A stretch of DNA of 35,715 nt from Candidatus Falkowiibacteriota bacterium (GCA_026396875.1 JAPLVY010000005.1:124595-160309), one strand, 5' to 3'. Counted from the stretch's first letter, positions 1 through 35,715 are shown. Notes: a model not told the origin generated them from the sequence alone. A program made the numbers and translations.

Positions 1-35
1 TCTTTGATAAATTGTTAATTTTCGTTTTTAAAAAA

Positions 36-57
36 TAAAAAAACCACATTTGGTTTT
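36..57 (-). terminator. terminator of tRNA-Val
   Basis: Read on the minus strand, a 7-bp stem (AAAACCA / TGGTTTT, 4-nt loop) is followed by a run of T. It lies just downstream of tRNA-Val and fits a Rho-independent terminator. Confidence 0.7.
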
Positions 58-62
58 AATGT

Positions 63-135
63 GGGCGCACGAGGATTCGAACCCCGGACCCCTTCGGTGT
101 AAACGAAGTGCTCTAACCAGCTGAGCTATACGCCC
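63..135 (-). tRNA. tRNA-Val (anticodon TAC)
   Basis: A complete cloverleaf of 73 nt can be drawn on the minus strand. The acceptor pair is GGGCGTA / TGCGCCC, the anticodon loop is TTTACAC and the T arm contains GGTTCGAATCC. The anticodon TAC reads Val codons. CCA is not encoded. A terminator-like hairpin (139-160) sits 3 nt upstream of the 5' end, so expression needs readthrough or a promoter overlapping that hairpin; a TATAAT lies at 166-171. Confidence 0.93.
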
Positions 136-138
136 TTT

Positions 139-160
139 AAAAAAGCCGACAGGCTTTTTA
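139..160 (-). terminator. terminator between tRNA-Leu and tRNA-Val
   Basis: On the minus strand, AAAAAGCC, loop TGTC, GGCTTTTTT: a strong 8-bp stem with a T tract. It ends the rplS/tRNA-Leu transcript but lies only 3 nt before tRNA-Val. Confidence 0.75.
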
Positions 161-195
161 AAGATATTATATCAAAATTTTAACGATGACTGTGG

Positions 196-282
196 TGGTG
201 GGCGAAAGAGGACTCGAACCTCCACAGCCTTGCGGCCACAAGCCCCTCAAGCTTGCGTGTCTACCAGTTTCACCATTCGCCC
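196..282 (-). tRNA. tRNA-Leu (anticodon GAG)
   Basis: A class II tRNA with a long variable arm. The acceptor GGGCGAA pairs with TTCGCCC, the anticodon loop is TTGAGGG (anticodon GAG, Leu), and the T arm has GGTTCGAGTCC. The discriminator A and a genome-encoded CCA (196-198) are present. It lies 14 nt downstream of rplS on the same strand and is probably cotranscribed with it. Confidence 0.93.
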
Positions 283-296
283 AAAATGGGAAAGAC

Positions 297-680
297 TTAT
301 TTAACAGCCTTAACCACGGTTTCTTTCAAGCGTTTTTTATATCTTCCTTTCAAGTAAGTGAGCTTGGCGCGGCGAACTTCGGCCACTTTCTTGATTTCAA
401 TTTTAGTAATAGTTGGCAGATTCAACGGAAAGATTTTTTCAACACCAATGCCATCAGAAGTTTTTCTAACGGTGATTGTGGACCCTTTTTCTTTGCCGTG
501 TTTACGGGCAATAATCATTCCTTCAAAATATTGAATTCTCTCTTTTTCTTCACCTTTAGAATTCAACTCTTTGATTTTTTGGTGGATACGCACAGTCATT
601 CCTGGCTTCAATTCTGAATCCTGGGTGATGGTCTTGTCTCTCTTTGCGCCGGATGAAACGGCAGTAGTTTTTTCAGCCAT
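297..680 (-). CDS. rplS: 50S ribosomal protein L19
   Basis: L19 sits at the 30S-50S interface of the ribosome. The 127-residue product carries the family core in order: GMTVRIHQKIKE near residue 28, RIQYFEGMIIARK, then GVEKIFPLNLP and a basic end RRAKLTYLKGRYKKRL. A short Lys/Ala/Ser-rich N-terminal extension of about 20 residues precedes the core; the usual bacterial length is about 115. The ATG at 680 is the only sensible start, with no Shine-Dalgarno site in front. It is followed by tRNA-Leu and preceded by a 67-nt leader with an inverted repeat. The partners trmD and rimM, common next to rplS elsewhere, are absent here. Confidence 0.96.
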   Translation of the reverse strand: MAEKTTAVSSGAKRDKTITQDSELKPGMTVRIHQKIKELNSKGEEKERIQYFEGMIIARKHGKEKGSTITVRKTSDGIGVEKIFPLNLPTITKIEIKKVAEVRRAKLTYLKGRYKKRLKETVVKAVK

Positions 681-708
681 ATGATTGCTAATTTATTTAT
701 TTAAACAA

Positions 709-738
709 TAAAACCACCAGCCTTAAGCTTAGGGTTTA
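709..738 (-). promoter_or_regulatory. inverted repeat in rplS leader
   Basis: The leader of rplS can fold with an outer stem TAAACC / GGTTTTA around a near-palindromic CCTAAG-CTTAAGG core. There is no T tract, so it is not a terminator. Ribosomal protein leaders are often autoregulated; that role here is only an inference. Confidence 0.35.
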
Positions 739-753
739 TCTTAGTCTTGTCTA

Positions 754-782
754 ATATTATAACGAATAATATCAGATGTCAA
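754..782 (-). promoter_or_regulatory. rplS promoter
   Basis: On the minus strand: -35 TTGACA (777-782), 17-nt spacer, -10 TAATAT (754-759). The expected transcript start is near 747, giving a leader of about 67 nt. Confidence 0.6.
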
Positions 783-796
783 GGACGGGAACTTAA

Positions 797-1363
797 TTAT
801 TCAATATCTGTTTGAGGTAAATTATTCTTGACAAATTCCAAAATTTTTTGTCTTACCTCTTCAATCCCGAGCGCGCTAGTATCTAAGTAAAAATCGTAAT
901 TTTCTGGGTTATAAACCTCAATATTAAAAAATTTCCGATAACGGATCTCGTCACTAGTCTTTCTCTCTATCAATATTCTGGAAATTTCCTCAATACTGGC
1001 GTCAATTCCCGCTTCCTCGGGACGACTTTCTAGATCAGAAAACACTCTGATTGCTGCTTCCTCCTCATTGACATCCAGGTATATTTTCAGCGAGTGAGGG
1101 ATAAAATGCCAAGAGGTGCGCCCTTCAATCACAAAATTATCACTAGTCTCACCCAATAAGCGCTGATATTCGTCAACCTCCAAATCGGTCTGCGGGTCGC
1201 TCTCTCCTAATTTATTATATTCCGCCAGAGTGAGTCCTCGTTTTTTGGCCGCTTCCCGCCTCAGACCACCCATATAATAACGAGGCCAAGACAAATCTTC
1301 CGCGAGTTGTTTGGCGATCGTGCTCTTTCCGGAGCCATGAGCACCGCCAATTGAAATTATCAT
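797..1363 (-). CDS. cmk: archaeal-type cytidylate kinase
   Basis: Predicted to phosphorylate CMP/dCMP with ATP in the cytoplasm (pyrimidine salvage). The 188-residue protein opens with a P-loop, GGAHGSGKST (residues 6-15). It then has the pattern of the small archaeal-type CMP kinases: GGLRREAAKKRGLTLAEYN, SDPQTDLEVDEYQ and an IEGRTSW segment. The common bacterial Cmk is longer (about 225 residues) and has a different NMP-binding insert. A promoter (TTGCCG, 17 nt, TATAAT at 1371-1376) places the transcript start at about the ATG, so the mRNA may be leaderless. It is divergent from smc with 62 nt between start codons. A more general AAA_33-type nucleoside kinase is the alternative. Confidence 0.8.
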   Translation of the reverse strand: MIISIGGAHGSGKSTIAKQLAEDLSWPRYYMGGLRREAAKKRGLTLAEYNKLGESDPQTDLEVDEYQRLLGETSDNFVIEGRTSWHFIPHSLKIYLDVNEEEAAIRVFSDLESRPEEAGIDASIEEISRILIERKTSDEIRYRKFFNIEVYNPENYDFYLDTSALGIEEVRQKILEFVKNNLPQTDIE

Positions 1364-1372
1364 ATATTATAT

Positions 1373-1420
1373 TATAATGGTAAGATAAACGGACGGCAAA
1401 TCTTTTGCCTTTATTTTTTT
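1373..1420 (+). promoter_or_regulatory. smc promoter -10 and leader hairpin
   Basis: TATAAT at 1373-1378 predicts a start near 1385. A terminator-shaped hairpin follows in the leader: GGCAAA, loop TCT, TTTGCC (1395-1409), then a T-rich run to 1420, only 5 nt before the smc ATG. The upstream gene is divergent, so this hairpin does not terminate an upstream operon. Confidence 0.5.
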
Positions 1421-1425
1421 GAATT

Positions 1426-4400
1426 ATGTATTTAGAAAAACTTGAAGTTCAAGGCTTCAAATCTTTTGCCACCAAGAACTCTCTGCTATTTCCCGGCATT
1501 ATCGGTGGAGAAAAAAGAGGCATCACTTCCATTGTCGGACCGAATGGTTCTGGAAAATCCAATGTTGCCGATGCCGTTCGCTGGGTTCTTGGCGAACAAA
1601 GCCTCAAGACTTTGCGTGGCAAAAAAAGTGAAGATGTTATCTTCTCCGGATCGGACCAGAAAAATAAGCTGAGCATGGCGGAGGTCTCTTTGATTTTAAA
1701 CAACGAAGATAAAAGCGCTCTTAAAATAAACATAATTGAAAATGGCGAAGAGGAAGTCAAGGATGAAAAAGGCAATTCCTTTCTTGAATATTCGCAAATA
1801 GTGATTACTCGCCGACTTTTTAGGAGTGGCGAAAGTGAATATCTGATTAATGGCCAAAGAGTGAGGCTGTCTGACATCCAACTTTTACTTGCCAAAGCTA
1901 ATTTCGGCCAGAGGACCTATAGCGTCATCGGCCAAGGTATGGTTGAGGGTTTTTTAAATACTAATGCCTCGGAGCGAAAAGACTTTTTTGATGAGGCTAC
2001 CGGGGTAAAGCAATTCCAAATTAAGCGCGAAGCCTCTCTGAGCAAACTTCAAAGTAGTTATGAAAATCTACAACAAGTGGACATGCTACTCACAGAAATT
2101 CGTCCGCGTCTAAAAATTCTCACCAGGCAAGTAGATAAATTAAAAAAACGCAGCGAACTAGAAAGTGAACTGAAAGGATATCAACTAGAATACTACAGTT
2201 TTATTTGGCAAGAAATTGATCAGCGCCTTATCGGTTTTAATAAAAGATTCTTAGAACTAGAAAAAATTCAAATCGAAAAAGCCCAGCGCCTCGATAAATT
2301 AAATCAAGAACTCAATAAAATAAAAACCGACGATCTTTCCGGAGACTTGCGTGCCGTTGAACTTTCACTGGAAGAGCAACGAGGAGAACGTAATAACCTG
2401 GTTGGCGGGCTGGCTCGCTTGCAGGCGGAACTTGAAATAAACCTGGAAGCCCAGGGACAATTTGATGTTAGTTGGTTAAACAGAAAACAAGGCGAACTTA
2501 CCGAACAAAAGAGTCAAATAATTGCTGAAGTCACTAGCTTGGAAACTGATCTAGAAAATACTCCAGAACAAAATCTCAATATCAAACTGACCGAAATCGA
2601 CCAAGACATCAGAAAAGCGGGGGAGTTAAAAAGAGCAAATTACACAAAAAAAGAGGAGCGAGAAAGACTGGTCAAACAAATAAACCGCCTAGAAGCATCC
2701 CTGGAAGCCAACCTGGAAGCTCAAGGACAATTTGATGTCAGCTGGTTGAGCAATAAACACGAAGAACTGTCTCAACAAAAAATTAATTTAGAGCAAGAAA
2801 TTGAAGAATTAAAAAATAATAATTTTGGCAACCTAAATAGCGAACTAAACCAGCAATTACAGGCAGTAGAAAAACAAATTGACAGCCTAAACAGTTTAAT
2901 CAGAGAGGCTAATCGTTGGCTAGAACAAAACAAAAACCGAGACAACAAAGAAGAAATAAGCAGACTTATTAATGAATTCTTGGCTGGCCTGGAAAATTTG
3001 GAGAAAGAAAGTGATTTAGATTTAATCAAGAAAGAACTAAAAAAATTGAAGGATGATTTTGAGAAATCAATCACTGAGCTGATTACCGGACAGAACGAAG
3101 AAAAAATGTCAGAAATAAAAAATCATAAGGATAAAATCATCTCCTTAACCACCGAAAAACAGGTTTTAATTAATCAGATAAACGAAGAAAAACTAAAAGA
3201 ATCATCCGCGAGAGAGCGCCTGAGATTATTAAGCGATCAGTTGGCTAATATTTCTCGGGAGGTTGTCGATATTACTGCCAAGCTAGTAAAAAGCCAGGTG
3301 AAATTCGATTCTGAAAAAATTAACCAAGAAAAAGCCGAACTTCTCAAGCAGTCAGAATTACTTAGCGAAGAAATTGAAAATAGCGAAAAAAATATTCATG
3401 CTCTAGAGAGATATCATGATCGTCAAGAAATTATTTCCACGATCAACGAGGCGCGCCTTAACCTGTCAGCGAAAAGAGAAAGGGTTCGCTTACTAAAATC
3501 TCAGATCACCAGTATCGATCGAGAGCTGACAGATATCGCTGCCAAAATAACCAAGAGCCAAGTGAAATTTGACTCCGAAAAGATTGATCAAGAGAAAAAA
3601 ATAATAAATGAAAAAATCGCTGTAGTAGACGAAAAAATTCGTATTCTCAAGGAAAAATCTAACGCCCTTGAAGAAGTGCGCCAGGGTGAGAAGGAAAAAT
3701 TATTCACCGCTCAAAAAGGAATTCAGGCCATCCAGAGCGAACTAAACACAATTAATGAAGAGTTAAATGAAATTAAAATAAGCGCCGCGAGACAAGAAAC
3801 AAAATTGGAAGACTTAGAAAACAACATTCGCGGCGATGAACTTAATCTCGGGGAAATCAAGAGTCATCAAGCTCCCGAATCGCTAGACCGCGAAAAAGCT
3901 GGTAAAAAAATCGGCGACTTAAAGAATCAATTGGAGCAGATAGGTGGGCTGGATCCGGAAACCGAAAAAGAATATGAAGACACGAAATCTCGCCATGATT
4001 TTTTGAGTGCTCAAACTGAAGATTTGAACGAAGCAATTAAGTCCTTAGAAAAAATTATTAATGAGCTTGATGTTAATATTAAAAGCCGTTTCGAGGAAGA
4101 GTTCAAATTAATTTCTCAAAAATTCAACGAATATTTTAAGATTTTATTTAACGGTGGCGATGCTAAGATTGTTAAAGTGGAAAGCGGGGAAGAGGAAAAG
4201 GGGCAGGAAAATCAGGAAGAAATTGGAATAGTAGCAGAGAAACTAAAAACTATTAAGTCTCTGCGCAAACTCAATGCTACTGGTTCTAACGGAATCGAAA
4301 TTCAGGCAATCCCTCCTGGAAAAAAGATCCAAAATGTCGCAATGCTTTCCGGCGGAGAAAGAGCGCTCACCGCAATCGCTCTGATTTGCGCCATCATTAG

Positions 4401-4638
4401 CGCCAACCCATCACCATTTGTCGTTTTGGACGAAGTGGATGCTGCCCTGGATGAAGCAAATTCCGAACGTTTGGCGCAAATTCTTGATGACTTGTCTCAT
4501 AAAACCCAATTCATCACAATTACTCATAACCGAGCATTAATGAAAAAGGCCAATATTCTTTACGGTGTAACTATGCAATCAGACGGAGTTAGTAAACTTT
4601 TGAGCATCCGCCTCGAAGACACAGACAATATCCGCTAG
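1426..4638 (+). CDS. smc: SMC-like chromosome segregation ATPase, no recognisable hinge
   Basis: SMC proteins organise and segregate chromosomes with ScpA/ScpB. The N-terminal head has VQGFKSF, Walker A GPNGSGKSN (38-46), RRLFRSGESEYLING and DEATGVKQF. The C-terminal head has the ABC signature LSGGERA (974-980) and Walker B PFVVLDEVD (997-1005). Between about 200 and 880 the chain is charged coiled coil. The globular hinge expected mid-chain is not visible; around residue 533 two helices are joined by a short polar turn. Two modules are duplicated: GQFDVSWL at 344-351 and 434-441, and KSQVKFDSEK at 622-631 and 710-719. Length is 1070, against about 1180 in typical bacterial SMC. No Cys pair for a Rad50 zinc hook is seen. 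A terminator follows the gene, and yifB is next. Confidence 0.9.
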   Translation: MYLEKLEVQGFKSFATKNSLLFPGIIGGEKRGITSIVGPNGSGKSNVADAVRWVLGEQSLKTLRGKKSEDVIFSGSDQKNKLSMAEVSLILNNEDKSALKINIIENGEEEVKDEKGNSFLEYSQIVITRRLFRSGESEYLINGQRVRLSDIQLLLAKANFGQRTYSVIGQGMVEGFLNTNASERKDFFDEATGVKQFQIKREASLSKLQSSYENLQQVDMLLTEIRPRLKILTRQVDKLKKRSELESELKGYQLEYYSFIWQEIDQRLIGFNKRFLELEKIQIEKAQRLDKLNQELNKIKTDDLSGDLRAVELSLEEQRGERNNLVGGLARLQAELEINLEAQGQFDVSWLNRKQGELTEQKSQIIAEVTSLETDLENTPEQNLNIKLTEIDQDIRKAGELKRANYTKKEERERLVKQINRLEASLEANLEAQGQFDVSWLSNKHEELSQQKINLEQEIEELKNNNFGNLNSELNQQLQAVEKQIDSLNSLIREANRWLEQNKNRDNKEEISRLINEFLAGLENLEKESDLDLIKKELKKLKDDFEKSITELITGQNEEKMSEIKNHKDKIISLTTEKQVLINQINEEKLKESSARERLRLLSDQLANISREVVDITAKLVKSQVKFDSEKINQEKAELLKQSELLSEEIENSEKNIHALERYHDRQEIISTINEARLNLSAKRERVRLLKSQITSIDRELTDIAAKITKSQVKFDSEKIDQEKKIINEKIAVVDEKIRILKEKSNALEEVRQGEKEKLFTAQKGIQAIQSELNTINEELNEIKISAARQETKLEDLENNIRGDELNLGEIKSHQAPESLDREKAGKKIGDLKNQLEQIGGLDPETEKEYEDTKSRHDFLSAQTEDLNEAIKSLEKIINELDVNIKSRFEEEFKLISQKFNEYFKILFNGGDAKIVKVESGEEEKGQENQEEIGIVAEKLKTIKSLRKLNATGSNGIEIQAIPPGKKIQNVAMLSGGERALTAIALICAIISANPSPFVVLDEVDAALDEANSERLAQILDDLSHKTQFITITHNRALMKKANILYGVTMQSDGVSKLLSIRLEDTDNIR

Positions 4639-4671
4639 AAATAGTTTAATAAAAATTTATCAGCCCTTTGC

Positions 4672-4710
4672 TAGAATAAAACTGCCAAAATTCAAAGGCA
4701 GTTTTATTTT
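4672..4710 (+). terminator. smc terminator overlapping a possible yifB promoter
   Basis: AATAAAACTGCC, 10-nt loop, GGCAGTTTTATT (4675-4708) is a 12-bp stem with a T-rich 3' arm. An extended -10 (TGC TAGAAT, 4672-4677) runs into its 5' arm. A transcript starting near 4684 would lack most of the 5' arm and so escape termination before yifB (ATG 4725). Confidence 0.75.
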
Positions 4711-4724
4711 AATTAAAGAATTAT

Positions 4725-6221
4725 ATGGGCTGTAAAATATTTAGCGCTTCCCTTGTTGGTTTAGAAGCTCTTTTAGTAGAAGTGGAGGCCGACCAAGGCG
4801 GTGGCGAATTTGGGAAAATAAGCATTGTCGGTTTACCGGATAATTCCGTTAATGAAGCGCGCGAACGAGTCCGCAGTGCTATAAAAAATATTGGGTATGA
4901 CTTCCCTCGTCGTAAAATCACCATCAATTTGGCACCCGCCCAAATCCCCAAACATGGACCTCATTATGATCTACCGATTGCACTAGCAATATTATCTCTG
5001 AAAAACCAGAACACTAATAATCGGCAAAAAATATTTGTACTTGGTGAATTATCTTTATCTGGGAAAACCAAAAAAATAAAAAGTATTATTCCCTTAATTA
5101 TCCTGGCCATACAGCAAGGATTCACTGAAGTCTTTATTCCTTCTGATAATTTATCAGAAGTCTTGATTTTTAAAGGCCTACAAATTTTTCCAATTGCTTC
5201 CTTACATCAACTGGCTGGCTTCATTTTTAAAAAATTAACTCTACAATTCTTAGTCGCACCAGGCCCACCAGAGAAAAATAAATCCTTGCCACAGAATCCC
5301 TGGTTCAAAATTACTGGTCAGAATCAAGCCAAAAGGGCGGCCGAAATTTCCTTGGCGGGTGGACACCATCTCCTGTTTGTCGGACCACCAGGAAGTGGAA
5401 AAACTATGATTGCCAAGGCAATGTCCAAATCTCTACCAAAGAATACTCTCTTAAAATCTCTGGAGCTAGCTGAAATAAAAAGTTTATCTGGTCTAAATAT
5501 TGAAAATAATCAAACCTTTTTTCAAGGAATGTTTAGGGTGGTGTATCCGTCGACAACGGCCATGGCAATCCTTGGTGGTGGAAGAAAAATGCGTCCAGGA
5601 GAAATTTCCTTGAGCCATTATGGCATTCTATTTCTTGATGAATTCACTCAATTCCCCAAAGATATAGTAAACTCCTTGCGGCAGCCGATGGAAGAGGAGC
5701 GTGTTACTATTTCTCACGCCGAAACATCCTGCGTCTTCCCCTGTTCTTTTATCCTGGTGGCCGCCTGCAACCCTTGCCCATGTGGTTTTTTTGGTGATAA
5801 GGAGTTGGCTTGCCACTGTCATCCTCATCAATTAAAAAACTACCACCAAAAAATTCCTGGGCCAATTATCGATCGTTTTGACTTGCAAATTAAAGTGCGA
5901 AGAGCGGATGATCGTAAGACAAAAAATTACTCGCCATCACTAGAGAAAATCGCTAGAGCCAGACTAATCCAAGAAGAAAGAGGTTTTCTAAATGGCCGAT
6001 GCCCGGAAGAAAAAATTGAATTAATTTTTCAACTCGGAGAAAAAGAGGGGGAATTTTTTCAGCAAGCCTCCCGGTCTTTAAATTGCTCAGAAAGAGCAAA
6101 AACAAAGGTTATTAAAATTGCTAGAACAATTGCTGATCTGGATCAAAAAAAAGAAATTGAAATAAGCCATCTGGCGGAAGCGTTTAGTTTGCGGAGTGAC
6201 GATACAATTTGCTATAATTAG
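4725..6221 (+). CDS. comM: YifB/ComM family Mg-chelatase-like AAA+ ATPase
   Basis: The ComM/YifB family is a hexameric AAA+ helicase. In naturally competent bacteria it promotes branch migration during integration of taken-up DNA. The 498-residue product has the full architecture. The N-terminal Lon/S5-like ChlI domain (about 1-165) has ISIVGLPDNSVNEARERVRS and ITINLAPAQIPKHG. The AAA+ core has Walker A GPPGSGKTM (220-228) and Walker B GILFLDEF (300-307), a family Cys cluster CNPCPCGFFGD with later CHCH (348-366), and an RFDLQ segment. The C-terminal Mg-chelatase domain ends in SLRSDDT. Length is typical. The start at 4725 fits the family N-terminus. A YraN gene, often a neighbour of yifB, lies 3.5 kb downstream. 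Confidence 0.93.
   Translation: MGCKIFSASLVGLEALLVEVEADQGGGEFGKISIVGLPDNSVNEARERVRSAIKNIGYDFPRRKITINLAPAQIPKHGPHYDLPIALAILSLKNQNTNNRQKIFVLGELSLSGKTKKIKSIIPLIILAIQQGFTEVFIPSDNLSEVLIFKGLQIFPIASLHQLAGFIFKKLTLQFLVAPGPPEKNKSLPQNPWFKITGQNQAKRAAEISLAGGHHLLFVGPPGSGKTMIAKAMSKSLPKNTLLKSLELAEIKSLSGLNIENNQTFFQGMFRVVYPSTTAMAILGGGRKMRPGEISLSHYGILFLDEFTQFPKDIVNSLRQPMEEERVTISHAETSCVFPCSFILVAACNPCPCGFFGDKELACHCHPHQLKNYHQKIPGPIIDRFDLQIKVRRADDRKTKNYSPSLEKIARARLIQEERGFLNGRCPEEKIELIFQLGEKEGEFFQQASRSLNCSERAKTKVIKIARTIADLDQKKEIEISHLAEAFSLRSDDTICYN
6189..6218 (+). promoter_or_regulatory. promoter of the 6278-9644 operon
   Basis: -35 TTGCGG (6189-6194), 18-nt spacer, extended -10 TGC TATAAT (6213-6218). It overlaps the 3' end of yifB. 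The predicted start is near 6225. Confidence 0.55.
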
Positions 6222-6277
6222 ATTAAGTATTAATTATTTCATGCCCTCTTAGCGAGTGCTTGGTCTTTGTGAATCAT

Positions 6278-7642
6278 ATGAGCAAAAAATTAGTCGCCCT
6301 TGGTCTCCTTTTTACTTTTATTATCACCTCTGGCTTTGGCTGCAAAACTGTCAGCACGCAAACAAAAAAAGCCATGGAGCCGATTACTCTGGAATATTGG
6401 CGGGTTTTTGATGACTCTGATTCTTTTCAGGAAATAATTGATAGCTATAAAGTACTGCACCCGAATATCACAATTAATTACCACAAATACCGCATCGAAG
6501 AATATGAGACCGAATTAATCAATGCTCTTGCTGAAGACCGCGGGCCAGACATGTTCACCATTCATAACACTTGGACAAAAAAATACGAAAATAAAATCAT
6601 TCCTTTACCAGCACAAATTTCCATGGCCTACCAAGTGGAGAAAACCGGCATTCAAAAAGAGGTTGTGCCGGAAATGCGCACCACTAATAGCTTAACACCT
6701 AGCGATGTTCGCAGCCTATTTGTTGATGTTGTCGCCAGCGATGCTATTTCAAACAACCAAATCTTTGGCCTTCCACTTTCAGTTGACACTCTGTCCTTAT
6801 TTTACAACAAAGACCTTTTTAATAGCGCTGGTATCGCCAACCCTCCAGAATTCTGGGATCAAGTATTTCAGCAAGACGTGAAGAAACTTACCAAACAAGA
6901 CACCAAAAGACAAATCATTCAGTCCGGTGTCTCCCTGGGGGTAAGTAAGAATATTAACCGCTTTAGTGATATTTTGATGGTTCTCATGATGCAAAACGGC
7001 AGTAAAATTATTGATGGCGGAAAAGTTATTTTTAACGAGGTCCCTGAGAACCTTAGTGGCAGTGGATACAATCCAGGATTAGGAGCTTTGGTCTTTTTTA
7101 CTGATTTTAGCAACCCGATCAAAGAGGTTTACTCCTGGAATGATGCCCTGCCAAATTCCTTAGAAATGTTTATGAGCGGCAATTTAGCAATGACCTTTGG
7201 CTATTCTTATGATTTGCCAACAATCAGGGCCCGGGCGCCAAAAATGAATTTTGCCGTTGTTAAGGTCCCTCAAATTGCTGGAAACCCAGAAATAAATTTT
7301 GCCAACTATTGGCTCGAGACCGTTTCCAAAAAAAGTAAACACCCTAATGAAGCCTGGGATTTTGTTCAATATGCAACAAAAAAAGAACAGGCCAAGCTCT
7401 ATTTGGCAAAAACAAAAAAACCCACTGCCCTAAGATCATTAATTGATGAACAAAAGAGCGATGCCGAACTTGCCCCGTTTGTGAGTCAAGTGCTAACCGC
7501 CAAGAGTTGGTATCACGGAGCTAACCCGCTAGCCGCAGAAACTGCAATTGGCGACATGATTACCAATGCTGCTAAAAATTATGAACAGCTAAAAGAAGTT
7601 TTGGACTTTGGTGCTAACCAGGTTCAGCAAACTATTCAATAA
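6278..7642 (+). CDS. extracellular solute-binding lipoprotein (ABC family 1 type)
   Basis: Resembles the substrate-binding proteins of sugar/oligosaccharide ABC importers (MalE/UgpB type). From the ATG at 6278 (454 residues) the product starts with a lipoprotein signal, a hydrophobic stretch then SGFGC; lipidation would hold it on the outer face of the membrane. Family features follow: ITLEYWRVFDDSDSF, a DMFTIHNTW segment, GLPLSVDTLSLFYNKDLF, an AMTFGYSYDLP region and KHPNEAWDFVQYATK. A TTG 18 nt upstream is in frame but would spoil the signal peptide. No permease or ATPase gene is next to it. It is the first gene of a five-gene operon with a pilin-like and a RodZ-like gene. The ligand cannot be read from sequence. 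Confidence 0.85.
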   Translation: MSKKLVALGLLFTFIITSGFGCKTVSTQTKKAMEPITLEYWRVFDDSDSFQEIIDSYKVLHPNITINYHKYRIEEYETELINALAEDRGPDMFTIHNTWTKKYENKIIPLPAQISMAYQVEKTGIQKEVVPEMRTTNSLTPSDVRSLFVDVVASDAISNNQIFGLPLSVDTLSLFYNKDLFNSAGIANPPEFWDQVFQQDVKKLTKQDTKRQIIQSGVSLGVSKNINRFSDILMVLMMQNGSKIIDGGKVIFNEVPENLSGSGYNPGLGALVFFTDFSNPIKEVYSWNDALPNSLEMFMSGNLAMTFGYSYDLPTIRARAPKMNFAVVKVPQIAGNPEINFANYWLETVSKKSKHPNEAWDFVQYATKKEQAKLYLAKTKKPTALRSLIDEQKSDAELAPFVSQVLTAKSWYHGANPLAAETAIGDMITNAAKNYEQLKEVLDFGANQVQQTIQ

Positions 7643-7643
7643 T

Positions 7644-8054
7644 ATGAAATCAAAGCTCTCGGTAATTATCTTCTCATTAGCCATGATAATTTTTACCCCT
7701 TTATTGACCCAGGCGGCAACTACCACTAGTGGTACCAATATTTATATTGTCAACAATAAAGACGCGAACTACGCAACCGGAGATTATCAATTGCCAGATG
7801 CTATGGCTTTGGTGGTGAGAGTGGCTAATATAATTTTGCAGATTGTTGGAGTCTTAACCTTCGCCATGTTTATCTATGGTGGTTTTATGTTTTTAATGTC
7901 TGCTGGCAACCAAAAAACCGTCTCTCAGGCTAAGAGTATCTTACTTGCCGCAGTTGTTGGGCTCATAATTGTCTTTACTAGCTACCTATTAGTTCAATTC
8001 TTTATCGGCAGCATAACTGGAAAAGCCATGAATGGTCTTCAGGTGAAAAAATAA
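7644..8054 (+). CDS. TrbC/VirB2-like pilin-family membrane protein (copy 0)
   Basis: A 136-residue protein with the hallmarks of the type IV secretion pilin-like family. It has a signal peptide ending LLTQA-AT (cleavage near 24), a short variable segment, a first membrane helix (about 62-82) ending in IYGGFMFLMSAGN, a basic turn with QAKSIL, and a second helix (about 101-124) with VVGLIIV. The ATG at 7644 comes 1 nt after the preceding stop and directly starts the signal peptide. It belongs to the same family as the seven-gene array at 10146-12958 but is the most divergent member, with FLM where the others have WM. Whether it forms filaments or a membrane channel component is unknown. Confidence 0.8.
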   Translation: MKSKLSVIIFSLAMIIFTPLLTQAATTTSGTNIYIVNNKDANYATGDYQLPDAMALVVRVANIILQIVGVLTFAMFIYGGFMFLMSAGNQKTVSQAKSILLAAVVGLIIVFTSYLLVQFFIGSITGKAMNGLQVKK

Positions 8055-8055
8055 G

Positions 8056-8715
8056 ATGCACCACTCCGTCCTTAAAGACATAAGTAACGTCGATGGCCCT
8101 GGGCTGAAACTTAAAAATGCCCGAGAAAATCTTGGCTGGAAAATTACTGATGCTGCCAAAAAAACCGGAATCAGCATTGCTTATTTAAAAGCTTTGGAGG
8201 AAGAACGATTTGATCAAATTCCTAGCGGATTATACGCGGCAAAATACTTCAAGAAATATTCCAAGGCCTTAAAAATAACACTTGATAAAGATTACCCCGA
8301 TTTTTTTGAAGGTCAGGTCGCAAACAAAAGTCAGGGGCCCTTTGAAAAAAAAATTCTTGATCGCCGCCAATTAATTTCTTTCCCCAAAATTTTAAGAAGA
8401 ATTTCTCTGGTGCTAGTAATTTTCCTTTGCGTTCTATACTTACTGCTTTATTTCAAAAAAATGTTTTTTCCACCAAGCCTCATTATTTATTATCCGGAAA
8501 AAAACTTGATCTCCAGAGAACAAAGCATTACTGTTTCCGGTAGAGTGGAGGCGGAATCGGACTTAAAAATCAACGACGAAACAATACCGAAAGATAAGCA
8601 AAACAATTTTTCCCAAAAAATCAGTCTCAAAAAGGGAATAAATAATATTACTATTAAGGCCAAAAAAAAATATAGCCGCGAAAAAGTGATTACCCGCCAA
8701 ATTTTGGTGGAATAA
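8056..8715 (+). CDS. RodZ-like HTH membrane protein
   Basis: The N-terminus (about 15-75) is a Xre/HTH_25 helix-turn-helix of the RodZ type: LKNARENLGWKITDAAKKTG, then ISIAYLKALEEERFDQIPSG and GLYAAKYFKKYSKAL. A basic linker leads to one membrane helix (about 114-136, VLVIFLCVLYLLLYF). A periplasmic/extracellular beta-rich tail of about 80 residues follows, with Ig-like spacing (ITVSGRVEAESDLKIN, INNITIKAKKKYS). RodZ links MreB to the envelope during elongation; the same layout occurs in many uncharacterised membrane HTH proteins. It starts 1 nt after the pilin-like gene, with AGGTG 10 nt before the ATG. Confidence 0.8.
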   Translation: MHHSVLKDISNVDGPGLKLKNARENLGWKITDAAKKTGISIAYLKALEEERFDQIPSGLYAAKYFKKYSKALKITLDKDYPDFFEGQVANKSQGPFEKKILDRRQLISFPKILRRISLVLVIFLCVLYLLLYFKKMFFPPSLIIYYPEKNLISREQSITVSGRVEAESDLKINDETIPKDKQNNFSQKISLKKGINNITIKAKKKYSREKVITRQILVE

Positions 8716-8719
8716 AAAT

Positions 8720-9256
8720 ATGAGTAAATTATTTGACATAAATTTAATTTTGAATAAAATAGGAATCACCGAGGGTTGGCAAATACTAGAAGCCGGCTGC
8801 GGTCAATTTGGTCACTTTGTTTTCCCTAGCGCTAAACTAGTAGGTAAACAGGGGCGGGTTTTTGCCGCCGACATCATTAAGTCCCACTTAGAAGAGATTG
8901 AGAGGCAGAAAAGGACTGATAATCTGCCACAAATTACAACTATTTGGACAAACCTGGAGGTTTGGCAGGGAACTAAAATTTCTGCCGGTACTCTGGATGC
9001 AGTATTATTGGTAAATACCCTGAATCAAACAGAAAAGCGAAATGAAACTCTACAAGAATTGGTCAGAATTATCAAAAGAGACGGGAAATTACTAATTATT
9101 GAGTGGAAGGAACATGACTTGTTGTTTGGTCCAAAAACGGAAAAAAGAATTAATCGAGAAAATTTAAAAGCTTTAGCTCAAAAATTGGGACTAAAATTAA
9201 TTGATGAATTTGAAGCCGGAGCCTTGCATTATGCTCTGATTTTCAAAAAATTATAA
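8720..9256 (+). CDS. class I SAM-dependent methyltransferase
   Basis: A small Rossmann-fold methyltransferase of 178 residues. Motif I is ILEAGCGQFGH (about 22-32), followed by an acidic end of strand 2 (VFAADI), a motif IV-like LDAVLLVNTLNQ, and a post-motif RIIKRDGKLLIIEWKEHD. The pattern is nearest to UbiE/Methyltransf_11 proteins, but the substrate cannot be inferred. GGTGG lies about 10 nt before the ATG as a ribosome site. The gene sits between the RodZ-like gene and a small membrane protein in one operon. Confidence 0.82.
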   Translation: MSKLFDINLILNKIGITEGWQILEAGCGQFGHFVFPSAKLVGKQGRVFAADIIKSHLEEIERQKRTDNLPQITTIWTNLEVWQGTKISAGTLDAVLLVNTLNQTEKRNETLQELVRIIKRDGKLLIIEWKEHDLLFGPKTEKRINRENLKALAQKLGLKLIDEFEAGALHYALIFKKL

Positions 9257-9260
9257 AGAT

Positions 9261-9644
9261 ATGGATAGATTTATTTACCCTGGATACTGGTTTAACCTGC
9301 GCCCAGAACCACTCACAGGCCAAACCTTCAAGTTTTTTATTGCTTTTATTTTTTTATTAATTATCCTTGGAGCCACCGCTTACTACCTAAAAACCAGAAG
9401 TGGTGCCAAAAACGGCCTCTGGCTAAAGATTTTTAATTTCTCTTTTACCAATACTCTGCTAGGAGTTTTTCTACTATTCTGTAATTACGAAATTATTCCC
9501 TTCTTCACCGCTCGCTTTTTTCTGGCCTTCTGGGTAATCGGCATGCTACTTTGGCTTTTTTCTTTAGCAAAAGTTTTCAAAAAAATTCCCAAAACAATAG
9601 AAGACGCAAAGAAGCAAGACGAATTCAAAAAATATCTGCCATAA
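9261..9644 (+). CDS. small three-helix membrane protein, unknown function
   Basis: Not recognised. A 127-residue protein with three predicted membrane helices: about 24-42 (FFIAFIFLLIILGATAYYL), 59-75 (FTNTLLGVFLLFCNYEI) and 84-105 (ARFFLAFWVIGMLLWLFSL). The N-terminus is short and aromatic/proline-rich; the C-terminus is charged (KTIEDAKKQDEFKKYLP). It is the last gene of the operon begun at 6278 and starts 4 nt after the methyltransferase stop. A terminator follows at 9671. Confidence 0.7.
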   Translation: MDRFIYPGYWFNLRPEPLTGQTFKFFIAFIFLLIILGATAYYLKTRSGAKNGLWLKIFNFSFTNTLLGVFLLFCNYEIIPFFTARFFLAFWVIGMLLWLFSLAKVFKKIPKTIEDAKKQDEFKKYLP

Positions 9645-9670
9645 ATTTAAAAGAACAATTATCTCTTAAC

Positions 9671-9696
9671 AAAAGCGGGCAATTTGCCCGTTTTTT
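9671..9696 (+). terminator. operon terminator 8 nt before yraN
   Basis: CGGGCA, 3-nt loop, TGCCCG, flanked by AAAA and TTTTTT: a near-ideal intrinsic terminator. It closes the 6278-9644 operon, yet the start codon of the YraN-family gene follows within 8 nt. Confidence 0.85.
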
Positions 9697-9703
9697 GATA
9701 GTT

Positions 9704-10048
9704 ATGAAAAATCAACAATTGGGCAAAAGAGGCGAATTGGCAGCTAAAAATTGGCTGTGTAGCCAGGGTCATAAAATCACTGGCCAGAATGTTCGCCTGG
9801 GACATCAAGAAATTGATTTAATCGCCCAGAAAGACAAGCTGATAATCTTTTTTGAGGTCAAAACGGGGCTGCATTCGCTTACAGATGCCCCGCTCAAGAA
9901 AAGTCAATTGAAAAGCTTAAACAAAGCCAGAATAAAATTTTGCCATATCAACTCCATTCCTCTGGAAAAAACCCGTTTAGATCTAATTTTAATTAAACCA
10001 GACAAAAATTTGGCAACCTTAGAACACCTGATAAACATTGGCCGCTAG
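9704..10048 (+). CDS. yraN: YraN/UPF0102 family endonuclease-like protein
   Basis: The YraN (UPF0102) family has a Holliday-junction-resolvase/PD-(D/E)XK-like fold; its role is unproven but it often accompanies DNA-uptake genes. The 114 residues show the family pattern. LGKRGELAAKNWL is at the N-terminus, NVRLGHQEIDLIAQ is near 27-40 (the Glu-x-Asp core), IIFFEVKTG supplies the E-x-K motif, and LDLILI closes the fold. The ATG at 9704 matches the family N-terminus; the frame is open further upstream, but that part overlaps the preceding gene and the terminator. The intrinsic terminator just upstream leaves room only for a promoter overlapping it. Confidence 0.88.
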   Translation: MKNQQLGKRGELAAKNWLCSQGHKITGQNVRLGHQEIDLIAQKDKLIIFFEVKTGLHSLTDAPLKKSQLKSLNKARIKFCHINSIPLEKTRLDLILIKPDKNLATLEHLINIGR

Positions 10049-10073
10049 CCACCAAAAACCCACAATATCCGGT

Positions 10074-10140
10074 TTGTCTTGTTTTTTGTGATATGCTACA
10101 ATAAATACATCTAATAAAAATTAAATCTAGAGAGGTGGTG
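10074..10140 (+). promoter_or_regulatory. promoter and strong RBS of the pilin array
   Basis: -35 TTGTCT (10074-10079), 17-nt spacer, extended -10 TGC TACAAT (10097-10102). An AGAGAGGTGGTG ribosome site (10129-10140) lies 5 nt before the ATG. It is the best Shine-Dalgarno site in the window, where most genes have none, and suggests high expression of the first pilin-like gene. Confidence 0.8.
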
Positions 10141-10145
10141 AAATT

Positions 10146-10529
10146 ATGAAAAAATTCTCAAAATTCTTATTCTCTTTGCTTGCTTTGTCCCTATTGGTTC
10201 TACCAGCAGTGACTTACGCTACTGTTTCTGGGAACGTTAACGACGTTGTAGGTATCACCAATGTGCAAAGTGCTAACATTGCACTTTCTCAGAATGATCC
10301 AATCGTCACCGCAACCAACCTAATCAACACCGCCATGATGTTCTTGGGTCTGCTTGCAGTAGTGATTATCTTGGTGGGTGGTTTCAAATGGATGACCGCC
10401 ATGGGTAATGATGATAACATTAAAAAAGCTAAAGCTTTGATGAGCGCCGGCGTTGTCGGCTTGGTCATTATTTTAGCCGCTTGGGGTATCGCCCGCTTTA
10501 TCGTCAACAAGCTCGCTACCACTATCTAA
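10146..10529 (+). CDS. pilin-family membrane protein, array copy 1
   Basis: First of seven tandem TrbC/VirB2-like (T4SS-pilin type) genes; 127 residues. The signal peptide ends VTYA-TV (cleavage near 25). A segment of about 30 variable residues follows. Helix 1 (about 56-81) runs into LVGGFKWMTAMGNDDNIKKA, a short basic loop, and helix 2 (about 101-122) has VVGLVIILAAWGIARF. Processed pilins of this family are small hydrophobic hairpins. A strong promoter and ribosome site precede it, and two long hairpins follow before copy 2, as would suit a major subunit. No VirB4/VirB6-like genes are in the window, so assembly machinery must lie elsewhere if it exists. Confidence 0.85.
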   Translation: MKKFSKFLFSLLALSLLVLPAVTYATVSGNVNDVVGITNVQSANIALSQNDPIVTATNLINTAMMFLGLLAVVIILVGGFKWMTAMGNDDNIKKAKALMSAGVVGLVIILAAWGIARFIVNKLATTI

Positions 10530-10534
10530 AATCC

Positions 10535-10594
10535 CGATCCTCATCAACGATGGGGATCGTTGTCCTGAAAACAAATATTTTGTTTTTGGGACAA
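10535..10594 (+). promoter_or_regulatory. two back-to-back hairpins between pilin copies 1 and 2
   Basis: Hairpin A (10535-10559) has an 11-bp stem with one G-T pair and a 3-nt loop. Hairpin B (10560-10594) directly abuts it with a 16-bp stem (two G-T pairs) and a TAT loop. Neither is followed by a T tract, so they are unlike the terminators elsewhere in the window. They may be RNA stabilisers or processing sites that set subunit ratios; this is inferred. Confidence 0.7.
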
Positions 10595-10605
10595 TGATTA
10601 AAACT

Positions 10606-10989
10606 ATGAAAAAGACTTTACTATCTCTCTTCGCTTTTTCTCTGTTGGTTTTTCCGGGAATTGCCATGGCTGGACTCAGCACAAATGATGTCGGAATTAG
10701 TGGTCCTAGCGGAATAGAAACTGGGGTTGGTGGCGGTATTAATTTGTCGTCCAGAGACCCCATTGCTGTTGCCATCAGCTTAATTAACTGGATAATCAGT
10801 TTCCTCGCTTTTGGTGCGGTGGTGATTTTGCTTATTGGTGGTTTCAAATGGATGACCGCCATGGGTAATGACGACAACATTAAGAAAGCAAAATCCATGA
10901 TGAGTGCGGGAATTATCGGCTTGGTTATTATTTTGGCGTCTTGGGGTATCGCCCGCTTTGTTGTCAGTAAACTTGCTACTAAAATTTAA
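10606..10989 (+). CDS. pilin-family membrane protein, array copy 2
   Basis: Closest paralogue of copy 1 and of equal length (127 residues) from the ATG at 10606. An ATG at 10594 is in frame but lies at the base of hairpin B, so 10606 is preferred. The signal peptide ends AMA-GL (near 22). A Gly-rich variable segment follows. Helix 1 carries LIGGFKWMTAMGNDDNIKKA and helix 2 IIGLVIILASWGIARF. A 35-nt stretch (10837-10871) is identical in DNA to copy 1 (10377-10411), while the exported segments differ strongly. It lacks a clear ribosome site of its own. Confidence 0.84.
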   Translation: MKKTLLSLFAFSLLVFPGIAMAGLSTNDVGISGPSGIETGVGGGINLSSRDPIAVAISLINWIISFLAFGAVVILLIGGFKWMTAMGNDDNIKKAKSMMSAGIIGLVIILASWGIARFVVSKLATKI

Positions 10990-11002
10990 CGAGGATTACT
11001 TT

Positions 11003-11455
11003 ATGAAACTCAAAATTTTTGCTATCGCTAGTCTCTTGACCTTAAGCTTTGCCTTCGGGTTGTCACCAGTTTTTGCTTATAATGATGCAGGACTAGAAAA
11101 TACAGTAAACAATGTTGGCCCGGCAGGAACAGCTATGAAAAACATGGGCAGTATTGATAATAGCGTGGCCTCGGTCATTGGCACTGTTTTATCATTTGTT
11201 GGTGTCGCTTTCTTAATCCTCATGATCTATGGAGGCATTTTATGGATGATTTCCCAGGGGGACACCGCTCAAATCAAAAAAGCCAAGGATATTATTATTA
11301 ATGGTGTAATCGGCTTAATCATTGTGATCTTTGCCTACGCCATTACTGCTTATATCGGCAAAACCATCACCACCCCGTCAACCCCAAGCACCCCAGTTGA
11401 TCAAACCCCGGTTAATTCTCCTAATTCTGGTGGCTATAATGGTCCAGCCAACTAA
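11003..11455 (+). CDS. pilin-family membrane protein, array copy 3
   Basis: A 150-residue family member. The signal peptide ends SPVFA-YN (near 25). The variable segment is about 30 residues, helix 1 (about 55-80) ends IYGGILWMISQG, a basic loop has KKAKDIII, and helix 2 (about 101-119) has VIGLIIVIFAYAI. Unlike copies 1 and 2 it carries a 30-residue Thr/Pro/Asn-rich tail (about 121-150). The chosen ATG has a GAGG site 9 nt upstream; in-frame codons before it overlap copy 2. Copies 3-7 are spaced by only 1-6 nt and are probably translated as a coupled unit. Confidence 0.84.
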   Translation: MKLKIFAIASLLTLSFAFGLSPVFAYNDAGLENTVNNVGPAGTAMKNMGSIDNSVASVIGTVLSFVGVAFLILMIYGGILWMISQGDTAQIKKAKDIIINGVIGLIIVIFAYAITAYIGKTITTPSTPSTPVDQTPVNSPNSGGYNGPAN

Positions 11456-11459
11456 AAAC

Positions 11460-11804
11460 ATGAATATATTTTTTGTTAAAACGGTCCACGCCTACGATTT
11501 CGGCCAAGATAGCGGTCTAAATAAAGTCGCCAACAAAATGGGTTACCCAGTTTCTGGGGCTCCATTTTCACCAGAAAATGCTGTTGCCACCGGCATCACC
11601 TATGTTTTGTCATTCCTAGGAATTATCTTCTTAATTATGGCGATTTATGCCGGTATCACCTGGATGTCCTCCGAGGGCAACGAAAAAACTGTTGAGAAAG
11701 CCAAAGATATTTTAAAAAATTCCATTATTGGCTTGATTATTGTGGCATTGGCTTACGCGATTAGTTATTTCATTCTCTCCATTTTCTCTTCTTATATTAA
11801 ATAA
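11460..11804 (+). CDS. pilin-family membrane protein, array copy 4, short N-terminus
   Basis: A 114-residue member. The N-terminus MNIFFVKTVHA-YDFG looks like a shortened signal peptide: the mature part lines up with copy 3 (AYDFGQDSGLNKVANKMG against AYNDAGLENTVNNVG). Helix 1 (about 44-68) ends IYAGITWMSSEGN, the loop has EKAKDIL, and helix 2 (about 87-110) has IIGLIIVALAYAI. An ATG 21 nt upstream (11439) is in frame, would overlap copy 3 and would not add a normal signal peptide. Whether the short leader still works is uncertain. Confidence 0.8.
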   Translation: MNIFFVKTVHAYDFGQDSGLNKVANKMGYPVSGAPFSPENAVATGITYVLSFLGIIFLIMAIYAGITWMSSEGNEKTVEKAKDILKNSIIGLIIVALAYAISYFILSIFSSYIK

Positions 11805-11805
11805 T

Positions 11806-12132
11806 ATGGCAAATTTGAAAGACGCCTTCGGGAGTAGTATTAAAACCTTTGCCGATAAAAGCGGCTACCAAACAGGAGCCGAAGTACAGCCGGAAGTTTT
11901 AGTTGGTAGTATCATTCAAACTGTCCTTCAATTTCTCGGAGTTGCTTTCTTGGGACTAGTTATCTATGGCGGCATTATTTGGATGACTGGCAGTGGTAAT
12001 GAAGATAACGTTAAGCGCGCAAAAAAAATCATTACCGCTGCAGTTATTGGACTTGTGATTGTGGTTCTAGCTTATGCAATTAGTACCTTTGTTATTCAGA
12101 ACATCTTGCAAAATAAAATTAGGAATATTTAA
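11806..12132 (+). CDS. pilin-family membrane protein, array copy 5, no signal peptide
   Basis: A 108-residue member that starts directly with a soluble-looking segment (MANLKDAFGSSIKTFADKSG) instead of a signal peptide. Helix 1 (about 33-59) ends IYGGIIWMTGSGNEDN, the loop has KRAKKIIT, and helix 2 (about 79-102) has VIGLVIVVLAYAI. The ATG follows the copy 4 stop by 1 nt; the reading frame extends upstream only inside copy 4. Insertion would rely on the two helices alone. The core is as well conserved as in the other copies, so it does not look like a decaying gene. Confidence 0.82.
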   Translation: MANLKDAFGSSIKTFADKSGYQTGAEVQPEVLVGSIIQTVLQFLGVAFLGLVIYGGIIWMTGSGNEDNVKRAKKIITAAVIGLVIVVLAYAISTFVIQNILQNKIRNI

Positions 12133-12133
12133 T

Positions 12134-12523
12134 ATGAACAAAAAAATCAAACAACTACTAGTTTTAGTTTTCTTGTCTTTACTGCTTTGTCTCCCCTACT
12201 TTGTTTTTGCTGCCAGTTCTACCCCATCGGGAGATAGCGGAGTTATTGGAAAGATGCGTGCAGTCGCCGAACCGTCATATGAAGCAGTTACTTCTGACTC
12301 TCTTTTGACTTATGCTGGCGAATTTATTGCCATTATTCTAGGTATGCTTGGCATTATCTTTGTTGGGCTAATGATTTATGCTGGCTTGAAGTGGATGATG
12401 TCCGCCGGCGATGCCGATGATATCAAAAAAGCCAAAGCTACCATTAGAATGGCGATCATTGGCTTAATTGTGACTGTATCCGCTTACGCCCTCTGGAAAT
12501 TCATTGCCGATTACTTACTATAA
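12134..12523 (+). CDS. pilin-family membrane protein, array copy 6
   Basis: A 129-residue member with a clear signal peptide ending YFVFA-AS (near 26). A segment rich in Ser/Gly/Ala follows, helix 1 (about 60-85) ends IYAGLKWMMSAGDADDIKKA, and helix 2 (about 101-125) contains IIGLIVTVSAYALWKF. The GDADDIKKA loop is shared with copy 7 and replaces the GNDDNIKKA of copies 1 and 2, so 6 and 7 form a second close pair. It starts 1 nt after the copy 5 stop. Confidence 0.84.
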   Translation: MNKKIKQLLVLVFLSLLLCLPYFVFAASSTPSGDSGVIGKMRAVAEPSYEAVTSDSLLTYAGEFIAIILGMLGIIFVGLMIYAGLKWMMSAGDADDIKKAKATIRMAIIGLIVTVSAYALWKFIADYLL

Positions 12524-12529
12524 AATTAT

Positions 12530-12958
12530 ATGAAAAAGTTATTTTTTGTTATTTTTCTCCTATCCCTAATGTTGCTTGGGTTTAGCGCCCAAGCGAGGGT
12601 TTTATCTCCTGAATTAAAAAGTAATTTACAGGATAATACCACACAGTTCAACGCCTCCGCTGGATTTGGTGACAATAACATCCTCGGGGTAGTACATTTT
12701 GTTATTACTGGACTGCTCGGACTATTGGCAATAATCTTTCTTGCTTACACAATCTATGCCGGCTTCAAGTGGATGACTGCCGCTGGAGATGCCGATGATA
12801 TCAAGAAGGCACAGGCAACTCTCCGAACCTCGATTATTGGCTTGATTATCGTTCTGGGATCCTATGGAATTACTTATTTAGTGTTTAGCAATATGCCCTT
12901 TGAGGGCGTCGCTCCTTCCTCTCAGGATGCCCCAGCTGGACCAGTTACCAGCGGCTAA
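12530..12958 (+). CDS. pilin-family membrane protein, array copy 7
   Basis: The last array member, 142 residues. The signal peptide ends FSAQA-RV (near 22). Helix 1 (about 52-77) ends IYAGFKWMTAAGDADDIKKA. Helix 2 (about 95-117) has IIGLIIVLGSYGITY and is followed by a C-terminal tail of about 20 residues rich in Pro/Ser/Ala/Gly. It closes the transcript: an intrinsic terminator lies about 20 nt downstream. Like copy 3 it has an extra tail beyond helix 2, which in a hairpin topology would face the same side as the mature N-terminus. Confidence 0.84.
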   Translation: MKKLFFVIFLLSLMLLGFSAQARVLSPELKSNLQDNTTQFNASAGFGDNNILGVVHFVITGLLGLLAIIFLAYTIYAGFKWMTAAGDADDIKKAQATLRTSIIGLIIVLGSYGITYLVFSNMPFEGVAPSSQDAPAGPVTSG

Positions 12959-12978
12959 AATCTGTTAAAAGATATTAT

Positions 12979-13010
12979 AAAAGGACTTTGTCGAAACAAA
13001 GTCCTTTTTT
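12979..13010 (+). terminator. terminator of the pilin array
   Basis: AAGGACTTTGT, loop CGAA, ACAAAGTCCTT followed by T residues: an 11-bp stem. It lies between the convergent pilin array and the 13030 gene and may serve both. Confidence 0.88.
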
Positions 13011-13029
13011 GATAGATGTCGGTAAATTT

Positions 13030-13887
13030 TTACCAGAAAGTTGGTGCTACTGCCCAGCCGCTGTAATTTTTACCATCTATACTGTGCATTTGCAGACCAA
13101 CGGTGATTTTTTGGCCGACAATACAGCGACGATTGGATAAATCAACAATATCACAGAGATATTGCTGAGGAAGAACGGAAACAACCATGCTGCTGTTTGG
13201 AGCAAGAACAAAAGATCTGTTGCCCTCCACGCCTTTCAGTGTAAAACTGCGTTCATGAGTTTTTGACTCATTTTTGAGTAATACCTGATAAACCGTAGAG
13301 TCGGTTTTTTCCTTCTTTAGAAGCTTTAGGGCTTCGCTTTGAAGTTCCTGCTTGTAGTTCAGGTCACCGGTTTTTTCTTTCACATCCAAACCATTGTAGC
13401 GTAGGGTCTTTTCCCTAAAACCGACTTCGGTTGGAGTGTCGGTGTTGGTGGTAGCTCTACTTAAAATTAATTTCTTCTGAGCTACCAGCTGATTCAGTTG
13501 AAAATCTTCATCATTGAAGTTTTCAACAGCAGAGGTGCTGTCAAAATCCAATTTCTGAAATTTCTTTTGATTTTCCTGAAGTTGAGCTTCCATCTTAGCC
13601 AAATCCCTCGTTTCTTTAAGAGTTAAGCCAATAAGATTTGAGTCGGCATCCAACTCAGCATTTTTTAAGTTCAAACTATTAATTTGAGCTTTTAATTGTC
13701 TGGTGGAACTGTTTAAACCGACTACTTCGACAATTTTGTCTTGAGCTTTTTTAACTTTAATCCGTTGTTCACGAATCTGATTGTTTAAGATAGAGATTTG
13801 CTCATTGTCTTGGATGGTTAATTGGCAAAATGCTACGGCTGGAGCAATTATCATTGCTACTATGGCCAAAATGATGATTTTCTTCAT
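13030..13887 (-). CDS. exported coiled-coil protein, unknown function
   Basis: Not recognised. The 285-residue product has a signal peptide (MKKIIILAIVAMIIAPAVA), then a Gln/Asn/Leu-rich region of about 25-125 with coiled-coil character (ISILNNQIREQRIKVKKAQ; LAKMEAQLQENQKKFQ). A linker and a beta-rich C-terminal part (about 195-285) follow, with two Cys (LCDIVDLSNRRCIVG) that could form a disulfide. It is probably a secreted or envelope-bound structural protein. Its promoter is a near-perfect consensus with a leader of about 90 nt, so it may be strongly expressed. It is divergent from the 3D-domain gene. Confidence 0.7.
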   Translation of the reverse strand: MKKIIILAIVAMIIAPAVAFCQLTIQDNEQISILNNQIREQRIKVKKAQDKIVEVVGLNSSTRQLKAQINSLNLKNAELDADSNLIGLTLKETRDLAKMEAQLQENQKKFQKLDFDSTSAVENFNDEDFQLNQLVAQKKLILSRATTNTDTPTEVGFREKTLRYNGLDVKEKTGDLNYKQELQSEALKLLKKEKTDSTVYQVLLKNESKTHERSFTLKGVEGNRSFVLAPNSSMVVSVLPQQYLCDIVDLSNRRCIVGQKITVGLQMHSIDGKNYSGWAVAPTFW

Positions 13888-13983
13888 GTTTCTTGCTTTT
13901 TTATGTTTATTTTGTTTTTAATTTACATTAATTATTAGCTAAATTTGTTGTTTATTTCTTAAACTCTCAATTTAACTATTAAA

Positions 13984-14012
13984 ATTATAGCATATTATTT
14001 AAACTTTGTCAA
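13984..14012 (-). promoter_or_regulatory. consensus promoter of the 13030 gene
   Basis: On the minus strand: -35 TTGACA (14007-14012), 17-nt spacer, TATAAT (13984-13989) preceded by TGC. This is a full match to the sigma-70 consensus with an extended -10. The predicted start is near 13977. Confidence 0.8.
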
Positions 14013-14015
14013 TAG

Positions 14016-14024
14016 TTATCCACA
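14016..14024 (+). promoter_or_regulatory. perfect DnaA box between divergent promoters
   Basis: TTATCCACA, the strict DnaA-box consensus. It lies 3 nt from the -35 of the minus promoter and 8 nt from the -35 of the plus promoter. Confidence 0.6.
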
Positions 14025-14032
14025 AGTCACCC

Positions 14033-14061
14033 TTGACCTAGATTTATATAAATGCTATGAT
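14033..14061 (+). promoter_or_regulatory. promoter of the 3D-domain gene
   Basis: -35 TTGACC (14033-14038), 17-nt spacer, extended -10 TGC TATGAT (14056-14061). The predicted start is near 14068. Confidence 0.75.
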
Positions 14062-14074
14062 ATAGGGTCAGTAG

Positions 14075-14114
14075 AAATTCCTGCTATTAATTATAATCCG
14101 GTAGGAATTTTTTA
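14075..14114 (+). promoter_or_regulatory. terminator-like hairpin in leader of the 3D-domain gene
   Basis: AAATTCCTGCT pairs with GGTAGGAATTT around a loop of about 14 nt, then TTTTATTTG. It begins about 7 nt after the predicted transcript start. The upstream gene is divergent, so this is a leader element, possibly an attenuator. Confidence 0.55.
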
Positions 14115-14135
14115 TTTGACCAAATCTATAACTAT

Positions 14136-14708
14136 ATGAAAACAATTATCAATCCTTCCGAGGGTTCTATACCCCTCCCTACAATGAAAAACCTGGGTAA
14201 GAGAATTTTGGCCTTCTTGGTGGTCACCCTCGTTTTTCAATTCATTTTATTCCCTATGCCGGCTCTTGCCGACGAAGCTGTCGCTCAAGCAGAGGCCGCT
14301 CAAAGCAACACTATTAATAGTATTGATCTAGCTAATATCAAGGCTGATGCTAGCACTCCGACTCTTGATATCAACCATCTTCCCCAGGAACCAGAATATA
14401 AAGTCATCAGCACTAGCGTTCACAAAATGACCGCTTATAACTCCGAAGTCGGTCAAACCGATAATTCTCCATGTATTACAGCTAACGGCTTCAATGTCTG
14501 TGAACACGGTACCGAAGATACGGTTGCTGCCAACTTTTTAAAGATGGGCACCAAGGTCCGTATTCCAGAATTATTTGGTGATCGTGTGTTTACTGTTCGT
14601 GATCGTATGAACGCTCGTCACGCTACCCGCGTCGACGTTTGGATGAAGGACCGCTCAAGCGCTATGAAGTTTGGTGTGAAGGTTGCTAAAATCGAGGTCT
14701 TAGAGTAA
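14136..14708 (+). CDS. exported 3D-domain protein (double-psi beta-barrel, MltA/RlpA-like)
   Basis: The 3D domain takes its name from three conserved Asp and is related to the barrel of lytic transglycosylases such as MltA and of resuscitation-promoting factors; such proteins act on or near peptidoglycan. Of 190 residues, about 17-45 form a signal peptide (MKNLGKRILAFLVV to PALA). A low-complexity linker follows, then the domain (about 90-190): HKMTAYNSEVGQTDNSPCIT, VAANFLKMGTKVRIPE, FTVRDRMNARHATRVDVWM and FGVKVAKIEVLE. The ATG at 14184 (Met17) gives a more standard signal peptide and is an alternative start. A promoter and a terminator-like leader hairpin precede it. Confidence 0.85.
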   Translation: MKTIINPSEGSIPLPTMKNLGKRILAFLVVTLVFQFILFPMPALADEAVAQAEAAQSNTINSIDLANIKADASTPTLDINHLPQEPEYKVISTSVHKMTAYNSEVGQTDNSPCITANGFNVCEHGTEDTVAANFLKMGTKVRIPELFGDRVFTVRDRMNARHATRVDVWMKDRSSAMKFGVKVAKIEVLE

Positions 14709-14732
14709 AAATATTTTTCAAATATAAGCCAC

Positions 14733-14768
14733 AAAAAATGCCCGTCGCTTCGTCGACTGGCATTTTTT
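14733..14768 (+). terminator. terminator of the 3D-domain gene
   Basis: AAAAATGCC, a loop of about 16 nt rich in GTCG, GGCATTTTT. The T tract overlaps the -35 of the following tRNA-Leu promoter. Confidence 0.8.
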
Positions 14769-14795
14769 GATTTTAAAAAATAAAAGTGATATTAT
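14767..14795 (+). promoter_or_regulatory. promoter of tRNA-Leu / lgt
   Basis: -35 TTGATT (14767-14772), 17-nt spacer, -10 TATTAT (14790-14795). The predicted start is about 14802, 2 nt before the tRNA. Confidence 0.6.
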
Positions 14796-14803
14796 AAAAA
14801 CAC

Positions 14804-14888
14804 GCGGACGTGGCGAAATTGGTAGACGCACTAGCCTTAGGAGCTAGCGGGGCAACTCTTGAGAGTTCGAGTCTCTCCGTCCGCACCA
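14804..14888 (+). tRNA. tRNA-Leu (anticodon TAG)
   Basis: A class II tRNA. The acceptor GCGGACG pairs with CGTCCGC, the anticodon loop is CTTAGGA within CTAGC/GCTAG, there is a long variable arm, and the T arm has GAGTTCGAGTCTC. Discriminator A and an encoded CCA end it at 14888. The lgt start codon follows after 7 nt with no terminator between them. Confidence 0.95.
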
Positions 14889-14895
14889 TCTTGAT

Positions 14896-15711
14896 ATGCT
14901 CAGTTTTTTTCATAATTTTGCCCCCCAAGCAATTCTCCTTTCTTTTGGCTGGCTTAAAATATACTGGTACGGCCTTTTTGTGGTTTCCGGAATTATAGCT
15001 GCTATGGCCACAGCTCGTCACTACTGGAAAAAAGTCGGTCTCGAAGCAAAATTGTTCGATGATTTGTCTTTCTTATTAATAATCTTTGGCCTAATAGGTG
15101 CCAGAGTTTATGAGTGGTTTCTCAGTTATCCTTATTATTCACAATACCCTGGAGAATTGCTGAAAATCTGGCATGGAGGTCTAGCTATTCATGGTGCAAT
15201 TATTGGTGCCTTTCTGGCTTTGTGGTGGTTTTCAAGGAAGCATCGCCTGAGTCTTGCGAAAATCTGCGCTATTATTGTACCTGGGCTAGCCCTTGGACAA
15301 GCAATCGGCCGTTTTGGAAATTACTTTAATCAAGAATTGTTTGGTTGGCCCACAAACCTGCCCTGGGGTATTTTTATCTCTCCAGAAAATAGACCAATTG
15401 AACTGCAGCAGTTTGCCTTCTTCCAGCCAACTTTCCTATACGAAAGCATGTTGTGTCTTCTCCTTTTTTTACTATTGATTCTTCTTAAAAAAAGATTTGC
15501 CCATCAAAATCTGTTAGTAATTGGCTCTTACCTCTGCGGCTATGGACTCATTCGATTTTTCCTTGAATACTTAAGAATAGACCTAACTCCGCAATTTATT
15601 GGCCTGCGTTGGCCACAATTTATCAGCATTATTTTGTTTATTATCGGTAGTACCCTACTTTATCTAAATTTTTTTAATCATCGCCATGAAAAAAGAACAA
15701 CCAAAAACTAG
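14896..15711 (+). CDS. lgt: prolipoprotein diacylglyceryl transferase
   Basis: Lgt moves diacylglyceryl from phosphatidylglycerol to the lipobox Cys of prolipoproteins in the membrane; the solute-binding lipoprotein at 6278 is a likely client. The 271-residue product has the family signs: IYWYGLFVVSGIIA near the start, GLAIHGAIIGAF, the signature GQAIGRFGNYFNQELFGWPT, and PTFLYES with RFFLEYLR near the end. About seven membrane helices are visible. The ATG at 14896 lies 7 nt behind tRNA-Leu, so the mRNA must be released by tRNA 3' processing. The stop overlaps the MFS gene by 26 nt. Confidence 0.95.
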   Translation: MLSFFHNFAPQAILLSFGWLKIYWYGLFVVSGIIAAMATARHYWKKVGLEAKLFDDLSFLLIIFGLIGARVYEWFLSYPYYSQYPGELLKIWHGGLAIHGAIIGAFLALWWFSRKHRLSLAKICAIIVPGLALGQAIGRFGNYFNQELFGWPTNLPWGIFISPENRPIELQQFAFFQPTFLYESMLCLLLFLLLILLKKRFAHQNLLVIGSYLCGYGLIRFFLEYLRIDLTPQFIGLRWPQFISIILFIIGSTLLYLNFFNHRHEKRTTKN

Positions 15712-16876
15712 AGGGAATAAAAAAAAGTTAATTATTCTTTATTTTTTAGGATTTATTATTTCTATTGCCTCAGCAATCCCCGCCTATAGTCAATCCAGTT
15801 TTTTAACCGAGACTGTTGGATTGAGTTTGGTTAGTACTTTTTTTCTCTTGGCAAATATCCTGACTTTTGCCGCTATCCTGCTTTTTCCAAAAATGATTAA
15901 GAAAATCAAGAACTACCGCAGTATGCGTCGGGTAATTTTTGCTTACGGACTAGCTCTTATTGGGCTCACTTTGGCCCCCAAAAACCCCTGGCTGATGTTT
16001 GCGTTTTTTGGGTCGATGAATATCTGTATCGGGTTAATTGCTATTAACATGGATATTTTTGTGGAAAGCTTTGCATCCAGACACGCAATCGGCACCACCC
16101 ACACCACGTACTTTACCGCCATGAATCTTGGTTGGATAATTTCTCCTTTTATTGCCGGCCAATTGATTATGCTTGGTGGATTTAAGCTCACTTATGCCGC
16201 ATCATTAGTCTGTCTCATGATTTTTGCTTTTTTCTTTGTCCTTCAAGCCAAAAATCTTAAAGATAAAAATAGTTATCGGGATCAAGACTTTGTTCAAACT
16301 ATTAAGAGCATTTGGAGAAATAAAAAACTGAGATCAATTTTTTTCTTGGCCTTCATTTTGAGTGTTTTCTACAGTCTGGTGGTGGTTTTTTTACCGGTTT
16401 ACCTAAACGAGGTTATCGGCTTCAGTTGGGAATCCCTGGGAATGCTTTTCTCCCTAATGCTGCTGCCCTTTATTTTTGTGGAAATACCAGCGGGAATTAT
16501 CTCTGATCGTTATTTGGGTGAAAAGGAATTGATGAGTATCGGCTTTATTATTCTTTCCGTTTCCTTATTACTCTGCTCCATAGTAAAAGGCGCTGACTTC
16601 TGGCTTTGGGCGATAGTGTTAATTTTTAGTCGCTTTGGCGCAGCCTTAGTAGAATCAATGAGGGAGGCATACTTTTTCAAAACAGTTAGTGCTCAAGATG
16701 TCGATTTTATTAATTTCTTCCGAGCAACCGCCCCCCTGGGATATGTTTTTGGCGCTCTATTGGGCGGGGTAGTGCTTATTTCTATGCCCCTGAACCAATT
16801 ATTCCTGGCGGGCGCCTTTCTAATGTGCCTGTCTTTTCCGGTTTTATTCTTTATAAAAGACGTTAAACAGGGATAA
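15686..16876 (+). CDS. MFS transporter
   Basis: A major facilitator superfamily permease, 396 residues, with about 12 membrane helices in two halves. A basic N-terminus (KKEQPKTRGNKKK) is followed by FLGFIISIASAIPAYSQSSF. Helix 2-3 loop charges resemble the MFS motif A region (FPKMIKKIKNYRSMRR), and the second half has EIPAGIISDRYLGEKELMS, a clear motif A relative. The substrate is unknown. The start overlaps the end of lgt by 26 nt, implying translational coupling. No terminator is seen directly after it; a tRNA-Gly promoter follows. Confidence 0.85.
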   Translation: MKKEQPKTRGNKKKLIILYFLGFIISIASAIPAYSQSSFLTETVGLSLVSTFFLLANILTFAAILLFPKMIKKIKNYRSMRRVIFAYGLALIGLTLAPKNPWLMFAFFGSMNICIGLIAINMDIFVESFASRHAIGTTHTTYFTAMNLGWIISPFIAGQLIMLGGFKLTYAASLVCLMIFAFFFVLQAKNLKDKNSYRDQDFVQTIKSIWRNKKLRSIFFLAFILSVFYSLVVVFLPVYLNEVIGFSWESLGMLFSLMLLPFIFVEIPAGIISDRYLGEKELMSIGFIILSVSLLLCSIVKGADFWLWAIVLIFSRFGAALVESMREAYFFKTVSAQDVDFINFFRATAPLGYVFGALLGGVVLISMPLNQLFLAGAFLMCLSFPVLFFIKDVKQG

Positions 16877-16877
16877 A

Positions 16878-16906
16878 TTGACTAAAATAATGTTTTTGGC
16901 TAAAAT
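16878..16906 (+). promoter_or_regulatory. tRNA-Gly promoter
   Basis: -35 TTGACT (16878-16883), 17-nt spacer, -10 TAAAAT (16901-16906). The predicted start is about 16913. Confidence 0.6.
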
Positions 16907-16918
16907 AAATGAGCCCAT

Positions 16919-16993
16919 GCGCGTATTGTATAGTGGTTATTACATCAGCCTTCCAAGCTGAGGAGAGGGGTTCGATTCCCCTTACCCGCTCCA
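16919..16993 (+). tRNA. tRNA-Gly (anticodon TCC), acceptor-stem mismatch
   Basis: The anticodon loop is CTTCCAA within TCAGC/GCTGA, giving TCC for Gly. The T arm is GGGGTTCGATTCCCC, the discriminator is T, and CCA is encoded. The acceptor GCGCGTA / TACCCGC has a C-C mismatch at the fourth pair, where G would be expected. All other stems are intact. Confidence 0.9.
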
Positions 16994-16996
16994 AAT

Positions 16997-17031
16997 AAAA
17001 AAAGAACGGACCAAATTCCGCTCTTTTTTGT
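16997..17031 (+). terminator. tRNA-Gly terminator
   Basis: AAAAAGA-A-CGGA, loop, TCCG-C-TCTTTTTT: an imperfect stem with one mismatch and a T tract. Confidence 0.7.
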
Positions 17032-17090
17032 TTTATTTATAGGGATATTTTGATATAATATCAGTACTTGCCCCCAATAATGCCACTGGT

Positions 17091-17408
17091 ATGCCTACAA
17101 AAAAACTAGCAATAATCGCCCTCATGAATGCGCTCATTTCCGTAATATATATTTACGCGGTGGCGTATCTAATGTCTAATGGGCAAAAACTATTTGGCAA
17201 AACCAATCCTGTTCTCGGTGGAACAGCCATTCTTCTATTATTCGTTATTTCCGCAGCGGTAATGGGTGCTACTATTTTCGGAAGACCAATACTACTCTAT
17301 CTTGATGGTGCAAAAAAAGAAGCCTTGAGATTATTTTATTTAACAATTTTGTGTCTAATAACAGTAGCTACTATTATTTTTTTAAGCATGCTATCTCTAG
17401 GTTTATGA
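17091..17408 (+). CDS. small three-helix membrane protein coupled to a glycosyltransferase
   Basis: Not recognised. A 105-residue protein with three membrane helices: about 5-27 (after MPTKK), 42-63 (LGGTAILLLFVISAAVMGAT) and 80-103 (LRLFYLTILCLITVATIIFL). The loop between helices 2 and 3 contains FGRPILLYLDGAKKEA. Its TGA stop overlaps the ATG of the next gene (ATGA, 17405-17408), so it is translationally coupled to the glycosyltransferase and may be its membrane partner. A TATAAT at about 17054 may be its -10. Confidence 0.72.
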   Translation: MPTKKLAIIALMNALISVIYIYAVAYLMSNGQKLFGKTNPVLGGTAILLLFVISAAVMGATIFGRPILLYLDGAKKEALRLFYLTILCLITVATIIFLSMLSLGL

Positions 17409-18481
17409 AATACTTTTTCTTCGTTCAAGGAGAGGGTCGTGGCCACCTTTCTCAAGCAATCACACTAAAAGACAAGCTGGAATCTCGCGGTCACCAGGTC
17501 ACCGCTGTTTTTGTCGGTATCAACCCCACCAGAAAAATACCAGAATTTTTTAGTACACGCCTTGGACTGACTCCAGAAATAATTAGTGGCCCCGTATGGG
17601 CCTCTGGCAAAAATAACAAAAGGGTCAGTGCTTCTCGTACCATCATTAAAACCATTCTTAGCCTACCAAAATGGAGAAGCTCTCTTAAAAAAATATTACG
17701 AAAAATAAAAGAGGAAAACCCGGATGCTTTAATAAATTTCTACGAGCCCCTATCTTCCTGGCAACACGTCTTTGTTAACCGAAAGAAGCCTTTTTTTATT
17801 ATTGGTCATCAGTTTATGAGCGGTCATCCAATCTTTGATTTTCCAAAAAAACACTATTTTGGCAAATATTCTTTCCTTTTTTATAATTTTTTACTGACCA
17901 GGGGAAAAGTGAAAAAAATTGCTCTTTCATTTACCGAAGAGCCAGACCTACAAAAAAATAATCTATTTGTTTGTCCGCCATTAATTAAAAAAGAAATCCT
18001 TGAAGCCAAGCCGCAACGAGATGATTATTCGCTCACCTACTTTCTTAATCATGGCTATAGCGAAGAGATTATTAGTTGGTGTCAGAAAAATCCTAATTCA
18101 TTAGTCGAAGCTTTCTGTGACCACGATTACTCACAAGAAACTGTTCCAAGAAACCTGCACTTCCACTTAATAAATGACCAGGCGTTTGCCCGCGCTCTTA
18201 GTAATTGTGCGAGTTATGCGAGTACGGCCGGCTTTGAGTCTATCTGCGAGGCCGCCTATCTGGATAAAGACATTTTAATGGTACCGACTCAAAATCATTA
18301 TGAACAACTAACTAATGCAATTGATGCCAAAAGAGCTGGCATAGCCAATAGCGCCGATCATTTTGACTTTAATTTAATCACGGAAGAACAAAAAACCCAG
18401 TTTCAAAAAAATCGAGAGATTTTTAAAAACTGGGTTAATCGAGAAAACAATAAAATTTTTGAAATACTGGAGAATCTTTAA
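17405..18481 (+). CDS. GT28/MJ1255-like glycosyltransferase
   Basis: Resembles the GT-B fold glycosyltransferases of the MJ1255 type, related to MurG-like enzymes that use nucleotide sugars. From ATG 17405 there are 358 residues. The N-terminal domain opens with the acceptor-side motif YFFFVQGEGRGHLSQAITL, and IIGHQFMSGHP lies mid-protein. The C-terminal nucleotide-sugar site has ASYASTAGFESICEAAYLDK (about 269-288) followed by DILMVPTQNHYEQLTNA. It overlaps the preceding membrane gene by 4 nt. A plus-strand terminator lies within the end of the convergent gene. The acceptor is unknown; a lipid or surface glycan is likely. Confidence 0.8.
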   Translation: MKYFFFVQGEGRGHLSQAITLKDKLESRGHQVTAVFVGINPTRKIPEFFSTRLGLTPEIISGPVWASGKNNKRVSASRTIIKTILSLPKWRSSLKKILRKIKEENPDALINFYEPLSSWQHVFVNRKKPFFIIGHQFMSGHPIFDFPKKHYFGKYSFLFYNFLLTRGKVKKIALSFTEEPDLQKNNLFVCPPLIKKEILEAKPQRDDYSLTYFLNHGYSEEIISWCQKNPNSLVEAFCDHDYSQETVPRNLHFHLINDQAFARALSNCASYASTAGFESICEAAYLDKDILMVPTQNHYEQLTNAIDAKRAGIANSADHFDFNLITEEQKTQFQKNREIFKNWVNRENNKIFEILENL

Positions 18482-18486
18482 TTTAT

Positions 18487-19494
18487 CTAATCAAACAATT
18501 TTGCGGCAATCTGCCAATACTCCGGATTGCCGTATTTTTTTTGCCAATACCACCACTCCACCCCCCAGAGATAAGTTTTGCTAAAATCTAAATTAATTGC
18601 TCCCTGGAGATTAGCCTTAAACTGATCAACGCTCATAGATTTATCTATTTCTTTCTGCGTTAAATACATCATACTGCCTTCGGGAACCCAAGGCTCAGCT
18701 TGCAGTTCAATTACCATTAATTTGGCTTTCGGAACTCCGAGAATTTTGGCCTTCAAATTATAAAAAACTTCAGCTGGCACTGGGTAACGAAGAAAACCGA
18801 ACCAAGAGTTATAGACTACTCGATACATGGTGGTGCCAAAATAATCACCAATCGACGCCTCCTCTCTCCACCAACCAAGTTCCCCTGAGCCAGTAACGAT
18901 AATTTTCCTATTATCGAGGTTCCTGACCCTTTCCACTTCCATCCTGAAAAAATTCTCATCAAATACTGGGCAAACTCCAAAACTGCCAAGAAATGGTTCG
19001 TTTTCTACTTGCCAATATACAACACTAGGATTTTTTTTATAGTGTTCCGTTACTGCGGTTACCATTTTGAGGGTGGCTACTTGCTGAGCAACTGCACTTT
19101 TGGTGTTCAGCCAGGCCGGGCTATGGCATTCTGGCCAGCGCGGCACTCTCCGCCCCATACTGATAATAAATTTAGCGCCTTCTTTTTGTCCCTCGGAAAC
19201 TAAATAGTCGTAGTCGGTAAAATCATATGCCCCCTCTGTTTTTTCTAAATCATCCCAATAAATAGGAATTCTGATTTGCTTCACTTGTAACTCTTTAAGA
19301 GAGGCCGCATAAACCTCTTTCCAATCTAAACCTAATTCGCCACAAAATTTCTTGGAGAAGGTTACTCCAAAAAAATCATTTTTATGCTTAAGGTCTATCT
19401 TGCTAGGAAAATTACGAGCAACTTTCAAGTTATAGATGAGAATAAAAACCGTGACGGAAACAATAAAAACAATTATTTTTGTGGTCTTTTTCAT
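18487..19494 (-). CDS. membrane-anchored glycoside hydrolase-like protein (clan GH-A)
   Basis: A 335-residue protein with an N-terminal membrane anchor (about 7-22) and an extracellular TIM-barrel-like domain. The retaining GH-A pattern is visible: RIPIYWDDLEKTEGAYDF (strand 2-3 region), VVYWQVENEPF with Glu166 as probable acid/base, and LMVIELQAEPW with Glu263 as probable nucleophile. The order and spacing fit GH5/GH39/GH42-like enzymes, but the family cannot be fixed by eye. It is the last gene of a minus-strand operon with a glycosyltransferase and a DMT transporter, 2 nt from its neighbour. Trimming or rearranging surface glycan is a plausible role. Confidence 0.75.
   Translation of the reverse strand: MKKTTKIIVFIVSVTVFILIYNLKVARNFPSKIDLKHKNDFFGVTFSKKFCGELGLDWKEVYAASLKELQVKQIRIPIYWDDLEKTEGAYDFTDYDYLVSEGQKEGAKFIISMGRRVPRWPECHSPAWLNTKSAVAQQVATLKMVTAVTEHYKKNPSVVYWQVENEPFLGSFGVCPVFDENFFRMEVERVRNLDNRKIIVTGSGELGWWREEASIGDYFGTTMYRVVYNSWFGFLRYPVPAEVFYNLKAKILGVPKAKLMVIELQAEPWVPEGSMMYLTQKEIDKSMSVDQFKANLQGAINLDFSKTYLWGVEWWYWQKKYGNPEYWQIAAKLFD
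18504..18542 (+). terminator. plus-strand terminator inside convergent coding sequence
   Basis: CGGCAATC, loop of about 13 nt, GATTGCCG, then TATTTTTTTT. It would end the 17405 glycosyltransferase transcript while its sequence encodes the last residues of the minus-strand glycosidase-like protein. Confidence 0.65.
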
Positions 19495-19496
19495 AA

Positions 19497-20444
19497 TTAA
19501 ATAATAAAATAAAATCCCAAGCTAATTAAAATAATTGCCAGAATTTTCTGAGCTAAGATACGAAAAGAAAAATTTTCTCTCATACTTCTTGGTAAGATTG
19601 GGGCAAACAACAATCCCAAAAGCAAAAGAGCACCATATTGAATTCCCTGAAGAGCATTAACTATTGCCACTGAACCAAGAAATATTGCATAGTTTTGTAA
19701 AACAAAACTCAACGACCCAAGGCCTTGGTTTAAAACAAAAATTATACTAGTCTTTTTGTTTTGATGTTTAGTCTTCTTTCTGTTTCTTTTAAAAATCGAC
19801 AGAATGTCTTTTCTAAACTTGGGAATTAAAAGAAGTGCGAGCACTAAAAACAGCGAACCGATCCTGACCCAGATAAATGCACTCCAGAATGATTGCAAAC
19901 TATAAATATATTTGGTAAGAGTGAAAAATACGGCATAAAAAAAGGCAGCCAAGAAAATATATCTAAAATTATTCGCAACGTCATCATTGGTTCTAAATTT
20001 GGCTAATATTTTTTCCCAAAAATGTCTTTCACTTGGCAAAAATGCTACCAAAAATATACCCGCCAACAGAAAAACACCACCAACTATTTGAACTAGTGAA
20101 AAGCTTTCTCCTAAAAAGGCAAAAGAAAATAAAAAAGTAAAAACCGGGATAGAGCCGCCAATTAAAATAATAGATTTGGAGGCCGTGCCGGAACGAAGTG
20201 ATTCGTAAAGAAAATATTGTGCGACTACAAATAAAATGCCCGCCAAGATATTTAATAAAAAAACATTTATTCCGGGCCAAACCAATAACCACGGTGCAAG
20301 TAGAATAATTAATGACCCCAGAGTACAAACCAAAAAAATATACAAACGACTACTTTTCACCACGTTATCCACCATAAACTTATCCGTCAAATTAACGATG
20401 GCTAGCAATAGATAGGAGATAGCAGCAATAAATATCCAATTCAT
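19497..20444 (-). CDS. EamA/DMT-family transporter
   Basis: A drug/metabolite-transporter superfamily protein of 315 residues with about 10 membrane helices in two repeated EamA halves. In the first half, MNWIFIAAISYLLLAIVNLT opens the protein and FTFLFSFAFLGESFSLVQI with VGGVFLLAGIFLVA is the classic EamA half-end. The second half is less typical. A basic cytoplasmic loop (FKRNRKKTKHQNKK) divides it. DMT members include flippases for sugar lipids (ArnE/F type). Its position between a glycosyltransferase and a glycosidase in one operon favours a lipid-linked sugar or other glycan precursor as cargo, which is an inference. Confidence 0.8.
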   Translation of the reverse strand: MNWIFIAAISYLLLAIVNLTDKFMVDNVVKSSRLYIFLVCTLGSLIILLAPWLLVWPGINVFLLNILAGILFVVAQYFLYESLRSGTASKSIILIGGSIPVFTFLFSFAFLGESFSLVQIVGGVFLLAGIFLVAFLPSERHFWEKILAKFRTNDDVANNFRYIFLAAFFYAVFFTLTKYIYSLQSFWSAFIWVRIGSLFLVLALLLIPKFRKDILSIFKRNRKKTKHQNKKTSIIFVLNQGLGSLSFVLQNYAIFLGSVAIVNALQGIQYGALLLLGLLFAPILPRSMRENFSFRILAQKILAIILISLGFYFII

Positions 20445-20450
20445 ATAAAA

Positions 20451-21719
20451 TTATTTCGAAAACATTTTTTCAATATTATAAACCCCCATTAGCTCCGCAT
20501 TCAAAAAAGCATCCATCGCCGCTCTGGCTAAGCGACCAGAATCAAGAAGCGCGGTAAGCCATTGGGCGACATATTCTGGCTCCAAGCTATCGACACCACC
20601 TCCGACTGAAATTAACCACTCGCGATTAAAGTCCTCTTGTGAACCGACCGGGGAAGAAATGATAATCGGCAAGCCTAGAGCGCAATAGAACGAAAGTTCT
20701 GACGGCTTAGTCCATAAAATATCTGTGGAACGCAAACACTCATTAAACTTTTTGAAATAACTAATTTTGTCGGGAGCAAAAATAACTCTCACTTGATTAG
20801 TTAAATTTGCCCTGGAAATTTCCTCAAGAAAATAATCCCTAATCTCGGGACGATTACCGGCAACCAGATTAATAATCATTTCCCCACTTTTCAGTTTTTC
20901 CAGAAACTGATTAATAATTATTGCCCCAATTTCTTTCTGTGCACCAGCGCCGCCAACTGCAAAGGTAATTGTTAGCGGGTGTTTCGGGCTTGGAGTTGCA
21001 AGTGATAGTTCTCCAGAAATTAATGATTGATACTCTTCTTGATATTGTTTTTCTGGATCAAGATTATTTAGTCTAGCCGAAAGATCAGCCTTAACAATTT
21101 CTTTCTCCTGACCAATATTCTCTTTTGGCAAAGGAAATCCGGTAATAATAAGATTCTCCTCTTTGAGTCCATACATCAAAAATCTTTGCTTAACTTTTTC
21201 GCTAGGCACCAAGTATTTAATGCGACTATTCTTTGGTTCCAGCGGTGCCCAAGCTCTTGAGGCATCAGTATCACAGATCACACAAAAAATATCACCCTGA
21301 TAATTGTGGTATTCAGCTGCTTGAGCGGCAACAAAAAACGTGGTGACAAAAGGCAACTTTTCTTTATTTAATTTTTTCACCAAATCCTTACCCAAGCCCT
21401 TCTTGATAAAACGATAAAAGTACCTCTGCTGAATGGTGGGCTCGGACAAATCTCTAAATGGATAGAGAGGGTCAATTTTCTGAAAGTAGTCCATGATTGA
21501 AAAAACAAAACGACCAATGATTGGCACTTTCTTGAAACGCGACACCTCTTCGTATGACTTTAGACTATCTTCCCAATATTTTTTTTCCCAAGTCGGAATA
21601 CCATCGTAATTATTTAGTGTTAAAATCTCTCCACCAGACAAATCAAGCAATGGATAGGCAGCACGTTGATGGCCGTAACCCATGTCAGCAGCGATTAGAT
21701 TAATTTTTTTATTCTTCAT
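20451..21719 (-). CDS. GT28-like glycosyltransferase (MGDG synthase/MurG-like fold)
   Basis: A 422-residue protein whose N-terminus (INLIAADMGYGHQRAAYPL) matches the Gly/His loop of GT28 enzymes such as monogalactosyldiacylglycerol synthases. The C-terminal half has TFAVGGAGAQKEIGA at the interdomain start, a WTKPSELSFYCALGLPIIIS nucleotide-sugar site, and PVGSQEDFNREWL. A long insert between the domains (VICDTDASRAWAPLEPKNS) is unusual. It is first in the minus-strand operon with a DMT transporter (6 nt spacing) and a glycosidase-like protein. A TATAAT lies at 21741-21746, with a leader of about 15 nt. Acceptor unknown; a membrane lipid is likely. Confidence 0.75.
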   Translation of the reverse strand: MKNKKINLIAADMGYGHQRAAYPLLDLSGGEILTLNNYDGIPTWEKKYWEDSLKSYEEVSRFKKVPIIGRFVFSIMDYFQKIDPLYPFRDLSEPTIQQRYFYRFIKKGLGKDLVKKLNKEKLPFVTTFFVAAQAAEYHNYQGDIFCVICDTDASRAWAPLEPKNSRIKYLVPSEKVKQRFLMYGLKEENLIITGFPLPKENIGQEKEIVKADLSARLNNLDPEKQYQEEYQSLISGELSLATPSPKHPLTITFAVGGAGAQKEIGAIIINQFLEKLKSGEMIINLVAGNRPEIRDYFLEEISRANLTNQVRVIFAPDKISYFKKFNECLRSTDILWTKPSELSFYCALGLPIIISSPVGSQEDFNREWLISVGGGVDSLEPEYVAQWLTALLDSGRLARAAMDAFLNAELMGVYNIEKMFSK

Positions 21720-21764
21720 AAAGATGTTTTTTATATTTCTATTATACTATCTTTCTCTCTTATA

Positions 21765-21798
21765 CAAAAGGCGCCAACTGAGACGCCTTTTATAAAAA
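21765..21798 (-). terminator. trxB terminator
   Basis: On the minus strand: AAAAGGCG, 10-nt loop, CGCCTTTT then TGTATA. It separates trxB from the glycosyltransferase operon, whose -10 is at 21741-21746. Confidence 0.75.
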
Positions 21799-21816
21799 AA
21801 TATTTTTTGTAATAAC

Positions 21817-22731
21817 TTATGGCTGTAAATATTTATAAGCACTCAGAGCAGCAATTGTTGCCTGTCCGGTGGCAATAGAAATTTGTTTAAACTCACTAAG
21901 ATCGCTGACGTCGCCAGCAGCAAAGATACCCGGGGTTTTGGTGGCGCAATCTTTACTGACCATAATTCTATTATCTGGCGTTCTGTCTACCAATTCTGCG
22001 ACCAAATCGGTGTGCGCAATCCTGCCAATTTCCACGAACACTCCATCCACCTCAATCTCAAACTTATTATTTTCTTTAATATTAGCACAATTTATCTTTT
22101 TTACTGATGAGTCGCCAACAATTTCTTCAATCACTGAGTTGAGCAATAGTTTAATATTGGAACGACTCTTGATTTCATTAACCAGGGAATCAAAAGCCCT
22201 AATACTGCTTTCGTTGCGAACCAACAAATAAACTTCACTAGCAATCTTGGATAACACCTCCGCAGCATCAAAGGCGGAATTTCCGCTACCAACTACCGCT
22301 ACCTTTTTATTTCTAAAAAATGGTCCATCACAATTAGCACAATAAGAAACTCCTTTGCCACTAAACTCTTCCTCGCCCTTAATGGCTAAACGACGAGGAG
22401 ATAAACCAATGGTTAGAATGATTGTTTTCCCCTCAACAACCTCTTCAGCACCAAAATAAACCAAAAAAGTATTATTTTCTGTTTTTTCAATCTTTTTCAC
22501 CTCTCCGTCTCTCATTTCTACCCCAAAAGATAGTGCTTGATCCTTCATATTCTGAATTAACTCAAAAGCATTTATTTTCTTAAACCCAGGATAGTTTTCA
22601 ATTTCGTTAGCCCAAACTAATTGTCCCCCCAATTCTTTACCAATAACCAGCGCTTTCATCTCTCTGCGAACCGCATAAATACCGGCGGTCATACCAGCTG
22701 GCCCAGAACCAATAATAATTGTATCGTACAT
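21817..22731 (-). CDS. trxB: thioredoxin reductase-like flavoprotein with altered NADPH site
   Basis: TrxB passes electrons from NADPH through FAD to thioredoxin. From ATG 22731 the protein has 304 residues. FAD motif IIIGSGPAGMTAGIYA is at the N-terminus, ENYPGF follows, the redox-active CANCDG (Cys131, Cys134; CATC in most relatives) is mid-chain, the nucleotide motif GSGNSAFDAA is at 148-157, and the second FAD motif GIFAAGDV is at 268-275. The HRRxxxR motif that binds the 2'-phosphate of NADPH is replaced by RNESSIR (172-178), so NADH or another donor is possible. A longer frame from 22791 adds 20 residues unlike the family and is rejected. No thioredoxin gene is adjacent. Confidence 0.9.
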   Translation of the reverse strand: MYDTIIIGSGPAGMTAGIYAVRREMKALVIGKELGGQLVWANEIENYPGFKKINAFELIQNMKDQALSFGVEMRDGEVKKIEKTENNTFLVYFGAEEVVEGKTIILTIGLSPRRLAIKGEEEFSGKGVSYCANCDGPFFRNKKVAVVGSGNSAFDAAEVLSKIASEVYLLVRNESSIRAFDSLVNEIKSRSNIKLLLNSVIEEIVGDSSVKKINCANIKENNKFEIEVDGVFVEIGRIAHTDLVAELVDRTPDNRIMVSKDCATKTPGIFAAGDVSDLSEFKQISIATGQATIAALSAYKYLQP

Positions 22732-22781
22732 ATTTTTAGATAAGTCTACGTTATTGTGGACTTTGATAAATAAACCTATAG

Positions 22782-22808
22782 AAAAAGGCACCTTATAAGT
22801 GTGCCTCT
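22782..22808 (-). terminator. tRNA-Ala terminator upstream of trxB
   Basis: On the minus strand: GAGGCAC, 9-nt loop, GTGCCTTTTTC, lying directly after tRNA-Ala. Confidence 0.75.
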
Positions 22809-22812
22809 TCCG

Positions 22813-22888
22813 TGGTGGACCATAAGGGACTCGGACCCTTTACCTCTTCCATGCCATGGAAGCGCTCTACCAGATGAGCTAATGGCCC
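22813..22888 (-). tRNA. tRNA-Ala (anticodon GGC)
   Basis: The acceptor GGGCCAT pairs with ATGGTCC (one G-T), the anticodon loop is ATGGCAT (GGC), the T arm has GGGTCCGAGTCCC, and CCA is encoded (22813-22815). It forms a pair with tRNA-Arg 57 nt upstream on the same strand. Confidence 0.93.
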
Positions 22889-22945
22889 AAAAGTTCTACA
22901 AAGAACAATGTTTGTCAAATACTTGACAAAATAATATTTTTATTG

Positions 22946-23017
22946 TGTCCCCACCAGGAATCGAACCTGGATCTAGAACTTAGGAGGCTCTTGTTTTATC
23001 CATTAAACTACAGGGAC
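22946..23017 (-). tRNA. tRNA-Arg (anticodon CCT)
   Basis: The acceptor GTCCCTG pairs through GGGGAC, the anticodon loop is CTCCTAA (CCT, Arg AGG), and the T arm has CAGGTTCGATTCCTG. CCA is not encoded. Seventy-two nt. Confidence 0.9.
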
Positions 23018-23195
23018 TTCCTAAGTTTTTAAGCATCAGGAAACAAGGTAAAAAAACTACAAGCTACATTTTACAGGAACTTTTGACCTTTGACAAGCTA
23101 AACTATCAGATTTCCCACTCCAGCTCTTTACCAATAAGCTGTTTTGGCTTAAAATAGAAGAGAAAACTAGGGGGTAATAAATAATAAACAAATAT

Positions 23196-23627
23196 ATGTT
23201 CAACAAAGACAATCGTGCCGAAAAATTTAAAGACGCCGAAACGATCATTGGCGGCTCCATAAAAGTTAAGGGCAACTTTCATGGACAGGGCAATATCGTA
23301 ATTGAAGGACGTCTTGAAGGATCTCTAAAAACCAACGCTAGCTTATTTGTTGGTGAACAGGCAAAAATCGTAGCTAATATCGAAGCTCAAGATGCTATTA
23401 TTAACGGTGAGGTTTACGGAGAAATTAAAATTAAAAAATATTTATCACTTGGATCAACTGCTAAAATTTTTGGTGACATTCAATACGCAGAAATATCCGT
23501 GGAACATGGTGCAACTATCAATGGTCAATTGACCGTAAAAGCTGAAGTTGAAGACAATAAGCGAAAAGAAAAGGCAATAATTGAAGAAGAAGTAGAAGAG
23601 TTGCCGGGCGAAGAAGGGGCGGCGTAA
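23196..23627 (+). CDS. bactofilin (polymer-forming cytoskeletal protein)
   Basis: Bactofilins form nucleotide-free beta-helical filaments at the membrane and guide local wall growth or polarity. The 143-residue product shows the DUF583 pattern of repeated Gly/Ile/Val turns: ETIIGGSIKVKGNFHGQGNI, VIEGRLEGSLKTNASLFVG, AIINGEVYGEIKIKKYLSLG and GATINGQLTVK. Short charged tails lie on both sides; the C-terminal tail is strongly acidic (EEEVEELPGEEGAA). No membrane helix is seen. It starts at 23196 with no clear ribosome site. A diacylglycerol-kinase-like gene follows after 25 nt. Confidence 0.92.
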   Translation: MFNKDNRAEKFKDAETIIGGSIKVKGNFHGQGNIVIEGRLEGSLKTNASLFVGEQAKIVANIEAQDAIINGEVYGEIKIKKYLSLGSTAKIFGDIQYAEISVEHGATINGQLTVKAEVEDNKRKEKAIIEEEVEELPGEEGAA

Positions 23628-23632
23628 GAAAT

Positions 23633-23648
23633 CCTTTTTTAAAAAGGG
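23633..23648 (+). promoter_or_regulatory. hairpin masking the ribosome site of the 23653 gene
   Basis: CCTTTT, loop TTA, AAAAGG. The 3' arm is part of the only Shine-Dalgarno-like AAGGG (23644-23648) ahead of the ATG at 23653, so folding would hide it. Confidence 0.45.
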
Positions 23649-23652
23649 CTAT

Positions 23653-24399
23653 ATGAATGTCTACATTTACGATGATTTTTTAAACAAATCCAAATATAAC
23701 CGAGCGATTAACCGTCTAGAAATTAAACTTACCGACCTTGGCCTTAACGGCAAGATCGTTCGTTTGGGTGCAATCAAAAATATTCATGACGCGGTGGAGA
23801 GTGAAATAAAAAATGGCGCCAAAACAATTGTTGCTGTTGGCAATAATGAAACTGTTTTTAAAACGGCGGCGGCAGTAATCGAACACCAGGCCCTAAGTTT
23901 TATCCCACAAAAAACTCTTTTCTTTGTTATTCCCATTGGCAGGGAGGACAACAGTATTGCCAACGCCCTGGGAATTAAAAAGGAGGAGGATGCCTGTAAC
24001 ACGCTCCTGGCGCGAAGGATAAAAAAAGTAGATATTGGTGTTGCTGGAAGAAATTATTTTATTGAAAAAGCGGAGATGGAGGCAGAGGGGGCTATCCTGG
24101 AAATAGACGGATACACGGTGGAAATAGAGGAAAAGGGAATTATTTCCATTATTAATTTAGCAGAAAAGTCTAATATTATCGGTGACAAAAAACCAAAACC
24201 GAACGATGGGCGACTGGATATCCATATTAAAACAAGGTCTCGCAATGAATCATTTTTCTCAGTTAAATCTTTTAAAATAATTAGCAAAGGACAAGATTTG
24301 CTGCTTGATTCCTCGGTAGAGATTAAAACCCCCGTAGAGCTTGGAGTGATTCCAGGGGGACTAGAAATTATTGTTGGCAAGGATCGAGCCTTTGAGTAA
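23653..24399 (+). CDS. diacylglycerol kinase-like (DagK/YegS fold) protein with altered active site
   Basis: The 248 residues match the DAGK/YegS/LCB5 fold along their length. A Rossmann-like first domain has TIVAVGNNETVF (58-69), where the kinases have GGDGT, and FVIPIGREDNSIANALGI (91-108), where they have P-x-GTxNDxA. KVDIGVAGRNYFI follows, as in active kinases. The second, beta-rich domain shows NDGRLDIHI and ends with VELGVIPGGLEIIVG. The fold is thus kept but the phosphate-binding GGDGT is lost (GNNET, 63-67). It may be a non-catalytic binding or regulatory protein, or have changed substrate. It follows bactofilin closely, which suggests an envelope-linked role. Confidence 0.7.
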   Translation: MNVYIYDDFLNKSKYNRAINRLEIKLTDLGLNGKIVRLGAIKNIHDAVESEIKNGAKTIVAVGNNETVFKTAAAVIEHQALSFIPQKTLFFVIPIGREDNSIANALGIKKEEDACNTLLARRIKKVDIGVAGRNYFIEKAEMEAEGAILEIDGYTVEIEEKGIISIINLAEKSNIIGDKKPKPNDGRLDIHIKTRSRNESFFSVKSFKIISKGQDLLLDSSVEIKTPVELGVIPGGLEIIVGKDRAFE

Positions 24400-24412
24400 A
24401 ATATTAAACAAC

Positions 24413-24440
24413 AAAAAACTCACCAATTGGTGAGTTTTTT
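24413..24440. terminator. bidirectional terminator
   Basis: AAAAAACTCACC, loop AATT, GGTGAGTTTTTT: a perfect 12-bp stem with A and T tracts on both sides, between the convergent 23653 gene and yidC. Confidence 0.92.
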
Positions 24441-24456
24441 AATTTCATTAAAAATA

Positions 24457-25170
24457 TTATTCTTTCTTTTTGCGAAACATCAGCCATTGCTGTAATGCGG
24501 TCAAGAGAGTTAGGACAAACCAGTAAAGGGTTAGGCCTCCAGGCAAGCTGATACCAATGAAGATAGTTAAGGCTGGCATTAAATATAACATCTGCTTATT
24601 CATCATTGCGGAAATGTCTGGCTCCTTGCCTGGTTCTTTTTTCTCTATCTTTGGAGTTTTAGCCATCATAGTTTTAGCCTGCCAAAACTGAGCAGCGCCA
24701 GCTAGTACCGCTAAAACGATATTGGGCTTTGATAGATCTAAAAATCCAAAAGAAAGAACGTGAATTGTTTCTGGTTTGTAAATAAATGGATAAACTAATT
24801 CCAGTCTACTAGCCAAACCGTCTCTAAAAACACGATAAACGGCAATCAAGAAGGGCAACTGAATAAGCAATGGCAAACAAGAAGAAAAAGGGTTCACCTT
24901 GTTCTCTTTGTACATCTCCATGGTTGCCTTTGATAAACCCGGCTTATCATCCTTATATTTCTCTTTTAATTCGTTAATTTTGGGCTGTAATTCCTGTAAA
25001 GCCTTTTGAGATTTTAATGACTGCAAGGAAAATGGGTGAAGAATCAACTTGATTACTACGGTCAAAAGAATAATTGCAATTCCTAAATCATGTCCAGGAA
25101 TAGTATTATACAAAAATACTAATAAATTCAGGATTGGGCGATAAAAAATTTCTTGAAATAAATTGGCCAT
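24457..25170 (-). CDS. yidC: YidC/Oxa1 family membrane protein insertase
   Basis: YidC inserts and folds membrane proteins, alone or with SecYEG. The 237-residue form lacks the large periplasmic domain of Gram-negative YidC and is like the short Gram-positive type. Visible parts are LGIAIILLTVVIKLILHPFS (first core helix), the cytoplasmic hairpin ALQELQPKINELKEKYKDD, NPFSSCLPLLIQLPFLIAVY, and a last helix pair GGLTLYWFVLTLLTALQQW. The conserved Arg of the hydrophilic groove is replaced by Lys (VVIKLILHP). No signal peptide or lipobox is evident. It lies 5 nt after yidD in the rpmH-rnpA-yidD-yidC cluster. The usual next gene, jag, is absent. Confidence 0.95.
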   Translation of the reverse strand: MANLFQEIFYRPILNLLVFLYNTIPGHDLGIAIILLTVVIKLILHPFSLQSLKSQKALQELQPKINELKEKYKDDKPGLSKATMEMYKENKVNPFSSCLPLLIQLPFLIAVYRVFRDGLASRLELVYPFIYKPETIHVLSFGFLDLSKPNIVLAVLAGAAQFWQAKTMMAKTPKIEKKEPGKEPDISAMMNKQMLYLMPALTIFIGISLPGGLTLYWFVLTLLTALQQWLMFRKKKE

Positions 25171-25175
25171 AAAAT

Positions 25176-25433
25176 TTAGATTAATGGGTCGTTGCCGCCC
25201 TTATTAAAAGGGTTGCAACGAATTATTCTCCAGCAGGATTTAATTCCACCCTTAAATATACCATACTTTTCAATTGCTTGAACACTATACTCCGAACAAG
25301 AAGGATTAAAGCGACAGAAACCATGAGGATAAACAGATTTTAGTGGTCCATGGTCAAAAGAGAGGGTCTTTTGATAAAACCTAATTATTGAGATCACCAA
25401 GTGGCGAGGATAAAATTTAAAAGTTTTAAACAT
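25176..25433 (-). CDS. yidD: membrane protein insertion efficiency factor YidD
   Basis: YidD is a small membrane-associated helper of YidC-dependent insertion. The 85-residue product has the whole family signature: IIRFYQKTLSFDHGPLKS, YPHGFCRFNPSCSEYSVQAI and the Cys-containing GGIKSCWRIIRCNPFNKGG with a terminal DP. The ATG at 25433 overlaps the 3' end of rnpA by 8 nt, the usual arrangement, which implies coupled translation. Confidence 0.95.
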   Translation of the reverse strand: MFKTFKFYPRHLVISIIRFYQKTLSFDHGPLKSVYPHGFCRFNPSCSEYSVQAIEKYGIFKGGIKSCWRIIRCNPFNKGGNDPLI

Positions 25434-25767
25434 AAAGTTTAAGTTTTTGCAAGCCTGTCTTTAACTCAATTTTAATATCTTGGTAATTTTCCACTAAAAT
25501 ATCGGCTTTAGTTATTACTACTATATTATAGCCCTGCTTTAGCTTTTTGTTTTCTCCCGACAAAATGGACTTCAGCCTTCTTTTTATAAGGTTTCTTTCG
25601 ACTGCCAATTTACTAACCTTCAGTCCCACCAAAACCCCAAAGTGATTAACTTTTTTATGGTTCTCCGCGACCTTTATTCCCAAAAAAACACCAAAAAAAG
25701 AATGGCCAATCTTAAATACTTGGTCAAACTCTTTGTTTTTCGATAATCGAAGGCTTTTTCGCAGCAT
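25426..25767 (-). CDS. rnpA: ribonuclease P protein component
   Basis: The protein subunit of RNase P, which trims tRNA 5' ends together with its RNA. It has 113 residues: LRLSKNKEFDQVFKIGHSF at the start, GVLVGLKVSKLAVERNLIKR with the RNA-binding RN-x-x-KR core (KLAVERNLIKRRLK), and YNIVVITKADI near the end. The start at 25767 lies 9 nt after the rpmH stop. The RNase P RNA gene is not in this window. Confidence 0.94.
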   Translation of the reverse strand: MLRKSLRLSKNKEFDQVFKIGHSFFGVFLGIKVAENHKKVNHFGVLVGLKVSKLAVERNLIKRRLKSILSGENKKLKQGYNIVVITKADILVENYQDIKIELKTGLQKLKLYV

Positions 25768-25776
25768 TCGTGGTAT

Positions 25777-25917
25777 TTATTTTGATAAGACTTTTCTTCC
25801 TTTATCGCGGCGGCTTTTTAAAACATTGCGACCATCCTCTGTCTCCATTCTTTTCATGAAGCCATGCTTTTTCTGGGCGCGGCGCTTGTTCGGCTGGTAG
25901 GTTCTTTTGGTGGACAT
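25777..25917 (-). CDS. rpmH: 50S ribosomal protein L34
   Basis: A 46-residue, strongly basic protein with the L34 signature [40 protein letters not shown] and RKVLSK. L34 lies in the large ribosomal subunit. The ATG at 25917 gives the exact family N-terminus; an open frame runs 26 codons further upstream but has no L34 similarity. It is first in the minus-strand cluster and divergent from dnaA, the classical origin-side layout. Confidence 0.97.
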
Positions 25918-26062
25918 ACGTCTATATATTATAAATAAAAATTGAGCAAGTTTTTTGCCTGGTTTAACATTATCATCTTTATTAAAAGAGGTCAACAGCT
26001 AGATATTTGATACTTATCAACTTGTTATTAACAGTTTTTAAACAGTTTTTTCGTTTTTTGGC

Positions 26063-26091
26063 TTGTGGAAAAGTAGTGAATTGAATATAAT
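26063..26091 (+). promoter_or_regulatory. dnaA promoter
   Basis: -35 TTGTGG (26063-26068), 17-nt spacer, -10 TATAAT (26086-26091). The predicted start is about 26098, 19 nt before the ATG. Confidence 0.6.
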
Positions 26092-26116
26092 AGTTTTAGA
26101 TAATATCAAAGCAAAT

Positions 26117-27511
26117 ATGACCAACGAACAAATTTGGCAAGCGGTCTTGGGCGAGATGGAAATTAGTCTTTCAAAGGCAAATTTCGTAACCTGGTTTAAA
26201 GATACTTTTATTTCCTCTTTCTCTGAGGAGCTAGTTGTGGTTGGCGTACCAAATGCCTTTGTAAAAAAATGGCTAGAGGAGAAATATCACAAGAATATCC
26301 TGAGTGCTCTAGAAAAAGTTACCCAACAAAGAATTATTAAAATTGAGTATCACCTAGAAAATAAAAAACAATCGAACAGTAATCAACACACACAACCAAT
26401 AGTTAATCAGCCGGCGCCAACAAACACTCAAATCGAAGAAAGCCCAAGAGAAAACACTGCTACAAAAAATGTCTATAATCGTTTTGGTCTAAACCCTAAA
26501 TATGTTTTTGAAAATTTTGTCGTTGGCAAAAACAATGAGTTGGCATACGCAGCTTGCCAAGCGGTAGTAAGAAACCTTGGTAAGGCCTATAATCCATTAT
26601 TCATTTATGGCGGCGTTGGTTTGGGTAAAACCCACCTTCTACAGGCCATTGGCAATGAGGCCTCTAAGTTCACTGACAAAATTCTTTACACCACTAGTGA
26701 GAAGTTTACAAACAATTATATCCAAGCTGTTCAAACCGGAAAAGGAAAAGATTTTAAAAATCTATACCGCAACGTTGACTTGCTCCTGGTTGATGATGTT
26801 CAGTTTATGGGTGGAAAAGATGGTACTCAAGAAGAGTTTTTCCACACCTTCAACGAACTACAGCAAGGAAACAAACAAATAATTCTCACCTCTGACCGCC
26901 CACCAAAATCAATTCCAGCAATCGAGAAAAGACTAATATCCCGCTTTGAGTCGGGAATGGTTGCTGATGTTGGTAAGCCAGACATTGAAACCAAACTGGC
27001 TATTCTAGAGAGAAAAGCGGAGGAAAAGGGGTTCCCATTAGATAAAGACGTGCTATCTTTCATTGCCAACCACATCCAAAACAATATTCGAGAACTTGAG
27101 GGAGCTCTTAATCGAGTAATAGTTCACCACCAACTAAAAAATAGCACCCCAACAATTAGAAGCGTAAAGGAGGTGTTAAGTGATTTGATTGCTAACATTC
27201 AACTGAAGTCTCTAACCCCAAAAGAGATTATCGAAACCGTTGCTAAATTCTATGATATTTCATACAAGGATATTACGGGAAATAGCAGGAAGAAGGAGTT
27301 GGTTTGGCCAAGACAAATTTCTATTTATTTAATAAGAGAAGAGTTGAACACCTCGTACCCAACCATTGGACAAGAGCTTGGTGGTCGTGATCACACCACA
27401 GCAATGCACGCCTACAATAAGATTAATCAAGAGGTTAAGGAAATGGAAAATGAAAGAGTTAAGCAAGAAATTGAGTCCATTAAACAATTACTTGCCGGAT
27501 CCGTCTATTAA
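26117..27511 (+). CDS. dnaA: chromosomal replication initiator protein DnaA
   Basis: DnaA-ATP binds DnaA boxes, opens the origin and loads the helicase. From ATG 26117 there are 464 residues. Domain I (about 1-80) has IWQAVLGEMEISLSKANFVT and TWFKD. A polar Asn/Gln/Pro-rich linker (domain II) spans about 82-115. Domain III has Walker A GGVGLGKTHLL (165-175), Walker B DLLLVDDVQF (221-230) and the ISRFESGMVADV region. Domain IV ends with the DnaA signature GGRDHTTAMHAYNKI. The frame opens 18 codons earlier, but the family N-terminus and the promoter both point to 26117. Its own target sites are proposed at 27570, 27693 and 14016. Confidence 0.97.
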   Translation: MTNEQIWQAVLGEMEISLSKANFVTWFKDTFISSFSEELVVVGVPNAFVKKWLEEKYHKNILSALEKVTQQRIIKIEYHLENKKQSNSNQHTQPIVNQPAPTNTQIEESPRENTATKNVYNRFGLNPKYVFENFVVGKNNELAYAACQAVVRNLGKAYNPLFIYGGVGLGKTHLLQAIGNEASKFTDKILYTTSEKFTNNYIQAVQTGKGKDFKNLYRNVDLLLVDDVQFMGGKDGTQEEFFHTFNELQQGNKQIILTSDRPPKSIPAIEKRLISRFESGMVADVGKPDIETKLAILERKAEEKGFPLDKDVLSFIANHIQNNIRELEGALNRVIVHHQLKNSTPTIRSVKEVLSDLIANIQLKSLTPKEIIETVAKFYDISYKDITGNSRKKELVWPRQISIYLIREELNTSYPTIGQELGGRDHTTAMHAYNKINQEVKEMENERVKQEIESIKQLLAGSVY

Positions 27512-27748
27512 TTTCTGTTGAAAAGTTGTTAATTGCTTGTTGCTATCCTGTGTCTAGTAAATGATAAAATGTGAATAAGTTTCCATAGCCCACAGTTCTT
27601 AACAAGTTGTTATTTTTTCCCCACCGCCGTCACACAACAGTATTAACAGGTGTTTTGATTTAATGTAAAACAAAAAATAAACAAATAAAAACTTATCCAC
27701 TCGCTTATTATTATTATTGTTTTAAAGTATATAAATTATTAATATAAT
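27512..27748. other. oriC: candidate origin of replication (oriC)
   Basis: The AT-rich gap between dnaA and dnaN. A perfect DnaA box on the minus strand (TTATTCACA) lies at 27570-27578 and a one-mismatch box (TTATCCACT) at 27693-27701. The latter is followed by a 3-nt CGC spacer and four TTA triplets (27705-27716), which read as 3'-AAT-5' DnaA-trios on the other strand. A run of A/T (27717-27748) that could unwind follows. Box number is low compared with well-studied origins. Confidence 0.6.
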
Positions 27749-28879
27749 ATGAAGTTCATTATCCGGAGAGAAAATTTAAAAAAGGGATTATCTATAGTTG
27801 GACACATAACCACAAAAAGTATTAATCTCCCCATACTAAATAACGTACTCATTAAGGCTAACAGTAGTGGTGTAGAGTTGGTGAGCACTAATTTGGAAAT
27901 TGGTATCGTTCATCGTCTTAGGGGTAAGGTTGAGGAGGACGGAGAGTTTACGGTGGACTCCAAGATGGTTTCGGAATATGTTAATTTTTTAGCTGGAGAT
28001 AATGTTGATATTTCTGAAAGTAACGAGGAGTTAAAAATAGAATGCGATAACTATAAAACAAAAATAAAGGGAGAGAATGCCAAGGAGTTTCCACTTATCC
28101 CCACGTTGTCTGGGGAAAACTTCTGTTTGTGTGATATCGAAGACTTAAAGCGGGCGCTTTCTCGCGTTATTTTTGCGGTTTCCACTAATGAAAACAGAAT
28201 TGAGCTGTCTGGGGTGTTGTTTAGTTTTTTTGGATCAAGACTAGTTCTTGCTTCCACGGACAGCTATCGCTTAGCGGAAAAAGAAATTACCATTGATTGG
28301 CGCGGTGTGCCAATTGAAGATCAGAAATTCATTGTTCCAGCAAAAACCATTCAAGAGTTTTTAAGAATGATTTCTAATTTTTCTGAATCCGACTCTTCTG
28401 AAGAAAAAAACAATCAGGTAAAAATATTTATCTCTGATAACCAAATTATGTTCTCGGTTGGTTCAACAGATTTGGTTTCTCGTTTAATTAATGGAAACTT
28501 TCCGGACTACAGACAGATAGTTCCTGAAAAATTTAATACCAGTGTAATACTAAGTCGCGGCGAATTGTTGCGCGCGGTAAAGGCAGCATCAATTTTTTCT
28601 AAAAGTGGAATTAATGATGTTGGTTTGGAATTTAAGGGCGACAAACTTGTTGTTTATTCTTCTTCGGGGCAAAGTGGCGAAAGTAGAATTGAGCTTTCCT
28701 GTGAAAAAAATGGTAATGATAATGAAATTACGGTCAATTTTCGCTACTTATTAGATGGTTTAAATAATATTGGTGACGAGGAGATAAATTTAAAAGTTAT
28801 TAGTGATAATTCTCCCTGCATGTTGTCGCCAACGAAGGAAGAAAATTATTTTTATATCGTGATGCCAATTAGGCAATAA
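27749..28879 (+). CDS. dnaN: DNA polymerase III beta sliding clamp
   Basis: The beta clamp rings DNA and tethers the replicative polymerase and other factors. It has 376 residues in three repeated clamp folds: MKFIIRRENLKKGLSIVGHI opens domain 1, LPILNNVLIKANSSGVELVS TNLEIGI follows, SGVLFSFFGSRLVLASTDSY RLA marks domain 2, and the family end FYIVMPIRQ (cleft region PMR-like) closes domain 3. The TATAAT touching the ATG is too close to be its promoter; expression may come from dnaA or from a weak TATATAAA element around 27727. A bidirectional terminator follows. recF, which usually comes next, is missing. Confidence 0.96.
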   Translation: MKFIIRRENLKKGLSIVGHITTKSINLPILNNVLIKANSSGVELVSTNLEIGIVHRLRGKVEEDGEFTVDSKMVSEYVNFLAGDNVDISESNEELKIECDNYKTKIKGENAKEFPLIPTLSGENFCLCDIEDLKRALSRVIFAVSTNENRIELSGVLFSFFGSRLVLASTDSYRLAEKEITIDWRGVPIEDQKFIVPAKTIQEFLRMISNFSESDSSEEKNNQVKIFISDNQIMFSVGSTDLVSRLINGNFPDYRQIVPEKFNTSVILSRGELLRAVKAASIFSKSGINDVGLEFKGDKLVVYSSSGQSGESRIELSCEKNGNDNEITVNFRYLLDGLNNIGDEEINLKVISDNSPCMLSPTKEENYFYIVMPIRQ

Positions 28880-28909
28880 AAAAACACCGCCAATTTGGCG
28901 GTGTTTTTT
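28878..28909. terminator. bidirectional terminator
   Basis: AACACCGCCA, loop ATT, TGGCGGTGTT, bounded by A and T tracts, between the convergent dnaN and penicillin-binding protein genes. Confidence 0.92.
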
Positions 28910-28918
28910 TATTTTACT

Positions 28919-31462
28919 CTAGTCGGTTAAATTAAAATCATTTGAGGAAATGGTGCAATTTAAAACGTCATCACAAACCTTGAAACTTACTTTGTGATAA
29001 CCACTAATTAAACCAGATAGATTGATTATTGCATTTTGGTTCCCGTTGGTGGAAATAAAGCTACCGCCATCAAGAGAGTATTCGATTGCTGATACTCCCC
29101 TGAGAGCACTGGCGCTTATTGTGGCGTTCATTTGTGGTTTTGCGACACTCTGGCCGTTTGCAGGGTAAGAGATGCTTAGAATTGGTTTATTGGCTTCGGT
29201 GTGAACGTTGTCATACTCAGTAGGTATTACTTCTAGTGTGCTCGTTGCCTTGTTGTTCTTTTTAAACCAATCTTGTACCCCCTTTTCCCAGCCAATAAAT
29301 TGTGGGTCTTTTTCTGGGTTTTCCGGTTTTGGACCAAGGGGATTGTCTTTGTCGACATAATACAGGATTGAGTGTGGGGCGCCAACAGCTCTTTCTTCAA
29401 TTAATTCTGGTGGCGTGGAGCTACTAGCCAGTAATCCGGAAAATTTATCAACCCGGATTACGTTCGCACCAGCAAGGTCGCCATCAATAATTGCTTTACC
29501 GGTTTTTGTATCATCAAATGGGGTAAAATTTTCCACCGATGAATTCTTTAGAGCTTCCTTCATAAAATCATGCCAAATTGGTGCTGCCAATACGCTGCCG
29601 TCAGATCCTGGTTTCATTTTTGTGTTGTCATTATTTCCAACCCAAACACCAGTAACTAGTGATGGTGTGTAGCCAATGGTCCAGGCGTCTCGAAAGTCAT
29701 TGGTGGTTCCTGTTTTGGCGGCAACCGGTCTTTCTCCAAGACTTAAAAAGTTATTGGCGGTGAAAATATAAGCACGTGCCTGATTGTCGGATAGGATACT
29801 ATTTATCATCTGGGTAGTTTTTTTGGAAAGCAGAGAGTCTTTTACTTTTGATTGGTTTTCTTCCAGGGTTTTTCCGTCCTTGTCTTCTATTTTAAGGATA
29901 GTAGTAATCTCTGGGACTCTCCCCTCTGTTGCAAAAACGCTAAAGGCGTTAGTGTGCTCAAGTAGTTTTACTTCCCCACCACCAAGAACCAGAGCTAAAC
30001 CATAGCGGTCTGGGTCGGTTAGGGTTGTGTAACCAAGATCATTGGCGTTGTTGATTACATTCTTGATGTCAGCCAAATAAATAGCTTTTACTGCTGGAAT
30101 GTTTAGTGATCCAGCCAGTGCTTGGCGGATACTTACGGGACCATTTTCCTTGAGATTATAATCCCTTGGTTCGTATGGGTTTGCTGGGTCAGTGGAAAAA
30201 TTAGTGTTTACGTCATAAAGAATTGTGTTTGGAGTATAGCCTTTCTCAAAAAGAGTGGCATAAACCAAAGGTTTCATGGATGAACCCGGCTGTCTTGGGC
30301 TAGTGGCAACATTTACCTGTCCATCGATAGAATCATCAAAATAGTCTCGTGAACCAACCATGGCTAAAACTTGGCCATTTTTCGGATCAATTGAAACTAG
30401 GGCCGCATTGTGGGCGTTATATTTTTCTGGATAATTTTTTGTTTTTTCAACTAGTATTTCCTCAGCAGCTTTTTGCTTGTCATAATCCAGGGTAGTGATT
30501 ACTTTTAATCCACCCTGTTCCATTACTTTTTCACCATATTTTTCAGAAAGAATATCCTTGATATACATCACAAAATGTGGGGCGGTGATACTGGCTTCCG
30601 GTTTTTGAAATTTAATCTCCTCCTTTTTTGCCTGATCTCCCTGTTCTTTTGTGACATACCCCTGTTCAACCATTAAGTCGAGAACATAGTCTTTTCTTCC
30701 GAGCAACAAGTCTTTGTGTGATCCATATGGTGAATAACGACTGGGGGCTTGAGGTAGGGCGGCAAGAATAGCAGCCTCAGCCAAATCGACTTCACCAACC
30801 TTTTTTCCGAAATATTTTTGACTAGCCTCTTCAACGCCGTAAGCGCTTGATCCATAAGGAATCTCATTTAAATACATCTGAAGAATTTGATCCTTATTAA
30901 ACTTTTTTTCAATTCTTTGCGCCAAAACCATTTCTTTAATTTTTCTGGGCAAACTTTTTTCGGAAGTAAGAATAGCGTTTTTTACTAATTGCTGAGTCAG
31001 AGTAGATCCACCAGCGGAACGTCTATAAATAACATTAGTTACTATTGTACGAAACATTGCCCAAAGACTAATTCCCCCGTGTTTATAAAAATTTTTATCT
31101 TCGATGGCTATGGTTGCGTGTTTAACGTTGTCTGGAATTTCATTAATTGAAACCAGGGTTCTTTTTTGTGCCCCATGAATTTCATACAAGAGATGTTCTC
31201 CTGTTCGGTCGTAAATCTTTGTGCTTTGGGCAACCTCGCGGTTGATTAATTGATTTGGGTTTGGTAGGTCGCGGGAAAACCAGATTACCATGGCAGCTAA
31301 AGCGAGAATTCCAAGCAAAAAAAGGGATGCCAAAATTTTTAGCATTCTTTTATTAAAAATCCTACGCCAAATTCCCCGGTTTTCTGGCTGGGGTTTGTCG
31401 GTTCTTTTTGTTACCGAATATTTATAGGCGTTCTGGTTATTTTGAAAATGTTTTATCGGCAT
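28919..31462 (-). CDS. class A penicillin-binding protein (PBP1a type)
   Basis: A bifunctional peptidoglycan synthase, 847 residues. A membrane anchor is at about 42-63. The GT51 glycosyltransferase domain has HATIAIEDKNFYKHGG (catalytic Glu121), GGSTLTQQLVKNAI and KIKEMVLAQRIEKKF NKDQIL. The transpeptidase domain has SSMK (Ser394 nucleophile, Lys397), SLN (452-454) and KTGTTNDFRDAW (583-594). A C-terminal extension (about 760-847) looks like a Big/Ig-type fold (ISYPANGQSV, IEYSLDGGSF). The protein acts on the outer face of the membrane. Its promoter is at 31486-31514. Such a complete enzyme implies a peptidoglycan wall in this organism. Confidence 0.94.
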   Translation of the reverse strand: MPIKHFQNNQNAYKYSVTKRTDKPQPENRGIWRRIFNKRMLKILASLFLLGILALAAMVIWFSRDLPNPNQLINREVAQSTKIYDRTGEHLLYEIHGAQKRTLVSINEIPDNVKHATIAIEDKNFYKHGGISLWAMFRTIVTNVIYRRSAGGSTLTQQLVKNAILTSEKSLPRKIKEMVLAQRIEKKFNKDQILQMYLNEIPYGSSAYGVEEASQKYFGKKVGEVDLAEAAILAALPQAPSRYSPYGSHKDLLLGRKDYVLDLMVEQGYVTKEQGDQAKKEEIKFQKPEASITAPHFVMYIKDILSEKYGEKVMEQGGLKVITTLDYDKQKAAEEILVEKTKNYPEKYNAHNAALVSIDPKNGQVLAMVGSRDYFDDSIDGQVNVATSPRQPGSSMKPLVYATLFEKGYTPNTILYDVNTNFSTDPANPYEPRDYNLKENGPVSIRQALAGSLNIPAVKAIYLADIKNVINNANDLGYTTLTDPDRYGLALVLGGGEVKLLEHTNAFSVFATEGRVPEITTILKIEDKDGKTLEENQSKVKDSLLSKKTTQMINSILSDNQARAYIFTANNFLSLGERPVAAKTGTTNDFRDAWTIGYTPSLVTGVWVGNNDNTKMKPGSDGSVLAAPIWHDFMKEALKNSSVENFTPFDDTKTGKAIIDGDLAGANVIRVDKFSGLLASSSTPPELIEERAVGAPHSILYYVDKDNPLGPKPENPEKDPQFIGWEKGVQDWFKKNNKATSTLEVIPTEYDNVHTEANKPILSISYPANGQSVAKPQMNATISASALRGVSAIEYSLDGGSFISTNGNQNAIINLSGLISGYHKVSFKVCDDVLNCTISSNDFNLTD

Positions 31463-31485
31463 ATTTTTTATAATTTATTAACACT

Positions 31486-31514
31486 ATTATATCCTAGAAT
31501 ATGGTAGTTGTGAA
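31486..31514 (-). promoter_or_regulatory. PBP promoter
   Basis: On the minus strand: -35 TTCACA (31509-31514), 17-nt spacer, -10 TATAAT (31486-31491). The predicted start is about 31479, giving a 17-nt leader. Confidence 0.7.
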
Positions 31515-31520
31515 TTTTCA

Positions 31521-31548
31521 ATAAAAAAAGGAGCCTTTTCAGTCCTTT
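31521..31548 (-). terminator. terminator of the 57-residue gene
   Basis: On the minus strand: AAAGGA, a loop that can pair further as CT-GAAA-AG, TCCTTTTTT. It lies just after the small gene at 31566 and just before the PBP promoter. Confidence 0.65.
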
Positions 31549-31565
31549 CGTTTGTTTTTAGTGTC

Positions 31566-31739
31566 TTACTTACAGTGCTCCAATGCTTTTTGATATTTTT
31601 TGGTCAGGGTTGACTCGAGCCCCAAAATTAGTTTTTTGCATTCTTCTTCTAATGCCATTAACTCTTGAACTTTAGCTGGGCTACTTGGTTGTTTGCCTAA
31701 TTCGTCTAGGCGATTAAAAATTTGTTGTATTCTTTCCAT
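31566..31739 (-). CDS. small helical protein of 57 residues, unknown function
   Basis: Not recognised. The product begins MERIQQIFNRLDELGKQ and is mostly amphipathic helix: a first helix to about 16, a PSSPAK turn, then two more helical stretches (VQELMALEEECKKLILGLES; LTKKYQKALEHCK). It has two Cys and no membrane segment. The gene has its own promoter (31784-31812) and terminator, which support a real transcript. The ATG has no Shine-Dalgarno site, as is common here. It is divergent from the rRNA methyltransferase. Confidence 0.6.
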   Translation of the reverse strand: MERIQQIFNRLDELGKQPSSPAKVQELMALEEECKKLILGLESTLTKKYQKALEHCK

Positions 31740-31783
31740 TTCTTAATTTTTTTTCGTTTAATTATTTAGTTGTTAACTCCAAT

Positions 31784-31834
31784 ATCTTATGATGAGACCC
31801 TGTTTTTGTCAAATTGGTTTTTTATCGTTATAAT
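31784..31834. promoter_or_regulatory. divergent promoters sharing one -35 region
   Basis: Plus: TTGTCA (31806-31811), 17-nt spacer, TATAAT (31829-31834), predicted start at the ATG of rlmB (31841). Minus: TTGACA (31807-31812), 17-nt spacer, TAAGAT (31784-31789), predicted start about 31777 for the 57-residue gene. The two -35 boxes overlap by 5 bp, so the polymerase cannot occupy both at once. Confidence 0.7.
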
Positions 31835-31840
31835 AGCCTT

Positions 31841-32626
31841 ATGGAAAATATTACTAGCATTAGTAACCCCAAAATAAAGCTTCTAATGACCTTAAGAACC
31901 AAAAGCGCTAAGCGCAAAGAGGCTGGTTTATTTTTAATTGATGGTCTAAGAGAGGTTAAGGAGGCGATAAGAAATGGTTTAATAATAGAGCAGTTATTTT
32001 ATTGTGAACAACTTGTTGATAACTTCAAGGAAATTCAAAATCTTGGCCAAGAATTAACAAAATTAAGCAAGGAAGCTTTTCTTAAAGTTTGCTATAAAGA
32101 GTCACCAGATGGTGTTATTGCCCTAGCCAAAGCGGTGAGTAAATCGCTGAAAGATTTGAAGGTTACCAAAAACTCTATATTTTTGGTATTGGAGGCGGTG
32201 GAAAAGCCTGGTAATCTTGGGGCAATTTTAAGAACGGCTCGAGCGGGAGGGGTGAGTGGAATAATTTTAAATAATCAGCAGACGGATATTTTCAACCCCA
32301 ATGTAATTCGTGCTAGTCAGGGTTTTGTTTTTGCGATCCCAGTTGTGGAGGCCAACACCAAGGAAACAATTGATTTCTTTGCTAAAAATAAAGTAAAAAG
32401 TTTTGCAACCAGCCTGCGGGCGAAAAAATCCTATATAAAAGCCGATTATTCCGGACCAAGCGCCTTTGTTTTTGGTACGGAGGCCGATGGTCTGAGCGAT
32501 TATTGGCAAAATAGTGCTAGTGAATTAATTAAAATACCAATGATGAGAGAAATGGATTCACTAAATGTTTCGGTTAGTGCAGCTTTGGTGGTTTTTGAGG
32601 CTCTTCGGCAGAGAGGCAAGCTTTAA
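31841..32626 (+). CDS. rlmB: SpoU/TrmH-family rRNA 2'-O-methyltransferase
   Basis: SpoU-class SPOUT enzymes 2'-O-methylate ribose in rRNA or tRNA using SAM; this one is nearest to RlmB/TsnR-like 23S rRNA methyltransferases. It has 261 residues. An N-terminal L30e-like substrate-binding domain (about 1-100) has SISNPKIKLLMTLRTKSAKR. The knotted catalytic domain has motif 1 EKPGNLGAILRTARAGG, motif 2 FVFGTEADGLS and motif 3 IPMMREMDSLNVSVSAAL. The ATG at 31841 coincides with the predicted transcript start, so the mRNA is probably leaderless; an upstream in-frame ATG (31814) lies inside the promoter. The exact target base is not certain. Confidence 0.88.
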   Translation: MENITSISNPKIKLLMTLRTKSAKRKEAGLFLIDGLREVKEAIRNGLIIEQLFYCEQLVDNFKEIQNLGQELTKLSKEAFLKVCYKESPDGVIALAKAVSKSLKDLKVTKNSIFLVLEAVEKPGNLGAILRTARAGGVSGIILNNQQTDIFNPNVIRASQGFVFAIPVVEANTKETIDFFAKNKVKSFATSLRAKKSYIKADYSGPSAFVFGTEADGLSDYWQNSASELIKIPMMREMDSLNVSVSAALVVFEALRQRGKL

Positions 32627-32655
32627 TTGACTAAAAGCAGGGGATTGTGTAATAT
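32627..32655 (+). promoter_or_regulatory. promoter of the tRNA-Arg / miniprotein / tRNA-His unit
   Basis: -35 TTGACT (32627-32632, directly after the rlmB stop), 17-nt spacer, -10 TAATAT (32650-32655). The predicted start is about 32662. Confidence 0.6.
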
Positions 32656-32681
32656 CAGAATTGCCTGTGAGGTAAAAATAC

Positions 32682-32753
32682 GCGCCCATAGTTCAATGGA
32701 TAGAACACCAGCCTTCTAAGCTGGTCATGAGGGTTCGATTCCCCCTGGGCGTA
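32682..32753 (+). tRNA. tRNA-Arg (anticodon TCT)
   Basis: The acceptor GCGCCCA pairs with TGGGCGT (G-T at the end pair), the anticodon loop is CTTCTAA within CCAGC/GCTGG, and the T arm has GGGTTCGATTCCC. CCA is not encoded. Confidence 0.92.
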
Positions 32754-32781
32754 CGTTGTATTATAAATTAAGTTTAAATTT

Positions 32782-32907
32782 ATGGAAGAAAACAAAAACA
32801 AAGAAGAAGGCGTTGAGGAGGAAATGGCTGATGGCTGTGATTGTAGTCATTGTCATCATCATTGTGGTTCTGATGAAGAAGAAAATGAAGAAGGTGATCG
32901 CGAATAA
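32782..32907 (+). CDS. 41-residue acidic Cys/His-rich miniprotein
   Basis: Not recognised. An ATG-to-TAA frame of 42 codons lies between two tRNA genes. It has an acidic start (MEENKNKEEGVEEEMADG), a compact cluster CDCSHCHHHCG (residues 19-29) with four Cys and four His, and an acidic end (SDEEENEEGDRE). The density of Cys/His in a very acidic peptide suggests metal binding (Zn, Cu or Ni), though this is inferred. There is no signal peptide, membrane segment or ribosome site. No terminator separates it from either tRNA. A chance frame is possible, but the composition is far from random for this AT-rich DNA. Confidence 0.55.
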   Translation: MEENKNKEEGVEEEMADGCDCSHCHHHCGSDEEENEEGDRE

Positions 32908-32936
32908 TTAAGATTTTTGGTAGAATTCAGATAATG

Positions 32937-33009
32937 GTGCCCATGGTGTAGTGGTAACACAGCAGGTTGTGGTCCTGTTATTTCGGGTCCGATTCCCGAT
33001 GGGCACCCA
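32937..33009 (+). tRNA. tRNA-His (anticodon GTG)
   Basis: An 8-bp acceptor GTGCCCAT / ATGGGCAC includes the His-specific G-1 paired with C73. The anticodon loop is TTGTGGT (GTG), the T arm has CGGGTCCGATTCCCG, and CCA is encoded (33007-33009). Confidence 0.95.
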
Positions 33010-33013
33010 GATA

Positions 33014-33038
33014 GAAAAGTAGGTGAAAGCCTATTTTT
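33014..33038 (+). terminator. tRNA-His terminator
   Basis: AAAAG-TAGG, loop TGAAAG, CCTA-TTTTTT. The stem is short but followed by a T tract. Confidence 0.6.
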
Positions 33039-33173
33039 TGTTGGGGTTTTTTGATTTATTGTGACTGAACTAGTGCTGGAAAAGTGATTAAATTATTTCC
33101 CGTCTCAGAAATTGTAGCCACTTAGTAACAAAAAAGAGTATAATATTTAAATAAGAAACTATCGATTATAAAT

Positions 33174-33938
33174 ATGGTCACCAAAGAACTTCTTGATTAT
33201 ATTAAACAACAAAAAGCACAGGGGATTAGTGAGGAGTTAATAGTCAATACACTAACTGATAAAGGTTGGGCGAAAGATGACATTGCAATTGCTAGAGAAA
33301 ATTTGGCACCCCCTAATCTCACACCACAACCACCCAACAATAATTTAGGCAAGCCAGTTTTTAAAGGGCGCCTACTAATATGGTTCTTATTATTAATCCA
33401 AGCTGCAAGTATTGTCGTGGTGATGTCGGCAGAGGCATATAACTTCAGAAGGGGGCAAACAACAAAGAATACCCCACCAATTTGTCACACGGAGTATGGA
33501 GGAGCGTATGCACAGTCGGTTTGTTCTATTCCACTCTCACCAAGTCCAAGTGATTTTCCTATGATGGTGATGTTTGCTGCTTCTGGGGTTTTTTTCTTCT
33601 CTTCTCTGTTGGCATTTTTTGTTTCAAGAAGACTGATAAAAAAATACAGGGAAACTGGCGCTAGTGATTCGAAGCTCTTAAAATTTTTTAGAACATCGTC
33701 AGGGATTATCATGTTTTCTTTCTTATTTGTTGTGGCGGTTACTCTGGTGCTAATGTTTGATAGGTCGGCAATCACATGGGATTGGATTGGCATGTCCATT
33801 TGTTTTGAGGCTATAGTAGCACTAATACTCCTAATATCGTTTAAACATAAACAGGATATAATTTCCATTATCACCACTTTTGTATTCGTCGCGATTGGTC
33901 TGATTGGCTTGAATATATTGGATAAATATGTTTATTAA
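33174..33938 (+). CDS. four-helix membrane protein with an N-terminal helical domain
   Basis: Function not recognised. It has 254 residues. The N-terminal 45 residues (ELLDYIKQQKAQGISEELIV, then NTLTDKGWAKDDIAIAREN) form a small three-helix unit reminiscent of UBA-like folds. A Pro-rich linker and four membrane helices follow: about 65-83, 124-146, 172-194 and 200-245 (the last probably two). The loop after helix 1 faces outward and has two Cys (ICHTEYGGAYAQSVCS) that could form a disulfide. TATAAT at 33139-33144 is a likely -10, without a good -35. It stands alone between the tRNA unit and a convergent regulator gene. Confidence 0.7.
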   Translation: MVTKELLDYIKQQKAQGISEELIVNTLTDKGWAKDDIAIARENLAPPNLTPQPPNNNLGKPVFKGRLLIWFLLLIQAASIVVVMSAEAYNFRRGQTTKNTPPICHTEYGGAYAQSVCSIPLSPSPSDFPMMVMFAASGVFFFSSLLAFFVSRRLIKKYRETGASDSKLLKFFRTSSGIIMFSFLFVVAVTLVLMFDRSAITWDWIGMSICFEAIVALILLISFKHKQDIISIITTFVFVAIGLIGLNILDKYVY

Positions 33939-33995
33939 ATCACAAATTTCTCACTCCTTCGTGTTGCTCTAAATTGTGGTTATGTTTAATTCCCC

Positions 33996-34027
33996 AAAAA
34001 AATCCCGCCTTTAAGCGAGATTTTTTG
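33996..34027. terminator. bidirectional terminator
   Basis: AAAAAAATC-C-CGC, loop CTTTAA, GCG-A-GATTTTTT, with one mismatch. It lies between the convergent 33174 gene and the TrmB-type regulator. Confidence 0.75.
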
Positions 34028-34035
34028 TTTATCTT

Positions 34036-34800
34036 CTATTTACTAGGCAAAACTCCCCACAATAAATCAAATACTAATTTTTGCAGATCAGCCAGTTCTT
34101 TTGATTCAATAATAATCGCAATCTTTTCCTTCCAGGAGGCAATTAACATTTTGTTGTCATAAATATTAACTTCCGGAGAAAAGGTCATTTCGCCTTCCGG
34201 AAGAAATCTGGTATCACGCATCTCTTCTTGATTATGCAAAGATCTTTCTATTGACATTTTATTTCTCGGTACGATTGCTCTGGCGAAAACCTTGTTGGCG
34301 GTTCTTCTTTTATAGTATTCTGGAAAAAAATTAGGCAACCCCTCATGCATGGTCTGCACGTTTGCGTAGCCACGAATAATTTCCTTGGATTTTACAGTGT
34401 CTTCATAAGCTTCACGCATCCCCTTATCCCCCTCAAAAAACTGAACACGTGGTTTTGTTTTTCCATAAATATTTTGCAGAGAGATAAACTGTGGTAACAA
34501 GTCACTAACTTTACTTTTTTGCTTGTCAATCTCTTTTATCTTTTCTTCTTTTTCTCGGTCCAGGTAAGTTAATAAATGTTTTGGGTCCAGAGCATTAAAA
34601 TAGGTGCCGGCCCCTTTTTTGTATTTACTAATCAAGCCTTTTTGCATTAAGGTTTCGCAGATATCATAAACCGTAGTCCGATTCAAACCAGTTTTTTTGG
34701 ATATTTCATTGGCTTTTTCTGAGCCAATCTCTAAAAGTGATAAATAGACGGCCGACTCTTTTTCGGAAAAATTAAGTTGTTTTAAAACAGAATTTATCAT
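34036..34800 (-). CDS. TrmB-family transcriptional regulator
   Basis: TrmB-type regulators are winged-helix proteins, common in archaea, that often sense sugars. The 254-residue product has the N-terminal winged helix (about 1-75): LNFSEKESAVYLSLLEIGSE, then KANEISKKTGLNRTTVYDIC and LMQKGLISKYKKG. A coiled-coil dimer helix follows (about 75-110, DREKEEKIKEIDKQKSKVSD). The C-terminal domain (about 117-254, VQFFEGDKGMREAYEDTVKS) matches the TrmB-associated sensor region that resembles a phospholipase D half. It is divergent from the radical SAM gene with 90 nt between. A promoter and an inverted repeat at its own start suggest autoregulation. Confidence 0.85.
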   Translation of the reverse strand: MINSVLKQLNFSEKESAVYLSLLEIGSEKANEISKKTGLNRTTVYDICETLMQKGLISKYKKGAGTYFNALDPKHLLTYLDREKEEKIKEIDKQKSKVSDLLPQFISLQNIYGKTKPRVQFFEGDKGMREAYEDTVKSKEIIRGYANVQTMHEGLPNFFPEYYKRRTANKVFARAIVPRNKMSIERSLHNQEEMRDTRFLPEGEMTFSPEVNIYDNKMLIASWKEKIAIIIESKELADLQKLVFDLLWGVLPSK

Positions 34801-34858
34801 AATGTTGTGGAAAATATTTCAACATTTTTATTGTATAATATGAGCCAAAATTTGTCAA
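34801..34858 (-). promoter_or_regulatory. promoter and candidate operator of the TrmB-type gene
   Basis: On the minus strand: -35 TTGACA (34853-34858), 17-nt spacer, -10 TACAAT (34830-34835), start about 34823. An inverted repeat AATGTTG-N12-CAACATT (34801-34826) with a near-palindromic centre covers the transcript start, as an autoregulatory operator would. Confidence 0.6.
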
Positions 34859-34890
34859 TTATAAAGATGGTTTTTTAGTAATACCTAGAC

Positions 34891-35715
34891 ATGATTTTGT
34901 CAAATAAAATATACTATAAACATCAAGATAGAGTCTACAGTAACTGCCGTTTAAACTGTAAGGGCTGTTACGTTAAACAGGATGATCTTTTTAAGGATCA
35001 CAACCTAATTCACCCAGACATGATTATGGACATGATCGAGGAAGCGGTTACCAGACTTGGCACTAAAACCATTAAGTATTTGGGGCCATCAGAATTTTTT
35101 CGTGATCCTGATATTTTTAAATATCTTGATCGTTTTGCTAAGTTGGACGTTATTCTTGGGGTCTTCGTGAAGGATCCAATGTTTGGCGACGACAATGAAG
35201 TTGAGGAGCTTTTTGGTCGGATAGGAATACACAGTTCAGAGCAGCTAATTAAAAAACTAGCAACTTATAGGAACTTAAGAATTCTTTTTAATTTTCGGTC
35301 ATTTGATGACGAAAAGACTAATGATTTGGTTAGGGGTGGATATGTTGGAAAAGCTGATTATCAGGGAAATTACAAGTTAGTTCAAACTCGTGCCCTTCAG
35401 CTTTTATATCAATATTTCACTAAAGCAGAGATAGAGAAAGGTAGGGAGTCGCGCTTGATTATAATAAATACACCAATAATCAGCGAGACAATTGCCGAGG
35501 CCTTTGAAATCTACACCTATTTTTTTGATCGAGGAATTCCGGTTTTATCAACCACATCAATGCAAAGTGGTTGTGGCGGAAAGCTTTATGGAGACCTTGA
35601 TAAAAATTTTCTTAATGACTTTCAGCGCTACTATGCTAAGGCGATCGCCTATTCTTTAAAGAGGGGTATTATTTCGCATGAGTATCTACAAAAGCTCGGT
35701 CCATCGCCATATGCC
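34891..35715 (+). CDS. radical SAM-like protein, 3' end beyond window
   Basis: An open frame of 275 codons without a stop before the window edge. The N-terminus contains CRLNCKGCY with Cys19, Cys23 and Cys26 in the CxxxCxxC arrangement of radical SAM [4Fe-4S] clusters. TKTIKYLGPSEFFRDPDIFK then resembles the region after strand 2, where SAM contacts lie. A later LSTTSMQSGCGGKLYG segment has one more Cys. The substrate is unknown. The ATG at 34891 is the first in frame after a stop and lies 90 nt from the divergent TrmB-type regulator, which probably controls it. A metallo-oxidoreductase other than radical SAM is less likely given the Cys spacing. Confidence 0.75.
   Translation, partial: MILSNKIYYKHQDRVYSNCRLNCKGCYVKQDDLFKDHNLIHPDMIMDMIEEAVTRLGTKTIKYLGPSEFFRDPDIFKYLDRFAKLDVILGVFVKDPMFGDDNEVEELFGRIGIHSSEQLIKKLATYRNLRILFNFRSFDDEKTNDLVRGGYVGKADYQGNYKLVQTRALQLLYQYFTKAEIEKGRESRLIIINTPIISETIAEAFEIYTYFFDRGIPVLSTTSMQSGCGGKLYGDLDKNFLNDFQRYYAKAIAYSLKRGIISHEYLQKLGPSPYA

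Follow-up and report, generated by a model that had tools for sequence, protein, structure and literature searches.

A seven-gene T4SS-pilin array in a patescibacterial genome points to a machine of distinct parts

The window analysed here is a stretch of 35,715 nucleotides from a Candidatus Falkowiibacteriota bacterium (GCA_026396875.1 JAPLVY010000005.1:124595-160309). Seven tandem open reading frames occupy its + strand from 10146 to 12958, and an eighth related gene lies at 7644-8054 (Table 1). The original prediction, seven consecutive genes and an eighth at 7644, is borne out by this ORF reading. The window also contains dnaA and dnaN (26063-28879), which places the array about 14 kb from dnaA. 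Array and dnaA could be assigned to a single contig in seven relatives; they are about 12-17 kb apart in four of these, one of them on the assumption that its contig is circular, and 43-60 kb apart in the other three. T4SS genes are found near dnaA in some Patescibacteria (PMC12102498). The genome, 767 kb in 10 contigs, is that of a Candidatus Falkowbacteria-type patescibacterium, whose VirB4 has matches of up to 94% in Candidatus Falkowbacteria and related Patescibacteria. The bacterium is tiny and probably host-dependent.

Table 1. Features of the pilin locus, by position in the window
Feature	Position	Strand	Basis
Eighth pilin, separate class S	7644..8054	+	PF18895 29.5 bits; profile S 117 vs 57; synteny
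Promoter-like site and Shine-Dalgarno (SD) of first pilin	10071..10145	+	TTGTCT-17-TACAAT, TG before -10; SD = AGAGGTGGTGA
Pilin copy 1, class P1 (P1a), probable major pilin	10146..10529	+	PF18895 38.9 bits; profile P1 132 vs next 76
Stem-loops between P1a and next gene, intercistronic	10530..10605	+	MFE -30.7, z -5.9, 0/200 shuffles
Pilin copy 2, class P1 (P1b)	10606..10989	+	alternative start 10594; profile P1 109 vs next 71
Pilin copy 3, class P2, Pro/Ser/Gly-rich C-terminal tail	11003..11455	+	profile P2 105 vs P3 98; hairpin tree
Pilin copy 4, class P3, YDFxxxSGL motif	11460..11804	+	profile P3 129 vs P4 111; N-terminal signal very short only
Pilin copy 5, class P4, LKDAF motif	11806..12132	+	profile P4 110 vs P3 104, narrow; signal peptide absent in genus
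Pilin copy 6, class P5	12134..12523	+	profile P5 120 vs 77; over NF045849 cut-off
Pilin copy 7, class P6	12530..12958	+	profile P6 119 vs 88; over NF045849 cut-off

All eight pilins match the Pfam model PF18895 (T4SS_pilin; E 6e-10 to 1.4e-5), seven of them above its gathering cut-off of 26.6 bits. Copy 7 scores 25.5 bits as a protein and 27.6 bits in the genome search. For the TrbC/VirB2 model PF04956, none of the eight passes the cut-off of 27.9 bits, and copy 6 alone touches the model, at 15.7 bits. The proteins had been called TrbC/VirB2-like from the start, with a profile search against T4SS pilin families as the proposed check. The match to PF18895 is what that search returned; the call stands at the T4SS_pilin level and fails at that of PF04956. 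The outcome named beforehand as refuting, no profile match to either family, did not arise. Beyond copies 6 and 7, the remaining copies are weak matches to the NCBIfam model NF045849.

A common core runs through the copies. In the alignment G, G, A and GL are invariant, accompanied by YGGxxWM, GN/D-x-D, KKAK and IIGLIIV, in agreement with the shared motifs as first claimed (YxGxxWM, G-N/D-x-D, KKAK, IIGLIIV). Alignment, hydropathy and model give two hydrophobic helices and a short basic loop in all copies, and in copy 1 this hairpin is preceded by a signal peptide. Signal peptides differ among the copies, as predicted, but copies 4 and 5 lack a normal one in this genus. Identity to copy 1 is 20-29% for most copies and 59% for copy 2, which is, judged from sequence, a recent duplicate of copy 1. 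The structure model of copy 1 is weak (mean pLDDT 66). Foldseek and VIA-align searches with this low-confidence model returned generic helical hairpins only, with no significant pilin match, and a profile built from the eight copies found no solved pilin by sequence.

Similar sets are present in all 26 genomes searched in this taxonomic order, the window's own included, with 6-16 PF18895 hits each. Arrays of 6-8 genes could be read from 17 genomes, again including the window, and these are collinear. A tree of the hairpins groups the genes largely by position, not by genome. For the ten genomes with exactly six array genes, position changes 11 times on the tree (minimum possible 5); 2000 within-genome shuffles gave 38.9 changes on average and never fewer than 30. 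We built class profiles for the upstream single gene (S) and for the six positions, the latter trained on eight other genomes (two pairs of which share a genus), with the window unseen in training. With its own genome left out, each of 48 genes was assigned correctly (48/48). Read by these profiles, the window is, in order, P1-P1-P2-P3-P4-P5-P6, with narrow margins for copies 3 (P2) and 5 (P4). The class S pilin lies a few kb upstream of the array in relatives as well. Extra array genes are often P1 duplicates, in the window as elsewhere, and P1 has been duplicated in several lineages.

The scheme has its exceptions. One relative (G006) carries an aberrant fourth array gene, and in other families profile scores are weak for genes in the middle of larger arrays. 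Outside the taxonomic class the scores fall together, and an attempt to extend P1-P6 across the phylum failed. Among the relatives, spanning genera and families, tree and profiles identify six orthologous classes in the same order. Both class and order are conserved at the scale of this comparison, between species and genera. Because they are fixed across genera, the option of alternative subunits, one of three originally raised, is disfavoured. A mixed-subunit filament or a membrane complex of different hairpins remain, with the class of copy 1 as the likely major subunit. The array thus points to a machine of distinct parts and not to a bank of variants.

The first gene of the array has signals of its own. 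A near-consensus Shine-Dalgarno, AGAAAGGTGGTGA, is kept before P1 in most relatives, and the window has an extended one, AGAGGTGGTGA; the SD-like stretch AGAAAGGTGGTGAATT is likewise conserved before the first pilin in most of them. The gap after P1 usually measures 64-306 bases and holds strong stem-loops, while most other array gaps are shorter than 30 bases. Equivalent hairpins follow P1 in nearly all relatives. Ten were tested, and in nine the fold was more stable than that of every one of 200 shuffles (z -5.9 to -8.6); the tenth gave z -1.9. The idea of one promoter for the seven genes is therefore only partly upheld: a single promoter-like site and a strong SD precede copy 1, but two strong stem-loops split it from the rest. 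Partial termination or protection of the 3' end at these stem-loops could yield an excess of P1. The P1 hairpin is also the most conserved, at 67% identity versus 44-58% in the other classes. On such features P1 looks like the major pilin, and P2-P6 look like minor subunits.

Hairpins of this family also head much larger proteins. The genome has 15 PF18895 hits: eight in the window, two in giant proteins, two in single genes and three in proteins of 372-463 aa, one of which ends in a VanY-type carboxypeptidase domain. The giant proteins (1728 and 894 aa) carry the hairpin at the N-terminus. They begin with a signal peptide and a P1-type hairpin and continue with ectodomains, which in this genome are Big_5 and TIG. 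Two adjacent giant genes, with products of about 900 and 1500-2800 aa, are found in most relatives examined. Their hairpins score best as P1 in 27 of 28 cases and branch beside the array P1 genes in the tree. The C-terminus of the hairpin proteins would lie outside the cell, since VanY and Ig-like domains are found there. A literature search of partial coverage found no paper on giant proteins with a pilin hairpin.

The original prediction saw no secretion ATPase or channel gene in the window. This holds for the scanned genes, but a VirB4 operon does exist on a different contig (C7) of the genome, and a T4SS apparatus is thus present outside the window, as read from its genes. The operon encodes a polytopic 906 aa protein, PrgI, a TrsD-like protein, VirB4, a 205 aa membrane protein and a DsbA-like protein. 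VirB4 passes its cut-off (NF045971, 349.7 bits vs 325), as does PrgI (PF12666, 35.8 bits); the TrsD-like protein scores 29.3 bits with NF041427, below the cut-off of 200. The 205 aa protein gave 67 blastp matches beside VirB4 in the loci of relatives. An ortholog modelled with 51 sequences (pLDDT 87.8) has a membrane helix and an NTF2-like domain. Its best solved matches are VirB8 proteins (CagV, E 1.9e-5), and DotI, TraE and Brucella VirB8 align with it at Z 14-15 and rmsd 2.3-2.8 over 115-126 residues. By this model, the 205 aa protein has the VirB8 fold. The proposed genome search for VirB4, VirB6 and VirB8 homologues therefore succeeded for the first by profile and for the last by structure, while the 906 aa protein is VirB6-like by size and topology only, with no match to a Pfam or NCBIfam profile. 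In sum, the genome has a monoderm (FATA-type) set, VirB4 and PrgI/VirB3 with TrsD-like and VirB8-like proteins.

Pilin and VirB4 tend to occur together. In a phylum sample of 192 fairly complete genomes, 187 have a pilin and 181 have VirB4 over cut-off. VirB4 is absent in three of the five pilin-free genomes, versus 8 of the 187 pilin-bearing ones (Fisher p 0.0013), and is retained in two pilin-free genomes. The single-contig genome G051 lacks a pilin, VirB4 over cut-off and PrgI; its genus-mates G030 and G150 have all three. In the taxonomic order of the window, the array is not linked to VirB4. The flanking sequence retrieved around 80 VirB4 loci of relatives was free of pilin hits in 77 cases, and on chromosome CP066698.1 array and VirB4 are separated by about 226 kb. 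Elsewhere in the phylum, a VirB4 match falls within the same 16-17 kb for 4 of 20 arrays.

Family, order, orthology, the special signals of P1 and the co-occurrence with VirB4 are established at the sequence level. The reading we favour, and consider reasonably probable, is that the array is the pilin-subunit operon of a chromosomal, VirB4-driven (monoderm/FATA-like) T4SS, and that this system assembles a surface structure of mixed subunits, chiefly P1, through which a host cell is contacted. The array would encode six non-interchangeable classes, P1-P6, in fixed order, P1 having recently been duplicated in the genus of the window. Pilins with a signal peptide would pass through Sec and sit with both termini outside and the basic KKAK loop inside. 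Their extraction and assembly would fall to VirB4 together with the VirB6-like and VirB8-like proteins. A strong ribosome site of its own and the 3' stem-loops would let P1 be made in excess as major subunit; P2-P6 would be minor subunits at defined places (base, tip or channel ring). The two giant P1-headed proteins would co-assemble and display their large ectodomains for host-cell contact. Filament assembly, the major and minor roles and the contact function are what we infer.

Several observations count against this reading: the lack of array-VirB4 linkage here, the narrow P2 and P4 margins, the pilin-free genomes with VirB4, the blurring of classes outside the taxonomic class, the low-confidence copy-1 model and the fact that the nearest machines normally have no pilus. 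More tentatively, and with some doubt on our part, the array may be the fixed parts list of a hetero-polymeric T4SS pilus, one major and five minor pilins at set places. Giant adhesin-like proteins, and possibly a peptidoglycan enzyme, would be loaded onto this pilus through hairpins of their own.

Instead of an extended filament, the same hairpins could make up a heteromeric ring or channel that lies in the cytoplasmic membrane and belongs to the inner part of the T4SS. All copies are two-helix membrane hairpins, six fixed classes are as compatible with a closed ring as with a filament, the signal peptide is minimal or missing in copies 4 and 5, and Gram-positive or monoderm T4SS, the nearest machines, are usually without pili (PMC12102498, PMC10633639). 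We consider a ring unlikely, as the apparent over-expression of P1, its duplication and the P1-headed giant ectodomain proteins better suit a many-copy surface polymer. In our judgement it is quite improbable that the array is a bank of pilins that are alternatives to one another or vary antigenically, the role put forward for the VirB2 arrays of Bartonella and Anaplasma; by analogy with these, host versatility by variation has been suggested for patescibacterial arrays (PMC12102498). Exported N-terminal segments do vary far more than hairpins in all classes (19-34% vs 44-67% identity), and P1 duplication in several lineages would also suit a bank. Against it, class and order are kept across genera and families with no turnover, and the genes stand in a single row on one strand without silent cassettes. 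We hold it very improbable that the hairpins serve chiefly to anchor or scaffold at the membrane with no relation to secretion, "pilin" being no more than a family label: their fusion to a VanY-type peptidase and to large ectodomains would work as simple anchoring, and array and VirB4 are unlinked in this order, but pilin and VirB4 are jointly absent, they are linked elsewhere in the phylum, and an essential pilin array lies inside a saccharibacterium T4SS cluster (PMC10633639).

The hosts of patescibacteria are other microbes, and the T4SS of that saccharibacterium, with its pilins, is described as the first found to be indispensable to the survival of the cell that carries it (PMC10633639, PMC12857230). 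What is new here is the array as an ordered set of six distinct classes, instead of the published idea of host-range variation. P1 is named as the likely major subunit, and the class profiles render the idea of distinct parts testable. In the pilin-headed giant proteins there is a concrete candidate for the means by which adhesins might be attached to such a structure.

Among known systems, the pilin series in the T4SS cluster of Ca. Southlakia epibionticum is essential (PMC10633639), with its pilins counted as six (PMC12857230). It shares with our locus divergent VirB2-like pilins in a row and a monoderm-type T4SS, but its pilins lie inside the T4SS cluster, whereas ours form a separate locus. 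Copies 6 and 7 pass the model of the mycoplasma ICE proteins Mbov_0395 and MMCAP2_0565 (NF045849), which describes one conjugal-transfer pilin-like protein. The VirB2/TrbC conjugative pilins (PF04956) have the same signal peptide, two-helix hairpin and basic loop; here no copy passes their cut-off, and the pilins fall into several classes rather than a single one. The VirB2 paralogues of Anaplasma and Bartonella (PMC3556328, PMC12857230) are likewise tandem pilin genes with variable exposed segments. In Anaplasma, however, copy number varies among strains of one species, while the present array keeps its classes and their order from genus to genus. In patescibacteria living with methanogens, T4SS pilins are among the predicted domains of highly expressed signal-peptide genes (PMC10936435).

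Closest are the patescibacterial VirB2 arrays, of which 441, with 2-11 genes and a mean identity of 25%, have been described in 383 assemblies (PMC12102498). A tandem pilin array is thus of a kind already known in this phylum, and the surprise first expressed at seven in a row is tempered: the seven are real, but such arrays are published as common in Patescibacteria (PMC12102498). Where that kind is taken as at least two tandem PF18895 genes with VirB4 in the genome, our locus has seven in tandem and VirB4 on C7. Published arrays are often, though not necessarily, near virB4 (PMC12102498); here it is on a different contig. The P1 copies, at 59% identity, slightly exceed the published maximum of 54% (PMC12102498). 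Like those arrays (PMC12102498), our locus consists of tandem PF18895 genes with little identity to one another, in a patescibacterium that has VirB4; what sets the present array apart is its six ordered orthologous classes, its distinct P1 and its position far from VirB4.

The seven-gene pilin array probably lies near the replication origin, since dnaA and dnaN are found downstream of it (Table). The two exported-looking proteins adjoining the array have no Pfam match. In this genus, copies 4 and 5 (window 11460-12132) carry a very short signal peptide or none, while their orthologs outside the genus have one. In the relative G002, a second gene of class P1, the probable major pilin, opens a different contig (L024 start and L025 start). 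Assembly probably left the two P1 genes typical of this genus on separate contigs in G002.

Pilin hairpins also occur in larger proteins on other contigs of the same genome. Most of the relatives examined keep the two giant surface proteins with P1-type heads together. Two proteins adjoining the VanY-type fusion join a pilin hairpin to Cys-rich ectodomains.

Features in the window and on contigs C7-C9 of its genome (L019-L021, fetched stretches)
Feature	Location	Strand	Remark
Exported-looking protein	window 13030-13887	-	adjoins array
Exported-looking protein	window 14136-14708	+	adjoins array
dnaA and dnaN	window 26063-28879		~13 kb downstream of array
Exported DsbA/thioredoxin-like protein	L019:8474-9313 (C7)		member of VirB4 operon
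Predicted VirB8-fold protein	L019:9336-9953 (C7)		immediately 3' of VirB4
Neighbouring giant surface proteins of 894 and 1728 aa	L020:4475-12358 (C8)		P1-type pilin hairpin at head of each
Pilin hairpin-VanY fusion	L021:6597-7988 (C9)		D,D-carboxypeptidase domain at C-terminus

The Cys-rich pilin fusions could be clients of the DsbA/thioredoxin-like protein encoded in the VirB4 operon. Modelling of an ortholog points to a VirB8 fold for another protein of this locus, which neither Pfam nor NCBIfam recognizes. Its orthologs adjoin VirB4 in many Falkowbacteria-type loci; VirB8 has been reported as scarce in Patescibacteria (PMC12102498).
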